From: Halorubrum sp. DM2 | GTDB taxonomy: Archaea > Halobacteriota > Halobacteria > Halobacteriales > Haloferacaceae | Length of the DNA stretch: 64,000 bases | Assembly (NCBI RefSeq): GCF_901686465.1 | Contig: NZ_LR594487.1 | Span: forward strand, 716,894 to 780,893 | Reading direction: 5' to 3' | Shown here: piece by piece, positions 1 through 64,000 of the stretch | Layout of the letters: every line of letters starts with the position of its first letter | Position numbering within the stretch: position 1 is the stretch's first letter | Position numbers and translations under genes: made by a program | Notes under the pieces: generated by a model | What the model was told of the DNA's origin: nothing | Database searches by the model: none | What the model saw: only the letters and a program-made list of their open reading frames with translations

Positions 1-1277
1 CACCGCGTGACGAACTCGCCGTCGGGGTCCTGATCGCGGACCTGCTTGCGGGGATCGTACAGCCGCAGGCCGGGGCGACCGACCAACCCGCACTGCGACT
101 GCCACTGGGTGTAGTTGATCGCGGGGTCGCCGTCGATCAGGTGTCGGTAGAAGTGGTCCGCCCCGATCCGCCACGGCTGCTGGAGTATCTGGAAGTAGCA
201 GCTCGCGCACAGCGCCCGCATCCGGAAGTTGAGCCACCCCGTCTCGCGCAGGCAGCGCATGCTGGCGTCGACCATCGGGAACCCCGTCTCGCCGCGCTTC
301 CACGCCGCGACGAGGTCGGGGTCGTGCCGATCGCGGTTGAACCCGCGGTAGACGGGATTGACGGCCTCGTCGAGCCACCCCGGCCAGTCCAGCAGCTTCT
401 GGGTGTAGTGGCGGTTCCAGAACAGCCGGGAGACGAACATCGACTTCCCGCGCCCGTCCGGCGCGCGCTCGTCGACGTGCCGGTGGACCTCGCGGACCGA
501 GAGACAGCCGAACCGCAGGTACGGCGAGAGGCCGCTCGTCCCCTCGCGGGCGTCGACCGGCGAGGAGATCGATCCCGGGTAGTCGGCGATGCGCTCGGTG
601 AACGCGCGGAGCTTCTCCCGCGCCGGACCGCGACCGCCGGTCGGGACGCGGGTCTTCGCGGACGCGACGCAGTACGCCTCGCTCACGCGCTCGGGGTCGA
701 CCCCGGTGTCGAGTCCGTCGACCGCGACCGACCGGGGGTCCCAGTCGAACGGGTCGTCCGCGAGCCACGATTCGACGCGATCGCTCCACCCGTCTCGGGG
801 GCGGTCGGCGTCCCGGACGAGGCCGTCGCCCGCGACGAATCGGACGCCGAGTTCCTCGCGCGCTCGCGCGTCGCGTCGCCGACCGTACCGGCCGGTCGGA
901 CTCGCGGCCGCGACGACGTCCCACCCGGCGTCGACGAACCGGGCGAGGACGTCGAGCAGGTCGCCGTGGGCGTACGTCAGCCCCGCGCCGCCGACGTCGC
1001 GGTACTGGCGGTCGAGGTCGCGCAGGCAGTCGTGGAGGAACTCGATCCGGGCGTCACAGGCGATCCCCCGCTCGTCGTAGAAGCCCGGGTCGAAGACGAA
1101 AAGCGGCAGCAGGCGGTCGGACTCCGCCGCGGCCGCCGCCACCGCCGGGTTGTCCGCGATCCGCAGGTCCTTGCGGTGCCAGACGACGGTCCCCGGCGAC
1201 TCCGACTCGGTCGCGGCTGCCGCGACCGCTTCCCGGTCCGGCGTGGTCGGGAGCGGAGCGTTGTCCGGCGAACCCAT
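1..1277 (-). CDS. Cryptochrome/photolyase family protein (3' end outside window)
   Basis: Flavin-dependent DNA photolyase or cryptochrome, which uses light to split cyclobutane pyrimidine dimers. The N-terminus reads VVWHRKDLRIADNPAV, the typical start of the alpha/beta antenna domain. Near the window edge the protein reads INYTQWQSQCG and DPDGEFV, typical of the FAD-binding C-terminal domain. The ATG at 1275-1277 precedes about 30 variable residues. About 425 codons are visible of a family usually 450-500 residues long, so only the C-terminal tail is missing. CPD photolyase is more likely than a pure cryptochrome, but the family branch cannot be settled here. Confidence 0.9.
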   Translation of the reverse strand, partial: MGSPDNAPLPTTPDREAVAAAATESESPGTVVWHRKDLRIADNPAVAAAAAESDRLLPLFVFDPGFYDERGIACDARIEFLHDCLRDLDRQYRDVGGAGLTYAHGDLLDVLARFVDAGWDVVAAASPTGRYGRRRDARAREELGVRFVAGDGLVRDADRPRDGWSDRVESWLADDPFDWDPRSVAVDGLDTGVDPERVSEAYCVASAKTRVPTGGRGPAREKLRAFTERIADYPGSISSPVDAREGTSGLSPYLRFGCLSVREVHRHVDERAPDGRGKSMFVSRLFWNRHYTQKLLDWPGWLDEAVNPVYRGFNRDRHDPDLVAAWKRGETGFPMVDASMRCLRETGWLNFRMRALCASCYFQILQQPWRIGADHFYRHLIDGDPAINYTQWQSQCGLVGRPGLRLYDPRKQVRDQDPDGEFVTR

Positions 1278-1521
1278 CTCGTCGTGGCCTTCGGCGCGTC
1301 CGACAAAGGGTCTGTCGGCGGTCGTCGGACCGCCCTCGACGGTTCTCCGGGAAACGTTCAACACGGTCCCGACGCCCGATTCACGTAGTCGCCGAACCTA
1401 GCTGAGACTCTTGACGCTGGGCTCAGTTGGTCGAAAAACGGTCCAGACAGCAGAGGCGAAACAAGCGTGTCGTGCCGCATCAATGCTGCTGCGTCGACTC
1501 GTACGGGTGAGAAGGACGAGG

Positions 1522-1926
1522 TTAGCTTTCTGTAGCGGGAGCCGAAGTCTCGGCCTGCTCGTACTTGGTCTCGAACTCCTGGATGAGCTGGCCCATCTTG
1601 GCGTACCAGTCGTTGAGCATCCGCTGCATCTCGTCGGTGATCTTCGACGGGTCCGTCGGCGAGTAGACGTGGTAGTAACCGCCCTGATCGTAGTTGATCT
1701 GCTCCTTCTCGATGAACCCCGTCTGGAGTAGGCGCTGGACAGCCCGATACGCGGTCGAGCGCTCTCGATCCACGCGCTCGGCGAGTTCATCAACGGTCAG
1801 CGGTTCCCCTGACTCGACGAGCACCTGGTAGCACTCTCTGTCGAGATCCTTGAGCCCGTGGAAGCACTCCAACAGCCCCTCACACGCCATGTCCTGACGG
1901 AGCTGTTCAGCCATCGAATCTGGCAT
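1522..1926 (-). CDS. TrmB-like winged-helix transcriptional regulator of the sulfur cluster
   Basis: A 134-residue DNA-binding protein. Residues about 30-80 form a winged helix-turn-helix (LTVDELAERVDRERSTAYRAV, then LLQTGFIEKEQ), followed by a YYHVYSPTDP wing and a C-terminal helix (EMQRMLNDWYAKMGQLIQEF) likely to dimerise. This is the compact haloarchaeal TrmB/HTH_20 type without a sugar-binding domain. It stands at the edge of the sulfur transport genes and transcribes in the same direction. A perfect inverted repeat at 1968-1984 lies 42 bp upstream of its ATG and suggests autoregulation. Control of the neighbouring sulfur genes is inferred from position only. Confidence 0.8.
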   Translation of the reverse strand: MPDSMAEQLRQDMACEGLLECFHGLKDLDRECYQVLVESGEPLTVDELAERVDRERSTAYRAVQRLLQTGFIEKEQINYDQGGYYHVYSPTDPSKITDEMQRMLNDWYAKMGQLIQEFETKYEQAETSAPATES

Positions 1927-1967
1927 TGTAATCGATCCTACGTAAGTCCGCAGGCGTTAAAAGATTT

Positions 1968-1984
1968 TTGTACAGATTGTACAA
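1968..1984. promoter_or_regulatory. Candidate operator, inverted repeat TTGTACA-N3-TGTACAA
   Basis: A perfect 7-bp inverted repeat with 3-nt spacer (TTGTACA GAT TGTACAA) sits in the AT-rich region just upstream of the winged-helix regulator. A single half-site TTGTACA recurs at 7973-7979, immediately in front of the rhodanese-MBL start codon. The symmetry and position suit binding of a dimeric regulator, probably the product of 1522-1926. Function is inferred. Confidence 0.5.
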
Positions 1985-2097
1985 TTTTGTGGCAAACCTA
2001 GTAAGTGCGAGAGAACAGTACGAGGACCGCATTCGGTCCACTGAGAGTATGGAGTAAATCGACGAACCGATCGAATAGCGGATTGACGCGTAACAGA

Positions 2098-3165
2098 TTA
2101 GTCTGCGGCTGTAGTCGCCTGACGACGGGTTGTACGGAGTGAGGCAACCGTCGTGTAGAGGATCGCGAAGGCGACGACGACTGCCGCGCCGATGACGAGC
2201 ACCAGTCCGACCAGTTCGAGCGTCGAGTTACCGAGGTAGGACCCGACCTCGCCGATACCCACCGCGACGGCACCGATCAACAGCATCCCGCCGAAGTAAA
2301 TCTTGATGCCGTCAGCGTCGACGACGGCAGTCGCGGCGGACCCGATACGCGCCCCGAGCGCGCTGCCGAACAGCAGCGGAGCGACGATACCGAGGTTCAC
2401 GCCGCCGCCCTGTCCGTAGAGGTAACTCCCGAGGCCACCGGAGAAGACGATCTCGAAGAGGTCGGTGCCGACGGCGACGGGCACCGGGACGCCGATCGCG
2501 TAGATCATCGCCGGCATCCGGATGAACCCGCCACCGACGCCGAGGAAGCCCGATAGGAGGCCGGTCGCGAAGGCGACGGCGGTGATGACCCACGCGGAGA
2601 CGCGGACGTCACCGCGAAGCGTCACCATCGGCGGAACTCGGACGGTCTGCTGAATCGTCTTGGCGACTTCGGGAATCTCGTACTCGCTGAGGTCCTGATC
2701 GGCCGCCTCGTGGTCGGTCCCACTCCCGCCATCACCGTTCAACGCATCGCGGGTCACCATCGCGCCGACACCGCCGAGCAGAACGACGTAGGCGACACTG
2801 ATGATTCCGCCAGCGAGCCCAAGAGATTCGAGGTAGTAGACGCTCGCGCGACCAACTTCGATGCCGATCGTCGTCCCCGTGATCATGATCGCGCCGAGTT
2901 TGTAGTCGACCTGGCCGAGGTCGTGGTGTTTGAGGGTCGCGATGACGGCCGTCCCGAAGACGAACGCCATCCCGCTGCCGACCGCGACGGGAGCCGGATA
3001 GTCCAGCATCAGCAAGGCAGGGGTGACGAGGAAGGACCCGCCCATGCCGAAGAACCCGAACAGGACTCCGACGACGAGGCCGAACCCGACGAACAGTGCC
3101 AGCATCTCGGGGCTGGTCCCCAAGATCCCGAGCCCGTCAAGTAGGCTACTGAGCACTCGCTTCAC
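2098..3165 (-). CDS. TauE/SafE family sulfite/sulfonate exporter
   Basis: An integral membrane protein of 355 residues with about eight hydrophobic segments in two related halves. Each half carries a glycine-rich signature: GVLFGFFGMGGSFLVTPALL near residue 33 and GLLSGFLGVGGGFIRMPAMI near residue 203. These are hallmarks of the TauE/SafE family, which moves sulfite, sulfoacetate or related organosulfur anions. A hydrophilic cytoplasmic loop lies at about 145-185. The start is GTG, 20 bp inside the end of the small upstream gene (3146-3310), so the two are probably translationally coupled. Neighbouring sulfur genes support a sulfur anion substrate; the exact ion is unknown. Confidence 0.88.
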   Translation of the reverse strand: MKRVLSSLLDGLGILGTSPEMLALFVGFGLVVGVLFGFFGMGGSFLVTPALLMLDYPAPVAVGSGMAFVFGTAVIATLKHHDLGQVDYKLGAIMITGTTIGIEVGRASVYYLESLGLAGGIISVAYVVLLGGVGAMVTRDALNGDGGSGTDHEAADQDLSEYEIPEVAKTIQQTVRVPPMVTLRGDVRVSAWVITAVAFATGLLSGFLGVGGGFIRMPAMIYAIGVPVPVAVGTDLFEIVFSGGLGSYLYGQGGGVNLGIVAPLLFGSALGARIGSAATAVVDADGIKIYFGGMLLIGAVAVGIGEVGSYLGNSTLELVGLVLVIGAAVVVAFAILYTTVASLRTTRRQATTAAD

Positions 3166-3310
3166 CTCCGACCAAGAGTTTCATGAGATACGGACCGAAG
3201 AGCCGTTCGAGACCACCGTAGCCGACGTACAGCACGATCGCTTCCAGTAGAATCGTGCCGATTAGCAAGGCCGTCTCCGGGTCCCACGTGGGAATCTCTA
3301 GTCCAGCCAT
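3146..3310 (-). CDS. Small single-span membrane protein (DUF7512-like), coupled to TauE
   Basis: A 54-residue protein starting MAGLEIPTWDPETALLIGT, with one membrane span (about residues 13-33) and a short basic then acidic tail. The ATG at 3308-3310 is preceded by a good Shine-Dalgarno (GGAGG) about 5 nt away, so the upstream in-frame extension to 3367 is not needed. Its end overlaps the TauE start by 20 bp. Small proteins of this kind are often annotated beside haloarchaeal TauE/SafE genes, and an accessory or stabilising subunit is a reasonable guess. The function is unknown. Confidence 0.7.
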   Translation of the reverse strand: MAGLEIPTWDPETALLIGTILLEAIVLYVGYGGLERLFGPYLMKLLVGGEASAQ

Positions 3311-3408
3311 CGATCCTCCCTCCGACTTCCCAATACGGTAATTCGCTGTTGGCACATTTCTGCTCAATTCCTCCTACCTCCTTCGTGCCTATAATGGTTT
3401 TGGGGTTA

Positions 3409-3421
3409 CTATACAATACTA
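3409..3421 (-). promoter_or_regulatory. Shared promoter motif TAGTATTGTATAG upstream of the TauE operon
   Basis: On the minus strand this site reads TAGTATTGTATAG, about 100 nt upstream of the small gene and TauE. A 12-of-13 match, TAGTATTGTTTAG, lies at 8031-8043 upstream of the rhodanese-MBL gene in the same orientation. It could be a regulator site or simply a strong TATA/BRE arrangement. Confidence 0.4.
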
Positions 3422-3572
3422 TATTCCGGTAACCTCGGTTGGAGTACTGATAACTTACAGAAAACGTATGACTCTCCGGCAGGTCCGAAATTGAGCGGTG
3501 TACGTCTCGAGAGTAGACTACCACCTCAGGTTCCCCAAAACGGTGTTGTCCCTGCTCAGCGAAGGTGTCGAC

Positions 3573-4415
3573 ATGAGGGCCCTATGCGCGACTGATCTTT
3601 CGGCCGCGAGCGAGGCTGCGATAGAGAACGAGACCTGTCTCACGTGCCTGGCCCGTATTGGTGTCGACACGATCCATCTCGTGACAGTCGTCCCGGCGAA
3701 CGTCCACTCCGGGATGCCCGGCGTGAACTTCGAGGAGCGGCGTCGACAAGGACTGGACCAATATCGCCAGGTGATCGAAGCCGCAGGGTTCGACGTCGAG
3801 ACGCACGTCGTTCGCGGAACTCCCTATCGACGAATCAATGGCATCGCCGAAACCGTACACGCCGACCTGTCTGTCGTCGGATCGAGAGGGCAGAGTCCAC
3901 TGAAGAACCGCATTATCGGTTCGACCGCACGGAACCTCGCACGGACGACCGTCGTGCCGTTATTGGTCAATCGCGTCGAGCGGGCAACAGACGAGCCCGA
4001 TGTCCTCCGGGAACATCTCTTTCAGCGGATTCTCTTCGCGACGGACTTCTCGGAGAACGCCGACCGAGCGTTCGACGCCTTCTCATACCTCCGTCACGCG
4101 ACCGAGGAAGCAACGCTCGTTCACGTTCGGTCGCCGAAAGACGAGGGCGTCGACGATGTCAATCCACGAGAACAGTTGGCCGATCACGCGAGTACACTCG
4201 AAAACTGGGATATCGAGACACGGATCGAGGTCCGACAAGGAGACCCAGCTGCTGAAATCCTTTCCGTCGAAGCGGAGGTAACGCCGTCGACGATCCTCGT
4301 CGGGTCGAAGGGGCGAAGTCGTATTCGCCGGCTCCTGTTGGGTAGTGTCTCTGAAGAGATCGTCGCACGGGCGACGGGAAACGTCTTCCTCGTCCCGCCG
4401 CCCCGAGCAGTCTGA
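3573..4415 (+). CDS. Tandem-domain universal stress protein (UspA)
   Basis: Two Usp domains in one chain of about 280 residues. Domain 1 starts MRALCATDLSAASEAA and ends with the ATP-binding signature GSRGQSPLKNRIIGSTA. Domain 2 starts RILFATDFSENADRAF and has VGSKGRSRIRRLLLGSVSE. Both fit the G-x2-G-x9-G-S/T nucleotide-binding pattern, so both are likely to bind ATP. The internal ATG at 3573 is preferred over the ATG-like start at 3498, because the Usp fold begins there and the preceding 25 residues have no family match. Embedded in the sulfur cluster but transcribed opposite to its neighbours; a stress role is inferred. Confidence 0.85.
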   Translation: MRALCATDLSAASEAAIENETCLTCLARIGVDTIHLVTVVPANVHSGMPGVNFEERRRQGLDQYRQVIEAAGFDVETHVVRGTPYRRINGIAETVHADLSVVGSRGQSPLKNRIIGSTARNLARTTVVPLLVNRVERATDEPDVLREHLFQRILFATDFSENADRAFDAFSYLRHATEEATLVHVRSPKDEGVDDVNPREQLADHASTLENWDIETRIEVRQGDPAAEILSVEAEVTPSTILVGSKGRSRIRRLLLGSVSEEIVARATGNVFLVPPPRAV

Positions 4416-4428
4416 GAAAAACAGGCGA

Positions 4429-5604
4429 CTACAACAGCAGAAGGCTAGCGGCGTACGCGACACCGAAAGAGATCACGAACGACCCCACCCACGCTCCTAC
4501 AGTCAAGAGTATTTTCCGACCGTCGACGGCGTTCCACCCGCCGACGGCCGCGCCGCTTCCGATGATCGCACTGACGACGATTTCGTTAAACGAGACTGGC
4601 ACACCCAACAGGACGGCCAGCTGTGCGATCAGAAACGACGGGACGAGCGCGGAGATAGCGCGTCGCGGCCCGAGCGACGAGTAGTCCTGCGCGAGCGACT
4701 TGATCATCCGGGGAGCGCCCGTCCACGAACCCGCAAGCATCCCCAAGCCACCACCGACCAGCACCACGACTGTCGACACCATCTCAATCCCCCCTAGGAG
4801 TGGGATCAGGGGCCCGACTGCGAGTCCGACCTGACTGCCGCCCGCGGAGAACGCAACGAGTGAGCCGAGAGTGAGCAGCACGCGCTCTAGCCCTCCATGT
4901 TGGTCGCGACCGACGTCCCACCAGACGACGGCAGCGACAGCCACGGCGACACCACCAGTCACGACGAGCGCCGACGCACGGCCGTCGACTGCCAGTATCT
5001 GCTGTCCGGCTTCCCGAAGGGTTCCTGTGGAATTCTCCCCACCGAGGAAGCTGAACTCGATGTTCACGAGAACAGCGGTGACGAGCCCGACGAGAACGGG
5101 GATACTGTATCGTTCAGGGACGTCAGGCCGCGGGAGCAGACTCGCAATTGCGTACGCGATCCCGCCACCCACGAACGGCGTCAGCACCCAGACGACCGCG
5201 ATCTGCTGATACTTCGCCCAGACCGGCGTCCCGCCGAGAGCGAGGCCGACGCCGATGACGGCACCGGTCACGGTGAATGCGGTCGCAATCGGGTACCCGG
5301 TGATGATGCCGACGGCCATCAGGCCAGCCCCCAGCACTAACACGAGGATAACGCCAGCAACGGGCATGCTCATCCCACCGACGAGTCCATTTCCGACAGC
5401 TTCCGAGACGTTTCCGCCCTGCGTGACAGCGCCGGCGAACCCGAAAACTCCGACCAGTAGCGCGGCTCGCATCGTCCCGATGGCGTTTGCCCCGACGGCG
5501 GGGGCGAACGGGGTTGCACCGCTCGATCCAGCGCCGATGACCCACGCCATGAACAGACTGGCGAGCGCTGCCCCGATGAAGAGGGCGATGAGAGCGGGGT
5601 CCAT
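4429..5604 (-). CDS. PiT-family inorganic anion permease (phosphate or sulfate)
   Basis: A 391-residue membrane protein with 10-12 spans and the inverted repeat of the PiT family: GANAIGTMRAALLVGVFGF in the first half and GSGAAVGGWNAVDGRKIL in the second, each near the conserved GAN-like motif. PiT proteins classically use Na+ or H+ to import phosphate, but some members (CysP) carry sulfate. The surrounding TauE, YeeE and rhodanese genes favour sulfate or another sulfur oxyanion; that is inference. ATG at 5602-5604. The next gene downstream starts in the opposite direction (Usp), while upstream it is co-oriented with both YeeE genes at 15-bp spacing. Confidence 0.82.
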   Translation of the reverse strand: MDPALIALFIGAALASLFMAWVIGAGSSGATPFAPAVGANAIGTMRAALLVGVFGFAGAVTQGGNVSEAVGNGLVGGMSMPVAGVILVLVLGAGLMAVGIITGYPIATAFTVTGAVIGVGLALGGTPVWAKYQQIAVVWVLTPFVGGGIAYAIASLLPRPDVPERYSIPVLVGLVTAVLVNIEFSFLGGENSTGTLREAGQQILAVDGRASALVVTGGVAVAVAAVVWWDVGRDQHGGLERVLLTLGSLVAFSAGGSQVGLAVGPLIPLLGGIEMVSTVVVLVGGGLGMLAGSWTGAPRMIKSLAQDYSSLGPRRAISALVPSFLIAQLAVLLGVPVSFNEIVVSAIIGSGAAVGGWNAVDGRKILLTVGAWVGSFVISFGVAYAASLLLL

Positions 5605-5619
5605 TGAGAGGGGAAGAAG

Positions 5620-6081
5620 TTAGTCGCCGCCCGCTGGGGCGGTGTCACGTGCCTGACCATGGCTGCGCCAGTAGCCCTGAGCGTACGCGCCGAGGAACAT
5701 CCCGGCGAGCGCCCAGAGGATAGTGACGTTGCCGACGCCGAGGCTCGCGTACGCTGCCCCGGGACAGATTCCGGAGAGTCCCCAGCCAACGCCGAAGATG
5801 GCTCCGCCGACGAGGACGTTCCGGTCGAACGGCTTCAGCCGCCGCTCGTAGGGGTTACCGGTGAGCGGCGCGGCATCTCGAATCCGGGGGAGCAGCGCGA
5901 ACGCGACCCCGGAGACGATAGCGGCACCGAACATCACGAACGGCAGGCCAAGGTCGTCGAACTGGAGGAAGTTCAGCACGACCTCCGGGCGCGCCATGTG
6001 GCTGAACCCGAGTCCGAACCCGAAGATCAGGCCGCCAATGAAGATCAGCGGCTTGAACAGCGGATGTCGGTCCTCGCTCAC
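5620..6081 (-). CDS. YeeE/YedE half-transporter, DUF6691 type
   Basis: A 153-residue membrane protein with four spans. The signature GVGWGLSGICPGAAYASLG at about residues 108-126 contains the cysteine that in YeeE/YedE thiosulfate transporters relays the substrate. FGFGLGFSHMARPEVV near the N-terminus is the matching first-half motif. At this length it is half of the full YeeE fold and presumably pairs with the other half (6212-6769). The start is GTG at 6079-6081, overlapping the stop of a short repeat-like ORF. Known YeeE imports thiosulfate; the haloarchaeal substrate is inferred. Confidence 0.85.
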   Translation of the reverse strand: MSEDRHPLFKPLIFIGGLIFGFGLGFSHMARPEVVLNFLQFDDLGLPFVMFGAAIVSGVAFALLPRIRDAAPLTGNPYERRLKPFDRNVLVGGAIFGVGWGLSGICPGAAYASLGVGNVTILWALAGMFLGAYAQGYWRSHGQARDTAPAGGD

Positions 6082-6212
6082 GCGTCGCTCCCTCCGGTCG
6101 CTCCCGTTCGCGCGTTCCGAGACGCTCCCCGCTCACGGGTCACGTTCGTTCCCCGTTCGCGTTTCGAGGCGCTCACTTCGTTCGCACCCCGCTCCGCTCG
6201 CGTCTCGCACAT
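6078..6212 (-). repeat. Repeat-like spacer with 44-codon ORF between the two YeeE halves
   Basis: A 130-bp GC-rich stretch separates the two transporter genes. It is open in frame from an ATG that overlaps the upstream stop (TGATG at 6210-6214) to a TGA that overlaps the downstream GTG (GTGA at 6078-6081). The predicted peptide is low-complexity Arg, Glu, Ala, Gly and Thr (for example ERGANEVSASKRERGT). CGAGACGC at 6118-6125 and GCGTCTCG at 6200-6207 form an inverted repeat. It looks like a degenerate palindromic insert that has kept translation flowing rather than a normal protein. Confidence 0.5.
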
Positions 6213-6769
6213 CACGGGCTCACCCCCAGTGCGCCGACGACTTGTGCCGTCCCGATCGCCACCGTCAGGAACGTCAGGACGCCGACGAGGGAGGTCTTCG
6301 ACGCCGAGCCGACGCCACAGACTCCGTGACCGGACGTACAGCCCTTGCCGACGCGGGTCCCGACCCCGACGAGGATGCCGCCGAGGAACAGCCGCCACGG
6401 CTGGACGTCCGTCGTCCAGAGCGTGACGCCGGCGACCTCGTACAACTGTCCGGTGGTCCCGGGTTCGTACAGGGAGCTCGTGACCGCTCCGGACTGGAAC
6501 GTCGCGGCGAAGGCCAGCCCGCCGAGGATGATGCCGGCCGTGAATACGAGCCGCCAGTCCCGCGAGGCGACGTACTGCTGGAACCGCGACTGACCGGAGA
6601 CGTACGACAGCGTCGACTCGAGGAACGTGCTCGCCCCGGCGGGGATGCCCGTTCCGAGGTAGATGACGACGGTGCCGAGCCCGACGAGTAGCCCACCGAC
6701 GGCGTACCGGCTGATCCCGTTGGGGAACAGCTCGGCGATGAGTTGGAGCGGGACTGGATCAATCACCAT
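6212..6769 (-). CDS. YeeE/YedE half-transporter (thiosulfate type)
   Basis: A 185-residue membrane protein with four to five spans. Near the C-terminus it carries GTRVGKGCTSGHGVCGVGS, the diagnostic YeeE/YedE motif with two cysteines, one of which contacts sulfur substrate in characterised thiosulfate transporters. The N-terminal half has GGLLVGLGTVVIYLGTGIPAG. It is the other half of a split YeeE and is followed 130 bp later by the DUF6691 half. It lies 8 bp downstream of the rhodanese-MBL gene, so the set is probably one operon. Role: import of thiosulfate or a similar sulfane anion (inferred from family). Confidence 0.87.
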   Translation of the reverse strand: MVIDPVPLQLIAELFPNGISRYAVGGLLVGLGTVVIYLGTGIPAGASTFLESTLSYVSGQSRFQQYVASRDWRLVFTAGIILGGLAFAATFQSGAVTSSLYEPGTTGQLYEVAGVTLWTTDVQPWRLFLGGILVGVGTRVGKGCTSGHGVCGVGSASKTSLVGVLTFLTVAIGTAQVVGALGVSP

Positions 6770-6777
6770 TGGCGTCG

Positions 6778-7971
6778 TTAGTCACCCGCGAGCGACTCCT
6801 GGCTCGCCGCGCAGTTGTTGGGGCCGAGTTCGAGCGTGAACGCTTCCTCGTCGTCGACGGCGTTCTGCCCGAGGTTCGTCGCGATGATGTCCTCGTAGTT
6901 GGCCGGCCGCGGCGGCATGTCCGAGAGGATCAGGTCGACGAACTCCTGTTCGTCCATCGTGAGCGCGTCCATCTCCTCGACGAGGTCGCCGATAGGGGCC
7001 GTGTAGGTCCCGTCCGCGGCTGGCTCGGCGGCGTCGCTGAAGTGTGCGCCCCCGATCAGCGTGTCGTCGGGCAGCGTCAGCACGCGCTCTTGGAGGGACT
7101 CATAGAGTATGCGGGCCGCATCCGGCGCGCCGTCGTCGCCCTCTTCGAGGTCGGGGCGAGCGACGCTCTCGACGAACAGCCCGTCACCGGTCGCGAGCAG
7201 GCTGCCGTCGACGAGATACGAGGTCATCCCGGTGGTGTGGCCGGGCGTGGAGACGGCCTCGATTGTGGCGTCGCCGACCCGGAAGGTGTCACCGTCCTCG
7301 GCCGCGGTCAGCTCGTCCGCGTACGTGACGCCGCGGTCGACGGCCGCCTCGGGGATGACGCCCTCGACACCCTCGTCGTCGAGGGCACGCACGCCCGAGA
7401 TGTGGTCGGCGTGGACGTGGGTGTCCAGCGCGTACTGGAGGTCGACACCGAGGTCTTCAGCATCGTCCAGGTAGCGGTCGGTGAACGCGCGCAGCGGGTC
7501 GATGATCGCGGCTTCGCCGTCGTCGTAGAGAAGGTAGCCGAGACAGCCCGAGGAGGGGCGCTGGTACTGGAGGAGCGTGCCCGCGCCGTCGTAGTCGGTG
7601 ACTTCGACGGTCTCGTAGATGCTCGCCCAGCCGTTCATCCCGTCTTCGAGGTGGTCGATGTCGTAGCCCCGCTCCGCGAGCGTGCCCGCGACGTACTCGC
7701 TGGCTCCGCCCTTCGCACACAGGACAGTCACTTCGCGATCGTCGGGGATCTGGTCGAGGACGTCGTCGTCGATCTCGTCGTCGAGGAACTCGAAGTACGG
7801 GACGTTGATCGACGTGACGTTCTCGCCGTCGATACGCCACTCCTCGTAATCGGATCGCATGCGGGCGTCGAGGAGCGTCATATCCTCGCCAGCGTCGATG
7901 CGGTCTTTCAGCGTTTCCGGCTCGACCGACGCGACTTCGACGTCAGGAGTCGGGAAGTCGTCAGCGTTCAT
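6778..7971 (-). CDS. Rhodanese-metallo-beta-lactamase fusion (persulfide dioxygenase-like)
   Basis: A 397-residue cytosolic protein. The rhodanese domain (about 15-115) has active-site Cys85 in VTVLCAKGGASEY. The metallo-beta-lactamase domain (about 120-370) has the THVHADHISG metal site, TPGHTTGMTSYLVDG and the conserved Asp of GDGLFVESVARPDL. This domain arrangement resembles ETHE1/persulfide dioxygenase-rhodanese fusions, although here the rhodanese comes first. Such enzymes oxidise persulfide to sulfite and shuttle sulfane sulfur. It is first in a leftward operon with both YeeE halves and the PiT permease, matching a route in which imported thiosulfate becomes sulfite. The reaction is inferred. 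Confidence 0.87.
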   Translation of the reverse strand: MNADDFPTPDVEVASVEPETLKDRIDAGEDMTLLDARMRSDYEEWRIDGENVTSINVPYFEFLDDEIDDDVLDQIPDDREVTVLCAKGGASEYVAGTLAERGYDIDHLEDGMNGWASIYETVEVTDYDGAGTLLQYQRPSSGCLGYLLYDDGEAAIIDPLRAFTDRYLDDAEDLGVDLQYALDTHVHADHISGVRALDDEGVEGVIPEAAVDRGVTYADELTAAEDGDTFRVGDATIEAVSTPGHTTGMTSYLVDGSLLATGDGLFVESVARPDLEEGDDGAPDAARILYESLQERVLTLPDDTLIGGAHFSDAAEPAADGTYTAPIGDLVEEMDALTMDEQEFVDLILSDMPPRPANYEDIIATNLGQNAVDDEEAFTLELGPNNCAASQESLAGD

Positions 7972-8016
7972 GTTGTACAGTCGCTCCTACCGGCCGGATA
8001 CACAAAAGGATTCTCA

Positions 8017-8043
8017 TAGTATTCCCCTAGCTAAACAATACTA
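8017..8043. promoter_or_regulatory. Divergent promoter motif between rhodanese-MBL and TusA
   Basis: The 244-bp AT-rich gap 7972-8215 separates two divergent sulfur operons. It contains an inverted pair TAGTATT (8017-8023) and AATACTA (8037-8043). The right half, read on the minus strand, extends to TAGTATTGTTTAG, which also occurs before the TauE operon. A weaker relative, GTATTGTGCGATAG, lies at 8175-8188, just upstream of tusA on the plus strand. These are candidate operator sites for the cluster regulator. Confidence 0.4.
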
Positions 8044-8215
8044 CCTGAGGAAGGAAAACCAAAAATCTCTAATTAAGCCGTATATGGGTTAATGAAGCCA
8101 TTTCTAAGATTCTCGTCCCCAATTAGTAGTTTGTAGCAGACACAATAATCAACAATCTTTTAGTCGGGCGGGAGGTATTGTGCGATAGCTCCAATACAGA
8201 CGGAGCAGATAACCA

Positions 8216-8461
8216 ATGAGTGCTGAATACGACATCGCGGAGACGCTCGACGTGAAAGGCGCATCGTGCCCGATGCCTGTGGTGAAGACGAAAGGCGCTA
8301 TCGACGACCTCGCGGCCGGCGAGGTCCTCAAAGTGTTGGCCACCGATCCGGGCAGCATGAGCGACATCGACGGCTGGGCGGCCGGCACTGAGGGCGTCGA
8401 GCTCGTTGATCAGGAAGAGGGCGACGACGTGTACAAACACTACGTGCGCAAGACGGAGTAA
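8216..8461 (+). CDS. tusA: TusA-family sulfurtransferase (sulfur carrier)
   Basis: An 81-residue protein with the TusA signature: LDVKGASCPMPVVKTKGAI, with carrier Cys18 in the CPxP motif. TusA proteins carry sulfane sulfur as a persulfide between rhodaneses, DsrE-type proteins and acceptors such as tRNA-thiolation or sulfur-oxidation enzymes. A DsrE-like gene follows after 2 bp, the classic tusA-dsrE pairing in sulfur oxidisers. It is transcribed divergently from the rhodanese-MBL operon. Sulfur dissimilation or detoxification is more likely than tRNA modification in this context. Confidence 0.9.
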   Translation: MSAEYDIAETLDVKGASCPMPVVKTKGAIDDLAAGEVLKVLATDPGSMSDIDGWAAGTEGVELVDQEEGDDVYKHYVRKTE

Positions 8462-8463
8462 CG

Positions 8464-9036
8464 ATGAGCACGGACACACCCGACGCGTCGGCCGATGACG
8501 CGCCCTCGCGTGCGGAGCTGGCCGCCCGCGTCGACGAACTGGAGGACGCGCTCGCAGAAGCCACCAGTGACGACGACGGCAAGAAGATGAGCATCATCGC
8601 GACGAAGGGGACGCTGGACATGGCGTATCCCCCACTCATCCTCGCCAGCACCGCCGCCGCCTTCGGCTACGAGGTGACCGTCTTCCACACGTTCTGGGGG
8701 CTGGAGATCCTCCACGAGGAGCGCTCGAAGAACCTCAAGCTCAGCTCTGTCGGCAACCCCAACATGCCCGTGCCGAACGCCGTCGCGGCGCTCCCGGGCA
8801 TGGACCGCGTGACGACGAAGATGATGGAGAGGAAAATCGCGGATAACGACACTGCCACCATCGAGGAGCTCATCGAGACGAGCCTCGACATGGGCGTGGA
8901 GTTCCAGGCCTGTCAGATGACCATCGACCTGATGGATTACGACGAAAGCGAATTCTACGACGGCGTCACCACGGGCGTCGGCGCGGCGACAGCCCTCCAA
9001 GACATGGCCGACGCCGACATCCAGCTCTTGGTCTAA
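8464..9036 (+). CDS. DsrE/DsrF/DrsH-like protein (DsrE2 type)
   Basis: A 190-residue protein. An acidic N-terminal coiled stretch (about 10-38) precedes a DsrE-like domain starting KKMSIIATKGTLDMAYPPLI. A membrane-associated hydrophobic helix is plausible at ILASTAAAFGYEVTVFHTFW. The conserved cysteine is in MGVEFQACQMTIDLM. DsrE2 proteins accept sulfane sulfur from TusA or rhodanese in sulfur-oxidising organisms. It is co-transcribed with tusA (2-bp gap). No partner such as Hdr or Dsr genes is visible in the window. Confidence 0.87.
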   Translation: MSTDTPDASADDAPSRAELAARVDELEDALAEATSDDDGKKMSIIATKGTLDMAYPPLILASTAAAFGYEVTVFHTFWGLEILHEERSKNLKLSSVGNPNMPVPNAVAALPGMDRVTTKMMERKIADNDTATIEELIETSLDMGVEFQACQMTIDLMDYDESEFYDGVTTGVGAATALQDMADADIQLLV

Positions 9037-9045
9037 TCACAGAGG

Positions 9046-9144
9046 CACGAGGCGGAAGCCCACGACTTCAGTCGTGGGAGGAAGCCGACAAAATGCTACA
9101 CAGTCCACACAGTACAATTGTACAGCCTGGAATCGAAGATATAG
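9046..9144. mobile_element. IS200/IS605 (tnpB-type) terminal scar
   Basis: The hairpin GAAGCCCACGACTTCAGTCG followed by TGGGAGGAAGCC is a typical subterminal palindrome of haloarchaeal IS1341/IS605-type elements. It has a close relative at the right end of the element at 36617-36868 (about 9 of 10 bases over the hairpin and its flanks). No transposase gene is present. The distal part contains the palindromic GTACAATTGTAC. It is followed directly by an open reading frame fragment lacking its own start region, so it probably truncated a gene. Confidence 0.65.
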
Positions 9145-9396
9145 AACGCTATCGGCGACCATTGGCGGCAGGAGCTGCGATTCGCGGTGCCCGTCTCGCG
9201 GACGCGCATCTCCCGCGGCGCGCTCGATGACGCCGGCTTCGAGGAGGGCGTCGACTACGAGTACGAGGAGCTGGGTGAGGAGGGGCACGGCTCCGGCGAC
9301 ATCGACCAGAAGATCCCGTCGCTGGAGCTCCTCGACGACTTCCTCGACCGCCGGATCGGCGCGGAGCGGACCGCCGTCGCCTCGCTGGACGACTGA
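9145..9396 (+). pseudogene. 3' fragment of an unknown gene beside the IS scar
   Basis: Open from just after the IS-like scar to a TGA at 9394-9396, with strong haloarchaeal codon bias. The sequence is acidic and protein-like: AIGDHWRQELRFAVPVSRTR, later GVDYEYEELGEEGHGSGDID. A GTG at 9187 could restart a 69-residue protein. I do not recognise the family. It reads like the C-terminal part of a larger protein whose 5' end was removed by the neighbouring insertion. Expression is uncertain. Confidence 0.5.
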
Positions 9397-9415
9397 GCGG
9401 ACGGCGCGGACCCCG

Positions 9416-9628
9416 TCAGCCGGTGAGGAGTTCGATCAGGCCCAGAAACACCATCCCGATCCCGACAACGCGCGTAAGGTCGACCTTCCACTCGGCGGGT
9501 TCGACTTCCGACCACGACCGCTTGCTCCCGATCGAGTCGATCCGTTCTTCGAACCGCGCGAACTCGTACGGCCAGATGGCGTGCGGGATCCCGACCGCGA
9601 GCAGGAGGAGGGCGAGACCGAGGTACAC
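9416..9628 (-). CDS. Small two-span membrane protein
   Basis: About 70 residues: two hydrophobic segments (YLGLALLLLAVGIPHAIWPY and VVGIGMVFLGLIELL) flank a hydrophilic loop with SIGSKRSWSEVEPAEW. The GTG at 9628 is preferred because the first span begins there and an A/T-rich promoter-like stretch lies just upstream; GTG at 9691 would add 21 polar residues. Similar short proteins are common in haloarchaea but no function is known. It converges on the gene fragment at 9145-9396. Confidence 0.6.
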   Translation of the reverse strand: MYLGLALLLLAVGIPHAIWPYEFARFEERIDSIGSKRSWSEVEPAEWKVDLTRVVGIGMVFLGLIELLTG

Positions 9629-9810
9629 GTCGGCGCTTCGGTTCGGGGTAGAAATAGGTTTTCTGCCCGGGCTCGGAGAATGAGGTTCCACCGAAGGAGA
9701 GAGTCGTCCGTGCCCGAACCGGATCCGGCGCGGCCGCCGTGTGCGGCGAATCGGAGCGCTCGCCCCCTATCTTATTTACCGTGGCTCCGAATTCGATGGA
9801 TACGCGGCAC

Positions 9811-12666
9811 ATGAGTCCACACCCAGACGCGATCCGCGTTCTCCACGTCGACGACGATCCGGACCTCGCGGAGCTCGCCGCGACCTACCTCGAACGCGAG
9901 GACGACCGGATCGACGTCGAGACCGCGACGGACGCGACCGAGGGTCTCGACCGCGTCGCCGACGGCGATGTCGACTGCGTGGTCTCCGACTACAACATGC
10001 CCGGTCGGAACGGAATCGAGTTCCTCGAAACCGTCCGCGAGGAACGACCGGAGCTCCCCTTCATCCTCTACACGGGCAAGGGCAGCGAGGAGGTCGCCAG
10101 CGACGCGATCGCGTCCGGGGTCACGGACTACCTCCAGAAGGAGAGCGGGACCGGGCAGTACGCCGTCCTCGCGAACCGGGTCACGAACGCGGTCGAACAG
10201 TACCGGACGGGCCAGCGGGCCGCCGAACTCGACCGGATCCGCACGCTCGCCAGCGAGATCAACAAGGCGATCGTGCGCGCCGACTCGCGGGCCGCGGTCG
10301 AGCGCCGCGTCTGCGAGATCATCAGCGACTCCGACCCCTACCGCTTCGCGTGGATCGGCGAGGTCGACGCCGAAACGAACCGAGTCGAACCCCACGTGTC
10401 CGCGGGCGTCGAGCGCGGCTACCTAGACGGGATCACGATCACGACCGACGAGCGCCCGACCGGACGGGGACCCGCCGGCACGGCGATACGCGAACGGCGG
10501 GTCGCCGTCTCGCAGGACGTCGCCGAGGATCCCGACTTCGAACCGTGGCAGTCAGCGGCGGTCGAACGGGGGTTTCGGTCGGTGGCCGCACTTCCGCTTG
10601 AGTATCAGGACACGCTGTACGGCGCGCTCGCCGTCTACGCCGACCGCCCGAACGCCTTCGACGCGACCGAACGCGACCTGCTCGACGAACTCGGCGACGA
10701 CATCGCTCACGTCATCCACTCGTTCGAGGTCCGAGAGAGCCTCCGCGAGGAGCGCGACTTCATCGAACAGGCACTCGACGCACTCAACGACATCTTCTAC
10801 GTCATCGACGCCGACGGGACGTTCCGTCGGTGGAACGACCACCTCGCGGAGACCACCGGCTACATGGACGAGGAACTCGGGGAGATACGGGCGACCGACC
10901 TCTTCCCAGAGGAGAATCGGGACCGGATCTCCGCTGCGATAGAGGACGTGTTCGAGACGAGCGGAACGACCGACGAATCCGCGCTGCTGACGGCGGACGG
11001 CGAACGCATCCCTTACGAGTTCACCGGATCGCGACTGACCGACCGCGACGGCGATCTGATCGGACTCATCGGAATCGGCCGAGATCTCACGGAGCGCAAA
11101 CGGCGCGAGCGACGGTTGGCGCGGCTCGTCGACAACCTGCCGGGGATGGTCTATCGATGTGCGAACGAGCCCGGGTGGCCCATGGAGGACGTCAGGGGAG
11201 AGGTGACGGAGCTGACGGGGTATCATCCCTCCGACTTGGAGGGCCACGCGGGCGTGTACGGCGACCGGGTCGTCCATCCCGACGACCGAGAGGCGGTGTG
11301 GGAGTCGATACAGGACGCGGTCGACGAGCGCGAGCCGTTCGAGATCACCTACCGGATCCGCACCGAGGCCGGGGAGACGAAGTGGGTCTGGGAACGCGGT
11401 CAGGGGGTGTATTCCGCCGACGGCGACGTGGGGGCGTTAGAGGGGTTCGTGACCGACATTACCAGACAGGAGGAACACAAGCGGGCCATCAACGCGTTAC
11501 ACGGGACCGCGCGGTCGGTAATGCGGGCCGAGACGGCCGATCGGGCCGCCGAAATCGCCGTCGACACCGTCAACGACGTCCTCGATATGCCGGCGTGCGC
11601 CGTCCACCTCTACGACGAGGGCGACCGCGCGTTAGTCCCGGTCGCGTGGACGGACCTGACCGAGGAACTCGTCGGCGAACCGCCGGTGTTCGAACTCGGT
11701 GAGGGGCTCGCAGGCAGGGCGTTCGAGTCGGGGGAGCCGGTGATCTACGGCGACCTCTCGGAGGTTTCGGAGCCGTTCAACCCGGACACGCCGATCCGGA
11801 GCGAGATCATCCTCCCGCTCGACGACCACGGCGTGCTCCTGATCGGGTCGACCGAACGCGACGCGTTCGACGACGTCGACGTGTCGCTCGCGGAGACCGT
11901 CGCGGCGCACACGACGACCGCGCTCGACCGCATCGAGCGCGAACGGGAACTCGAGCGCCAGAACGCGCGGTTAGACGAGTTCGCCAGTATCGTCTCCCAC
12001 GACCTGCGGAACCCCCTGAACGCGGCCGAGGGACACCTCGACCTGGCCCGGTCGGAGCGCGACGACGAACACTTCGACGCGGTCGCGAGGGCGCACGGCC
12101 GGATCGGGTCGCTCGTCGACGATATCCTGACGCTCGCGCGCGAGGGCGCGGCGGTGACCGAGTCCGAACCCGTCGAGTTGGCCGATCTCGTCGGGGACTG
12201 CTGGGAGAACGTCGACACCGGCGGGGCGACGCTCGCGATCGATGTCGACTCCGCCGTCATCGCGGATCGGAGCCGGCTCGCACAGCTGTTCGAGAACCTG
12301 ATCCGGAACAGCGTCGAGCATAGCTCGACGGGCAGCCGGACTCCGTCCGGCGACAGCGTGGAACGCGGTTCCACGAGCAGTCGGGCAGGGCCCGACGATA
12401 GTGTAGAACACGGCGGCGACGACCTGACAGTCACGGTCGGCGACTTGGAGACCGGATTCTACGTGGCGGACGACGGTCCCGGAATCCCCGAGGACGAGCG
12501 CGAGCGGATCTTCGACGCCGGGTACTCGACGCGCGACGACGGGACCGGGTTCGGGCTCGCTATCGTCGAGGAGGTCGCCGAGGCGCACGGCTGTGACGTC
12601 CGAGTCACCGAGAGCGAGGCCGGCGGTGCGCGCTTCGAAGTCACGGGGTTCGAGCCGGTCGAGTAG
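9811..12666 (+). CDS. Hybrid sensor histidine kinase (REC-GAF-PAS-PAS-GAF-HisKA-HATPase)
   Basis: A soluble 951-residue kinase. The N-terminal receiver domain (1-125) has acceptor Asp60 in CVVSDYNMPGRNG. A GAF domain follows (about 140-300), then two PAS domains (about 315-430 and 435-555), a second GAF (about 560-720), HisKA with His730 in FASIVSHDLRNPLNAAEG, and the ATPase domain with the N-box near residue 827 and G-boxes VADDGPGIPEDE and GTGFGLAIVEEVAE. No membrane spans, so the signal is intracellular. The ATG at 9811 is chosen; 9796 and 9739 are alternatives. An Arg/Ser/Asp-rich insert after the N-box (about 834-868) is encoded by palindromes (see repeat). No cognate output regulator is adjacent. 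Confidence 0.92.
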   Translation: MSPHPDAIRVLHVDDDPDLAELAATYLEREDDRIDVETATDATEGLDRVADGDVDCVVSDYNMPGRNGIEFLETVREERPELPFILYTGKGSEEVASDAIASGVTDYLQKESGTGQYAVLANRVTNAVEQYRTGQRAAELDRIRTLASEINKAIVRADSRAAVERRVCEIISDSDPYRFAWIGEVDAETNRVEPHVSAGVERGYLDGITITTDERPTGRGPAGTAIRERRVAVSQDVAEDPDFEPWQSAAVERGFRSVAALPLEYQDTLYGALAVYADRPNAFDATERDLLDELGDDIAHVIHSFEVRESLREERDFIEQALDALNDIFYVIDADGTFRRWNDHLAETTGYMDEELGEIRATDLFPEENRDRISAAIEDVFETSGTTDESALLTADGERIPYEFTGSRLTDRDGDLIGLIGIGRDLTERKRRERRLARLVDNLPGMVYRCANEPGWPMEDVRGEVTELTGYHPSDLEGHAGVYGDRVVHPDDREAVWESIQDAVDEREPFEITYRIRTEAGETKWVWERGQGVYSADGDVGALEGFVTDITRQEEHKRAINALHGTARSVMRAETADRAAEIAVDTVNDVLDMPACAVHLYDEGDRALVPVAWTDLTEELVGEPPVFELGEGLAGRAFESGEPVIYGDLSEVSEPFNPDTPIRSEIILPLDDHGVLLIGSTERDAFDDVDVSLAETVAAHTTTALDRIERERELERQNARLDEFASIVSHDLRNPLNAAEGHLDLARSERDDEHFDAVARAHGRIGSLVDDILTLAREGAAVTESEPVELADLVGDCWENVDTGGATLAIDVDSAVIADRSRLAQLFENLIRNSVEHSSTGSRTPSGDSVERGSTSSRAGPDDSVEHGGDDLTVTVGDLETGFYVADDGPGIPEDERERIFDAGYSTRDDGTGFGLAIVEEVAEAHGCDVRVTESEAGGARFEVTGFEPVE
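12313..12411 (+). repeat. Array of 7+3+7 palindromes inside the kinase ATPase domain
   Basis: Four perfect 17-bp palindromes with 7-bp stems and 3-nt loops start at 12313 (GTCGAGC/GCTCGAC), 12335 (GCCGGAC/GTCCGGC), 12358 (GTGGAAC/GTTCCAC) and 12380 (GTCGGGC/GCCCGAC). A shorter GTGT-AGA-ACAC sits at 12401. Starts are 21-23 bp apart. All are in frame and encode the variable loop SVEHSST..SR..DSVERGST..DDSVEHG of the ATP-binding domain. Stem sequences differ but complementarity is perfect. Confidence 0.9.
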
Positions 12667-12783
12667 CGTCGCGTTCCCGCGGTTCGATTCTTTCTGTGTC
12701 GAAAAATATCGGAAACGCGGTGTCTTCGGGGAGCGTTGCGCGCGTCGTCGCGCAGGGCGTCGTCTACTCGCTCGTCCGGGGTC

Positions 12784-13656
12784 CTACTCGCCCGTCTCGA
12801 TCGGCGCGCCGACGAGGTTGCCCCACTCGGTCCACGAGCCGTCGTAGTTGCGGACGTCGTCGTAGCCGAGCAGCTCGTGCAGGAGGAACCACTCGATCGA
12901 CGAGCGCTCGCCGACACGGCAGTAGGTGATCGTCGACTCGTCGCCGTCGACGCCGGCGTCGCCGTACAGCTCGCGGAGCTCGTCGGCGCTCTTGAACGTG
13001 CCGTCCTCGTTCAGCGTGGTCCCGATCGGGACGTTGCTCGCTCCGGGGATGTGACCGCCGCGCTGGGCCGTCTCGTTGAGCCCTTCGGGGGCGATGACCT
13101 CGCCGGAGAACTCCTCGGGGGAGCGCACGTCGACCATCGGGATCCCCTCCTCGATCGCCTTGTCGATGTCGTCCTTGTAGGCGCGGACGCTCTCGAAGGG
13201 ACCGCGGGCCTCGTACTCGCGCGGCGTGAAGTCCGGCTCCTCGGTCGAGAGCGGGTAGTCGTTGGCGACCCAGTAGCCCTTCCCGCCGTCGATCACGCGG
13301 ATGTCGTCGTGACCGTAGTACTTGTAGATCCAGTAGCCGAACAGCGCGAACCAGTTCGGGACGCGGCCGCCGCCGTACACGACGACCGTCGTGTCGGCGT
13401 CGACGCCGCCCTCGCCGTTTCGCGCCGCGAAGTTCTCCTTCGAGACGATGTCGCGCTCCGTCTCGTCGGTGAACACCGCGTCCCACTCGAAGTTGAGCGC
13501 GCCGGGAATGTGCCCCTCCTCGTAGGGGGTGTACTCCGACTCGTCGGTGACGGTCGGGTTGTTGATCTCGACGAGCCGGTGGTCGGAATCGTCGTCTTGG
13601 AATTCGTCGAGGCGCTCTTCGACCCAGTCCGCCGTGACGAGTACGTCTTCGGGCAT
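12784..13656 (-). CDS. tssA: Thiosulfate/3-mercaptopyruvate sulfurtransferase (tandem rhodanese)
   Basis: A 290-residue cytosolic enzyme of two rhodanese domains. The N-terminal one (about 5-130) lacks the catalytic Cys (VVVYGGGRVPNWFALFGYW). The C-terminal one has Cys246 in STITYCRVGERSSIEWF, the loop that takes the sulfane sulfur. It transfers sulfur from thiosulfate or mercaptopyruvate to cyanide or thiol acceptors. The ATG at 13654-13656 gives the usual start MPEDVLVTADWVEERL. The leftward gene lies 4 kb from the main sulfur cluster and may serve it, or general sulfur metabolism. Confidence 0.9.
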   Translation of the reverse strand: MPEDVLVTADWVEERLDEFQDDDSDHRLVEINNPTVTDESEYTPYEEGHIPGALNFEWDAVFTDETERDIVSKENFAARNGEGGVDADTTVVVYGGGRVPNWFALFGYWIYKYYGHDDIRVIDGGKGYWVANDYPLSTEEPDFTPREYEARGPFESVRAYKDDIDKAIEEGIPMVDVRSPEEFSGEVIAPEGLNETAQRGGHIPGASNVPIGTTLNEDGTFKSADELRELYGDAGVDGDESTITYCRVGERSSIEWFLLHELLGYDDVRNYDGSWTEWGNLVGAPIETGE

Positions 13657-13795
13657 CAATTCGTGTAGTGCCCAACGCCGTTTTGAACGTCCGATAATGG
13701 CGGTTCTTTCCGGGGCCTGTGACAGCCGGATCGGCACGGAAAATCGAGGAAATCGGCGGTCTCGCGGCCCCTCAGTAGTTTTCTTTGGTTGATAA

Positions 13796-14221
13796 CTACC
13801 GGATCACCGTCACGGGCACGTCGGCCTTGTCGACGACGCTCTTCGCGACGCTGCCGACCACCTGCTCGCGCTCCTCGCTCAGCCCCCGGTGGCCGACGTA
13901 GATCGCGTCGACGGCCCCGTCGGCCGCGTACTCCGTGATCGCGTCGGCGGGGCGACCGGTGAGGAGCTGGGTCTCCACGTCGATCGACTCGTCGCCGACG
14001 GCCTCCTCGGCGACGGCGCGGGCGTTCTCCAAGACCCCCTGTCCCGCCTCGACCGCGGCCTCCTCGCCCGGGAGGATGATCGTCCCGTCGACCAGCTCCG
14101 AGTCCGGGGTCAGCACGTGGGCGATCTCGAGCGTCTCGTAGAACGCGACCGCCTGCCGCGCCGCGTATCGGACGGCTTCGTCGCTCTCCGTCGACCCGTC
14201 GGTCGCAACGAGGTAGCTCAT
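13796..14221 (-). CDS. Universal stress protein (single domain)
   Basis: A 141-residue Usp fold starting MSYLVATDGSTESDEAVRYA. Near the end VGHRGLSEEREQVVGSVAKS fits the G-x2-G-x9-G-S ATP-binding signature. ATG at 14219-14221; the longer in-frame reading to 14302 adds unrelated sequence over the promoter. It is transcribed alone between tssA and an oxidoreductase gene. Role in stress resistance is inferred from the family. Confidence 0.87.
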   Translation of the reverse strand: MSYLVATDGSTESDEAVRYAARQAVAFYETLEIAHVLTPDSELVDGTIILPGEEAAVEAGQGVLENARAVAEEAVGDESIDVETQLLTGRPADAITEYAADGAVDAIYVGHRGLSEEREQVVGSVAKSVVDKADVPVTVIR

Positions 14222-14349
14222 ACGCGGAGATGGGTCCGAGAGACGTATAATTCCTGTCGGGCGTTCCCGTCTCGCGAGTCCGCGGCCGCCGCCCGGTGGC
14301 ACCCGATTCCGGGCTATATTCCGCCGTCGCCGTCAGCTCTCGATTCCGG

Positions 14350-15342
14350 CTACGGTGCGCCACCACCGTCCGCCCCGGGCCGAACCCGGTCGCCCTCGGA
14401 GGCGTGGACCGCGTCCAGTGCCTCCTGAACGCGCGTCGCCTCCGCGAACGAAACGAGGTCGCCGCCGTCGCCGTCGACCGCGCTCGCGAACTCGGTCAGG
14501 AGGTCCGCGACCGTGTCGCCGCGCTCGTCGACGAGCGTCGTCTCGCCCTCCCGGCCGCGGTCGCGCACGAGCCGGTACCACTCCGTCAGCGACAGCGACG
14601 CCTCGTCGCCGACGACGGTGATCGCGTTCTCCTCGTCGCCCTCGTGGTCGCAGAGCAGGTCGATCGTCCCGCGGACGCCGTCGGCTCGGAACGTGCCGAC
14701 CACGTCGTCCTCGTACGTGTCCGGCCCCGAGTAGCCGACATCCGCGGAGACGGTCTCGATCGGACCGAACAGCTCCTGAACCCCGAAAAGGAAATGCGTC
14801 CCGACCTCGCGCAGCGGGCCGCCCTGCGCGCGCGACTCCAGCCACGCCACGTCCTGCCACTCGCGGGGCCACTCGGGGAACCGGAACCGGAGTTCGACCC
14901 GGCGCGGGTCGCCGATTTCGCCCGCCGCGACCAGCTCCCGCAGCCGGACGAACCCCGGCGTGTAGCGGAACGGGAGGTTCACGGCCGTGACGCGGTCCGT
15001 CTCCGCTTCGAGCGCCGCCAGCTCGCGGCCCGTCTCCGCGTCGGCCGCGATCGGCTTCTCGCAGATCACGTGCCTGTCGGCCGCGAGCGCGTCGGCGACC
15101 ACCTCCCGGTGGGCGAGCGGCGGGACCCCGACGTAGACGGCGTCGAGCTCGTCGATACCGACGAGCGTCTCGTGGTCGGTCGTCGTCGCGGTGCGGTCGG
15201 TACCGTGGTCGGCCGCGAGCTCCTCGGCGCGGTCCGCGTCGAGGTCGCAGGCCGCCGCCAGTTCGTACCGGTCGTGGTCGGCTATCGCGTCGGCGAGTCG
15301 GTTCCCGATCACGCCGCAGCCGACGATCCCGATCTGGATCAC
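14350..15342 (-). CDS. Gfo/Idh/MocA family NAD(P)-dependent oxidoreductase
   Basis: A 330-residue protein. The N-terminal Rossmann fold has GIVGCGVIGNRLADAIADH; the conserved CEKPIAADAETGREL (residues about 95-110) carries the EKP motif of the family. The C-terminal substrate domain contains NLPFRYTPGFVRLREL and EVGTHFLFGVQELFG, where the usual catalytic His appears. GTG start at 15340-15342. Members oxidise or reduce sugars, inositols or related polyols; the substrate is unknown. The neighbours (GNAT and ornithine enzyme) do not specify it. Confidence 0.85.
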   Translation of the reverse strand: MIQIGIVGCGVIGNRLADAIADHDRYELAAACDLDADRAEELAADHGTDRTATTTDHETLVGIDELDAVYVGVPPLAHREVVADALAADRHVICEKPIAADAETGRELAALEAETDRVTAVNLPFRYTPGFVRLRELVAAGEIGDPRRVELRFRFPEWPREWQDVAWLESRAQGGPLREVGTHFLFGVQELFGPIETVSADVGYSGPDTYEDDVVGTFRADGVRGTIDLLCDHEGDEENAITVVGDEASLSLTEWYRLVRDRGREGETTLVDERGDTVADLLTEFASAVDGDGGDLVSFAEATRVQEALDAVHASEGDRVRPGADGGGAP

Positions 15343-15409
15343 GCCCGTCGAGAGCGGTCGGACGCGCTTGTAGCTTCGGAAGTCGGACGGGTCGGCGCGT
15401 CGGGCGTCG

Positions 15410-15919
15410 TCAGGCGTCGTCCAGCGGTCGCGCGACCATCTCGCCCCACGACTCGAGGCCGTGGCGGTCGTAGAACCCCTTCGCGCGCTCGTTCGCGGGG
15501 TCGACGTCGAGGACCAGCCGGTCGAGCGGGAGGTCTTGGTCGGCCGCGAGCGCGAGCGCCGCGTCGATCAGGTCGTCCGCGACGCCGGTCCCGCGGTGTT
15601 CGGGCGCGACGTACAGCTCGTTCAGGACCGCGGCGTCCCAGACCATCGCCAGTCGCTCGGGGAGGACGAAGACGTAGCCGACCACCGCTCGGGTCCGGGA
15701 GTCGACCGCGACCGTCACGCACCGGGGGTCGTCCTCGACGCAGCGGTCGACCCAGTCGAGCCAGCGCTCGCGGTACGCGTCCGTGAGTTTGCCCTCGTAG
15801 GCGGCCGCCTTCTCGTCGCCGCCGGTGTTCTCGCCGAGGCCGCGCTCGAAGGCGACCTTCGACTCGTACAGCCCCTCCGCGTCGCGCTCGCGGTCGTAGG
15901 GACGGATGTCGACGGTCAC
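15410..15919 (-). CDS. GNAT family N-acetyltransferase
   Basis: A 169-residue acetyltransferase. The acetyl-CoA loop is LYVAPEHRGTGVADDLIDAA (about residues 104-123) with the Q/R-x-x-G-x-G/A pattern, and DVDPANERAKGFYDRHGLES is the usual motif B. The acceptor is unknown. The GTG start overlaps the stop of the upstream gene by 4 bp (GTGA at 15916-15919), implying translational coupling with the ornithine-metabolism enzyme. Confidence 0.85.
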   Translation of the reverse strand: MTVDIRPYDRERDAEGLYESKVAFERGLGENTGGDEKAAAYEGKLTDAYRERWLDWVDRCVEDDPRCVTVAVDSRTRAVVGYVFVLPERLAMVWDAAVLNELYVAPEHRGTGVADDLIDAALALAADQDLPLDRLVLDVDPANERAKGFYDRHGLESWGEMVARPLDDA

Positions 15920-17241
15920 GCGTCACCTCCTTCCGCGTGGCCCTCCGCACTCCCCGCCTCCTCCAGCACGAACTCCGCGAGCGTCGGAACGAACGTCCCG
16001 ATGTCGGTGACCATCCCGATCGCCTGCGCGGAGCCGCGGTCGAGCAGTTGGGTGACGGTGGCGGGGTTGATGTCGACGCAGACGGTCTTCGTCGTCGACG
16101 GGAGGCAGTTCCCGACCGCGACCGAGTGGAGCAGCGTGGCGAGCATGATCACGAGGTCGGCCTCGTGGGCCTGCTCGCGGATCGCGTTCTGCGCTTCCAC
16201 CGCGTCGGTGATCGTGTCCGGGAGCGGCCCGTCGTCGCGGATCGACCCCGCGAGGACGGTGTCTACGTCGTTTTCAACGCACTCGTACATCACTCCCTCC
16301 GTGACGATCCCCTCCTCGACGGCGGCCTCGATCCCGCCCGCCCGGATAATCTCCGAGATGGTCCAGATGTGGTGTTTGTGGCCCTTCCGGGGGTGTTCGA
16401 GCGTCTCCACGTCCATCCCGAGCGACGTGCCGTAGATGGAGCGTTCGAGGTCGTGGGTGGCGAACCCGTTGCCCGCCGAGAGCGCGTCCACGTAGCCCGC
16501 TGCGACCAAGTCGGCGAGCGCGTTGCCAGCCCCCGAGTGGATCACCGCGGGGCCGGCGACGACCATCACGTTGCCCCCGTCTTCTTTCACCGCGCGCAGT
16601 TCCGCGGCGACCTCGCGGATCGTCGACTCGGAGGGGCGCTCGGCGGAGACGCCGCCCTGCATGAAGCCGAACGCGCCGCCGCCGCTCCGCGGGCGCTCCG
16701 GCGGGTTCACCCGGATCCCGGACTCGTCGGTCGCGACGAGGTCCCCCTCCTCGACCGCGTTGAGCGTCTTGGTGTACGCGCGCGGACCGCCGTCGGTCTC
16801 GTCGTCGCCCGAGGCGTCCGCTCGGTTCCCCTCGCCGGCGTCCGCTGCCGGCTCGGGTTCGACCACCAGCGCGCAGTCCATCTCGATCCGCTCGACCGCG
16901 ATCCACTCGCCGCCGTACAGCACCTCAGTCGGGTGGTTCGTGGTGGAGTAGAAGTTCGGCGGGACCACCTTGTCCGCGGGCGCGGCGACGAGGTTCACCT
17001 CCGAGGGGTCCTCCAGCACCGCCCCGTTCTGGTGGAGTTCGTGGAGGATCGCCCGCAGCGTCTCGGTGTCGTCGGCGGAGACGGTCAGCCGGCAGTACGA
17101 CTCCTCCGTCTCGTGTTTCCCGACGTCGAACTGCTCGACGTCGAACGATCCGCCGAGGTCCATCACCGCACCGAAGCAGCGCTGCATCGTACCGCTGTCG
17201 ATGATGTGTCCCTCGAGTTCGACGGTCCGCGAGCGGGTCAT
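15916..17241 (-). CDS. TIGR00300 / LOR-SDH domain protein, archaeal ornithine cyclodeaminase type
   Basis: A 441-residue protein with an N-terminal LOR/SDH-like domain (VELEGHIIDSGTMQRCFGAV, then FYSTTNHPTEVLYGGEWI) and a C-terminal nucleotide-binding domain containing VVAGPAVIHSGAGNALADLV. Members of this family in methanogens convert ornithine to proline and ammonia with NAD. An acidic linker (about 135-155) is typical of haloarchaea. ATG at 17239-17241. It is coupled to a GNAT gene downstream. The activity is family-based. Confidence 0.82.
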   Translation of the reverse strand: MTRSRTVELEGHIIDSGTMQRCFGAVMDLGGSFDVEQFDVGKHETEESYCRLTVSADDTETLRAILHELHQNGAVLEDPSEVNLVAAPADKVVPPNFYSTTNHPTEVLYGGEWIAVERIEMDCALVVEPEPAADAGEGNRADASGDDETDGGPRAYTKTLNAVEEGDLVATDESGIRVNPPERPRSGGGAFGFMQGGVSAERPSESTIREVAAELRAVKEDGGNVMVVAGPAVIHSGAGNALADLVAAGYVDALSAGNGFATHDLERSIYGTSLGMDVETLEHPRKGHKHHIWTISEIIRAGGIEAAVEEGIVTEGVMYECVENDVDTVLAGSIRDDGPLPDTITDAVEAQNAIREQAHEADLVIMLATLLHSVAVGNCLPSTTKTVCVDINPATVTQLLDRGSAQAIGMVTDIGTFVPTLAEFVLEEAGSAEGHAEGGDA

Positions 17242-17349
17242 ACGGGTCCGTCGCGCCCGCCGGGGAAACGCGTTTCCCTCAAGCGGGAGGCAGTTTTTCG
17301 CAACCGCCGGAGAGAAGCGTTTTCACGGCCCGGAAGTCGGTGACCCGCC

Positions 17350-19251
17350 TCAGATCAGCCCGAGCGCGGTGAGGATCTGGTTGCCGAAGATCATCGCGAT
17401 CAGCCCGGCCAGCATCACCAGCCCGGACGAGACCGTGATGGTCCGCACCGCCGCGTGGCGATCGCTGATCGGGACCCGGCTGACCACCGCCTCGGCGACC
17501 ATCCGCAGGATTCGGCCACCGTCGAGCGGGAACGCCGGCAGGCAGTTAAAAAGCGCCAGCTGGATGTTGATCCACCCCGACCAGAAGAGGAGGTTCGCCA
17601 GCAGGAAGACGCCGCCGCCCAGCGCCGCGAGCGGCCCCTCGACGACGAAGAAGTTGGTCAGGTCGCCGGTAAAGCCCGCGAAGTTGAACGGGAGCCCGAA
17701 CAGGCTGCCGAGCGGGAGGATCAGCGCGACGAACACCAAGCCGAGCGGCGAGTCGGTGACCCCGCCGAGCGCGAGCCCGTCGCCCGCGCCTTCACCGCCC
17801 TCGCCGCCGAGCAGTTCGAGGTACGCGCCCGCGGGGTACTCGGTGACGCCCACGTCGTCAAGCGCGAGGCCGCTCGTGCCGGGGAAGACGCTGACCCCGA
17901 TGAACCCGCCGTCGCGGTTCGGGTGCGGGTCGAGTTCCACGTCGTAGGTCTCGCGCTCGCCGTCGGAATCGTACACCGTGACGGGGACGGTCTCGCCCGC
18001 GTCGCGGTCGCCGAGGACCGCGGAGAGCGCCTCGTTGTCGACGACGCGCTCGCCGTCGATCGAGACGATCGTCAGCGGCTCGCCGAGGGCCGCCCCCTCG
18101 TCGTGGATCGGGCCGCCCTCCTGAACGCCGACGACGTACGCGCCGATCGGTACGTCCGGGACGGTGACGGCGACCTCGCCGTCCGCGGTCTCGACGGTCG
18201 AGGCGTCCTCGGCCCCGGGGGCGTCGCGGACCGGGTCGAGGACGCTCGCGTTGCCGGTCACGGTGAGCGTCGCGCGCTCGTCGTCGCCGACCGCGGCGAA
18301 GAAGTCCGACTCGATCGCGACGCGCTCGCCGTTCACGGCCGCGACCGTCACGGGCGATTCCCCGATCGTCACGTTGAGCGGGTTGCCGCCGGCGGAGCCG
18401 ACGACCTGTAGCTCGCGGTCGACCGTCACCGTTTCTCTCCGCTCGCCGTCGTCGACGGTGAGCGCGACCGAGTCGCCCGCGTCGGCGATCGCCGACTCGA
18501 ACTCGCCGCTCGTCTCGATCGGGGTCCCCGCGACCTCGACGATCCGGTCGCCCTGCGAGATGTCCGCCGCGGCCGCCGGGGAGCCGGGGTTCACCTCGCC
18601 GACCGCGTAGCCCGCCGCGGGCGAGATGGCCCCCACGACGGGACCAAAGAGGAGCGCGAAGACGACGACCGTCAGCACCGTGTTCGCGGTGACGCCCGCC
18701 GCGAACATCCGGGCGCGGGCACCGCGGGAGGCCGCCTGCGTCGCCTCCTCGTCGGGTTCGACGAACGCGCCGACGGGGAGCAGCGCGAAGAAGACGAGCC
18801 CCATCGAGTCGATGTCGATGCCCTCGACCCGACAGAGGAGCCCGTGTGCCCCCTCGTGGATCACCATCGCCACCGCGAGGCCGGCGACGATCTCGGGCGC
18901 GACGGAGAGGGGGAGGAAGTCGTTGACGCCCGGGATGATGAGGAAGTTCTGCGGCTGCTGGATCGCCGAGGGCTGCGCGTTCGTGAACGCCGACATCGCC
19001 GACGAGAGGATGAGCGCGAACGACGCCACCATCGCCACCAAGGCCCCGCCCAGCCCGAGGTTGGCGACCGCGCGCCAGAACCGCTTCGGCGTCGCGAGCC
19101 GTCCGAGGAAGGCGCGGCCGCGGAGGGTCCGGAGGGTCAACACCGGACCGGAGACGCGGACCGCGTCCGGGAGGATCCCCCTGTTCCGCAGCCACATCGC
19201 GACCGCGGAGTACGCGAGGACGCCCGTCAGCACCCAGAACAACGTGTTCAT
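17350..19251 (-). CDS. Site-2-type membrane zinc metalloprotease (M50) with PDZ insertions
   Basis: A 633-residue membrane protease. The zinc motif HEGAHG is at residues 132-137, and the third ligand lies in NCLPAFPLDGGRIL near residue 575. Between them is a long exposed region (about 215-520) with PDZ-like segments: NPGSPAAAADISQGDRIVEV and IHDEGAALGEPLTIVSIDGE. Such proteases cut membrane-bound substrates to release signals. ATG at 19249-19251 begins MNTLFWVLTGVLAYSAVAMW with a membrane helix; a longer in-frame reading to 19890 covers the divergent DoxX gene and is rejected. Confidence 0.92.
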   Translation of the reverse strand: MNTLFWVLTGVLAYSAVAMWLRNRGILPDAVRVSGPVLTLRTLRGRAFLGRLATPKRFWRAVANLGLGGALVAMVASFALILSSAMSAFTNAQPSAIQQPQNFLIIPGVNDFLPLSVAPEIVAGLAVAMVIHEGAHGLLCRVEGIDIDSMGLVFFALLPVGAFVEPDEEATQAASRGARARMFAAGVTANTVLTVVVFALLFGPVVGAISPAAGYAVGEVNPGSPAAAADISQGDRIVEVAGTPIETSGEFESAIADAGDSVALTVDDGERRETVTVDRELQVVGSAGGNPLNVTIGESPVTVAAVNGERVAIESDFFAAVGDDERATLTVTGNASVLDPVRDAPGAEDASTVETADGEVAVTVPDVPIGAYVVGVQEGGPIHDEGAALGEPLTIVSIDGERVVDNEALSAVLGDRDAGETVPVTVYDSDGERETYDVELDPHPNRDGGFIGVSVFPGTSGLALDDVGVTEYPAGAYLELLGGEGGEGAGDGLALGGVTDSPLGLVFVALILPLGSLFGLPFNFAGFTGDLTNFFVVEGPLAALGGGVFLLANLLFWSGWINIQLALFNCLPAFPLDGGRILRMVAEAVVSRVPISDRHAAVRTITVSSGLVMLAGLIAMIFGNQILTALGLI

Positions 19252-19364
19252 TACCGACGCATTGGGTTCGACCGTCCCTAAGGGGTTCGGTTCCGGGGAC
19301 CCGGGCGAGGGTTCCGGGAACCCGCCGCCGAGGACTGATACCCCTCCCGCCCGTGTGGCGAGGT

Positions 19365-19856
19365 ATGACCGACGACGAGACCGACTCTGACCCCGAAGCT
19401 GACTCCGACGACCCCGACCGATCGCTCGCGCCGCTGATGGGCGCGACGTACGTCGCCGCCGGAATAGCTCACTTCCTCGCGCCGAAGCGGTTCGCCGCGG
19501 CGATCCCGCCGTCGTTCCCGCGGCCGGTCGGGCTCGTGTACCTCTCCGGAATCGCCGAAGTCGTCCTCGGAGCCGGCGTCGCGCTGCGGCGGACGCGACG
19601 CCCGTCTGCGTGGGGGATCGTCGCCCTCCTCGTCGCCGTGTTCCCGGCCAACGTCCACCTCGCTCGGAGCGACGTGCTGAACGACCTCGTCCCGGAGCGG
19701 TTCGCGGATATCGCGCGGCTGGCGGCGTGGGTCCGCCTCCCGTTTCAGGCGGTCCTGATCGGCTGGGCGCTCCGGTACGCGCGCTCGGAGGAAACGTCGA
19801 TGTCCGAGGCGGAACCGGACCCGTCGATGTCCGAGGCGGAGCCGGACCGGGCGTAG
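19365..19856 (+). CDS. DoxX-like four-span membrane protein
   Basis: About 163 residues with four spans: LMGATYVAAGIAHFLAPKRF, LVYLSGIAEVVLGAGVAL, WGIVALLVAVFPANVHLA and a last one around LPFQAVLIGWALRYA. This layout and the NVHLA motif are typical of DoxX/DUF4870-like proteins linked to quinone or thiosulfate oxidation in some archaea, though the role here is unknown. ATG at 19365 follows GCGAGGT. The tail carries a 27-bp in-frame tandem duplication (19797-19850) that repeats SMSEAEPDP. Divergent from the S2P protease. Confidence 0.78.
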   Translation: MTDDETDSDPEADSDDPDRSLAPLMGATYVAAGIAHFLAPKRFAAAIPPSFPRPVGLVYLSGIAEVVLGAGVALRRTRRPSAWGIVALLVAVFPANVHLARSDVLNDLVPERFADIARLAAWVRLPFQAVLIGWALRYARSEETSMSEAEPDPSMSEAEPDRA

Positions 19857-19919
19857 CCCGGCAGGCGAGACGCCGCCGCGAACTCAACACCCAAGTACCC
19901 CCCGGTCCAACCGTGGCCC

Positions 19920-20159
19920 ATGATCGCGCTCATCGACTTCGTCTCGCGGCTGGTCGGCGACGTCGGCCGGTTCGTCGACATCTTCCTGAACGACCTGATC
20001 CTCGGCGCGGGCGACCCGCTGTCGGCGCTCCTCGTCGTCGTCGGACAGGTCCTGCTCGTCAGTGCGGTGGCCGTGCTGGGCTACGCGGCGGTCGGCGCGC
20101 TTCTGGGCGAGATCGGCGTTGACCTCCCGGCGCTCGGCGGCCGCGGTCGCTCGGAATAG
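19920..20159 (+). CDS. Small membrane protein, unknown function
   Basis: A 79-residue protein with an amphipathic N-terminus (MIALIDFVSRLVGDVGRFVD) and one or two hydrophobic helices (LSALLVVVGQVLLVSAVAVL, then GYAAVGALLGEIG). ATG at 19920 follows a pyrimidine-rich leader. I do not recognise the family. It runs toward the chemotaxis gene on the other strand, with 12 bp between the two stops. Confidence 0.6.
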   Translation: MIALIDFVSRLVGDVGRFVDIFLNDLILGAGDPLSALLVVVGQVLLVSAVAVLGYAAVGALLGEIGVDLPALGGRGRSE

Positions 20160-20171
20160 CGGCTCCCTTCC

Positions 20172-21911
20172 TCAGTCGTCGTCGCCGGTCGTCGCCGAGC
20201 GCGCTCCGGCGTCTCCCGGCGGGCCCGACGCTCCCGGGCCGCGGACCGCGTTTCCGGTCCCAGCGTCCCCGTCCGGCACCTCGAACTCCGTCAGCCGCGC
20301 CAGTAGCTCGTCGGACTGGTCCGAGAGGGTGTGAACCCGCCCCGTCACCTCGGAGACGGTCGCGGTCTGTTCCTCTGCCGCGGCCGCGACGGTCTCGGCT
20401 TCGGTGGCGGTCTGCTTGCTCACGGAGGCGACCCCGTCGACCATGTCGACGACCTCCTGCGTCGTGCGCGCCTGGTCGTCCGTCGCGTCGCTGATCTCTT
20501 GGACGGTCTCGTCGACGGTCGTCACGTCCTCGACGACCCCCTCGAACTCCCGCAGCGTGGACTCGATCGTCTCGACGCCCTCCGCGACCTGCGTCTCCAT
20601 CGCCTCTGCGTCGGCGGCGGTCTCGGCCGACGCCTCCTGAACCGCCTCGATCCGCCCGGAGATCTCCGCGGCGGACTCGCGGGTCTCCTCCGCGAGCGAC
20701 TTCACCTCGTCGGCGACGACCGCGAACCCGTCGCCCGAGCCGTCGGCGCGCGCCGCCTCGATCGAGGCGTTCAGCGCGAGCAGGTTGGTCTCCTCGGCGA
20801 TCTCGTCGATCACGGCCGCGATCTCGTCGATCTCGCCGACCCGCTCCGCGAGGTCGGTGACCGCGGCGGCCGTCTCGCCGATCCGCGTCTCCAGCGTCTC
20901 CAGTTCCGCGATCGCCTCGGCGGCCTCCTCTCGTCCCGACCGACCGCGTTCGGCGGCGTCGCGGGCCGTTTCGGCGGCGTCGTCCGCGCTCGCCGCGATC
21001 TCTTCGACCGTCGCCGACAGCGTGTTCATCTCGCCGGCGATCGCCTCCAGCTCGTCGGTCTGTTCGGCCGCGCCGTCCGAGATCTCCTGGACCGAGCCGG
21101 CGACGTCGCCGCTCGCGTCGTCGACCTCGTCCATGCTCGCGCGCACGTCGTCCGCGGTCCCGGCCACGTCCGCCGTGAACGCGCCCACGTCGCCGAGCGT
21201 CTCGCCGAGCGTCGCGACGAGCCGGTTGTAGTTGTCGACCAGTTCGTCGTACCGCTGCCCGTCGGTCGCCAGCGCGGCCCCGTCGATCGTCGCGGTCAGG
21301 TCGCCGGCCTGCGCCCGCTCCGCGGCGTCGCCGAACGCGTCGACGAGCGCCTCCATCTCGGTGGTGTACGCGGCGAGGTTGTCGGCCATCTCGTCGAGCG
21401 ACTCGCCGAAGGAGCCGGGGACCTCCTCGTCGAGCGCCGGATCATCGAACTCCTGTGCCGCGATCGCCTCCGCCTGCGCGGAGACGGTGGTGAGGTAGCC
21501 GCGAACCTCGTCGAACGCGCCGACAAGGCTCCCGATCTCGTCGGGCTGGCTCGGGTCGAGCGCCGCGTCGTCGGTCCCGCCGGCCCCGCTCAGGTCGCCG
21601 GCGGCGATCGCCTCAGCCTCGCGCTCCAGCGCCCGGATCGGCCCGGCGAAGTCGCGGCGGACGATGAGGAGGGTGTTGTAGATAGCGACGACGGCCCCGG
21701 CGAACAGGACCCCGGAGATCACGTATGCGGCGGTCCCGTCGACGAGGAACTGCGTGAGGAAGATGCCGACGGTGACGAGGAACTGGATGCCGACGGCCGT
21801 GACGACTTTCCGCTCTATGGACTCCGTGACGCCGAGCGCGTCCATGGTCCGCCACAGGAGGGCCTCGTACCGCCCGCGGATCCCCGGGCGGCGCTGTCGT
21901 GTCGTGGACAT
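20172..21911 (-). CDS. Methyl-accepting chemotaxis transducer (no external sensor)
   Basis: A 579-residue transducer. Two adjacent spans (about residues 36-60 and 63-85) are joined by only a few residues, so there is no extracellular sensor. HAMP-like segment [19 protein letters not shown] follows. The signalling hairpin tip is [20 protein letters not shown], and long Ala/Glu/Asp-rich helices on both sides carry methylation-type heptads. It probably senses membrane state, works with a receptor partner, or detects cytosolic cues. No che or receptor gene is adjacent. ATG at 21909-21911. Confidence 0.92.
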
Positions 21912-22016
21912 ATTCGGACCTCGATGAGAACGGGTTATGAACCTCCCGGCGGCGTTATCACGAGCGATTCTCGATTGTCACCGACCGGGAATCCGGTCGG
22001 CCGGAGTCCGGTCGGA

Positions 22017-23000
22017 TTAAAAGTGGTCGCCGACCGCTTCGGCCGCGAGGTCGACGGCCGATTCGAGGTCGGGCCCGAGCGGCGAGCCGACGACGAGCCC
22101 GTCGGCGTGGTCGGCGACGGCGGCGGCGCGCTCGCGGACGGTCTCGGGCGTGCCCGCCATACAGAACGCGTCGATCATCGCGGGGGTCACGCGCTCGAAC
22201 GCCGCGGAGAACTCCCCGGCGGAGACCGACTCGCCGATCGCGCTCGCCGCGTCCGGGTCGATCCCGTGTCGCTTCAGGACGGGCGGGGCCGCGCCCGCGG
22301 CGATGAACGCGACCGGCGGTCGGGCGGCCTCGCGGGCGGCGTTCTCCTCTTCCGCGACCGACACCGCGGCGTAGGCGATCAGGTCGAACTCGCCCCGGCC
22401 GTCGGGGCGGTCGTCGAGCCCGTCGTCGACCTGCTCGCGGGCCCACGCCAGGTCCTTCGGGTGCGATCCGTTGTAGAGGAGTCCGTCCGCGTGTTTCGCG
22501 GCCATCCGGCACATGTGGGGGCCCTCGCCGCCGACGTGGACTGGAATATCCGCGCCCTGCGGCGGCTCGTAGTTGAGGCCCGCGTCGGCGGCGTCGAAGG
22601 TCCCCTCGTGGTCGACGCGTTCGCCGGCCCACAGCTTCTGGGCGGTCTTGAACGCCTCCAGCACGGGGCGGAGGCCGCGTTCGTCTTCGAGTCCGAGGTT
22701 CGCGAGCGTCGAGGGGTCGCCGGGGCCGAGTCCGAAGACGGCCCGGCCCGCCGAGGCCTCGTCGAGGGTGGCGACCTTCGAGGCGAGCGTCACGGGGTGG
22801 GTCTCGTAGGGGTTGGCGACGCCCGGGCCGAGCCGGACCGAGTCCGTGGCGGCCGCGAGCCGCGAGAGGAACGCCCACGGGTCGCGGTTGTTGTAGTGAC
22901 ACGTCGAGTAGACGGCGTCGTAGCCGGCCTCCTCGGCGCGGACGCCGAGGTCGACGAGGCGGTGCAGCTCGTGTTCTGGGGTGAGTTCGATGCCGAGCAT
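22017..23000 (-). CDS. LLM-class F420-dependent oxidoreductase, Mer-like
   Basis: A 327-residue TIM-barrel enzyme of the luciferase-like F420 family, starting MLGIELTPEHELHRLVDLGV. VRLGPGVANPYETHPVTLAS and GRAVFGLGPGDPSTL match methylenetetrahydromethanopterin reductase (Mer). In haloarchaea, which make folate-type C1 carriers, these proteins are annotated as Mer but the natural substrate is uncertain. It starts 2 bp after the stop of cofE, so the pair that makes and uses F420 is co-transcribed. Confidence 0.85.
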   Translation of the reverse strand: MLGIELTPEHELHRLVDLGVRAEEAGYDAVYSTCHYNNRDPWAFLSRLAAATDSVRLGPGVANPYETHPVTLASKVATLDEASAGRAVFGLGPGDPSTLANLGLEDERGLRPVLEAFKTAQKLWAGERVDHEGTFDAADAGLNYEPPQGADIPVHVGGEGPHMCRMAAKHADGLLYNGSHPKDLAWAREQVDDGLDDRPDGRGEFDLIAYAAVSVAEEENAAREAARPPVAFIAAGAAPPVLKRHGIDPDAASAIGESVSAGEFSAAFERVTPAMIDAFCMAGTPETVRERAAAVADHADGLVVGSPLGPDLESAVDLAAEAVGDHF

Positions 23001-23002
23001 GG

Positions 23003-23758
23003 TTATTCCTCGAAGCGCCACTCTCGCAGGGCCTGGCGGACGAAGTCGCCGTCGACCTCGCGGAAGTGGTTGTCCGATCCCTCGTGGTCGCCGAAACTCC
23101 AGTCGCGGACGACGACGACCGGGGTTCCCCCGTCGCCCTCGCCGGCGACGAGGTTGGCGGCGGCGGCGAGTTCGTCGATCACGTTCTGGACGGTGACGCC
23201 CATCTCGCGGCCGTCGCGGTCGCGCTCGCCGCGCCAGTCGCGGCTGGCGGGCAGGCCGGCCCACCCGATCGCGACCCCGCGCTGGCCGTGGCGGAAGGGC
23301 CGCCCGCAGGTGTCGCTGACGACGACGCGGTCGGCCGCGAGCCCCTCCCGGATCCGGTCGGCGCTCTCGGAGGGGCGGTCTGGGAGCAGAAGCAGGTCGC
23401 CGTCGGGAACGTTCGACCGGTCGATTCCGGCGTTGACGCCGATGTGGCCGAACCGCGTCGCGGTGAGGAGGAACGGGGCCTCCATGATCAGCTCCGTCGA
23501 CTCCTCGATGACGGCCTGCGCGAACCGGGGGTCCTTCTCCTCGCCGGAGACCTCCGCGAGGCGGTCGGCGACCTCGTTCGCGCGCGACCCGGCCGGGAAG
23601 TCGTCGAGGTCGAAGACGCGCCCCTCGGCCTTCGAGACGACCGTACTCGCGACGACGACCACGTCGTCCGCGCGGAGGTCGACGCGCTCGTCGATCATGG
23701 CCGCCAGGTCGTCTCCCTCCCGGATCTCTGGGAGGTCCGGAACCGCGAACAGCTCCAT
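23003..23758 (-). CDS. cofE: Coenzyme F420-0:L-glutamate ligase
   Basis: A 251-residue enzyme that adds glutamates to F420-0 with GTP. Characteristic segments are VVVASTVVSKAEGRVFDLDD, ATRFGHIGVNAGIDRSNVPD, VVSDTCGRPFRHGQRGVAIG and VQNVIDELAAAANLVAGEGD, all typical of CofE. ATG at 23756-23758. Its downstream partner is the F420-dependent Mer-like reductase, 2 bp away. Length agrees with archaeal CofE. Confidence 0.93.
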   Translation of the reverse strand: MELFAVPDLPEIREGDDLAAMIDERVDLRADDVVVVASTVVSKAEGRVFDLDDFPAGSRANEVADRLAEVSGEEKDPRFAQAVIEESTELIMEAPFLLTATRFGHIGVNAGIDRSNVPDGDLLLLPDRPSESADRIREGLAADRVVVSDTCGRPFRHGQRGVAIGWAGLPASRDWRGERDRDGREMGVTVQNVIDELAAAANLVAGEGDGGTPVVVVRDWSFGDHEGSDNHFREVDGDFVRQALREWRFEE

Positions 23759-24009
23759 GCGATCACCTGCGCCGCGACGATGAAAAACCCCGCCGGTACC
23801 GGGCCGGTTTGACGGTATCGGGGGTGTGATCCAGACCGATCGGGACTGACTGCCATCAGTTGAATCCGTTTTTCAGCAGTAGAACTGGGTAATCGGTGTA
23901 CATTCACTTGTGTAATCCGCATTATTTTGGTCAAGTAATAGAATATAAGGCGAACACTAATTGTTTTAGCCAAGCTGTTTTCCGTGGCGACGACCGACTG
24001 ACGCCCGCG

Positions 24010-24120
24010 ATGAGTGACACACCGACCGAAGAGGAATCGGACCTGATCGAGACGCGAACGCGCGTCCCCTCGGAAGACGACGAACGCGACCGTATCGTGA
24101 CGCAGACGCGCGCCCCGTGA
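24010..24120 (+). CDS. Small acidic protein with internal repeat
   Basis: A 36-residue peptide, [20 protein letters not shown] followed by a second copy-like segment ending IVTQTRAP. The paired motif (I-E/V-T-R/Q-T-R-V/A-P) is 17 residues apart. The upstream 250 bp is AT-rich for this genome and contains TATA-like stretches near 23923-23947, so a promoter is plausible. Codon bias is haloarchaeal. Function is unknown; it may be one of the many haloarchaeal small proteins. Confidence 0.5.
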
Positions 24121-24211
24121 TCGGGCGCGGACGGCGGCTCCGCCCGTTTTTTCGTCGGCTTCCGCTGGCTCCGTTCGTACGCCTTATAACCGGCTCGGCC
24201 AATGGCGTACC

Positions 24212-24715
24212 GTGGACTTACACGTCCGGTACGAGGGCGACGACGACCCCGACAAGTGTACGGCGCGGAAGCTCGCGCGCTTCGACCTCGCGGAGCTTCA
24301 TCGCTCGGACCGCGCCACGCCGTACGGCGTCGTGTTAAACCCCCACGCCGAGCGCGCGCTCTCGCCGGCGGACGCCGAGCGCGCCCGCGAGAACGCCCTC
24401 GTCGCGCTCGACTGCTCGTGGGAGTCGGCGGGCGAGAAGATGTTCTCGCTGCCGGGCGAACACCGCGCGCTGCCGTACCTCGTCGCCGCCAACCCCGTGA
24501 ACTTCGGGCGGCCGATGAAGCTCACGACCGTCGAGGCGTTCGCGGCCGCGCTGATACTCCTCGGCGAGCGCGACCACGCCGAGCGGATCCTCTCGAAGTT
24601 CACGTGGGGCGAGACGTTCCTCGAACTCAACGACGAACCGCTCCGTCGGTACGCCGACTGCGAGGACTCCGCGGAGATCGTCGCGGTCCAACAGGAGTAC
24701 CTCGACCGGGAGTAG
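24212..24715 (+). CDS. tsr3: Tsr3-family rRNA aminocarboxypropyltransferase (DUF367)
   Basis: A 167-residue protein: [60 protein letters not shown] and [20 protein letters not shown] are all typical of Tsr3, which transfers the 3-amino-3-carboxypropyl group of SAM to a methylpseudouridine in small-subunit rRNA. A GTG start at 24212 is only about 25 bp after TATA-like CTTATAAC (24183-24190), so the mRNA is probably leaderless. Length matches the archaeal family. Confidence 0.93.
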
Positions 24716-24807
24716 CCCGGGAACGGGCGAGCTCGGTTCACAGTCGACACCAGAACCGAGCGGGGGTGAGACAAGCCTTTTGCCCGAATCGGACGTACGA
24801 TCGGTCG

Positions 24808-25281
24808 ATGGTATCCACAGGCGACGCCGCACCCACGTTCACCGCGACGGTCGGCACGAGCGACCACGAACCGTTCGACCTCGACGAGGAGATCGGCGAC
24901 GGGCCGGTCGTCCTGGCCTTCTTCCCCGGCGCGTTCACGCCGCCGTGTACGAACGAGATGATCGCGTTCCAGGAGCGCGCCGACGCGTTCGCGGACGCGG
25001 GCGCGACGCTGTTCGGGATCAGTGCCGACTCGCCGTTCTCGCAGGGCGCGTTCCGCGAGGAGCACGGGATCGAGTTCGACCTCGTGAGCGACATGGCCGG
25101 CGACGCCATCCGGGCGTACGGCCTCGAAATCGATATCGCCGACCTGGGGCTTCACGGGATCGCCAACCGGGCAGTGTTCGTGATCGACGACGACGGCGAG
25201 ATCGTCTACGACTGGGTCGCCGACGACCCCACGAACGAGCCGGACTACGAGGCTGTGCTGGACGCGGTCGAGAGCGCTTAG
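24808..25281 (+). CDS. Peroxiredoxin (AhpC/TSA, single-Cys)
   Basis: A 157-residue redoxin that reduces peroxides. The peroxidatic Cys47 is in AFFPGAFTPPCTNEM, the P-x3-T-x2-C active site. No other cysteine is present, so it would work as a 1-Cys enzyme or with an external thiol. The ending AVFVIDDDGEIVYDWVADDP matches the AhpE/Prx branch. ATG at 24808. Repeat copy 1 follows directly after the stop. Confidence 0.9.
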   Translation: MVSTGDAAPTFTATVGTSDHEPFDLDEEIGDGPVVLAFFPGAFTPPCTNEMIAFQERADAFADAGATLFGISADSPFSQGAFREEHGIEFDLVSDMAGDAIRAYGLEIDIADLGLHGIANRAVFVIDDDGEIVYDWVADDPTNEPDYEAVLDAVESA

Positions 25282-25368
25282 GACAGCGACGTGCTGGCCG
25301 ATCACGGTCCAGCGACACCCGAATTTCTGTTTTTCACTGCTGCTGACGCATCGTCGATCGACACGACT

Positions 25369-25741
25369 ACCGAAGCCCCGGCCGCTCGACTGTACGTGAC
25401 TTCCTTCGGTGAGAGCGACTCCGTGACCGAGACCACCGAAGCCCCAGCCGGGAGGCGGACAGACGCTCGCTGTGCTCCTCGCTCGGTCGCTTCGCTCCCT
25501 CGTTGCGGTGCTTGCGTCGCCTCTGCCCGCCTCCCGGCTGCCCCTTCGAGTCCCGCCTCACCCCGCCCCGCACAGCCTCACGCCTCCCCAGCCTCGTCGG
25601 CCGGCCTCCGCTTCGCTCCGGCCGCCCGACTCCCTCGCGCGGCGCTCTCGCCGGCGGCTTCGCCGCCGGCTGTCCGAGGGACCTTCGGTCCCTCGCTACT
25701 CGCGCCCCTAAAAGGGCGCTCGGAGGCGCGCGCCGACCGGA
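25369..25741 (+). repeat. Modular hairpin repeat, copy 1
   Basis: First of four related intergenic elements. Box A at 25435-25450 (ACCGAAGCCCCAGCCG), with a degenerate extra box A at 25369-25384. A 17-bp inverted repeat (25447-25463 and 25522-25538) encloses the core 25462-25521. Box B 25539-25599, hairpin 1 25599-25624, box C 25627-25646, hairpin 2 25650-25670 (stem GCCGGCGGC, loop TTC), hairpin 3 25676-25694 (stem GAGGGACC, TTCG loop), extra hairpin 25702-25719, box D 25720-25740. Lies between the peroxiredoxin and the P-type ATPase. Not coding: reading frames here follow only palindromic composition. Confidence 0.85.
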
Positions 25742-25767
25742 AAACGGGTGAGTAGTGGCCGAGAATG

Positions 25768-25860
25768 CCGTGTATAAATACTCGCTGAAAATTGCTACTC
25801 TCAGTTTAATTTTTAATAACTATTTATAAATAGGGTCTCGGAGATGGCAGTCGGATTAAT
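25768..25860 (+). promoter_or_regulatory. AT-rich promoter region of the metal ATPase
   Basis: After the GC-rich repeat the composition switches to A/T: CGTGTATAAATACTC near 25770 and TAACTATTTATAAATAGGG near 25818-25836, both TATA-like. TATTTATAAATA is a perfect palindrome. The ATPase ATG lies about 50 bp beyond the second one. It could be a core promoter with an overlapping operator. Confidence 0.5.
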
Positions 25861-25886
25861 AACGCTCCGCCGGGTACGATCGGGTA

Positions 25887-28319
25887 ATGAGCGACTCACG
25901 CGAACCGACCGGTCCCGATGACGGGCCGACCGAACCGTCCGGCGGGGGGTCCGACCGCCCCGACGGGACGGAACTCCGGCTCTCAGTGCCGGACATGGAC
26001 TGCTCGTCGTGCGCGGGGAAAGTCGAGGGCGCGCTCGACCGCGAGGGCGTCCTCTCGGTCGACACGCGACCGACGACGGGCGTCGTCGTCCTCACGTACG
26101 ACCCGGAGCGCACGGACGTCGAGGCGCTGACGGCGGCCGTCGAGCGCGCCGGCTACGCGGTCGCCGACGCGGAGTCAGACGGCGTCGCGGACGACCTGTT
26201 CACCAGCCCCCGAGCGATCGCCACCGCGATCGGCGGCGGCCTCCTCGCGGTTGGGCTCGTCTTGGAGTGGCTGCTCCCCGGACTCGACCCGACCTTGGTG
26301 ACGCTGGGTGGGATTGGCTTCCTCGGCCCGTACGTCGTCACCGGGGCGTCCGTCGCGTACCTGCTGGCGGTCGCGGTCGCCGGCCCGCCGATCCTCCGGA
26401 ACGGGTTCTACTCGCTGCGGGGGTTGAGCCTCGACATCGACCTGCTGATGAGCGTGGGAGTCGTCGCGGCGCTGCTCGTCGACCTCCCGTTCGAGGCGGC
26501 GACGCTCGCGGTGCTGTTCTCGGTCGCCGAACTCCTCGAACGCTACTCCATCGACCGGGCGCGCACCTCCCTGCGCGAGCTGATGGAGCTGTCCCCCGAC
26601 GAGGCGGTCGTGATCCGCGACGGCGACGAGGAGACCGTGCCCGTCGAGAGCGTGGCGACGGGCGAACGGTTGGCGGTGCGCCCCGGCGAGCGCGTCCCCC
26701 TCGACGGCGTCGTCCGCGAGGGGTCCGGCGCGGTCGACGAGTCGCCGATCACCGGCGAGTCCGTCCCCGCGGAGAAGGCCTCCGGCGACGAGGTGTACGC
26801 CGGCTCGATCAACGAGGCCGGCTACCTCGAAATCGAGGCGACGGCCCCCGCGTCGGAGTCGACCATCGCGAAGGTCGTCGAACTCGTCGAGGCCGCCAAC
26901 GGCGAGGAGACGCGCGCCGAGCGGTTCGTCGACCGCTTCGCGGGCGTCTACACTCCGGTCGTCGTGGTCGGGGCGATCCTCACCGCCGCGCTCGGCCCGG
27001 TTCTCGTCGGCGGCGGCGCGGAGACGTGGTTCGTCCGCGGGCTCACCCTGCTCGTGGTCGCGTGCCCCTGCGCGTTCGTCATCTCGACGCCCGTCAGCGT
27101 CGTCTCCGGCGTCACCGCCGCGGCCCGCAACGGCGTCCTGATCAAGGGCGGCGAACACCTGGAGGCCGCGGGCGACGTCGACGCCGTCGCGCTCGACAAG
27201 ACCGGGACGCTCACGCGGGGCGAGCTGTCGGTGACCGACGTCGTCCCGCTCGGCGGCCGCGACGCCGCCGACGTGCTCGCGTGCGCGACCGCCATCGAGC
27301 GACGGAGCGAACACCCGGTCGCGGAGGCGATCGTGAGCCGAGGCGAGGAGACGGAGGTCCGCGCCGACGCGGATTCGACCGATGTCACCGGCTTCGAGGC
27401 CCTGACCGGCGAGGGCGTCCGCGCCGACCTCGACGGCAAGACCCACTACGCCGGCAAGCCCTCGCTGTTCGCGGACCTCGGCTTCGACCTGAGCCACGCG
27501 CACGTCCGGTCCGACGGCGGCGTGGTCCGGGGCGCGGAGCGCCACGAGTCGGCCGAGGACGCCCCGGAGACGCCCGACCCCGAACCCTGCGACCACGGGA
27601 AGTACCTCGATCTGGCGAGCGAGACGATCCCGCGGCTACAGGCCGAGGGGAAGACGGTCGTCCTCGTGGGGACCGAGACGGAGCTTGAGGGCGTCATCGC
27701 GGTCGCGGACACCGTCCGCCCGGAGGCGGCGTGGGTCGTCGACCGACTCCACGACCTCGGGGTCGACCGCGTCGCGATGCTCACCGGCGACAACGAGCGG
27801 ACCGCGCGGGCGATCGGCGACCGCGTCGGCGTCGACGAGGTGCGCGCGGAGCTGCTGCCGGACGAGAAGGTCGCGGCGGTTCGCGAACTTGCCGCCGAGA
27901 CCGAGGGCGGCGTGGCGATGGTCGGCGACGGGATCAACGACGCGCCGGCGCTCGCGGCCGCCGACGTCGGGATCGCGATGGGAGCCGCCGGCACCGACAC
28001 CGCCATCGAGACCGCCGACGTGGCGCTGATGGCCGACGACCTGACGCGGCTCCCGTACGTGATCGACCTCTCGGCGCGGGCGAGCGACACGATCCGCCGG
28101 AACATCGGAGCCACGCTCGCGGTGAAGGCCGTCCTCGCCGCAGGGGCCCCGCTCGGCTACGTGAGCGTGGCGATGGCCGTGGTCGTCGGCGACATGGGGA
28201 TGAGCCTCGGGGTCACCGGCAACGCGCTCCGGCTCGGGAACGTGGAACCGGCCGAGCCGCCGGCGTCGAGCGCGGAGTCCGCCGATTCTGACGCGCGGTC
28301 GGTCGAACCGGGCGCGTAA
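25887..28319 (+). CDS. P1B-type heavy-metal ATPase, likely Zn/Cd/Pb exporter
   Basis: An 810-residue membrane ATPase. The N-terminal HMA domain has Cys39 and Cys42 in DMDCSSCAGKVEG. Membrane motif CPC is at 393-395 (VVACPCAFVISTP), the phosphorylated Asp437 is in DKTGTLTRGE, and the hinge is MVGDGINDAPALA. The final span region VVVGDMGMSLGVTGNALRL has the Asp-Met-Gly of the P1B-2 (Zn, Cd, Pb) group rather than copper types. A His/Cys-containing acidic insert (about 530-570, with HESAED and EPCDHGKY) interrupts the nucleotide-binding domain. Length is typical. Confidence 0.92.
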   Translation: MSDSREPTGPDDGPTEPSGGGSDRPDGTELRLSVPDMDCSSCAGKVEGALDREGVLSVDTRPTTGVVVLTYDPERTDVEALTAAVERAGYAVADAESDGVADDLFTSPRAIATAIGGGLLAVGLVLEWLLPGLDPTLVTLGGIGFLGPYVVTGASVAYLLAVAVAGPPILRNGFYSLRGLSLDIDLLMSVGVVAALLVDLPFEAATLAVLFSVAELLERYSIDRARTSLRELMELSPDEAVVIRDGDEETVPVESVATGERLAVRPGERVPLDGVVREGSGAVDESPITGESVPAEKASGDEVYAGSINEAGYLEIEATAPASESTIAKVVELVEAANGEETRAERFVDRFAGVYTPVVVVGAILTAALGPVLVGGGAETWFVRGLTLLVVACPCAFVISTPVSVVSGVTAAARNGVLIKGGEHLEAAGDVDAVALDKTGTLTRGELSVTDVVPLGGRDAADVLACATAIERRSEHPVAEAIVSRGEETEVRADADSTDVTGFEALTGEGVRADLDGKTHYAGKPSLFADLGFDLSHAHVRSDGGVVRGAERHESAEDAPETPDPEPCDHGKYLDLASETIPRLQAEGKTVVLVGTETELEGVIAVADTVRPEAAWVVDRLHDLGVDRVAMLTGDNERTARAIGDRVGVDEVRAELLPDEKVAAVRELAAETEGGVAMVGDGINDAPALAAADVGIAMGAAGTDTAIETADVALMADDLTRLPYVIDLSARASDTIRRNIGATLAVKAVLAAGAPLGYVSVAMAVVVGDMGMSLGVTGNALRLGNVEPAEPPASSAESADSDARSVEPGA

Positions 28320-28383
28320 TCGCTCGGAGCGCGACGGAGACCGACCTCACTCTTTTTGTCTGACGGGCGGTAACTCGGCTCGT

Positions 28384-29406
28384 ATGCCCTCCGAGAGCGG
28401 AACCGCCACCACCGACACCGCCGACGCCGCCGACCGTCGGGGATCCGACGACGACGCCGAACGCGTCGCGCCCGCCGAGTCCGCGACGGGGGAGTCGGAC
28501 GAGTCGCCCGGCTCCGACGAGACTCCCGGACTGGGTCCGATCGAGTGGGGGCCGGTCCGACACGACCGGCTCCGATCGGTCGCGTTCGGCGTGAGTCTCG
28601 TCGTCGCGGTCGGGCTCCTCGCGGTGATCGGGGTCGTCGCCGTCGCCGTGGCGGAGGCGGCGTGGGCCGCCGCGACCGGCGGCGGAACGGTCGGCGACGC
28701 CGAGCTGTGGGTACTCGGCGTGCTGCTGCTCGTCGGCGGTCCGTTCTCGCTCGTATACCTCCTGATCGCCTACGACCGATCGACGGAGGGGGCCCGCGAG
28801 GAGCTCCGGTCGACGTTCGGCGACTACTCGCTCTCGGTGGGATCGATCCGTCCCCGCTGGGTGCTCGCGGGTATCGTCCCGCTCGCCACGCTCTGGGTGT
28901 GGGGACCGTCGCCGACCGATATCGGACTGTTCTACCTGTTCCCGCTGATCTGGTTCCTACCGATCTTCGCCGGCTCGAAGGGAACGTCGATCCGGCTCAG
29001 TCCGGCGGAACGCGTCGTCGAGCGGACGGACCACACGCACGACCGAACTCGGACTGACGACCTCGACTCTGTGGTGCGGACCCGCCGGATCGACTTCCCG
29101 TGGACGACGGTGTTCCTGCTCGCCTACCGCGGGAACGCGTGGTATCGGTCGACGCCGTGGCTGTTCGTGCCGTCCGAGAAGGCGGACGCGGTGGAGTCGA
29201 CACTCGACGCGGTGCTGGCGGCGAGCGACGGGCCGGACCGCGCGAGCGTTCCGGAGCGAGTCACGCTCGCCGTTCTCGGCTCCTTCTCGCTCGTCGTCGG
29301 CCTCCTGATGGCCGTCGCGGGCGGCGAGGGCGCGGGCGGGATCGCGCTGGCGCTGCTCACCGCTCCGTTCTCAATCCTCTTCCTCGCGCTCGCCGCCCGA
29401 CTGTGA
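28384..29406 (+). CDS. Membrane protein of unknown function
   Basis: A 340-residue protein. The first 60 residues are acidic and disordered (GESDESPGSDETPGLGPIEW). Then follow two spans (LRSVAFGVSLVVAVGLLAVI; LWVLGVLLLVGGPFSLVYLL), two more near WVLAGIVPLATLWVW and LFYLFPLIWFLPIF, a cytosolic domain resembling a PH-like fold (TVFLLAYRGNAWYRSTPWLF) and two C-terminal spans. I do not recognise the family. ATG at 28384, 65 bp after the ATPase stop, so co-transcription is possible. Confidence 0.75.
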   Translation: MPSESGTATTDTADAADRRGSDDDAERVAPAESATGESDESPGSDETPGLGPIEWGPVRHDRLRSVAFGVSLVVAVGLLAVIGVVAVAVAEAAWAAATGGGTVGDAELWVLGVLLLVGGPFSLVYLLIAYDRSTEGAREELRSTFGDYSLSVGSIRPRWVLAGIVPLATLWVWGPSPTDIGLFYLFPLIWFLPIFAGSKGTSIRLSPAERVVERTDHTHDRTRTDDLDSVVRTRRIDFPWTTVFLLAYRGNAWYRSTPWLFVPSEKADAVESTLDAVLAASDGPDRASVPERVTLAVLGSFSLVVGLLMAVAGGEGAGGIALALLTAPFSILFLALAARL

Positions 29407-29475
29407 GCCGGCTACGGCACCGGATGTGCGACCCCCTACCACGCGACTCATATACCCGCGTCCCGTAACACGGAC

Positions 29476-29775
29476 ATGGACAGACAGCGTCTGGAACGCG
29501 CGCTCGAAGACGAGTTCGGCGGGACCGAGGCGGAGCGGCGCGCCGTCTCGCGAGCGGCCCGCGACCTCGTCGACTCCGGTCGGCCCTCCGAGGACCGCGG
29601 CCACGGACTGACGGTAAGCGGGGCGGTCGGACACATGGAGGACGCCCCGGACGGCTCCTCGCTGGTCGAGCGGTGGAACTGGTGGATGGGCGCGCTCGAC
29701 GCCGCCTACGGCGGCTACGACTACTTCACGGTGCGGTTCGTCGACGGCGACGAAGCGGCCGGTCTCCGCCGATAG
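29476..29775 (+). CDS. Conserved-looking small acidic protein
   Basis: A 99-residue soluble protein, MDRQRLERALEDEFGGTEAE, with an alpha-helical N-terminus and an aromatic C-terminal half (LVERWNWWMGALDAAYGGYD, YFTVRFVDGDEA). ATG at 29476 is preceded by an AT-containing leader (CATATACCCG), consistent with a short-leader transcript. Family not recognised. Confidence 0.6.
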   Translation: MDRQRLERALEDEFGGTEAERRAVSRAARDLVDSGRPSEDRGHGLTVSGAVGHMEDAPDGSSLVERWNWWMGALDAAYGGYDYFTVRFVDGDEAAGLRR

Positions 29776-29898
29776 GCCGGATCGGAGTTCGACCGCGATC
29801 CGATCTCGGATTCGCCGGCACCGACGCCGAGGCGTCCACTTTCACTTTCACTCCGCGGACGGCTCGGTTATAGGAGCGTTCCCTCCCGATCGGGAGGT

Positions 29899-30075
29899 AT
29901 GAGCGTAGTCACCGCCGACCGACCGCAGTACGTGACGCCGACGCGCGTGGACGTCACCGAGTGTCGAACCGACCGCCTCCCGGACCGGGCCCGTGCGAAC
30001 CGCGTCGACGGCAGCGAGGTCCACCTCGAACGCCGCGGCGGGCGGACGTTCCTCGTGACCCGACCGACCGAGTGA
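29899..30075 (+). CDS. Small basic/acidic protein
   Basis: A 58-residue protein, MSVVTADRPQYVTPTRVDVT then ECRTDRLPDRARANRVDGSE, ending RRGGRTFLVTRPTE. An excellent GGGAGGT ribosome-binding sequence precedes the ATG (29892-29898), and a GGTTATA promoter element lies near 29868. Codon bias is haloarchaeal. The content suggests a compact beta-rich domain. I do not recognise it. Confidence 0.55.
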   Translation: MSVVTADRPQYVTPTRVDVTECRTDRLPDRARANRVDGSEVHLERRGGRTFLVTRPTE

Positions 30076-30151
30076 GTACTGTCTCCGCCCGGTAGCGGGC
30101 GAAGCGGACCGACCGCGGCCCGACTGATAGTGAGAAAATCGAGCGAACCCG

Positions 30152-31219
30152 TCAGTCGTCGGCCGCGAGTTCCGCGCGCGCCAGTTCGCCGTCCCCCAGT
30201 CGGCTGTCGAGACCCACGCCCAGCGTCTCGTTCGTGCGCGCCATCGATTCGGCTCGGCCGACGTCGGTCGCCATCGCGCGGATCGCGTCGACGTTCTCGG
30301 GGACGACGTCGGCCTCCTGGTGGACGTTCTGGAAGAGGTAGAGGTCCCGGCCCGTGACGCTTATCGACTCCTCCCAGACGCAGTTCTCCCAGAGGTCTCC
30401 CCGGGGACGTCCCGCGTCGGCCGCGTACTCCTTCAACGCGCCGGCACCGTCGATGCCCGCGGCCGCGGGTACGAGGAAGATCCGGTCCTCGCCGGCGAGC
30501 AGGTCGCGGACGTCGTTCTCGTCCGGTTCGGTCTCCAGCGTGACGTTGACGCTGTGGGTGTGCATCCCCGTGACCGGTGCCTTCAGCGCCGCGGTGTCGA
30601 CCGCGACGTCGGGGAGAATTTCGTTCACGTCGGGTCCGTGGTGAGACGGGACGGTCGCCGGGTCGGGAACGATGTCGTTTATCGGGCCGCGGTCGGTCTC
30701 GCTCGGGTCGCCGCCGCGGCGCACGAGGGTGACGCGCGCTTTCCCGATCCCGTACGCCTCGTCGAGCGGCGCGAGCAGCCGCGAGAGCGCGGTCGTGTTA
30801 CAGGAGACGACGCGGACGGTGTCGGCGTCGCGGGCGGCCTCGAAGCGCCCGCGAGCGTTGAACGAGGCCTCGGCGACGGCGGCGTCCTCGCCGCCCTGGA
30901 ACACCGCCGGCGTGTCGTGGGCCTCGTAGACGGGGGCGTTGCGCTCGCCGACGCCGGAGGGCGCGCAGTCGACGATCACGTCGACGGCGTCGAGCAGGTC
31001 GTCGAGCGATCCGGCCAAGTCCACGCCGGCGGCCGCGAACTCGTCGACGCGGTCGTCGACCGCCGCGTACAGGTCGTAGCCGCGACGGACTGCGGCCTCG
31101 ACGCCGTAGTCGGGCGACGCCTTCGTCACGCCGACGAGTTCCATGTCGGGCTGGGCCGCCACGGCGTCCGCGACCCGTTTCCCGATCGTGCCGTAGCCGT
31201 TGACGCCCACGCGTGTCAT
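30152..31219 (-). CDS. gap: Type II glyceraldehyde-3-phosphate dehydrogenase
   Basis: A 355-residue archaeal GAPDH. The Rossmann motif is [16 protein letters not shown]; catalytic Cys140 is in [39 protein letters not shown] and [14 protein letters not shown] belong to the catalytic domain. It interconverts glyceraldehyde-3-phosphate and 1,3-bisphosphoglycerate with NAD(P) and mainly serves gluconeogenesis in archaea. ATG at 31217-31219. Monocistronic, with the divergent aminopeptidase sharing the AT-rich gap 31232-31403. Confidence 0.95.
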
Positions 31220-31403
31220 ATCCGTCCGTCACTCGGGCATCGACATAATGTTTTCGAGGGGAGCAAAATGAAATTAACTACCCCACGAGTAAGCAGTCGG
31301 TTAATTCGACGGAAATCGGGACCGGACGTAAATAATTCGATTACGGAATAGAGTAAAACCGTCGATGACAAGGCCTAACGCCCGGCCGTTCAGAGGTGGC
31401 GGT

Positions 31404-32354
31404 ATGACAGCCGATCTCTCCGACGGTGCCGAGACCGCGATCGAACAGTGCCTGAACGTCGCTTCCGACGAGTCGGTCGTCGTCGTCACCGACGACGAGC
31501 GCGAGCCGATCGGCGAGGCGCTCTACGCGGCCGCGAACGCCGTCACGGGCGACGCGACGATCCTGCGATACCCGCCGGCCGACCAGCACGGGGCGGAGCC
31601 GCCGGCACCGGTCGCGGCCGCGATGGCCGAGGCCGACGTCTTCCTCGCGCCCACCACGAAGAGCCTGAGTCACACCCGCGCCCGCGGCGCGGCCTGCGAC
31701 GCCGGCGCGCGCGGCGCGACGCTCCCGGGAATCACCGAGGACGTGTTCACGACCGGCCTCGACGCCGACTACGCCGCCATCGAGGCCGCCTGCGACGACG
31801 TGCTGGGACAGATCGGCGACGCCGACGAGATCCGGGTCACCGCGCCCGCCGGCACCGACGTCACGTTCGGGATCGGCGACCGCGAGTGGCTGGCCGACAC
31901 CGGGATGGTCCGCGATCCGGGCGACTTCTCGAACCTGCCCGCGGGCGAGGTGTTCGTCGCGCCCGAGACCGCGACCGGCACCTACGTCGTCGACGGGACG
32001 ATGATGCCCCACGGCCTGCTCGACGAGGACCAACAGCTCCGGTTCGAGGTCGAAGACGGGTTCGTCACCTCCATCTCGGACGACGAGATCCGCGCCGACG
32101 TGGAGGCCGCCGCCGAGGAGGTGGGCGACGCCGCGTACAACCTCGCGGAGCTTGGAATTGGGACGAACGTCGGCGTCGACGAACTGGTCGGCTCGGTCCT
32201 CTTAGACGAGAAGGCGGGCGGCACCGTTCACGTCGCGATCGGCGACAACGCCGGAATCGGCGGCGAGACCGACGCGCCGCTCCACCTCGACGGGATCATC
32301 CGGAATCCGACCGTCTACGCCGACGGCAAAGAGATTGACCTGCCGAGCGCGTAG
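31404..32354 (+). CDS. M29-type leucyl aminopeptidase
   Basis: A 316-residue peptidase. Metal-ligand regions are visible: GEVFVAPETATGTYVVDGTM, LAELGIGTNVGVDELVGSVL, LDEKAGGTVHVAIGDNAG and DAPLHLDGIIRNPTVYADG, all matching thermophilic M29 aminopeptidases, which bind two divalent metals. It is shorter than bacterial M29 enzymes (about 410). The ATG at 31404 follows a GAGGTGG ribosome-binding site at 31393-31399, so it is preferred over an ATG at 31365. Confidence 0.85.
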   Translation: MTADLSDGAETAIEQCLNVASDESVVVVTDDEREPIGEALYAAANAVTGDATILRYPPADQHGAEPPAPVAAAMAEADVFLAPTTKSLSHTRARGAACDAGARGATLPGITEDVFTTGLDADYAAIEAACDDVLGQIGDADEIRVTAPAGTDVTFGIGDREWLADTGMVRDPGDFSNLPAGEVFVAPETATGTYVVDGTMMPHGLLDEDQQLRFEVEDGFVTSISDDEIRADVEAAAEEVGDAAYNLAELGIGTNVGVDELVGSVLLDEKAGGTVHVAIGDNAGIGGETDAPLHLDGIIRNPTVYADGKEIDLPSA

Positions 32355-32399
32355 GAGGGTCGAAAGCGAGAACGAAGTCGATCACTGAGAAGTGGAACA

Positions 32400-32711
32400 G
32401 CGGTGGCGCGTGCCTGCGAGCGGCCGCCCCCGGCGGCCGCGAGTAGGGAGAGACCGAAGGTCTCTCTGATAGCCGGCGGCGCAGCCGCCGGCGACAGCAC
32501 GCGCGAGGGAGTCGTGGTCGCCCCCGGCGACCGCGACGAGGCTGGGGAGGCGTGAGGTGCGGTTGCTGTGCGGTGCGGGGCGGGACTCGAAGGGGCAGTC
32601 GGGAGGGTGGCACACGCTCGTTGCGCTCCTCACTCAGTCGCTCGTTTCACTCGCTCCCTCGCTGCGGTGCTTACGTCACCTGTGCCGTCCTCCCGGCTGG
32701 GGCTTCGGCGG
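32400..32711 (-). repeat. Modular hairpin repeat, copy 2 (core inverted)
   Basis: Same family as 25369-25741, on the opposite strand. Box D 32400-32419, hairpin 4 32420-32440 (stem GCGGCCGCC), hairpin 3 32448-32466 (stem GAGAGACC, loop TTCG on the minus strand), hairpin 2 32472-32492 (stem GCCGGCGGC), box C 32495-32514, hairpin 1 32516-32532 (stem GGTCGCC), box B 32534-32597, inverted repeat 32600-32614 with 32681-32695, box A 32694-32711. Relative to boxes A and B, the core at 32615-32680 is in the opposite orientation to the other three copies. Lies between two convergent genes. Confidence 0.85.
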
Positions 32712-32862
32712 TCTCGGTCGCAGAGTCGCTCCCAATGAGATTCGTCCCGTACGGCCGAGCAGCCCGTAATTTAGCGGTCTCGGTCACAGAGTGGGCTACT
32801 CCGTAGCAAGCGGTTGGGACGGTAGCACCGCTCGCTATCGGTTCAATCTCCGTTTCATCGAA

Positions 32863-33744
32863 TCATTCGACGACGGCGAGCGCGACGCCAGCGACATCTC
32901 GAACGCCGACCACCTGATGACGCCAGCCGTCACCCGCGTCCACGCAGAGCGTTCCCGCCGCGGTGACGACGACCGAGACGCCGGGACCGTAGCTGAGCGC
33001 GACCGGCTCCTCGTCGACCGGCAGGTCGGTCGGCTCCCACGCCTCGTCCCCCCACTCTCCCGCGCCCGCGTGGACCAACAACTCCCCCTCGACGACCGCC
33101 ATCGCGTGGCCGTCGCCGTCGGCCGCGACCGCGTCTGTCGCCTCCTCGCGAACCGTCATCCAGCCGTTGCCGAGCCAGTAAAGTCCCGTGCCGGTCGCCG
33201 CCAGCGGCATCCCGGAGCCGGCCACGTCGCGGGCGTCGTCGAGCCCGCCGTCTTCGATCCCGCCGCCCGCGACGCGGTACACCCCGTCGACGGCCGCGAC
33301 GAGCGCGCCGTCGACCGCCCGTGGATCCGCGACGGAGCCGAGCCGCGTCGTCGACGCGACCGCCGTCCCGCCGTCCGCGAACGCAACGCGCTCGATCGCG
33401 CCGCCCTCGCGCGCGACGAGGAGTGAACCGCCGCCGCTCGCCGGCCCCACCGCGACCGCCGGGTCGTCGTCGACCGATGCGAGCTCCGGATCCTCGCCGA
33501 CCGCGGCGACCGCGAGGCCGTCGGGCGTGGCCGCGGCGACGAGGTCCGTCGGCTCGTCGCGCGCGAGGACGGCGACGTCGCGGGCGGGATCCCGGGCGAT
33601 CATGTCGAACGCGCCGATCTTGTCGGCCGACAGCGACACGCGGACGACCCCGGCCCCGGTCGCGACGTAGGCGTCGGTCCGGCCGGCGCTGCCCGCGTAC
33701 ACGCGCTTTTCGTCGATCGAGATGTCGTCCTCGGCGGGTGCCAT
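32863..33744 (-). CDS. HVO_0234-type beta-propeller protein
   Basis: A 293-residue soluble protein built of repeated short strands: VRVSLSADKIGAFDMIARDP, AVLARDEPTDLVAAATPDGL, LLVAREGGAIERVAFADGG, LAATGTGLYWLGNGWMTV and VSVVVTAAGTLCVDAGDGW, consistent with a six- or seven-bladed propeller. The pattern is the one annotated in haloarchaea as HVO_0234 family; no function is known. ATG at 33742-33744. Confidence 0.7.
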   Translation of the reverse strand: MAPAEDDISIDEKRVYAGSAGRTDAYVATGAGVVRVSLSADKIGAFDMIARDPARDVAVLARDEPTDLVAAATPDGLAVAAVGEDPELASVDDDPAVAVGPASGGGSLLVAREGGAIERVAFADGGTAVASTTRLGSVADPRAVDGALVAAVDGVYRVAGGGIEDGGLDDARDVAGSGMPLAATGTGLYWLGNGWMTVREEATDAVAADGDGHAMAVVEGELLVHAGAGEWGDEAWEPTDLPVDEEPVALSYGPGVSVVVTAAGTLCVDAGDGWRHQVVGVRDVAGVALAVVE

Positions 33745-33887
33745 CGGGCAGGGATTCACCGGCCGGGATGAAAAGTCTCGCGCGGCTCGACCGGAGTGAA
33801 CGGGGCAGTCCGACTGACGTGTTCGGGGCGCTCCGTCGGAAACCGACCCCCGCCTGTGATCGCCTCTCGCCACCGATCGTCCCGAAC

Positions 33888-34892
33888 TCACCCGCGCTGT
33901 CGGACGCGGTCACCGGCCCAGAGGTACACCCCGTCTCCGCCCTCCCGGTCGGCGTAGACCGGGCGCTCGTCCGCCTTCCGGTCGTCGCGCTCGACATCGA
34001 CGCCGTGGAAGCGCGGCGCGAGGCCCGCCGCGGTCCAGAAGTCGGCCGTGTCTTGAAGCTGGTAGTGGAGGTGCGGTTCGCTGGAGTGCCCGGAGTTGCC
34101 ACACCGACCGAGAAGGTCCCCCGCCGCGACTTCTTGGCCCTCAGAAACCGTCGTGCTCCCGGCCTGAAGGTGTGCGAGGAAGGAGTACTCGCCGTCGGCG
34201 TGTTCGATGGTGACGTGGTTGCCCGCGATGTCCCAAGTGCGCCACTCGACGAGCGCCGTTCCGACGCCCGGGTAGTCCCGGCGGCGGTCGCTCACGTCGA
34301 CGACCGTCCCGGCGGCGGGCGCGACGACCGGCTCGCCGTAGGCGTAGTAGTCCGCAAGCTCGGTTCCCGATCCGGCGTGGGTCGTTCCGTCGCCGTCGGT
34401 TCGCAGGAAGTCGTAGGCGTAGCGCTGTGAGAAGATCCCCCACGAGTGGGAGGTGTCGGGCGTAACGCCCCCGTTGACCACGGTCCACTCGCCCTCGACG
34501 GGGAGACGCAGCTCCGTCTCGGGAGCCCGTCGCTCCGTACTCGGTAGATCCCCTCGGTATCGGACGTACGCGACTCCCTGTCCGGCGAGCTGGAGGAGCT
34601 GTGTGAAGATCCCCCACGGCGTGAACGCCCAGCGGAGCACCCCGAGGAGGTAGACCGCCCGCTCCCGGTTCGTCATCTCGTACTCGAAGCCGTTCTCGTC
34701 GCTCGGCACCGTCGAGAGCAAAACGGGGAGGAATCCTCCGCCTAGGTAACAGAGGAAGGCCAGCCACCACGGCCCGTCGAAGTGGCTCACGGTGAACCCG
34801 AGCGCGAAGCCGGCGGCCACGACGAGCCACATGTTGACGCCGGCGAGACGGTCGAGCACACGCCGGGGCAGGGAGCGGGCGTGTTCGGTCAT
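33888..34892 (-). CDS. Membrane-anchored M23-type (LytM) metallopeptidase
   Basis: A 334-residue protein. Two N-terminal spans (MWLVVAAGFALGFTVSHF; WWLAFLCYLGGGFLPVLL) precede the M23 domain (about 130-310). Zinc motifs are SHSWGIFSQRYAYDF (His and Asp) and HLHYQLQD (H-x-H). YPGVGTALVEWRTWDIAGNH and EYSFLAHLQAGSTTVSEGQE match the LytM core, and the H-x3-D arrangement looks intact. Haloarchaea have no murein, so the natural substrate is not murein; S-layer or cell-surface polymers are possibilities. ATG at 34890-34892. Confidence 0.85.
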   Translation of the reverse strand: MTEHARSLPRRVLDRLAGVNMWLVVAAGFALGFTVSHFDGPWWLAFLCYLGGGFLPVLLSTVPSDENGFEYEMTNRERAVYLLGVLRWAFTPWGIFTQLLQLAGQGVAYVRYRGDLPSTERRAPETELRLPVEGEWTVVNGGVTPDTSHSWGIFSQRYAYDFLRTDGDGTTHAGSGTELADYYAYGEPVVAPAAGTVVDVSDRRRDYPGVGTALVEWRTWDIAGNHVTIEHADGEYSFLAHLQAGSTTVSEGQEVAAGDLLGRCGNSGHSSEPHLHYQLQDTADFWTAAGLAPRFHGVDVERDDRKADERPVYADREGGDGVYLWAGDRVRQRG

Positions 34893-35027
34893 ACCGTCCG
34901 GTGATTCACGAACGCGATAGTCGTTTGGGTTCGGGGGGCTCTCAACGCTTCGTCGCCCGCCCGTTTGGGTCGAGACGTGTGTGAGGAACGGCGATTCGAC
35001 GGAGCGACCGGAGTGAGCCGACCGACC

Positions 35028-35117
35028 CCCCGCGCCGTTTCGATGCCCCGAATCGTTCCGACGCCCCGCGCCGTTCCGACGCCCCGCGCCGTTCCGATAC
35101 CCCGAACCGTTCCGACG
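35028..35117. repeat. Five 18-bp tandem repeats
   Basis: Units of 18 bp at 35028, 35046, 35064, 35082 and 35100, consensus CCCCGCGCCGTTCCGACG. Units 3 and 4 are identical except for the last two bases. The block ends 5 bp before the TTG start of the next gene and would add a hexapeptide repeat if read in any frame. Not seen elsewhere in the window. Confidence 0.9.
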
Positions 35118-35122
35118 GCCAT

Positions 35123-36133
35123 TTGGTCGCCCCCGACCTACCGCAGCGCGTGCAATCGGTCGTCGCCGACCTCTCGACGCTGCTCGCGGACGTGATCCCT
35201 CGGCTGGCCCGGATCACGGCGTTCATCGCGGGCGGGGTCTTCGCCGCTAACGTCGCCGTCGCGTTCGGGCTGGTCCGCTACGTCGCGGGGGTCGCCGGGT
35301 GGCTCACGCGGCCCGCGAACCTCCCGGACGAGGTCGGTACGGCGATCCTCACGACCGCGGCGTCGACGACCGCGGGCTACGCCACGCTCGCGGAGTACCG
35401 CGAGTCCGGCTTCCTCGACGACCGGGCGACGCTCGTCGCCGTGGTGATGAACACCTTCTTCGGGTTCGTCCAGCACGTGTTCACCTACTACGTCCCGGTG
35501 TTGATCCCGATCCTCGGGGTCACCACCGGTGCCGTCTACGTCGGCGCGCGGGCCGGCATCGCGCTGCTCATCACCGTCACCGGCGTCCTCGCGGGCGGAC
35601 TGCTCCTCTCGGAGTCGAACGTCGACCGGTCCGCGCTCGCCGACGTCGACGCGACCGGTCCCGACGCCGACGAGCGCGACGCCCGCGAGCGCGTCCGCGA
35701 CGCCGCGGGGAAGTCGTGGGGCACGCTCCGCCGGATCGTCCCGCGGCTCGCGGTCGTGTACACCCTCGTGATCTGGCTCGTCTCCACGTACGACGTGGCG
35801 GCGCTGACGAGCGTCGCGGAGCCGATAACCGGCGTGTTGGGGCTTCCGGGTGCCGCCGTCCCCGTCATCGCGGTGTTCACGCTCGACACGACCGCGGGGG
35901 CGGTAACGCTCGCGGGGACCGAGGCCGGGGTGTTCACCACGCGCACCGCGGTCGCGTCGCTGCTCATCGGGAGCATCCTCTCTTTTGCCGTCTCCACGTT
36001 CCGGCGGTCGATCCCGTTCCAGTACGGGATCTGGGGCGCGTCGTTCGGGACGAAGGTGATCGTCGTCAACACCGGACTGAAGCTCGTCTTCATCTCCGCG
36101 ACGGTCGCGCTGCTGCTCGCGCCGGTGTGGTGA
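35123..36133 (+). CDS. Nucleoside-recognition (Gate) domain membrane protein
   Basis: A 336-residue membrane protein of eight to nine spans. Two related halves are visible: GTAILTTAASTTAGYATLAE in the first and VIAVFTLDTTAGAVTLAGTE in the second, the paired Gate motifs. Such proteins resemble nucleoside or spore-maturation transporters; the substrate is unknown. The start is uncertain: TTG at 35123 or GTG at 35150 (VQSVVADLSTLLAD). The 18-bp repeats lie directly upstream. Confidence 0.78.
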   Translation: MVAPDLPQRVQSVVADLSTLLADVIPRLARITAFIAGGVFAANVAVAFGLVRYVAGVAGWLTRPANLPDEVGTAILTTAASTTAGYATLAEYRESGFLDDRATLVAVVMNTFFGFVQHVFTYYVPVLIPILGVTTGAVYVGARAGIALLITVTGVLAGGLLLSESNVDRSALADVDATGPDADERDARERVRDAAGKSWGTLRRIVPRLAVVYTLVIWLVSTYDVAALTSVAEPITGVLGLPGAAVPVIAVFTLDTTAGAVTLAGTEAGVFTTRTAVASLLIGSILSFAVSTFRRSIPFQYGIWGASFGTKVIVVNTGLKLVFISATVALLLAPVW

Positions 36134-36214
36134 GGGCGGGGTTCGGAGCAGCCGACCGCGGACCGCGACGCCCGGACCAGTAGGTTCAACACCGTCCCCG
36201 ACCGATCGGCGCGC

Positions 36215-36379
36215 ATGGCGCTCGAAAAGGACGTGGACTGTCCCGCGTGTAGCGAGACCCGTTCGTTCTACCGGACCGCGGCGATGACGCTCCACCTCGG
36301 TGAGAAGACGAAGTGGCGCTGTCCCGACTGCGGCTACGGCTACGTCGAGATCAACGGCATCGACACGCTCCCGGCCTGA
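36215..36379 (+). CDS. Small zinc-ribbon protein (DUF7838-like)
   Basis: A 54-residue protein with two CxxC knuckles: CPAC at 9-12 and CPDC at 36-39, a complete zinc ribbon. The middle has FYRTAAMTLHLGEKTKWR and the end YGYVEINGIDTLPA. ATG at 36215. Similar haloarchaeal zinc-ribbon proteins are conserved single genes of unknown role. A nucleic-acid or protein-binding function is likely but not proved. Confidence 0.78.
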   Translation: MALEKDVDCPACSETRSFYRTAAMTLHLGEKTKWRCPDCGYGYVEINGIDTLPA

Positions 36380-36577
36380 ATCGACGAGTCTCTTTTCCGA
36401 CCTCCCGTCCTGAACCGACAGGTACTACTCCCCTCTCTTGGCCTGAATCGACGGCGCTGACACGCTGGGAGTTCTTCGCACCGATCGTTCGGCCACGACC
36501 CAGACGAATTCTCATTTCCCCGAGACTGTCGTTGTATTTAATAAACATATCCCCGGAAGGTAGACGCGTGTTATCTA

Positions 36578-37144
36578 ATGACACGGGAAGATGGCCAGCG
36601 AAACTTCGCGCTGCGTCAGCTACCCACGACTGAAGTCGTAGGCTTGGATAGCCTCGCACCGCACGGCCAGCGCCAATTTAATTATCGGTGGGCCAAGTGC
36701 GCCCCCGATGTCGGGGCTGGCTGACGGACAGCCCGTCCCTGCCAACACATTTGGCTGTCAGGGACTACAATTACTTTTGAGGGTTCGAAGTATCAATCTG
36801 TTGTCTCGGTACCGCGTCAGCCTTCCTCCCACGACAGAAGTCGTGGGCTTCCGGCCTTGTACCGGTGTGATCAGGACGGCGGAGAAGAGAGCGTCTTCTC
36901 CGGGCAAGTGCCCCGGCAGGCCGCGCTGAAGGCCGCCCGACGGGTGGATCCGTCCAGCAGTCACGAGCGCGCGAAGGAGCAAACGACCGAAATCCGAATC
37001 CGAGAGAAAGGCACCGACAAGGTGTACATCTACGACGCGTGGACGTGGGAAGAAGACGCACCGGCGGACGCCCCGGACTGGATGCCCGAACAGATCACCG
37101 AGGCCAACGTCTCCAAGCAAGGAGTCCGTCACATGGACGGGTAA
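36578..37144 (+). pseudogene. Non-histone chromosomal protein MC1, split by a mobile element
   Basis: The 5' part 36578-36616 encodes MTREDGQRNFALR, and the 3' part from 36869 continues DQDGGEESVFSGQVPRQAAL ... REKGTDKVYIYDAWTWEE ... WMPEQITEANVSKQG, together an MC1 protein of about 105 residues, which bends and compacts DNA. The two parts join perfectly in frame when 36617-36868 is removed. As it stands, translation from the ATG runs into a stop at 36722 after 48 codons. A TTG at 36857 could restart the 3' part but would lose the first strands. TATA-like GTATTTAATAAAC at 36533-36545 is the original promoter. Confidence 0.88.
36617..36868 (-). mobile_element. IS200/IS605-derived non-autonomous element (252 bp)
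   Basis: Between the two halves of MC1. Terminal hairpins: left CCCACGACTGAAGTCGTAGG (36623-36642), right, on the minus strand, CCCACGAC-TTCT-GTCGTGGG (36828-36847), both of the IS605 subterminal type. The interior is AT-rich and lacks a transposase. The right part matches the scar at 9046-9144. No target duplication is seen, as expected for single-strand HUH transposition. The length, 252 bp, is a multiple of three. Confidence 0.8.
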
Positions 37145-37226
37145 CGTCGTCCACTGTACCGACTGCGCCCTATACAGCCAATTCAGCTATGAGAACTGTT
37201 ATACATCCACATTACGGATCGCCGCT

Positions 37227-37424
37227 GTGATCGAGTCGATTCCTCTCTTAGGTGGCCTCGGACTGACTGTCCCATCCCTGTGGATAGTCTTCCTCTTGGC
37301 GGCCATCTGGACGTACTTCGACGCTCAAAAGAACAGCGGCCATCCGGCTATTCTCTGGGCGCTCGTCGTCTTTATCGCGCCTATCTTGGGGATCATCCTG
37401 TACTTCGTCATCGGCCGAAACTAG
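37227..37424 (+). CDS. Small two-span membrane protein (PLDc_N-like)
   Basis: A 65-residue protein with two hydrophobic helices: LTVPSLWIVFLLAAIWTYFD and AILWALVVFIAPILGIILYF, joined by the basic turn AQKNSGHP. The pattern W-x-x-x-D-A-x-x-N with a second helix ending Y-F-x-x-G-R is that of phospholipase D nuclease N-terminal membrane domains, without the nuclease. The start is GTG at 37227, 80 bp downstream of the MC1 remnant. Function unknown. Confidence 0.65.
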   Translation: MIESIPLLGGLGLTVPSLWIVFLLAAIWTYFDAQKNSGHPAILWALVVFIAPILGIILYFVIGRN

Positions 37425-37522
37425 GAGGCCGTCGGTCGACCGCGCCGCAAGGCTCAGTACCCTCGCGGGCGAGCCGTGTCGCATGAACCGGACACGGCGG
37501 CGGTCCGCGGAGGCGAGACCGC

Positions 37523-38785
37523 GTGGTCGGTGAGGCGCGCGACCCCGAGGGCGACACCGGACCGCTCGACGGACTCACCGTGTTGGACCTCTCGCGCGTC
37601 CTCGTCGGCCCGTTCTGTACCATACAACTGGGCGATCTCGGCGCGGAGGTGATCAAGGTCGAACGCCCCGGCGACGGCGACCAGACCCGAACGTGGGTCC
37701 CGCCGGCGTTCAGCAGGCGCGACGGAGACGGGCGCGGCGAGGGCGAGGGAGCCGAAAGCGCCTACTACGTCAGCGTCAACCGCAACAAGCGGTCGGTCCA
37801 GCTGGATCTGACGACCGAGGCGGGCCGCGCGGTCGTGCGCGACATCGCGCGCGAGGCCGACGTGCTCGTCGAGAACTTCCGGGTCGGCAAGACCGCGGAG
37901 TGGGACCTCGACTACGGCGACCTCGTCGACGAGAACCCCGGCCTCGTCTACTGCGCCATCTCCGGGTTCGGCGAGTGGGGACCGGACCGCGACGAGCCGG
38001 CCTACGACATCACGATGCAGGCCCGCGGCGGCTTCATGTCCTTCACCGGCGTCGAGGGCGGCCCGCCGGTCCGGATCGGGGTCGCGCTCGCCGACGTCGG
38101 TGCCGGGATGTACGCGACGCAGGCGATCCTCGCAGCCCTCCTCGAACGCGAGCTCGGCGACGGCCGCGGGCAGAAGATCGACGTGAGCCTCCTCGACGGG
38201 CAAGCCGCCTGGACCAGCTACATGGCGACGAACTACTTCGCGGGCGGCGAGCCGCCCGGCCGGATGGGGAGCAAACACCCGAACATCGTCCCGTACCGGG
38301 CGTTCGAGACGGCGGACGACTACGTCGTCGTCGCCTGCTCGTCGGATCGGTTCTGGCCGCCGCTGTGCGAGGCGCTCAACCGCCCCGACCTGCTCGCCGA
38401 CGAGCGGTTCGAGACGAACGAGGGGCGCGTCCGCAACCGCGAGGTCCTCGACCGCGAACTGGAGGAGACGTTCGCGGCGCTGACGACTGCGGAGGCGGTC
38501 GCGGCGCTCGAAGCGCACGACGTGCCCGCGAGCCGCGTCCGCGACGTGAGCGAGGTGTTCGACGACCCGCAGATCGAGGCGCGCGGCATGCTCGCCGAGG
38601 CGGACCACCCGACCGCCGGGACCGTGACGTTCCCCGGTTCCCCGATGCACTTCTCGCGGACGCCGACGACCGTCCGCCGCCATCCGCCCGCGCTCGGGGA
38701 ACACACGGAGTCGGTGTTGCGCGAGTACGGCTACGGCGACGGCGACATAGACGAACTCCGAGAGCGCGGGGCGATTTCGGAATAG
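37523..38785 (+). CDS. CaiB/BaiF (class III) CoA-transferase
   Basis: A 420-residue enzyme. The N-terminus has GLTVLDLSRVLVGPFCTIQL and DLGAEVIKVERPGDGDQTR. The likely catalytic Asp is in PAYDITMQARGGFMSFTG. The C-terminal part includes HPNIVPYRAFETADDYVVVA. Haloarchaeal members include succinyl-CoA:mesaconate transferases of the methylaspartate cycle; the nearby isocitrate lyase means the true route (glyoxylate or methylaspartate) is not decided here. The GTG at 37523 gives the usual leader. Insert RRDGDGRGEGEGAE (about 68-81) is haloarchaeal. Confidence 0.88.
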   Translation: MVGEARDPEGDTGPLDGLTVLDLSRVLVGPFCTIQLGDLGAEVIKVERPGDGDQTRTWVPPAFSRRDGDGRGEGEGAESAYYVSVNRNKRSVQLDLTTEAGRAVVRDIAREADVLVENFRVGKTAEWDLDYGDLVDENPGLVYCAISGFGEWGPDRDEPAYDITMQARGGFMSFTGVEGGPPVRIGVALADVGAGMYATQAILAALLERELGDGRGQKIDVSLLDGQAAWTSYMATNYFAGGEPPGRMGSKHPNIVPYRAFETADDYVVVACSSDRFWPPLCEALNRPDLLADERFETNEGRVRNREVLDRELEETFAALTTAEAVAALEAHDVPASRVRDVSEVFDDPQIEARGMLAEADHPTAGTVTFPGSPMHFSRTPTTVRRHPPALGEHTESVLREYGYGDGDIDELRERGAISE

Positions 38786-38867
38786 CGGCACCGTTGAAAC
38801 TCTCAACGGCTGATGGTTTTCACATCGTATTCGCTCAGTGCGGCGAAGTAACCGACGAATCCCCAGT

Positions 38868-39178
38868 GCGGTGGCGCGTGCCTCCGAGCGGTCGCCTCTG
38901 GCGACCGCGAGGAGCACCGCGCGAGGGAGTCGGCTAGCCGGAGCGAAGCGGAGGCTAGCCGACGAGGCTGGGGAGGCGCGAGGCTGCGGTGCGGAGCGGT
39001 GCGGGGTGGGATTCGAAGGGGCAGCCGCGAGGACGCTCCTCGGCGTTCACGAGAGCGAAGCTCTCGTGAGCCAATCAGAACGCGAAGCGTTCTGATGACG
39101 ACGTAAGCACCGTAGCGAGCAACGCGAGCGAGGAGCGCAACGAGCCGCGGGAGTCCTCGCGGCTGGGGCTTCGGTGGT
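38868..39178 (-). repeat. Modular hairpin repeat, copy 3 (with extra hairpins)
   Basis: Box D 38868-38887, hairpin 2 38888-38908 (stem GCGGTCGCC), box C 38912-38932, hairpin 1 38932-38960 (outer stem GGCTAGCC), box B 38960-39023, inverted repeat AGCCGCGAGGA (39023-39033) with TCCTCGCGGCT (39154-39164), box A 39160-39178. Inside the inverted repeat, next to the core (39097-39153), lie two additional perfect hairpins: TCACGAGAGC (39047-39069) and ATCAGAACGC (39074-39096), each with a GAA loop and a 10-bp stem. Between convergent genes. 39179-39368 holds nothing else recognisable. Confidence 0.85.
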
Positions 39179-39368
39179 CGTGTCCTTGGTAAGCGCGTCG
39201 TCGTAGCGAGCTGCTGGGACTTCGGAGGTGTTCACCACGCTAGCAACGACTTTGTTCTCATCACCGACAGGACTCACGAAATACCTGTCTTATAAGCAAC
39301 TCTCATCAGCCGACTATTTCAGGCGAGAATGTATCTGAAAGATCAGAGTTCAACAGAGCCACAGTGCC

Positions 39369-39806
39369 CTATTTTTCCTCAAATGCTACTGAAGATCGGC
39401 TCGGGACATATCGACGTAACACATACGCAATAGTGGATGTTGTAATCCCTACTGGTACACCATACAGAATTGCTGTCCCCACACCGGTTAACAGTCCATA
39501 GTCCGGTTGGGGATGATTAAGCGAGACGACACCATACAGAGTATAGCCGATGATGGTGATGACGGCGGCAGCAATACTCACTAGTATTCCGTCATTTCGA
39601 TATGTATGTATCCCTGCGAGGATACTCGCTGATACTGTGGCTCCGAGTGGACTCATAAGTAAACTAGATGATGTTCCCACATCGAAATTCCCAGTAAGGT
39701 AGAGTTGGCCGAAGAATAAGCCCATAAGAATGACCGAGTACCCGAGATACCGAAGCGATCGTTTCAAAGACTTCCCTAGAAGAAGCGATTCTAACTGCGG
39801 TCTCAT
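39369..39806 (-). CDS. Four-span membrane protein of unknown function
   Basis: A 145-residue membrane protein: SLRYLGYSVILMGLFFGQLY, LMSPLGATVSASILAGIHTY, VSIAAAVITIIGYTLYGVV and GVGTAILYGVPVGITTSTIA, ending in a basic tail (RRYVPSRSS). Base composition is much less GC-rich than the surrounding genes, suggesting recent acquisition. ATG at 39804-39806. Family not recognised. Confidence 0.65.
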   Translation of the reverse strand: MRPQLESLLLGKSLKRSLRYLGYSVILMGLFFGQLYLTGNFDVGTSSSLLMSPLGATVSASILAGIHTYRNDGILVSIAAAVITIIGYTLYGVVSLNHPQPDYGLLTGVGTAILYGVPVGITTSTIAYVLRRYVPSRSSVAFEEK

Positions 39807-40026
39807 CTATGCTGGTCGGGTTACTGGTTAGATAAATTTTCTAGTTTCTTTATTCAGAGTAACGGGCGGAACGGTCCGTCGATACGCACCCTTCAACGAC
39901 CGGCCGTTCGGGCGAGAAAGCGTCTGAAGAACAGTGTTTCAACGGGGTCGACGTAGTGAGTGTGAGACGGTTCCGGCGAAAAGATCGATCGACGCGGGAG
40001 GCGGGTCGTGCCCCCGAGTCTCCGTC

Positions 40027-41070
40027 TCAGTCGTCGCCGCCCTCGGAGGCCGTGATCGGGTCGTTCTCCTCCTCGGTGAAGCCGGCCGACTCCTCCTGCC
40101 GCTTGCGCGCCTCGGGGTCGAACTCGGCCTCGATGTCCTGATACCGCGGGACGAAGGAGAGCTCGTGGTGGCTCTCCGTCTCGTGGCCGATGTAGCGCTC
40201 TTCGAGGTCGAACTGCGCCTGCTCGTCGTTCTCGGCAATGTTCGAGAGGTCCTCGTAGACGGCGTGCGCGCCCGAGTGAAGCCCGTACAGCGTGATGAAG
40301 ATGTACTGGTAGCCTAACTCGCCCAGCTCCTCGAAGGTGAGCGGGTCCTCCTCCGCGCCCCACTCGAACGACGAGGAGTAGTTGAAGGCGAGATCCAGGT
40401 CGGGGTGGGTCTCGTGGATCGTCTCGGCGTACTCGACCGCGTCCTCGCGGGACGGGTCGGGCATCTCCGGCCAGACGAGGTCGACGCCGGCGTCGGCGTA
40501 GATCCGCCCGCGTTCGAGGTGTTCCTCCCAGTCGCCGTTGGCGGAGCCGTACGCGTCGGTGCGGGCGATGATGACGGTGTCCTCGCTCTGCTTGGCGTCG
40601 ACGGCCGCCTCGAAGCGCGAGCGCGCCTCCTCGCGGGAGACGATCTGCTTGCCGGCGATGTGGCCGCAGCGCTTCGGCGAGGTCTGGTCCTCGATGTGGA
40701 CGGCGGCGACGCCGGCCTTCTCGTACTCGCGGACCGCGCGCCGGACGTTGTGGATCCCGCCGTAGCCGGTGTCGCAGTCGGCGATGACCGGGAGGTTCGT
40801 CGCCTCGACCATGCGCTTCGCGTTCTCGACCATCTCGGTCATCGTGACCATCTCCAGGTCGGGGAAGCCGAACTGGCCGAGGACGGTGGAGTAGCCGCTC
40901 ATGTAGGCCGCGTCGAGGCCCGCCATCTCCGCGAGGCGGGCGTCGAGCGCGTGGTAGATCCCGGGCGCGAACGTGTACTCCTGCTCGTCGAACAGCTCGC
41001 GGAGCTTTCGGCCGGCCGGGTTGTCGATATCTCTGTCGAAGACGTCGTCGTCGAGTTCGTTGGGATTCAT
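40027..41070 (-). CDS. aceA: Isocitrate lyase
   Basis: A 347-residue ICL/PEP-mutase superfamily enzyme: [79 protein letters not shown]. The catalytic loop KRCGH (133-137) marks isocitrate lyase. It splits isocitrate into glyoxylate and succinate for growth on acetate or other C2 compounds. The usual partner malate synthase is not next to it here. ATG at 41068-41070 lies 3 bp after a chain of overlapping small ORFs (41074-41680). Confidence 0.92.
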
Positions 41071-41073
41071 CGG

Positions 41074-41163
41074 TTACTGTGTGGTGGCGTGGTCGCTGGG
41101 TCGGTTCGGCGTTCGGTCGCTGGGTCGGTTCGGCGTTCGGTCGCGGGCGGCGGCGGCGCTCAT
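41074..41163 (-). CDS. Leader ORF C upstream of isocitrate lyase
   Basis: A 29-residue ORF MSAAAARDRTPNRPSDRTPN ending RPSDHATTQ, made largely of a 24-bp duplication. Its ATG overlaps the stop of ORF B (ATGA), and its TAA is 3 bp before aceA. Whether it is a real peptide or only a translated leader is unknown. Confidence 0.35.
   Translation of the reverse strand: MSAAAARDRTPNRPSDRTPNRPSDHATTQ
41092..41139. repeat. Perfect 24-bp tandem duplication in the aceA leader
   Basis: Two identical 24-bp units, 41092-41115 and 41116-41139, beginning GTCGCTGGGTCGGTTCGGCG. On the minus strand they encode RTPNRPSD twice within leader ORF C, keeping the frame. Confidence 0.9.
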
Positions 41164-41327
41164 CGCGAGCCTCCGTCGGTCCGCGTCGCGGCGCGTCCCC
41201 CGTCGGACGGGGTCGCGGGCGCGAACGTCGTGGAATCGGGTCGGGGGCCGTCGCCGGTCCCGGCCATCGGAACCGGTCTGTGCGTCGAGCGGGTCGGACG
41301 CGTTCGGTCGCCGGCGTCGGCGCTCAT
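41160..41327 (-). CDS. Leader ORF B upstream of isocitrate lyase
   Basis: A 55-residue ORF starting MSADAGDRTRPTRSTHRPVP and ending ATRTDGGSR. Its ATG overlaps the stop of ORF A, and its stop overlaps the ATG of ORF C. The junction sequence before ORF B and before ORF C is nearly the same (TCGCGATGAGCGCCG preceded by an acidic-Gly codon run), so B and C appear to be products of a duplication. Low complexity, Pro/Thr/Arg-rich; no domain. Confidence 0.35.
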   Translation of the reverse strand: MSADAGDRTRPTRSTHRPVPMAGTGDGPRPDSTTFAPATPSDGGRAATRTDGGSR

Positions 41328-41680
41328 CGCGAACCCCCGTCCGTCTGCGTCCGCGAGGCGGGACGCAAGTCGGGGACGAGCGGCGCGTCGCGCTCGCCGT
41401 CGGTCGGCGGACGCGTGGGAGTAGTGGCTTCGGTCCGCGGCGCGTCGCGCTCGTCGGCGGTCTGCGGCGTCGAGTCCGGCGACCGGGGGCGCGCCCGGCG
41501 GGTCGGCATCGTCGGGACCAGCGGCGCACCCGCCGCTTCGGTGAGCGGAGTGCGGCCGGGGACGGTCCGCGGAGAAGTAGTCGGGTCAGTTCGGTCGGTC
41601 GACGTCGAGTCCGTCGAACGAGTCGTCGTGGTGTCTGTGCGTCGGGTCGTGTCGTCGGGCGTGTCGTTAGGTGTCGTCAT
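41324..41680 (-). CDS. Leader ORF A, Thr/Pro/Arg-rich
   Basis: A 118-residue ORF starting MTTPNDTPDDTTRRTDTTTT and ending ASRTQTDGGSR. Internal repetition: APLVPTMPTR and later APLVPDLRPASR; DERDAPRTEA and GERDAPLVPD. It contains no recognisable domain and looks intrinsically disordered. It starts about 100 nt downstream of a strongly AT-rich promoter region, so it should lie on the aceA mRNA. It may be a translated leader, a disordered protein, or neither. Confidence 0.4.
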   Translation of the reverse strand: MTTPNDTPDDTTRRTDTTTTRSTDSTSTDRTDPTTSPRTVPGRTPLTEAAGAPLVPTMPTRRARPRSPDSTPQTADERDAPRTEATTPTRPPTDGERDAPLVPDLRPASRTQTDGGSR

Positions 41681-41774
41681 CGGGTCGTGTGGGCGGTTGC
41701 GGCGGTCGTTCGGTGATCGGGTCTGTGCGTCGGGTCCCTGCGTGTCCGGATACGGATACTGCCATTGCGACCGG

Positions 41775-41850
41775 GAAGATTCGGAGGATGGTAATAAACA
41801 TAATGATTGATAATGATAATATTCGTTATGTTGTTTTATTCGATTAAATG
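41775..41850. promoter_or_regulatory. AT-rich divergent promoter region (aceA leader and thiL side)
   Basis: A run such as GGTAATAAACATAATGATTG (41789-41808) continuing ATAATGATAATATTCGTTAT, followed by TTGTTTTATTCGATTAAATG, contrasts with the GC-rich surroundings. TATA-like TAATAAAC and TTTTATTCG are present on both strands. It is the best candidate promoter for the leftward leader/aceA transcript. The gap to thiL at 41957 has its own weaker elements (GCTTATTGC at 41925). Confidence 0.45.
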
Positions 41851-41956
41851 TTCCATGACAACACGAGCCATGATAGCGGCGGATCGGGACAGATCCCTCG
41901 GGTGACGCCGGTCCGGGACCGATCGCTTATTGCTCCCACGCGCGGAGCGTGGAACA

Positions 41957-42883
41957 GTGAACGAGCGCGACGCCCTCCGGGCCCTCGCGGCCGACCTCCC
42001 GCACGCGGGCGACGACGCCGCCGTCGTCGACGGGACGGTCATCACGACGGACATGCTCCACGAGCGGACGGACTTCCCGCCGGGAACGACGCGGTACACC
42101 GCGGGCTGGCGCGCGGTCGGCGCGTCGCTGTCGGACGTCGCCGCGACGGGCGCGAGCGCGAGCGCGGCGGTCGCCGTCTACGCCGATGAGGCGTTCGACC
42201 GCGCGGAACTGGAGCGGTTCGTCGCCGGCGCGGTCGACGTCTGCCAGGCGGTCGACGCCGAGTACGTCGGCGGCGACCTCGACGAACACACCGAGTTCAC
42301 GACCGCGACCACCGCGATCGGAGCAGTCACCGGCGCGGGACCGGTCACCCGGGCCGGAGCCGAACCGGGCGACGCGCTCTGCGTCACCGGCGAGTGGGGG
42401 CGGTCGGCGGCCGCGCTGCGGCTGTTCGAACGTGGAAACGCAGGGGACGACGACGGGGCGGTCGAGCGCGCCAACGAGCTGTTCCGGTTCACGCCGCGCG
42501 TGGCCGACGGGCTGGCGCTTTCGGCGACCGCGACCGCGATGATGGACTCCTCCGACGGGCTCGCGCGGTCGTGTCACCAGTTGGTCGAGGCGAGCGGCGT
42601 CGGGATCGAACTGGACCGGGAGGCGGTTCCGGTTCATCCCGCGGTCGAGGAGGTGGCCGCCGGGGCAGACGAACGGTTCGAGATGGCGGCGCACTTCGGC
42701 GAGGACTTCGAGCTGTTGTGTGCGGTCCCGGAGTCCGAGGTGGCGGCGGTTGAGGAGGCATGTCCGGCCGGTCTGACGCGAATCGGGAGGGTGGTCGAGG
42801 CGGGTGGAGGGGAGGCGGGGCCGCGCGTAACGGGCGACGGCGAGCCGTTACCCGACCGCGGCTATACACACGGCGACGAGTAA
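41957..42883 (+). CDS. thiL: Thiamine-monophosphate kinase
   Basis: A 308-residue kinase that makes thiamine diphosphate from thiamine monophosphate with ATP. Characteristic segments: [80 protein letters not shown] and [12 protein letters not shown]. The start is GTG at 41957; a 6-bp stem hairpin (CCACGC/GCGTGG, 41936-41952) immediately precedes it. Length is typical of archaeal ThiL. Confidence 0.92.
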
Positions 42884-42967
42884 GCAGAGGGCGTCGCCCG
42901 GGTTTCCGGAGTCTCGCCCGCTCGGATGTGCGTGACGGACTTCATTGGGATCGACTTCGTGGGCAAG

Positions 42968-43226
42968 ACCGCCGAAGCCCCAGCCGCGAGGCGGGCAGAC
43001 GCTCGTTGCGCTCCTCGGCCGCTCGCATTGCTCGCTCCCTGCGGTGCTTACGTCGCCTCTGCCCGCCTCGCGACTGCCCCTTCGAGTCCCGCCCCACACC
43101 GCACAGCCTCACACCTCCCCAGCCTCGTCGCTGGCGGTTGTCGCTTCGCTCGACCGCCAGCGACTCCCTCGCGCGGCGCTGTCTCGCGGTCGCCACGGGC
43201 GACCGCTCGCAGGCGCGCGCCACCGC
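42968..43226 (+). repeat. Modular hairpin repeat, copy 4
   Basis: Box A 42968-42986, inverted repeat CGCGAGGCGGGCAGA (42985-42999) with its perfect complement at 43058-43072, core 43000-43057, box B 43075-43130, hairpin 1 43130-43161 (stem GCTGGCGGT), box C 43161-43182, hairpin 2 43186-43206 (stem GCGGTCGCC, loop ACG), box D 43207-43226. Upstream, TCATTGGGATCGACT (42942-42956) resembles TCATTGGGAGCGACT flanking copy 2, so the element may begin earlier. Between the convergent thiL and thiolase genes. Confidence 0.85.
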
Positions 43227-43250
43227 AGACGAAAAGAGTCGGGTAGTTCG

Positions 43251-44393
43251 TTACCGCAGGAACTCGATCGCAGCGCCCTGCCCGAAGCCGACACAGAGCG
43301 TCGCGAGGCCGCGCTCGGCGTCGCGCTTCTCCATCTCGTGGAGGAGCGTGACGGGGAGGCGCGCGCCGGACGCGCCCAGCGGGTGGCCGAGCGCGATGGC
43401 ACCGCCGTTGACGTTGTAGACGTCCTCGTCGATGCCGAGTTCTCGGCGGGCGTACTCGCACTGGGAGGCGAACGCCTCGTTCAGTTCGACCAGGTCGTAG
43501 TCGTCGATGTCGGTGCCGGCGCGGTCGAGGAGGCCCCGAGTCGCCGGGACCGGCCCGATTCCCATCACGGTGGGGTCGACGCCGGCGACGTTGTTCGTGC
43601 CGACCTCGGCGAGCACGTCGAGGCCGTGCTCGTCGGCGAACGCCTTGCTCGTCACGACCGTCAGCGACGCACCGTCCGATATCTGTGAGGAGTTTCCGGC
43701 GGTCACCGTCCCGTCGCCCGTGAACGCGGGCGACAGGCCGGCGAGCTTCTCGGCGGTCGTGTCCGGGCGGATCCCCTCGTCTTCCTCGACGAGGCCCTCG
43801 TCGGTCTCGACGGGGACGATCTCGTCGTCGAACCGGCCCGACTCGGTCGCCTCGGCGGCGCGCTGGTGGCTCCGGGCGGCGTACTCGTCTTGCGCCTCGC
43901 GGCTCACGTCGTACTCCTCGGCGACCTTCTCGGCGGTCATCCCCATCTGGAGCTGGAAGATGTTGTACCGCTCCGACAGCTCTGGGTGGAGGTGTTCGTA
44001 GGAGTCGCCGTCCATCGGCACGCGGCTCATGTTCTCGACGCCGCCCGCGATGATACAGTCGCGGTTGCCGGCGGCGATCGCGTCCGACGCCGAGATGACC
44101 GCCTGCATCGAGGAGGCGCACCAGCGGTTGATCGAGGTCGCGGGCACCGACTCGCCTAGCTCGGAGAGGAGGGCGATGACGCGCGCAACGTTGTTGTCCT
44201 GTTCGGTGCGCTGCTGGGCGACGCCCCACATCAGGTCGTCGACGTGGTCGCTCGTCAGCCCGGTCTCGTCAAGCGCGTGGTCGATGAGCGTCGTCGAGAG
44301 GTCCTCGCTGCGAACGTCCTCGTAGACGCCGCCCTCGCGTCCCTGCGGTGTTCGGTAGGCGGCCGCGATCACGGGCGTCGTGTCGTCTGTCAT
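43251..44393 (-). CDS. Acetyl-CoA C-acetyltransferase (thiolase)
   Basis: A 380-residue thiolase. The acylated Cys is in [20 protein letters not shown] (about residue 92), and the C-terminal active-site motifs are [20 protein letters not shown] and [15 protein letters not shown]. It condenses two acetyl-CoA or cleaves 3-ketoacyl-CoA; in haloarchaea this feeds PHA synthesis, mevalonate or fatty-acid breakdown, and sequence alone does not say which. ATG at 44391-44393. Hairpin repeat copy 4 lies directly downstream. Confidence 0.92.
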
Positions 44394-44474
44394 GGTCGAT
44401 CACACGACGGTGGCGACCTTAAAAGGCCGTGGAACGGGCGAGAATCGATCCCGAGTTTATCGTTTATTCTCCCG

Positions 44475-46046
<1,572 letters not shown>

Positions 46047-46211
46047 ACCCCCCGTCTCTCCGCGCTCGGTAACTACCCTTCGGCTCGGTGCGCGCGGTCT
46101 CAGCCCTCGTCGCCCGGCTCCCACTCCGCCCTCGTCGCCCGGCCCCCACTCCGCTCCTGTCACCCGGCCTCCCACAACGGTTTGCCCGCGGGGACCGAAC
46201 GGCGAGGCGAC

Positions 46212-47012
46212 ATGGCAGATCACTCGCGGACGAACGGATTCGCGGCGACGCTGGCGAACGACGAGGTCGCGCTCGGCGTGCTCGATAACGCGTACAGCCC
46301 GACGCTCGTGGAGCTGTACGGCGAACTCGGCGTCGACTTCGTCTGGCTGGACTTCGAGCACGGCGGTCCGGACCCGTGGGACGCGGGGACGGTCGAGAAC
46401 CTGCTCCGGGCCGCCGAGCGGACCGGCGTCGAACTGCTCGTCCGACTTCCCGACACCGACCCGGCGCTCGTGCGGAAGGCGCTCGATCTGGGGGTCAGAA
46501 ACGTCTTCCTCCCGCGTGTGAAGGACGCGGCCGAGGTTCGGGAGGCGGTCGCCTCCGCCCGGTTCCGGTACGAGGACGGGGCGGGCGACCGGGGCCTCGC
46601 CGCGCCGCGAGCCCGGCGCTGGGGGCTGGTCGACGACTACGTGGCGACCGAGGACGCCGAGACGACGGTCGGGACGACGATCGAGACCGCGGCCGCCGTC
46701 GAGAACGTCGACGAGATACTCGACGTCCCGGAGCTCGGCTTCGTGTTCATCGGGCCGTTCGACCTGTCCGTCTCGCTCGGACACCCCGGAGAGATCGACC
46801 ACCCCGAGGTCAGAGAGGCGGTCGAGACCGTGCGGTCGAAGGCGGTCGAGGCCGGGGTTCCGGTCGGCGGTCTCTCCTTCGGGACCGACGACGCCGCGGA
46901 GAAGGCGGCCGACGGCTACCAGATTCTCAATCTCGGCAGCACGACCGGCGCGCTCCGACAGACCGTGACGGAGTGGCTCGACGCGTCCGACGACCCCGAC
47001 GACGAGCCGTGA
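46212..47012 (+). CDS. HpcH/HpaI family aldolase
   Basis: A 266-residue class II aldolase of the HpcH/HpaI (citrate-lyase-like) family: ELGVDFVWLDFEHGGPDPWD, VRNVFLPRVKDAAEVREAVA, TTIETAAAVENVDEILDVP and GFVFIGPFDLSVSLGHPGEI. Glu and Asp residues for the divalent metal lie in IETAAAV and GPFDLS. Substrates are 2-keto-3-deoxy acids or similar; the exact one is unknown. ATG at 46212. A 23-bp perfect tandem duplication (46991-47036) covers its stop codon. Confidence 0.88.
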   Translation: MADHSRTNGFAATLANDEVALGVLDNAYSPTLVELYGELGVDFVWLDFEHGGPDPWDAGTVENLLRAAERTGVELLVRLPDTDPALVRKALDLGVRNVFLPRVKDAAEVREAVASARFRYEDGAGDRGLAAPRARRWGLVDDYVATEDAETTVGTTIETAAAVENVDEILDVPELGFVFIGPFDLSVSLGHPGEIDHPEVREAVETVRSKAVEAGVPVGGLSFGTDDAAEKAADGYQILNLGSTTGALRQTVTEWLDASDDPDDEP

Positions 47013-47124
47013 CCGACCCCGACGACGAGCCGTGACCGAAGTTCCGGGACGGCGAGGGGACGATCGGTGACGCGGTCGACCGCGGAAGTCACCCTTATAC
47101 GTTTTCGACGCTAACCACACGTTA

Positions 47125-47784
47125 ATGGACTCCGCGGTACTGCTCGATCTCCTGGGTAACGAGAACCGGCGGCGCATCCTCCGGCTTCTCTCCACCAAGC
47201 CGTGCTACGTCACGGAGATCTCGGAGTACCTCGACGTGAGCCCGAAGGCGGTGATCGACCACCTGCGGAAGCTGGAGGAGGCCGGTCTCGTCGAGTCGAC
47301 GACGGACGACCAGCGACGCAAGTACTTCCGTATCGCGCGCAGCCTCCGGCTGGAGGTGAGCGTCTCGCCGTACGGCTTCGGCGCGAAGAGCGCGTATCCG
47401 GCGAAGAACAGCCTCGACATGTCGGGACGGTGTCCCCACCTCTCGATCGAGGCCCCGGACGGCTCGGGCGCGACCGGCGACCTCGCCGAACTCGCGGAGG
47501 AGTTCGCGCGGCTCCAGGACCTCGACCGCGAACTCTCGCTCGCGCAGCGGTGGGTTCAGGGCCGCGTCGAGGACGCCCTCGCCGAGATCGACGAGCGACT
47601 GGGGGGGCAGGCCGACAGCCGATTCTTCGCGACGGTCATCGCCGCGGTGATCGAGACCGACGGCACGCCCGCGGCGGTTGCCGACGAGGTCGGCGCGCGG
47701 GAGTCGACGGTCGCCGACGCCCTCCGGCGGCTCTCCGACGTCGGCGTCGTCGCCCGCGACGCGGACGGGTATCAGGTGCGCTGA
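47125..47784 (+). CDS. ArsR-type transcriptional regulator with two winged helices
   Basis: A 219-residue regulator. The N-terminal ArsR-like HTH (about 5-85) reads LLGNENRRRILRLLSTKPCY, then DVSPKAVIDHLRKLEEAGLV. A short Cys/His-containing segment (MSGRCPHLSIEAPDG) follows, then a long helix (about 110-160) and a second HTH near the C-terminus (TPAAVADEVGARESTVADAL). ATG follows the TATA-like TTATACG at 47095. Target genes are unknown. Confidence 0.85.
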   Translation: MDSAVLLDLLGNENRRRILRLLSTKPCYVTEISEYLDVSPKAVIDHLRKLEEAGLVESTTDDQRRKYFRIARSLRLEVSVSPYGFGAKSAYPAKNSLDMSGRCPHLSIEAPDGSGATGDLAELAEEFARLQDLDRELSLAQRWVQGRVEDALAEIDERLGGQADSRFFATVIAAVIETDGTPAAVADEVGARESTVADALRRLSDVGVVARDADGYQVR

Positions 47785-47912
47785 CGGGTCGGGTGCGCTG
47801 ACGAGCGGTCGCCCCCTCTGAGCCCGGACGCGTCCCGCGCCCGCCATCGAGCGGACCCAGCGAACCTGACCGTTTTCGGAACCTTTTGGACCGCCGCCGG
47901 GAGAGGGCGGAC

Positions 47913-48833
47913 GTGAGCCGTCTCAGAAACCTCGCGCTGTTCCTCGTCCTCGCCGCCGCGTGGGGGTCCGCGTTCGTCGCGATCAACGCGGGGCTGGCGT
48001 ACTTCCCGCCGGTGCTGTTCGCGGCGTTCCGGTTCGACGTGGCCGGCGTCGCGATGTTAGCCTACGCGGCGTACGCGGTCGACGACCCGGTCCCCCGCGG
48101 CCGCGACGCGTGGCTGGAGGTCGTCTCCGGGGCCGTGTTCATCATCGCGGCCTACCACGCGTTCCTGTTCGTCGGCGAGAGCGACCCTGCGGTGACAAGC
48201 GCCGTCGCGGCCGTCATCGTCAGCCTCTCGCCGCTGTTGACCACGGTGTTCGCGCGGGCTTTCCTGCCCGCGGAGCGACTGACGGCGGTCGGCGCGCTCG
48301 GACTCGGGATCGGGCTCGTCGGGGCGGTGGTCCTCGCGAACCCCGACCCCGCGAACCTGACCGGCGGCGGCACCGTCTCGAAGCTGCTCGTGTTGGCCGC
48401 GGCCGCCTCGTTCGCGCTCGGCTCCGTCCTCTCCCGGGCCTCCGAGGCCGACATCGCCATCGAGACGATGGAGGCGTGGTCGATGCTCCTCGGAGCCGGA
48501 CTCACGCACCTGCTCGCGCTCGCGCTCGGCGAGTCCGTCGCCGACGCGGTCTGGACGACGGAGTCGCTGCTCGCCTTGGGCTACCTCTCTATCGTCGCCA
48601 GCGGGATCGGCTTCCTCATCTACTTCGATCTGCTCGACCGGCTCGGTCCGATCGAGATCAACCTCGTCTCCTACGTCGCGCCCGTGTTCGCGGCCGTCGT
48701 CGGCTGGCTCGTCCTCGACGAGGGGATCACCCTCACGACGGTCGCCGGCTTCCTGATCATCTGCGTCGGCTTCGGGCTGGTGAAACGCGACGCGATCCGC
48801 GAGGAGCTTCGGGGCGTCGGCGTGACGGGTTGA
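47913..48833 (+). CDS. EamA/DMT-family metabolite transporter
   Basis: A 306-residue membrane protein with ten spans in two EamA repeats: ALFLVLAAAWGSAFVAINAG opens the first, LLVLAAAASFALGSVLSRAS the second, and the end is VVGWLVLDEGITLTTVAGFL with a short basic tail. DMT exporters carry amino acids, sugars or drugs; the substrate is unknown. GTG at 47913 is preferred over an upstream TTG, because the first span follows directly. Confidence 0.87.
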   Translation: MSRLRNLALFLVLAAAWGSAFVAINAGLAYFPPVLFAAFRFDVAGVAMLAYAAYAVDDPVPRGRDAWLEVVSGAVFIIAAYHAFLFVGESDPAVTSAVAAVIVSLSPLLTTVFARAFLPAERLTAVGALGLGIGLVGAVVLANPDPANLTGGGTVSKLLVLAAAASFALGSVLSRASEADIAIETMEAWSMLLGAGLTHLLALALGESVADAVWTTESLLALGYLSIVASGIGFLIYFDLLDRLGPIEINLVSYVAPVFAAVVGWLVLDEGITLTTVAGFLIICVGFGLVKRDAIREELRGVGVTG

Positions 48834-48914
48834 GTCGCGGCCGAGAACCCGCCGTCCCCTCGTTCATCCGGTCCGCCGCAACCGTCTTGTCGGCGGGGCG
48901 ACGACTCTCGCGGC

Positions 48915-49871
48915 GTGAGCGCCGACCAGATCGACCCCCAAGCGAAGCGCGCGGCGGCCCGACAGTCGCGGATTCCGCTGCCGCACGGACGCTACCGGCT
49001 GAAACTGCTTCGACTCCTAACCCGGCCGCTGACGCGGCTCCAGAACCGAAACCCGCCGAGCGTCGGCGCGACCGAGTCAGTGACCGTTCCCGGTCCCGAC
49101 GACGCGGGCAGTCGGGAGACGCCCGACGACCTCGACGCGCGCCTCTATCTCCCCGCGGGCGATCCCCCGTTCCCGACCGTCGTCTTCTTCCACGGCGGCG
49201 GGTTCGTCCTCGGGAGCGTCGAGACCCACGACTGGCTCTGCCGGCACCTGACCCGAGAGAGCCGCTGCGCGGTCCTCTCCGTCGAGTACCGCCTCGCGCC
49301 CGAGAGCCCGTTCCCGGCCGCGGTCGAGGACGCGTACGCCGCCGTCGAGTGGGCCGCGGACGCGACGGACCGGCTCCGCGGAACCGGCGAGGTCGCGGTC
49401 GCGGGCGACTCCGCCGGCGGCACCCTCGCCGCCGTGACCGCGCTGATGGCCGCCGAGAAGGACGGGCCCGAGATCGCACGTCAGGCCCTCCTCTACCCCG
49501 GTATCGGCGTCGACCCCGAACAGGGGTCGGTCCGGGAACACGCCGGGATCGTCCTCTCGCGGGCGGACATCGAATGGTTCTCCGAGTCGTACTACCGCAA
49601 CGAGATCCACCGCCGGAACCCGTACGCCGACCCGATCAACGCCGGCGACCTCTCCGGCGTCGCGCCCGCGACAGTCGTCACCGCCGGGTTCGACCCGCTC
49701 CGAGACGGCGGGAAGGCGTACGCCGAGCGACTGGTCGCGGACGGGGTCGCCACCAGGTACGAGAACTACCCGACGATGGTTCACGGGTTCATGACGATGC
49801 AGGACGTCGACCGCGCCCGGGAGGCGATCGCGAGCGTCGGCGACGACCTCGGCGACGCGCTCGACGCGTGA
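48915..49871 (+). CDS. HSL-type alpha/beta hydrolase (esterase)
   Basis: A 318-residue hydrolase of the hormone-sensitive lipase family. The oxyanion motif HGGGFVLGS (about residues 96-104) precedes the nucleophile in AVAGDSAGGTLAAVTALMAA; the catalytic Asp is in VVTAGFDPLRDGGKAYAERL and the His in YPTMVHGFMTMQDV. Acts on short-chain esters; the natural substrate is unknown. GTG start at 48915. Separate transcript from the EamA gene. Confidence 0.9.
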   Translation: MSADQIDPQAKRAAARQSRIPLPHGRYRLKLLRLLTRPLTRLQNRNPPSVGATESVTVPGPDDAGSRETPDDLDARLYLPAGDPPFPTVVFFHGGGFVLGSVETHDWLCRHLTRESRCAVLSVEYRLAPESPFPAAVEDAYAAVEWAADATDRLRGTGEVAVAGDSAGGTLAAVTALMAAEKDGPEIARQALLYPGIGVDPEQGSVREHAGIVLSRADIEWFSESYYRNEIHRRNPYADPINAGDLSGVAPATVVTAGFDPLRDGGKAYAERLVADGVATRYENYPTMVHGFMTMQDVDRAREAIASVGDDLGDALDA

Positions 49872-49974
49872 CCCCATTCTGGGCACCCGGCTCTGTGCCA
49901 CGGGCAACGGAGTCAATCTGAGACAGTCAACTCGACGCTCAAACTAAACAGCTACCGAAGAAATGTGTAGATAG

Positions 49975-50685
49975 ATGGGAAAGAGTAGGCAGATGGAGGG
50001 TAGCAAAACAATACTCGGAATGCTCAGAGAGTCCCGCGATTTCGTTTTTGCGTGTATTCTGAACTCTGCACTCATTCTTGGAGTGGTTGTATTTGAGTGG
50101 AGTCTCGTTGAAATCGCTGTCATCTATCTCATCGAGATAGCGGTCATCAACCTCCTGTTCTTTTCTGTCGCGTTGTTCACGCCACAGTCCGTGGATGATC
50201 TCGATGGGGATTCTTGGGATGAGGAGCCCACTCCAATTCAACCGATTGCCCTAATACCGCCGGTATACCGGCGGAATATCAACTACGTTTTGCGAAAGGC
50301 GATTATCTCAGCTTTCATTCTTGCAGTAATCATGAGACCTGTCGTTCCCGGCTATGATTTGGATTCAGGACTTTCCCTCTCAGTTGGGCTCGCAATTGCT
50401 GGCACCGTTTTCTTTCAGCTATCGCGCGTCTGGCGCTATTTCATCGTCAACCGGTCATATCGAAACAAATCACCGGCAGACGCGTTGGCCTTCGCGTTCA
50501 GGCCCGTCTTTGAGTTGTTTCTGATGTTGGTCTTTGCGGTTGCTCCCGTCAGCTTTGTGATTATCGGGACGGGTACCGATCTGGATTCACGGGCCGTGTG
50601 GTTGCTCTATTTAGTTCCGATGGGGGCGATTAGGGCGTGGATAGGGAGTTTAGACCCTCAGACAGACGATTTTAGCATCAAATAA
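49975..50685 (+). CDS. Membrane protein, DUF6498-like
   Basis: A 236-residue protein with five or six spans: ILNSALILGVVVFEWSLVEI, AVIYLIEIAVINLLFFSVAL, AIISAFILAVIMRPVV, LSVGLAIAGTVFFQLSRVW and FELFLMLVFAVAPVSFVIIG. The W-S-L-x-E and Y-x-I-E pattern in the first two helices resembles DUF6498. Base composition is lower in GC than its neighbours. ATG at 49975. Confidence 0.65.
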   Translation: MGKSRQMEGSKTILGMLRESRDFVFACILNSALILGVVVFEWSLVEIAVIYLIEIAVINLLFFSVALFTPQSVDDLDGDSWDEEPTPIQPIALIPPVYRRNINYVLRKAIISAFILAVIMRPVVPGYDLDSGLSLSVGLAIAGTVFFQLSRVWRYFIVNRSYRNKSPADALAFAFRPVFELFLMLVFAVAPVSFVIIGTGTDLDSRAVWLLYLVPMGAIRAWIGSLDPQTDDFSIK

Positions 50686-50804
50686 GAAATATATGAGTGT
50701 AACTCTCTGAGGATTTCAACAAAGGTGCGCACCCCCGTGTCGGGCGTGTGACCGAGTCTCGGGCCGCCGGTAGCGTTTTTCGGAGCCCCCGCGACTCGTG
50801 CGAC

Positions 50805-51398
50805 GTGTTCCCCGAGACCATCGAAACGGACCGACTGCGGCTGGAAGCGAGGGGCCCCGAGACGGTCGATATCGACGAGTGCTACCGGATCTGCTCGTCG
50901 GATCCCGGCATCGACGAGGTGACCGAGTACGTCACGTGGGACCCCCACGAGACGAAAAAGGAGACGCTGGAGTTCCTCGAACGCGGCCGCGAGCGCTTCG
51001 AGGACGGCGAGGCGGCGACGTACGTGATCCGGCCGCGCGAGGGCGAGGACGGCGCGGGCGAGATCGCCGGCTTCGGCGGGTTCGACGTCGAGTGGGACCG
51101 GCGCACCGCGAACCTCGGCGTGTGGCTCCGAAAGCGGTTCTGGGGCCGGGAGTACTCCGGCGAGCGGGCCGCGGCGCTCGCGGAAGTCGCGTTCGACGAC
51201 CTCGACTTGGAGGTCGTCGCCGTGAGCCACCACCCCGACAACGAGGCGTCGCGGCGGGCGATAGAGACGTACGTCGACCGTCTGGGCGGACGGCGAGAGG
51301 GACGGCTCCGGAACACCCTCGAGTTCGCCGACGGGAGCGTCCACGACGAGGTCCGGTACACGATCTCGCAGGCGGAGTGGCGAGCGGCGACCGCATGA
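50805..51398 (+). CDS. GNAT acetyltransferase, RimJ/RimL type
   Basis: A 197-residue acetyltransferase starting VFPETIETDRLRLEARGPE. GFDVEWDRRTANLGVWLRKR and FWGREYSGERAAALAEVAFD supply the acetyl-CoA site, VSHHPDNEASRRAIETYVDR the usual motif B. RimJ/RimL-like enzymes acetylate protein N-termini or small molecules. GTG at 50805 is chosen over GTG at 50748 because homologous proteins begin at this motif. Confidence 0.83.
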   Translation: MFPETIETDRLRLEARGPETVDIDECYRICSSDPGIDEVTEYVTWDPHETKKETLEFLERGRERFEDGEAATYVIRPREGEDGAGEIAGFGGFDVEWDRRTANLGVWLRKRFWGREYSGERAAALAEVAFDDLDLEVVAVSHHPDNEASRRAIETYVDRLGGRREGRLRNTLEFADGSVHDEVRYTISQAEWRAATA

Positions 51399-51507
51399 TC
51401 CGTACACCGATTTCGCAGAAAGCGGGTTTGGAACTCCGTTACTGCCGAAGTAAGGCGAGAATACTGACCCGACAGACACTTACCGCGTCCGAAACGATAC
51501 CGGCCGC

Positions 51508-52110
51508 ATGTCCTCGTCACCGACCGGCGGAGCGACCGCGACGACAGGCTCGAACCAGAGCGTTGCCAGAGACGCGATCACCGGTGCGGTGGCGGGTGCC
51601 GCCGCCTACCTCCTCGGCTACCTGACCGTCTACCTCACGCAGAGCGGCCGGATCGAGGAGGGGCTGTCGGGACTCAACTTCCTCGCCGAACTGTTCGGCG
51701 GCGATCCCATCTCGTCGTGGCAGGTGTCGGGCTGGATGTTCTACAACGCCCACTTCGTCGACACCGTCATTCCCACGGTGTTCGGCGGCACGCAGTCGCA
51801 GAACCTCATCTCGCAGGCCGAGGGCGCGTCGTTCCTGTTCGTCGTCCCGCCGGTCCTGCTGCTCGTCGCCGGCGTCGTCGCCGGGCGGGTCGCCGGCGCT
51901 GACTCCCCCGCCGGCGGGGCACGGGCCGGGGCGTTCGTCCTCGCCGGATACCTCCCGCTCGCGCTGATCGGGACCTTCCTGTTCCGGTACGCGGTCGGCG
52001 ACGGGAGCGTGGCCCCTGACATCGTCACGGCCGTCTTCCTCGCCGGGGCCGTCTACCCCGCCGCCTTCGGCGCGATCGGCGGAGCGGCCTCGTCGCTGCT
52101 GAGCGACTGA
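51508..52110 (+). CDS. Membrane protein of unknown function
   Basis: A 200-residue protein with five hydrophobic stretches: AVAGAAAYLLGYLTVYLTQ, SFLFVVPPVLLLVAGVVAG, GAFVLAGYLPLALIGTFLF and AVFLAGAVYPAAFGAIGGA, plus an amphipathic region with WMFYNAHFVDTVIPTVFG. Ser/Thr-rich N-terminus. ATG at 51508. Converges on the RNA-binding gene; a bidirectional T-tract terminator sits between. Confidence 0.7.
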   Translation: MSSSPTGGATATTGSNQSVARDAITGAVAGAAAYLLGYLTVYLTQSGRIEEGLSGLNFLAELFGGDPISSWQVSGWMFYNAHFVDTVIPTVFGGTQSQNLISQAEGASFLFVVPPVLLLVAGVVAGRVAGADSPAGGARAGAFVLAGYLPLALIGTFLFRYAVGDGSVAPDIVTAVFLAGAVYPAAFGAIGGAASSLLSD

Positions 52111-52120
52111 GTCGAGAGCG

Positions 52121-52133
52121 AAAAAGATTTTTT
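52121..52133. terminator. Bidirectional A/T-tract terminator
   Basis: AAAAAGATTTTTT lies between two convergent genes (stops at 52110 and 52148). Archaeal transcription stops at T-runs, and this sequence gives one on each strand. Confidence 0.6.
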
Positions 52134-52147
52134 CGGCGACGACGGGC

Positions 52148-52600
52148 TCAGTACGCCTCGTCTTCGGGGTCGAACCGGTCGCCGTACTCGCGGACGGGGT
52201 CGACCGGCTGGCCCTCGTCCGTCTCGGGCGCGACGTAGTCGATGAACGACTCGACGTCCGGCTGGCGGACGCGCACCTCGACGTCGATCTCGCCCAGTTC
52301 GTCCGGCTCGCCGACCGCGAAGTTGACGACGCCTTCGAGCGCCGCCTGCTTTTTCAGCGAGAAGGCGAACCCCTCGTCGGTGCGGTTCTGTCGGAAGACG
52401 CGGCGGGCGGTGTCGAGGATCTCCTGTTCGTGGAGCACGTCGGAGAAGGCGTCGAGGCTGTGCGTCTCGGAGACGAGTCGCCCGTCCTCGTGGACCGGTT
52501 CGGCGTCCGGGAAGACGTTCTCGACGGCGTCGGCGACGCGGTCGGTCACTTCCGTGTCGTGAACCGGGGTCTCGATCCGGACGTCGACGCTGTAGATCAC
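52148..52600 (-). CDS. Archaeal RNA-binding domain protein (UPF0201/DUF54)
   Basis: A 150-residue protein: MIYSVDVRIETPVHDTEVTD, AVENVFPDAEPVHEDGRLVS, AFSDVLHEQEILDTARRVFR and AFSLKKQAALEGVVNFAVGE match the archaeal UPF0201 family, a ribosomal L5-like fold. GTG start at 52598-52600 overlaps the stop of the AAA kinase gene by 4 bp. In some archaea the two are fused as one UPF0200/UPF0201 protein, which supports a joint function. Confidence 0.85.
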   Translation of the reverse strand: MIYSVDVRIETPVHDTEVTDRVADAVENVFPDAEPVHEDGRLVSETHSLDAFSDVLHEQEILDTARRVFRQNRTDEGFAFSLKKQAALEGVVNFAVGEPDELGEIDVEVRVRQPDVESFIDYVAPETDEGQPVDPVREYGDRFDPEDEAY

Positions 52601-53199
52601 GCGCCGTCACCCCCCGCGTTCGGCGTCTCGGCGGGGTCGCCCGCTTCGCGTTCGACACCCAACACCTCGCGGACCCGCTCGCGGAACGCCGCGAGGCTGT
52701 CGGTGTTGTCGATCTCGACGTCGGCCCGTTCGAGGGTCTCGCCCAGCCCGAGTTCGATCTCGCGGTCGTCGCGCTCGCGGAGCGCTTCGAGGTCGGAGTC
52801 GGAGTCGTCGCGGCCGCGCTCGCCCAGTCGCTCGGCGCGCAGCTCGAACGGCGCGCGGATCGCGACGAGCGTGAAGTCGTCGCCGAACGCCTCGCGGAAG
52901 CGGTCGAGTTCGACCGTCGAGCGGAGGCCGTCGACGAGGACGGTGTCGCCGCGGTCGCTCTCGGCGGCCGCCTCTCGGATCCGGGGGAGCGTCCGCGCGG
53001 CGATGGCGTCGTCGCCCTCCTCCTCGCGCAGCGTGCCGGCCATCCGCCCGTGGTGTTCGGCCGGGTCCAGCCCGCGGCGGCGACACTCGGCGCGGATCAC
53101 GTCGCCCATCACGACGACCGGGATGCCGGCCGCCTCGGCCACGTTCGCCGCCTCCCCCTTCCCGCTGCCGGGGAGACCGACGGTTCCGATGACGTTCAT
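52597..53199 (-). CDS. UPF0200-type P-loop nucleotide kinase
   Basis: A 200-residue P-loop NTPase related to adenylate and dephospho-CoA kinases. Walker A is GTVGLPGSGKGEAANVAEAA (residues about 5-24), and VLVDGLRSTVELDRFREAFG is the acceptor region. A lid rich in Arg and Asp (RAERLGERGRDDSD) follows. Substrate unknown. It is the upstream partner of the RNA-binding gene, with overlapping stop and start. ATG at 53197-53199. Confidence 0.85.
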   Translation of the reverse strand: MNVIGTVGLPGSGKGEAANVAEAAGIPVVVMGDVIRAECRRRGLDPAEHHGRMAGTLREEEGDDAIAARTLPRIREAAAESDRGDTVLVDGLRSTVELDRFREAFGDDFTLVAIRAPFELRAERLGERGRDDSDSDLEALRERDDREIELGLGETLERADVEIDNTDSLAAFRERVREVLGVEREAGDPAETPNAGGDGA

Positions 53200-53307
53200 T
53201 ACCGGCGGCTACTCCGCTCGCGGACTTAGGTCTGCTGTTGGGCGGCCCCGAGCGGGCCACCGCGAACCGCGGGCGTTTTTTAGACCCGGCGGATTAGAAG
53301 CGAATGA

Positions 53308-53382
53308 GGGCACATAGCTCAGCCCGGATAGAGCGTCGGACTTCTAATCCGACGGTCGTGGGTTCGAATCCCACTGTGCCCG
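53308..53382 (+). tRNA. tRNA-Arg (anticodon TCT)
   Basis: A full cloverleaf of 75 nt: acceptor GGGCACA pairs with TGTGCCC, D arm TAGCTCAGCCCGGATAGAGC, anticodon stem GTCGGA/TCCGAC with loop CTTCTAA (anticodon TCT, reading AGA), T arm TGGGTTCGAATCCCA, discriminator G. No intron and no encoded CCA. The AT-rich accessory patch 53383-57161 begins directly after it, as happens when elements integrate at tRNA genes. Confidence 0.95.
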
Positions 53383-53482
53383 TCCCCAAACCTTCGGTTC
53401 TTTGCTCGTTTCTGAAACACGGGCTAATTAGTACTAGAGGGCATCACGAGCGGGGTTCTCGAACAACTCAAAAGATCGGTAG

Positions 53483-53650
53483 CCGAGTGCCGACAGCGCG
53501 TGGTCCTACGGAGAATCGCCACGGAAGGCCCTCATCCGCGAACGAGTCCAGGCCTACCTCGATGTTCACGGGCGCGACGTATCCCTGCCCGCGATGCTGG
53601 CGCGTCTCAACATCGACCCGGCGCACAAGGGGTTCGTCGGGAGATACTGA
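53483..53650 (+). pseudogene. Gene remnant downstream of tRNA-Arg
   Basis: An open stretch of 55 codons with no start codon, ending in TGA. The sequence is protein-like: SPRKALIRERVQAYLDVHGR then DVSLPAMLARLNIDPAHKGF. It is probably the C-terminal end of a lost gene, perhaps from an integrated element. It overlaps nothing else certain. The flanking 53383-53482 shows nothing recognisable. Confidence 0.4.
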
Positions 53651-53703
53651 ACGGAGAAGACCAACCCGACTCCGAGGCGGTTGACCGACGCCCGGCAGAA
53701 CCG

Positions 53704-54045
53704 ATGTTCGGATACGAGCTGAAGGCAATCGTCAACCGCGACGGGAACGAACACCAGTCTGGAGGCGGCGGCGTCGACATGGTACACCTGAATCTTCCGG
53801 TCCGGAACATCGTCGAGAACACCCGGCTCGCGAATGATCTCGTTCAAGGAGAGATTTTCCGTGACAGTCGTTTAGGGGTAGCGAGTCACGATCCGAAAGT
53901 AATTGCTAGTCGGTTCATCGAAGAGGGAATTACGCAGCCCGAAGTCGCCGATCGGCTCCTCGTTGTTGATGATTATCACATCCTGAACCCCGCCATGGGC
54001 CGTAATAAGCCTCGACCATGTGTGAACTGTCCTGAAGATCGGTAG
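53704..54045 (+). CDS. Unknown protein of the accessory patch
   Basis: A 113-residue soluble protein: MFGYELKAIVNRDGNEHQSG, a Gly-rich turn, then VHLNLPVRNIVENTRLANDL, VIASRFIEEGITQPEVADRL and a tail with CVNCPEDR. The ATG at 53704 is assumed; an in-frame open stretch extends upstream, so it may itself be a truncated gene. Not recognised. Confidence 0.45.
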   Translation: MFGYELKAIVNRDGNEHQSGGGGVDMVHLNLPVRNIVENTRLANDLVQGEIFRDSRLGVASHDPKVIASRFIEEGITQPEVADRLLVVDDYHILNPAMGRNKPRPCVNCPEDR

Positions 54046-54106
54046 ATCAGATACGTCGATCCTAGATTTTATAATATTGGCTGAATCATGTATCAGTGAG
54101 AAACAG

Positions 54107-55147
54107 ATGTCGTTCTCCTACTTTGAGTCCGCAGACGAGTCCACAATTCATGTGGCAAAGGATATGCGGGACGGACTCCAACTTGCTCTGGGTGAGGAGG
54201 AAGTTGAGCTGTCAAATAGTAATCGCGAAGATGCTGTTGTCGGTGTTAGTCCGGATCTTCTTTGGGTGAATAAAGCCGTCTATCGTGCTATTAATGAGAT
54301 CCCAAGATCGGGGGAGCTTCCAGTCCTGTACTCGTGGTTCCGGTACGGGCCATCAGTGCCGATACATATCTTTCATACTGATAACCTTGTTCCAAGTACA
54401 TTAGGTGAATATGTCGGGAACTTACAAGATTCAAGGAGTGGTTCAAGCCATTCCATCTATGAATTCTTTGAATTCTTCAGAGACTTGATTAGGGGTGATG
54501 ATTTCTTCTCCCCCGAACAGTCCCTATCAGAATATCTTCTAGAGCTCTACGAGAGTGCACCTGCCCCGTACAGAGATTTATACAAGAACAATATCAAAAT
54601 CCAACAGTTATTGGCTGACATTAAGAAAATAACAGATGCTACACCGATGACGGAGAACCGCGTAGAGGAGTATTTCAGTAAGTTTGAATCTATAAAACCT
54701 CGGTTCGAGCGTTCACTTTACGAGATAGAGGAGATACCAGAAGATGCAGAAGATCACATAATTGACTTCTTGTACTTAATAGAGGATGTTCTAGAATCAT
54801 TCAAAGAGGTTGATTTCGTATCTCGAACCCAACAAACCCCGATTAATGATTTGTGGTACAAATATCAGAAACATGCTTGGCCGTGGCCAGCAAATTGGAT
54901 TTCACATAATACTAGTGATGTGAATAAACCAGCTGCAGCTGAATTCCGGCGATATTTGGACTCAGAAATAACCGATCAAAAGTCTGGGTGGCAGGATGAA
55001 ATTCAGGGTCTCCGAATAAAACTTCGAGAAACTGGGGTGCTGAAAGCGAGTTCAACCCGGACGCCACTAGAAATTAGTAGCGGAGCTGTAGCACAGATAG
55101 ACGATGCGATCCTAGGGGATACTTCCTCGATCCAAACCCACGAATGA
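54107..55147 (+). CDS. Unknown accessory protein, gene 1 of a coupled pair
   Basis: A 346-residue protein with codon use far less GC-rich than the chromosome. The N-terminal third is mixed alpha/beta (VGVSPDLLWVNKAVYRAINE, GELPVLYSWFRYGPSVPIHI); the rest is strongly helical and charged (YLLELYESAPAPYRDLYKNN, RFERSLYEIEEIPEDAEDHI). No catalytic motif is evident. TATA-like TTTATAAT at 54069-54076 lies about 31 bp before the ATG at 54107, which supports this start over an upstream TTG. Its stop overlaps the next ATG (ATGA). Confidence 0.65.
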   Translation: MSFSYFESADESTIHVAKDMRDGLQLALGEEEVELSNSNREDAVVGVSPDLLWVNKAVYRAINEIPRSGELPVLYSWFRYGPSVPIHIFHTDNLVPSTLGEYVGNLQDSRSGSSHSIYEFFEFFRDLIRGDDFFSPEQSLSEYLLELYESAPAPYRDLYKNNIKIQQLLADIKKITDATPMTENRVEEYFSKFESIKPRFERSLYEIEEIPEDAEDHIIDFLYLIEDVLESFKEVDFVSRTQQTPINDLWYKYQKHAWPWPANWISHNTSDVNKPAAAEFRRYLDSEITDQKSGWQDEIQGLRIKLRETGVLKASSTRTPLEISSGAVAQIDDAILGDTSSIQTHE

Positions 55148-55845
55148 CAGAATTTCTCTGTATATCACTAATAACGGATGCTGCAAGGTTCGATAATGGA
55201 GAAGGATTTCAATCAGCATCTATTGAATATTTGAGAAATAGAGAGAATGATAAAGTTATCACAGAAAAAGTCAAAGAAATAGGTCGTTCATTGCTGGAGA
55301 TGCGCGATAGAGTGTATCGTATACTTTGTTCAGAGTTTTCAAGCGCAGAATATGACCTAGATGATGAGGACAGTATAGAATCCACTATTAGAGATGTTGT
55401 ATCAATATCAACGATCCGTAGAGAAATTACAGATCCTCTCCCTCCGGGACTTGGAGGTGGGCTGGAGGAACTTGAAAATGTACTCATAGAGAACATGGAC
55501 AACGACCCCTTTGAAATTGTGTCTAATATACGAAGAAATATTAGAAGTAGGAATACAGACGTAGTAGATTATTTGGAAGAAAGGGTACGTGAGGTTAATC
55601 CGGGAGAAGTAGATGGAATCCGTACTGCTCTCAAAGAACGAATTGATTCCGATATAGTAGCTTGTACATGTGCGGATGCGGCAGGTTGGTGGACGCCACG
55701 TCCTCATTCAGTTCGTTTAACAGTCGGTCAGAAATCTGAAATAGAGTCTAACCTTGATATTATCAATGAGTACTTCGGAGAAAGAGGCGGATCACCAAGA
55801 GGAGTCGATCTAATAAAGTTAGAGTTACAAGAAGTGACGCAATAA
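55144..55845 (+). CDS. Unknown accessory protein, gene 2 of a coupled pair
   Basis: A 233-residue, mainly helical protein starting MTEFLCISLITDAARFDNGE. Charged helices follow (VKEIGRSLLEMRDRVYRIL; SIRDV-type acidic stretches), a Gly/Pro turn DPLPPGLGGGLEELENV, and a Cys pair in VACTCADAAGWWTPRPHS. AT-rich codon use like its partner. Translation is coupled to gene 1 by a 4-bp overlap. The last 21 bp overlap the convergent gene 55825-56400. No known domain. Confidence 0.65.
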   Translation: MTEFLCISLITDAARFDNGEGFQSASIEYLRNRENDKVITEKVKEIGRSLLEMRDRVYRILCSEFSSAEYDLDDEDSIESTIRDVVSISTIRREITDPLPPGLGGGLEELENVLIENMDNDPFEIVSNIRRNIRSRNTDVVDYLEERVREVNPGEVDGIRTALKERIDSDIVACTCADAAGWWTPRPHSVRLTVGQKSEIESNLDIINEYFGERGGSPRGVDLIKLELQEVTQ

Positions 55846-56400
55846 CGGAATTCGGTCACGTGCTCGTGTAGTACTAGGGTCAATTTCTTCTAATCTTTCT
55901 AGTGCATCTGAACGAATCTCCGAGATATTCTCCATCCAGTCATTCCTAAAGTCCTCAAGTTGAGGGTTCATATTTGTTGGATCAGGTTCTGGTTGGAGAT
56001 ATATTGATGTGAAGTCACGAATGTCATCTACAGGTGAATTTTCAGTTACTCCCTCAGATATCGGCTGAATCTCATATGGTGCTCTTCCAGCATGACGATA
56101 CAGATCATATACCAGTTCATCAAGAAATTCAAGGGAATGTTCTTGATCAGCATTATTAAATGATAAATCAGAAAATGATGTTGTTCCACGTCTGGATTCA
56201 ATATTTATATCTCCATCTAATCGGCGTAATTCCCACTTAATCAAGGATGTAAGAGTTACTGTCTGGCTAAACCATTCCTCAGCTGCATCTGACCGTTGTT
56301 GATCTCTGACTTCACCGATTTTCCATATAGAAATTACAAGAGATAGGAAACTCGACAGGGCAGCCGAAAGTCCAATTGTTAGCAAATTTGGGTTAGTCAT
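55825..56400 (-). CDS. Single-span membrane-anchored protein of the accessory patch
   Basis: A 191-residue protein with an N-terminal span (LLTIGLSAALSSFLSLVISI) and a long helical, acidic soluble part (SLEFLDELVYDLYRHAGRAP; EDFRNDWMENISEIRSDALE). It is AT-rich in codon use. It converges on the two-gene operon and overlaps its end by 21 bp. An N-anchored helical protein next to two unknown soluble proteins fits the general pattern of a small defence or conflict module, but nothing proves it. Confidence 0.6.
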   Translation of the reverse strand: MTNPNLLTIGLSAALSSFLSLVISIWKIGEVRDQQRSDAAEEWFSQTVTLTSLIKWELRRLDGDINIESRRGTTSFSDLSFNNADQEHSLEFLDELVYDLYRHAGRAPYEIQPISEGVTENSPVDDIRDFTSIYLQPEPDPTNMNPQLEDFRNDWMENISEIRSDALERLEEIDPSTTRARDRIPLLRHFL

Positions 56401-56691
56401 AAGAACGCATTGAAACTTATCTGGTTTAGTATTGCTGGGACTCAGTCAGAGGACACCTCATTATATTATAATTGAACATACCTATATTATATCTAATTGA
56501 TAGGTTCTATAATATTAATTCCACATAAACAAATAGTCAGAATATATCCTATTGTCGTCTGACTACATTCATAATTCTATGTATTTGTGTTTAACTACAA
56601 AATAATGGAAGTATTTATTGTAATGTCGACTGAAAGACCGACACCACCTGACGGTTACGAATAGTTCGAAAGCAACGATCCCGACAGCGAC

Positions 56692-56985
56692 GTGCCGACC
56701 GTTAAGCTCGGTCCTAGTGATATGCTTGAAGGGCTTGTGCTCGATCTCACCGGAGGAGAGGGAGAGTACGGGCCTTGGTACAGGCTCAAGGTAAAAGACG
56801 AGAGTCGCGGAGTCGTGCGGTATTTCGCGAAAAACGAGGTCAAGCGCGCAGCTGCGGCCGACAGCATTGAGGTGGGCGGACAGATCTGGGTCGCGATGGA
56901 TACCGACAAGGTGACGCTCAAACGCGACGACGGCTCGACGCACGACTACAACCCGACGATGGTCGCGTTCCCGGGTAGTGACTGA
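56692..56985 (+). CDS. Small beta-rich protein, possibly a remnant
   Basis: A 97-residue protein starting at GTG 56692, with beta-type segments: LGPSDMLEGLVLDLTGGEGE, YGPWYRLKVKDESRGVVRYF and EVGGQIWVAMDTDKVTLKRD. GC content returns to chromosome level. The frame is open for nine more codons upstream with an acidic stretch (ESNDPDSD) before a stop, so the true N-terminus may be lost. Might be an OB-like nucleic-acid binder; not recognised. Confidence 0.5.
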   Translation: MPTVKLGPSDMLEGLVLDLTGGEGEYGPWYRLKVKDESRGVVRYFAKNEVKRAAAADSIEVGGQIWVAMDTDKVTLKRDDGSTHDYNPTMVAFPGSD

Positions 56986-56990
56986 TGGCG

Positions 56991-57161
56991 TCATCCTACT
57001 CGAAATCGATGGGTGATCCCTTCTTGGACTACACTCACCTCCGGACGTTTCCGCATCACCTGTCGGCCGTGTTTGTATTCACCGAACTCACCTAATTCGG
57101 CGGGATTTTCGAGGAGAGAATCCACAATTGGCTCTGCGATCCAAGGATCCCACCGCGCTCG
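56991..57161 (-). pseudogene. C-terminal remnant of an unknown gene
   Basis: On the minus strand 56 codons are open without a start, ending in TGA: DPWIAEPIVDSLLENPAELG then EFGEYKHGRQVMRKRPEVSV and THRFRVG. The reading is protein-like, and the codon use is mixed. It probably marks the far edge of the accessory patch. Confidence 0.4.
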
Positions 57162-57229
57162 TCATCCCCGAACACCACCGCCCACACCACGACGAACGTA
57201 TTTATCGGCTCGTTGCGTATTCGCCCGGC

Positions 57230-57622
57230 ATGAACCCTCCAGCCCGCTTCCTCGCCCGCCAGAAGACGGTCGCCGCCCTCGTCACCCTCACGCTGTTGGC
57301 CCTCGGACTCGCGCTCTACGGGGCCCTCCCCGACCAGATGGCGATCCACTGGAACGCCGCCGGTGAGCCGGATAACGTCGTCAGCAAACCGGTCGCGATC
57401 CTCGCGATGCCCGTCATCGTCGTGTTCATGAGCGTGCTGTTCGAGGTCACTGGGGGCGACGCCGGCGACCGGATCGTCGGCTCGCTGGCGATGCTCCTGC
57501 TGCTCGTCGTCCAGGTGATGGTGTTCGGGGCGAACCTCGGGTACGACGTGCCGATCGTTCCGATCGCGCTGGCGCTGGCCGGCGGGATGGTGGCCGTGGC
57601 CGTGTACTTCGAGACGCGGTAG
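57230..57622 (+). CDS. DUF1648 membrane protein
   Basis: A 130-residue protein with four spans. The conserved DUF1648 segment is YGALPDQMAIHWNAAGEPDN in the first loop, the usual L-P-x-x-x-x-x-H-W-N/D-x-x-G signature. ATG at 57230 follows TATA-like GTATTTATCGG (57198-57208) by about 25 bp, suggesting a leaderless transcript. The domain occurs in SdpI-type immunity and in regulatory membrane proteins; the role here is unknown. Confidence 0.8.
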   Translation: MNPPARFLARQKTVAALVTLTLLALGLALYGALPDQMAIHWNAAGEPDNVVSKPVAILAMPVIVVFMSVLFEVTGGDAGDRIVGSLAMLLLLVVQVMVFGANLGYDVPIVPIALALAGGMVAVAVYFETR

Positions 57623-57728
57623 GGTCGGCGAGAGCGTGACGGGTGAAATTCCGGCTCACGACGGCCGCCGCGAGAGAATGGGTTCCGACCGAGCCGCCGG
57701 TCCGGCGTCCGGACCTCCGGGGCTCCGA

Positions 57729-58733
57729 TCAGTCCGCCGCCGGCGGCGTCCCGAGGTACTTCTCGTTGAGTTCGTACTCGCCGTCGTCGCCCTCGACGAG
57801 GTACTCGCCGTAGTAGGGCACGCGGTTGGCCACCACTTCCTCGAACGTCTCCGCGATCTCCTCGCGCGTCATCTCGCCCATCGACCGGAGGTCGTCGTTG
57901 CGGTTGAGACACCCCTTCAGGTAGCCCTCGTGGGTGACGCGGACGCGGCCGCAGTTCGCGCAGAACTCCTCGTTCTCGACGGGGTCGACGATCTCGACCA
58001 TCCCGCCGGTCGCGTCGTCGCTCTCCTCGCCGACGAAGTAGCGCTTCCGGTCGTGCATCTCGCGGTGTTCGACCCGGTCGGCCTCCTCCGCGAGCCAGTC
58101 GTGGACGCGCCCGATGTCGACGTTCCACTCGGGCTTGCCGGTCAGCTCCGGCATGTACTGGATGAGCTGGAGCTGGAGCCCCTCGTTTTCGGCGACGTGC
58201 TCGACCATCTCCTCGACGTAGCCCGCGGTGTGCGTGAACACGACCATGTTGAGCTTCACGGGGTCGAGTCCGGCGTCGACGGCGGCCTTCACGCCCTCCA
58301 ACACCTTCTCGTACGCGCCCGACTTCGTCACCTCCGCGAAGTCGTCCGGGTCGAGCGCGTCCTGCGAGACGTTGACGCGGTCGAGGCCGGCGGCCTTCAG
58401 GTCCGCGGCGCGACCGGGGAGGAAGGTGCCGTTCGTCGTCATCGAGACCTCCATCGAGTCGGGCGTGCGCTCGATGATCTCTTCGAGATCCTGTCGGAGC
58501 ATCGGCTCGCCGCCGGTGAACTTCACCGCGTCGACGCCGTAGCCCTCGACGACCTCCAGGAAGCGGACCACGTCGTCGGCGCTCATCTCCTCGTCGCTCG
58601 GCTCCATCGGCCCGCGCGTGTCGCCTAACCCCTCGTTGTGACAGTAGACGCAGTCGAAGTTACACCGGTCGGTGAGCGAAATCCGGACTCCCGTCACCTC
58701 CCGTCCGAAGTCGTCCGCGAGTGGGCCGGCCAT
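57729..58733 (-). CDS. moaA: GTP 3',8-cyclase (molybdenum cofactor)
   Basis: A 334-residue radical-SAM enzyme that starts molybdopterin synthesis from GTP. The [4Fe-4S] motif C-x3-C-x2-C is at Cys24, Cys28 and Cys31 ([14 protein letters not shown]). The second cluster site at the C-terminus is [20 protein letters not shown]. The middle contains [20 protein letters not shown] and MSTT-like NGTFLPGRA segments. ATG at 58731-58733. Monocistronic here. Confidence 0.94.
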
Positions 58734-58891
58734 ACCCGACAGGAGCGACTACGGGCGCTTAAGTAGACGGGTCGATCGTGCGGGTGCGTAACAGCCATCG
58801 GTTACGTTCCGGTCGACTCACGGCGGACGACCAATTACACTTCCGACAGCTCGACGCGACGATGACGGCAGCGAAATCCCGTCGCCGCCGG

Positions 58892-59659
58892 TCACAGCGA
58901 CACGCGGAGCCCGTCCTCCGCGGCTCGCACCTCGCCGTCGAACCCCGCCTCGCGGACCTGCTGCTCCATCTCGCGCTCGCGGCCGCCGGTGTGCGGGTAG
59001 AGGTGCGACAGCAGGAGGGTGCCGATCTCCGCGCCCGCGAGCGACTCGCCGAGGCTCGTCGGCCGCGGGTGGTTCGACACGTCGACGTCGTCCGGGAACG
59101 AGCAGTCGTGGACCAGGCAGTCGACGCCGTCCGCGAACCGCGCCATCCCCGCGAACGCCTCGGTGTCGCCCGAGAGCGCGAGCGGGCCGTCCCCGGGCGG
59201 CGCGTCCGAACTCGGCGGCGAGAACCGGTACGCGAACCCGTCCATCGAGTGGCGCGTCTCCCGGGCGGTCACGTCGAAGCCGGCCGCGGCGAACGGACGC
59301 GACGCGGACACCTCCCGTATCGCCAGATCGATCCGCCCGTCGAGATAGTCGTGGACGTCGAGCAGGCCGTCGACGAGCGCCTTCGTGCCCGCGGGACCGA
59401 CGACCTCCAGGTGTTCCTCGCCGGCGAGCCAGCGGGCCTTCAGGAGCGGTAAGAGCGCCGCGACGTGGTCGAGGTGGTGGTGGGTCAACAGGACCGTCGA
59501 GACGCCCTCGTAGCCGGTGTCAGTCCCGGCGAGCCGCCCGAGGACGCCGCTGCCGCAGTCGACGAGCAGCGACCGGTCGCCGTCGTCGAGGAGGTACCCG
59601 GCCTGCGCGCGGTCGGGGACCGGCATCGCGCTGCCGGACCCGAGCACGGTGAGTTCCAT
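58892..59659 (-). CDS. RNase Z-like metallo-beta-lactamase fold hydrolase
   Basis: A 255-residue hydrolase: MELTVLGSGSAMPVPDRAQA, then the metal site LLTHHHLDHVAALLPLL (H-x-H-x-D-H), GDTEAFAGMARFADGVDCLV and the C-terminal LLLSHLYPHTGG. It resembles tRNase Z and related phosphodiesterases but lacks a clear exosite arm, so the substrate is open. ATG at 59657-59659 is chosen over an in-frame ATG at 59680. Confidence 0.85.
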   Translation of the reverse strand: MELTVLGSGSAMPVPDRAQAGYLLDDGDRSLLVDCGSGVLGRLAGTDTGYEGVSTVLLTHHHLDHVAALLPLLKARWLAGEEHLEVVGPAGTKALVDGLLDVHDYLDGRIDLAIREVSASRPFAAAGFDVTARETRHSMDGFAYRFSPPSSDAPPGDGPLALSGDTEAFAGMARFADGVDCLVHDCSFPDDVDVSNHPRPTSLGESLAGAEIGTLLLSHLYPHTGGREREMEQQVREAGFDGEVRAAEDGLRVSL

Positions 59660-59737
59660 GGGGACGCGTCGCGTCCGCACCCACCTAATTGGCTCGGACG
59701 AGGGGACGGTTCCCGGACTCGACGGCCGGACCGTCTC

Positions 59738-60163
59738 CTACTTGATGAGGAACACGGGAACCGAGGCGTCGTCCGCGACGCGGTCGGAGACGCTGCCGAG
59801 CGACCGGATCCGCTCGCGCGGCGACTTCCCCTCGGGACTCATCACGATCACGTCGATACCGGTCTCGTCGGCGTACGCGACGATCTCGGTGTCGGGCGTC
59901 CCGTGCGCGACGTGGGTCTCGGCGTCGAGACCGGCCTCGGCGGCCGCCTCCGCGACCGCGTCGACCGCTGCCTCGCCCTGCGCTTCGAGGTCCGCGACGA
60001 CCTCGTCGTGGAGGTCACCGGAGTTGGCGGCCGCGATCCGCTGGTCGACGACGTACAGCGCGTGGACAGTCGCGTCGTGGTCCGTCGCCAGCCGGATCGC
60101 GTGGTCGAGCGCGCGGTCGACCGCCTCGCTCCCGTCGGTCGGCACCAAGATGTTGTCGTACAT
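59738..60163 (-). CDS. Universal stress protein
   Basis: A 141-residue Usp starting MYDNILVPTDGSEAVDRALD. The nucleotide loop is MSPEGKSPRERIRSLGSVSD; the first Gly of the G-x2-G-x9-G-S pattern is replaced by Ser, so ATP binding may be altered. ATG at 60161-60163. It lies 92 bp downstream of the diadenylate cyclase gene; joint expression is possible. Confidence 0.87.
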   Translation of the reverse strand: MYDNILVPTDGSEAVDRALDHAIRLATDHDATVHALYVVDQRIAAANSGDLHDEVVADLEAQGEAAVDAVAEAAAEAGLDAETHVAHGTPDTEIVAYADETGIDVIVMSPEGKSPRERIRSLGSVSDRVADDASVPVFLIK

Positions 60164-60255
60164 ACGTCGTCGTTCGCCCGGCCGCGGCTTAACCGTGGGG
60201 CCTCGATTCCGAACGTCGGGAGCGCTACGCGACGCGCCGCGGACCACCGAGAGCG

Positions 60256-60813
60256 TTACTCGACGCGCCACCGGCCGCCTATCTCCTCGCGCCCCGTGCT
60301 GTCCGCCTCGCCGTCGCGGAAGACGCTGACGCGGCCGGTCTCCTCGCTCAGCGTCACCGTCGCGACGACCTCCGGGCGGACCGAGGTCTCGATCGCGCTC
60401 ATGTGGCGCGACCCCATCCACGGCTCGTAGCTCACGTCGTCGACGAGATCGGTCTCCGCGTCGCGGGTGCCCAGATCGCGGAACCGGACCATCTGGGACT
60501 CGATCTCGCCGTCGACCGCGACGACGACGCCGCCGTCCTGCGCGACGCTCACCGACTCCGCGGCGGCCGCGAACGCGTCCTCGTCGAAGACGGACGAGCA
60601 GTCGTCGCGCGGCCAGCGGTTCTCCCCCATCGGGTCCGCGTACGCGCCGTAGTCGCTGTCGCCGATGACGGCGAAGTACAGCCCCGGTCCCTTCACGTGC
60701 GCCTCGTCGTACCCGTCGAAGGAGACGCTGACGCCCTCGGCGCAGTAGGTCAACCGGTCGACGACCTCGCACACGCGCTCGTGGTCGCCGTACTCGATGG
60801 CGAGACCACTCAT
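60256..60813 (-). CDS. dacZ: Diadenylate cyclase, DacZ type
   Basis: A 185-residue DisA_N/DAC-domain protein that makes cyclic di-AMP from two ATP. The active-site region with the conserved Arg-His is PWMGSRHMSAIETSVRPEVV; VVVAVDGEIESQMVRFRDLG and TVTLSEETGRVSVFRDGEAD surround it. The haloarchaeal enzyme is short and has no membrane domain. c-di-AMP is involved in osmotic and potassium control, and the haloarchaeal gene is known to be dosage-sensitive. ATG at 60811-60813. Confidence 0.85.
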   Translation of the reverse strand: MSGLAIEYGDHERVCEVVDRLTYCAEGVSVSFDGYDEAHVKGPGLYFAVIGDSDYGAYADPMGENRWPRDDCSSVFDEDAFAAAAESVSVAQDGGVVVAVDGEIESQMVRFRDLGTRDAETDLVDDVSYEPWMGSRHMSAIETSVRPEVVATVTLSEETGRVSVFRDGEADSTGREEIGGRWRVE

Positions 60814-60921
60814 CGCCGTCCGTCCTCCCGGTTCCGCCGTCCCGTGCGATTGCCGCCGTCAGTCACGACCGGAAAGACGAGCCCCCGGTATATAAGGGCA
60901 GCCGAGTAGCGCGACCCGTCC

Positions 60922-61824
60922 CTATCGCCGCCACTCGGTGAACAGTCGCGCGTCGAACCGGTCGGCGCGGACCAACCCGACGCCGAACGCGGCCGCGACC
61001 GCCGCGGGCAGGAGGTTCCCGAACCAGAGGTTGATTCCCCCCCAGAGGATCACGAAGCTCACCATGTCGTCGAGCATGAACTCGCAGTCGCGGAGCCGCT
61101 CGCGGATCCCCGCCGCCGAGAACGCTCGGTCGAGCGTGACGACCGCGACGACGGCGGAGAGGACCCAGCCGGCGTAGTTCGAGGGCGGGACCCCGTAGAA
61201 CGCGCCGCCGCCGAAGTCCCAGAAGCCGAGCGACACCGCCCCGGGGTCTAACACCACGTCCATCGCGACCACGACCGGGATCACCGTCGCTAACCGGACC
61301 CACACGCTGTCGGCGCGCGGCCCGAGCAGCAGCAGGCACAGCAGGTAGGCGTTCATCACGAGCGGGATGAAGAAGACGGGGAGCGCGACCGGCACGCCCG
61401 CGAGCATCGGGCCGAGATCGACCGTGTACGCGAACTCCCCGTACGGCCAGCCGGTCGCGACGCCGACCGACTCGATGAGGTACGTGTACGCGGTCAGGAC
61501 GCCGATCCAGCCGACTGCGCGGCGGTCGACGGTCGGCAGCACCCCGACGACGAGCGGCGACCGCATCACGATCACGCCGAACAGCACGAACCACGGGTGG
61601 AAGGCGAACGGCTCCGGTACCACCCCCTCGGCGCTGGCGACGAGCGCGATAGCGCCGACGAGCGGGAAGACGACCGCGATGGTGAAGCGGTTCTCGCGGA
61701 CGATCCGGTCGAGAAGCGTCTCGGCCTCGCGGCGGGTGTCGGGCGCGCGCTCGCGGAGCCGGTCGAGCCGCGACGAGGGAGTCGCCGCGGAAGAGACGCC
61801 GGCGGAGCCGTCACCGTCGGTCAC
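60922..61824 (-). CDS. cruF: Bisanhydrobacterioruberin hydratase (carotenoid)
   Basis: A 300-residue membrane protein with seven or eight spans of the CruF/DUF422 family: WIGVLTAYTYLIESVGVATG, WPYGEFAYTVDLGPMLAGVP, VVVAMDVVLDPGAVSLGFWD and FGGGAFYGVPPSNYAGWVLS. It adds water at the C50 ends to give bacterioruberin. The GTG start at 61822-61824 overlaps the stop of lyeJ (GTGA). Last gene of the crtD-lyeJ-cruF operon. Confidence 0.92.
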   Translation of the reverse strand: MTDGDGSAGVSSAATPSSRLDRLRERAPDTRREAETLLDRIVRENRFTIAVVFPLVGAIALVASAEGVVPEPFAFHPWFVLFGVIVMRSPLVVGVLPTVDRRAVGWIGVLTAYTYLIESVGVATGWPYGEFAYTVDLGPMLAGVPVALPVFFIPLVMNAYLLCLLLLGPRADSVWVRLATVIPVVVAMDVVLDPGAVSLGFWDFGGGAFYGVPPSNYAGWVLSAVVAVVTLDRAFSAAGIRERLRDCEFMLDDMVSFVILWGGINLWFGNLLPAAVAAAFGVGLVRADRFDARLFTEWRR

Positions 61825-62738
61825 GGCAGCGCCTCCCAGAGCGGGTACACCCGCCAGAGACCGCCCATCGACAGCAGCGTGCCGACGACGGTGTTCAGCG
61901 CCGGGAACCACCAGTACGCCCGGTCGACCGAGACCGACGAGCGCGCGACCCACGCGACGAACATCGGGTAGACGCCGAGCAGCGCGCCGAGCCGGGCGTC
62001 GACGAGCCAGAACGCGGCGGCCGCGGCGGTCCACGCCGCGAAGCAGTAGGCGTACGTGCGCCCCTCGCCGAGCAGCGTCGCGGTCGTGTCGATCCCCGCC
62101 GCCCGGTCCGGCTCGATGTCCGGGATCGCGGAGAACGTGTGCATCCCCATCGTCCAGAGCCACGCGCCGGCGAGCGCCGCGAGCGGCGGGTGCGCGCCCG
62201 CGACCGTCGCGTACGCCGCCGCGCCGGGGAGCGCGTACAGCCCGTTCGACAGCGAGTCGAGGAACGGCGTCGTCTTGAAGCGCGCGGGCGGCGCGCTGTA
62301 CCCGACCGCCAGAACGAGGAACCCGAGCAGGTACGGCCACGCGACCCGGGGCGTGATCGCGAGCGTCGCGAGCCCCAGCGCGCCCGACGCGGCGACCGCG
62401 GCGACGACGAGCCGGCTCCCCCGCCAGCGGGCCTCTCGACCCTCCTTCTTCGGGTTCAGCTCGTCGATGTCGGCGTCGAACACGTCGTTGACGCCGTAGA
62501 GGAACACGTTCGCGGGGACGAGGAAGTACGCCGCGAGCGCGACCGTGACGGGCGTGAACAGCCCGCTCACGTCGCCGATGCCGTAGGTGACGCCGACCGC
62601 GACCGGCCCGGCGAGGTACAGCCAGAAGCGCGGCCGCGACAACACCAGCAGGTAGCGGAGCCCCTCGCCGCCGCTCCCGGCGGCCCCCGCTCGGTCGTCC
62701 GTGGTGGATCGGTGTTGGTCGCTCACGGCCTCGCTCAC
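61821..62738 (-). CDS. lyeJ: Lycopene elongase/1,2-hydratase (UbiA prenyltransferase)
   Basis: A 305-residue UbiA-superfamily enzyme that adds C5 units to both ends of lycopene in C50 carotenoid synthesis. The first Asp-rich motif is FLYGVNDVFDADIDELNPKK (N-D-x3-D-x-D), the second is FSAIPDIEPDRAAGIDTTAT. About eight spans. GTG start at 62736-62738 overlaps the crtD stop by 4 bp. The acidic N-terminal tail before LRYLLVLSRPRFWLYLAGPV is variable. Confidence 0.93.
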   Translation of the reverse strand: MSEAVSDQHRSTTDDRAGAAGSGGEGLRYLLVLSRPRFWLYLAGPVAVGVTYGIGDVSGLFTPVTVALAAYFLVPANVFLYGVNDVFDADIDELNPKKEGREARWRGSRLVVAAVAASGALGLATLAITPRVAWPYLLGFLVLAVGYSAPPARFKTTPFLDSLSNGLYALPGAAAYATVAGAHPPLAALAGAWLWTMGMHTFSAIPDIEPDRAAGIDTTATLLGEGRTYAYCFAAWTAAAAAFWLVDARLGALLGVYPMFVAWVARSSVSVDRAYWWFPALNTVVGTLLSMGGLWRVYPLWEALP

Positions 62739-64000
62739 ACGTCGTCGTCGGCCATCGCTTCCGCGGTTATCCCCCCGCTGATGAGACACATCGGGACGCC
62801 GATTCCCGGCGTCGTCGTCGACCCCGTGAAGTAGAGCCCGTCGAGCGCGTCGGAGACGTGCGGCGGGCGCAAAAGCGAGGTCTGGGTGAGCGTGTGCGCC
62901 AGTCCGAGCGCGCTGCCCGCGTAGCTGTTGTACCGGTCCGCGAAGTCGTCGACCGAGAACGTCTCCTCGACGACGATCCGGCCCCGGAGGTCGGTGTCGG
63001 TGTTCGCCGCGATGTCGTCGATCACGAGGTCGCGGTAGCGGTTGCGGATCTCCGGGGTGTCGGCGAGTCCGGGCGCGATCGGCACCAGCGCGAAGAGGTT
63101 GCTGTGGCCCTCCGGCGCGACCGTGTCGTCGGTCTTCGAGGGGACACAGAGGTAGTAGGCGGGGTCGTCGGGCCACTCGGGGTCGTCGAAGATCTGCGCG
63201 AAGTGCTCGTCCCAGTCGGTCGGGAGGACGAGCGTGTGGTGTTCGAGGTTCGGCACGTCACCCTCGACGCCGAGGTACAGCAGGAACGCGGAGGGGGCGT
63301 ACGTCCGCGACTCCCAGTACTCCTCGGTGTACTGCCGCTTCCGCTCCGGGAGCAGTTCCTGTTCGGTGTGCGCGTAGTCGGCGTCGGAGACGACGCGGTC
63401 CGCGAGGTAGCGCTCGCCGCCGACCGTGTCGACCGCGAACGCGCCGTAGCGTCCCTCGATGCCGGTCACCTCGGCGTCGGTGACGAACTCGACGCCGAGG
63501 TCCTCCGCGAGTTCGACGATGCCGTCGACGACCGCGCCGATCCCGCCCTCGGGGTAGTAGACGCCCATGTTGTAGTCGACGTGGCTCATCAGGTTGTACA
63601 GCGCCGGCGTGTTCGTGGGCGAGCCGCCGAGGAACACGAGCGTGTACTGCATCAGCTGCTGGAGCTTCGGGTGGTCGAAGTAGTCCTCGACGTGTCCCTG
63701 CATCTTGCCGAGCAGCGAGAGGCCCCACGAGTAGCGCAACACGTCGCGGTCGACGTAGTCGCGCAGCCGGGGACGGTCCTCGTACACGAAGTGTTCCATC
63801 CCGATCTCGTAGGTGCGCTGGGACTCCTCGAGGTACGCGTCGAACGCCTCGCCCGCGCCCGGCTCGTACGCCTCGAAGATCTCCCTGTTTTTCTCGCGGT
63901 CCGGCAGCACGTCGACCTGATCGCCGTCCTTCCAGAACACCCGGTAGTGGGGGTCGAGCCGCTCCAGCTCGTAGAACTCGTCGGGCGTCCGGCCGAAGTG
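62735..64000 (-). CDS. crtD: Carotenoid 3,4-desaturase (CrtD/CrtI family), N-terminus outside window
   Basis: The visible 421 residues belong to phytoene-desaturase-type flavoproteins: LDPHYRVFWKDGDQVDVLPD, GGSPTNTPALYNLMSHVDYN, VYYPEGGIGAVVDGIVELAE and the C-terminal LYFTGSTTTPGIGVPMCLIS. The N-terminal FAD-binding GxGxxG lies beyond the edge. Position directly before lyeJ and cruF identifies the desaturase that acts with them in bacterioruberin synthesis. The operon is tightly coupled by 4-bp overlaps. Confidence 0.9.
   Translation of the reverse strand, partial: HFGRTPDEFYELERLDPHYRVFWKDGDQVDVLPDREKNREIFEAYEPGAGEAFDAYLEESQRTYEIGMEHFVYEDRPRLRDYVDRDVLRYSWGLSLLGKMQGHVEDYFDHPKLQQLMQYTLVFLGGSPTNTPALYNLMSHVDYNMGVYYPEGGIGAVVDGIVELAEDLGVEFVTDAEVTGIEGRYGAFAVDTVGGERYLADRVVSDADYAHTEQELLPERKRQYTEEYWESRTYAPSAFLLYLGVEGDVPNLEHHTLVLPTDWDEHFAQIFDDPEWPDDPAYYLCVPSKTDDTVAPEGHSNLFALVPIAPGLADTPEIRNRYRDLVIDDIAANTDTDLRGRIVVEETFSVDDFADRYNSYAGSALGLAHTLTQTSLLRPPHVSDALDGLYFTGSTTTPGIGVPMCLISGGITAEAMADDDV

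Follow-up and report, generated by a model that had tools for sequence, protein, structure and literature searches.

The Rickettsia palindromic elements (RPE) and the coding palindromes of Wolbachia are dispersed repeats found in frame in many unrelated and often conserved genes, as well as in intergenic regions; an RPE is ~105-150 bp long and forms one long stem with terminal inverted repeats (PMC2229807, PMC10969869). In Archaea, Methanocaldococcus jannaschii carries repeats whose open frames have become fused to protein genes, according to the citation in PMC2229807. The REPs tagged by GTAG or CGTC are short hairpins, often heterodimeric, that bear an unpaired tag on a single side (Di Nocera 2013). 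They occur between genes and inside bacterial ORFs, where their clusters encode 43-82 residues (PMC3733652). Haloquadratum carries small transposase-free repeats, the PATEs and SMR-A: in the parts of PMC3119063 that concern them, PATEs are related to the termini of IS605-type elements, while SMR-A, of ~110 bp and with terminal inverted repeats, enters the near-terminal palindromes of such elements by a mobilisation left unexplained there. Finally, the mitochondria of Nematomorpha keep perfect inverted repeats in coding sequence alongside protein function (PMC6649704).

The locus analysed here lies in Halorubrum sp. DM2, in a stretch of 64,000 nucleotides that we call the window. It holds an array that very probably consists of two tandem copies of a protein-coding palindromic repeat of haloarchaea, which is 45 bp long and dispersed across Halobacteria. 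Searches of the open-licence literature on its peptide, on in-frame inserts, and on REPs or palindromic repeats of haloarchaea gave no earlier description of this unit. Among Archaea, it corresponds to the selfish protein-coding palindromes of Rickettsia: it is palindromic, has many dispersed copies, is inserted in frame into unrelated genes whose orthologues include empty ones, and is also intergenic. The likeness drawn here is one of dispersal and in-frame insertion, and the unit belongs to another domain of life. Unlike an RPE, it measures only 45 bp and has two short hairpins, in which the linkers are fixed and the stems are hypervariable but compensated, and in kinases it builds up tandem arrays at one favoured site. 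The M. jannaschii elements come from another archaeal lineage, and we liken them to the unit solely from the citing description in PMC2229807. Like the tagged REPs, the unit consists of short hairpins and lies both between genes and inside ORFs. On the complementary strand its second hairpin is preceded by GTC, often CGTC, which may be comparable to the REP tag. However, this putative tag is either CGTC or TGTC instead of a single tetranucleotide, and whereas a stem sequence characterises each REP family, the unit has variable stems and fixed linkers. The word 'halo' is absent from the survey of these REPs (PMC3733652). Some copies adjoin tnpB, which recalls SMR-A, but the unit is shorter and lies near tnpB in some copies only, and the relevant parts of PMC3119063 do not describe SMR-A inside proteins. 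The palindromes of Nematomorpha are long and single, their arms encode conserved protein, and they are not dispersed (PMC6649704), unlike the haloarchaeal unit.

The array (12312-12413, + strand) is part of the gene of a hybrid sensor histidine kinase (9739-12666, +), an ORF of 975 codons with Pfam receiver, GAF, PAS, PAS, GAF, HisKA, and HATPase_c domains. It is placed between the N-box helix of the HATPase and the next strand, and the loop that it encodes there reads SVEHSSTGSRTPSGD-SVERGSTSSRAGPDD-SVEHG. The first-pass annotation had reported four perfect 7+3+7 palindromes in this N-box loop, and an exact scan of the window recovered all four, starting at 12313 (GTCGAGC-ata-GCTCGAC), 12335 (GCCGGAC-tcc-GTCCGGC), 12358 (GTGGAAC-gcg-GTTCCAC), and 12380 (GTCGGGC-agg-GCCCGAC), with start-to-start spacings of 22, 23, and 22 bp. 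The shorter fifth palindrome that it added to the series was an over-reading, as this 4+3+4 repeat (12401-12411) runs into the beginning of a third unit, which is truncated. The true period of the array is 45 bp, or 15 codons, with two hairpins per unit, H1 and H2, and the stems of the first and third palindromes can be extended to 8 bp (12312-12330 and 12357-12375).

Unit 1 (12313-12357, +) is made of H1 (12312-12330), ggca (12331-12334), H2 (12335-12351), and gacag (12352-12356), and unit 2 (12358-12402, +) of H1 (12357-12375), agca (12376-12379), H2 (12380-12396), and gatagt (12397-12402). The truncated third unit (12403-12413, +) has the first arm and the loop of H1, GTAGAACACGG, which encode VEHG, and lacks the second arm. 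The general layout is H1-RGCA-H2-GACAG, in which H1 codes for VEHxST and H2 for SRxxxxD. Both complete units match R1, a covariance model built from kinase units only and used with a cut-off of E <= 1e-3 (G000:729206-729250, E 6.5e-15, for unit 1; G000:729251-729295, E 2.4e-14, for unit 2). In the AlphaFold2 model, the insert is a low-confidence coil (pLDDT ~50) that connects the N-box helix to the following strand, next to a confidently folded ATPase core. Such a predicted flexible surface loop would fit tolerance of the insert rather than a defined function, and the effect of the array on the kinase itself is most likely near-neutral.

The first-pass annotation also held that coding need alone does not produce this palindromy, which is borne out by recoding. 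Among 100,000 recodings that kept the peptide and took their codons from the kinase ORF itself, none gave four such palindromes, and multiplying the individual probabilities of the four yields 3.5e-7. When single-stranded, either DNA strand of the array folds into exactly the H1/H2 hairpins (z = -7.1 for the + strand and -7.2 for the - strand, with none of 200 shuffles equally stable). The same segment also has a stable fold as RNA (z -4.9).

We examined ~140 distinct kinase N-box segments, from which units were extracted by their peptide motif and not by their pairing. Among the ~254 distinct units, Watson-Crick pairs occupy 93% of the stem cells in H1 and 83% in H2, despite widely differing stems. 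Pairs are also swapped at sites that are synonymous on both sides: the Val-third/Ser-third pair is G-C in 127 cases and C-G in 89, and the Glu-third/Gly-third pair is A-T in 120 and G-C in 100. In alignment A1, there are 144 two-sided cells against 46 after shuffling and a covariation of 0.388 against 0.156 (0/500), a signal that is lost when the partner column is slid by 1-3; A1 is a hand-trimmed subset, and the unselected counts from the ~254 units are the fairer figure. Among orthologue-like kinase pairs, picked by flank identity and possibly including paralogues, 217 stem differences are two-sided (190 of them paired in both members) and 129 are one-sided. Homologous loops thus encode the same peptides and keep their DNA pairing by two-sided changes. 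Because these changes include synonymous sites, the pairing is selected or copied at the level of the nucleic acid. The amino acids encoded at opposed stem positions of H2 co-vary as well: R-A goes with P-D, R-T with S-G, R-P with A-D, and R-I with S-D.

Selection on the sense mRNA should leave more G-U than A-C mismatches in the stems. Stems with a single mismatch show 44 A-C, 29 G-T, and 43 transversions, and the kinase units overall have 82 mismatches of the G-U type versus 141 of A-C. Given this lack of preference for G-U, the constraint or copying process most likely acts on DNA and not on the sense mRNA.

The unit is not restricted to kinases. R1 had matches in 52 of the 59 genomes sampled, and we inspected forty regions containing them. 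In-frame copies were identified in aconitase, a class I tRNA synthetase (LeuRS-like), a phosphoesterase, a molybdopterin oxidoreductase (formate-dehydrogenase-like), a mercuric-reductase-like protein, a PIN-domain ATPase, an aldehyde dehydrogenase (ALDH), a HerA-like protein, SAICAR synthetase, EtfB, the V-ATPase E subunit, acetyl-CoA synthetase, a P-type ATPase, and others; further units form intergenic arrays. The identified coding copies all use the frame DSxERSSxSRTQSGDD, the peptide by which they were located, so that copies in other frames could have escaped. The linkers between adjoining hairpins are mostly AGCA, GGCA, TGGCA, or GCA after H1 and GACAG or GACG after H2. GAC is nearly always found 3' of H2, and the next base makes it CGTC or TGTC on the other strand. 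In three loci (L287, L291, and L299), the unit lies ~50-110 bp downstream of tnpB. There, the double hairpin occupies the expected place of the guide-RNA scaffold of an IS605-type element and may modify that RNA.

A broader covariance model, R2, detected ~18 more intergenic double hairpins in the DM2 genome (E <= 3e-5), which have the linkers in common but not the stems. This brings the genome to a total of ~25 copies; the median for the genus is 22 (E <= 1e-5). R2 matches occur in 38 of 39 congeners and, in a phylum-wide sample, in 17 of 24 members of the class and in none of the 124 genomes outside Halobacteria. The coding copies found in the DM2 genome are all in kinases. Weak R1 matches in other coding sequence of this genome (e.g., at 2193712) were judged to be due to chance.

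Several of these genes also exist without the unit. Acetyl-CoA synthetase (acs) is occupied in 12 of 52 congeners and empty in ~38, the difference being exactly 45 bp. For aconitase, 3 of ~150 genomes in the family have an occupied allele and the rest an empty one; with one further genome, the occupied alleles span two genera, and the difference is again 45 bp. Occupied merA-like alleles are longer by 45 bp in one genome and by 51 bp in two (L313, L314, and L327). The six additional bases are a matched +3/+3 lengthening of H2 that stays in frame, the alleles reading ACCG-GACgcaGTC-CGGT and ACCG-GAACGCgacGCGTTC-CGGT. This symmetric change suggests that the tips of hairpins are rewritten as a unit, and it fits template switching or a swap with another copy. 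A mercuric reductase of solved structure (PDB), homologous to the merA-like protein, is missing just the residues that the insert adds. The empty sites of acs, aconitase, and the merA-like gene all read GAC|GAC, a codon pair that makes up ~1% in the kinase ORF. Several acs copies are decaying, with uncompensated mismatches, which is the behaviour expected of a passive insert; the DNA-level constraint is therefore not universal at every site. Sites shared between species could reflect one old insertion followed by losses, or gene transfer, instead of many insertions. The proposal that a repeat family spreads in frame is thus supported by the dispersed in-frame copies and by the occupied and empty alleles, from which we infer that the unit is mobile. 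Genome comparisons and counts of Y1 transposases identified no transposition event and no mobilising enzyme.

The N-box loop of kinases is by far the commonest coding home of the unit, and copy number there differs among orthologues. Matching loops are present in 193 of 391 Halobacteria genomes and 47 of 86 genera. The SVEHGSTSSR-like repeats in this loop of haloarchaeal kinases, which led the first-pass annotation to suggest a repeat family, are explained by the 45-bp unit. Five kinases of the DM2 genome carry the unit (seven units in total), and ~10 others have the same N-box without it. An empty kinase orthologue in this genome (L015) reads AACAGCGTGGAACACGGC, which equals the first arm and loop of H1, at the place where another kinase (L035) has four units. 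A half-hairpin already present in the native N-box may be the reason why kinases are favoured.

Within kinase arrays, the H1 of neighbouring units share the Val-third base in 39 of 144 cases and the Glu-third base in 38 of 144, against 63 and 71 expected (0/5000 shuffles); next-but-one units have the same base in 45 of 53 and 43 of 53 cases, respectively. Hence, the synonymous codings GTGGAA and GTCGAG of one peptide alternate a-b-a-b along the arrays beyond chance, with an effect size that is approximate because related arrays were only partly collapsed. The H2 of adjacent units show no comparable avoidance. The alternation may arise because identical neighbours are lost by slippage, or because arrays grow in steps of 90 bp.

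Three other hairpin arrays lie between genes of the window. A double hairpin at 25650-25695 has the layout of the array unit, reading gagtag-H-gaca-H-gagagc on the - strand, and matches R2 (G000:742537-742587, E 3.8e-4). A triple hairpin array at 32420-32492 (+) has long GC-rich stems and the related linkers gagtagg, tgata, and then gacagc. The double hairpin at 39047-39096 (+) reads TCACGAGAGC-gaa-GCTCTCGTGA gcca ATCAGAACGC-gaa-GCGTTCTGAT gacgac. Its hairpins, of 10 bp each, are contained in a 69-bp intergenic repeat (39042-39110) that has 10 copies in the genome at 91-100% identity (L201-L210) and no match in Rfam; several copies are embedded in a longer context with the complementary flanks CCGCGAGGCGGGCG ... 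CGCCCGCCTCGCGG. A stretch of 29 nt (CAATCAGAACGCGAAGCGTTCTGATGACG; 39070-39100), made of the second hairpin and its flanks, also occurs unchanged, and in frame, within a kinase array from a different genus (L110, ~1165). We also observed a second scaffold of fixed linkers and variable hairpins, GTCGTTCGA-hairpin-TCGTGATGACGA-hairpin-TCGAACCA, which occurs in frame in four kinases (L058, L120, L174, and L310) and between genes at two sites of the DM2 genome (L204 and L205).

The unit is made up of two short perfect hairpins and conserved single-stranded linkers (RGCA between them, GAC or GACAG after H2), with stems free to change provided that they are re-paired. We propose that it would be moved or copied through a folded ssDNA intermediate recognised by the hairpins and the adjoining linkers, would land next to GAC (GTC on the complementary strand), and would persist in genes where its one hydrophilic frame is tolerated in a surface loop. 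The native codons of the kinase N-box, AACAGC-GTSGARCACGG, would already correspond to the first arm and loop of H1, so that units could recombine in register there, giving tandem arrays of 1-5 units and turnover between paralogues.

Other explanations start from what the gene encodes. A useful peptide could have driven the tandem duplication of the N-box loop in kinases, with the palindromes as a by-product of codon choice, and the predominance of this loop among coding homes and its variable copy number would then follow. We consider this very improbable, because the palindromy is not expected from the peptide, opposed amino acids co-vary as DNA pairing demands, and copies in unrelated proteins and between genes contradict a kinase-specific repeat. 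Hairpins in the kinase transcript that control translation or stability would account for the stable RNA fold, yet such a role is very unlikely: both DNA strands fold equally well, Rfam has no match for the window's array or the related loci, and the unit occurs at unrelated positions of unrelated genes. We rejected this reading on the types of mismatches.

The remaining alternatives concern the way in which the hairpins are made and spread. Stems might be unselected and rewritten by quasipalindrome-type strand switching at replication forks, the units spreading by recombination or conversion and not by transposition. Whole-stem change at one orthologous site in the merA-like gene and the excess of two-sided over one-sided differences are in line with this, but it leaves unexplained the dispersal to unrelated GAC|GAC loci and the conserved linkers, and the acs copies gather mismatches that are not corrected. 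As a full account it is rather unlikely; template switching may nonetheless operate together with the dispersed coding palindrome that we favour. A special case of the latter, which we also regard as somewhat unlikely, would make the unit a non-autonomous IS200/IS605-type relative mobilised in trans by TnpA, with the GTC beside the hairpin as target tag. The three resolved sites all have this GTC, three copies lie 3' of tnpB, and, according to the relevant parts of PMC3119063, haloarchaea are rich in IS605-type elements. However, the copies adjoining tnpB may be insertions into an element and not its ends, some genomes with 20-21 unit matches have no Y1 match, and the number of Y1 transposases shows no correlation with that of elements (Spearman -0.06, n=59), such tracking being an expectation and not a strict definition. 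An IS200-type transposase was thus rejected as the driver. A bolder version is decidedly doubtful: a class-wide system of DNA-hairpin propagation, in which a dedicated enzyme reads the fixed linkers and stems are rewritten as matched pairs, so that structure is inherited and sequence is not, and in which the in-frame kinase arrays tune the ATP-binding domain through their copy number.

Coding palindromic repeats were previously described in Rickettsia, in Wolbachia, and in one archaeal case; the dispersed 45-bp palindrome extends them to a whole archaeal class, where it sits in core enzymes whose genes have cleanly empty alleles in sister species. Since some haloarchaea can be manipulated genetically, both the movement of the DNA and the effect of 15-residue insertions on an enzyme are open to direct testing. 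For genome annotation, the variable SVEHGSTSSR-type loops of kinases and the 15-residue inserts elsewhere can be treated as one repeat family. The unit also provides an unusual case in which the base pairing of DNA dictates which amino acids occur together in a protein.
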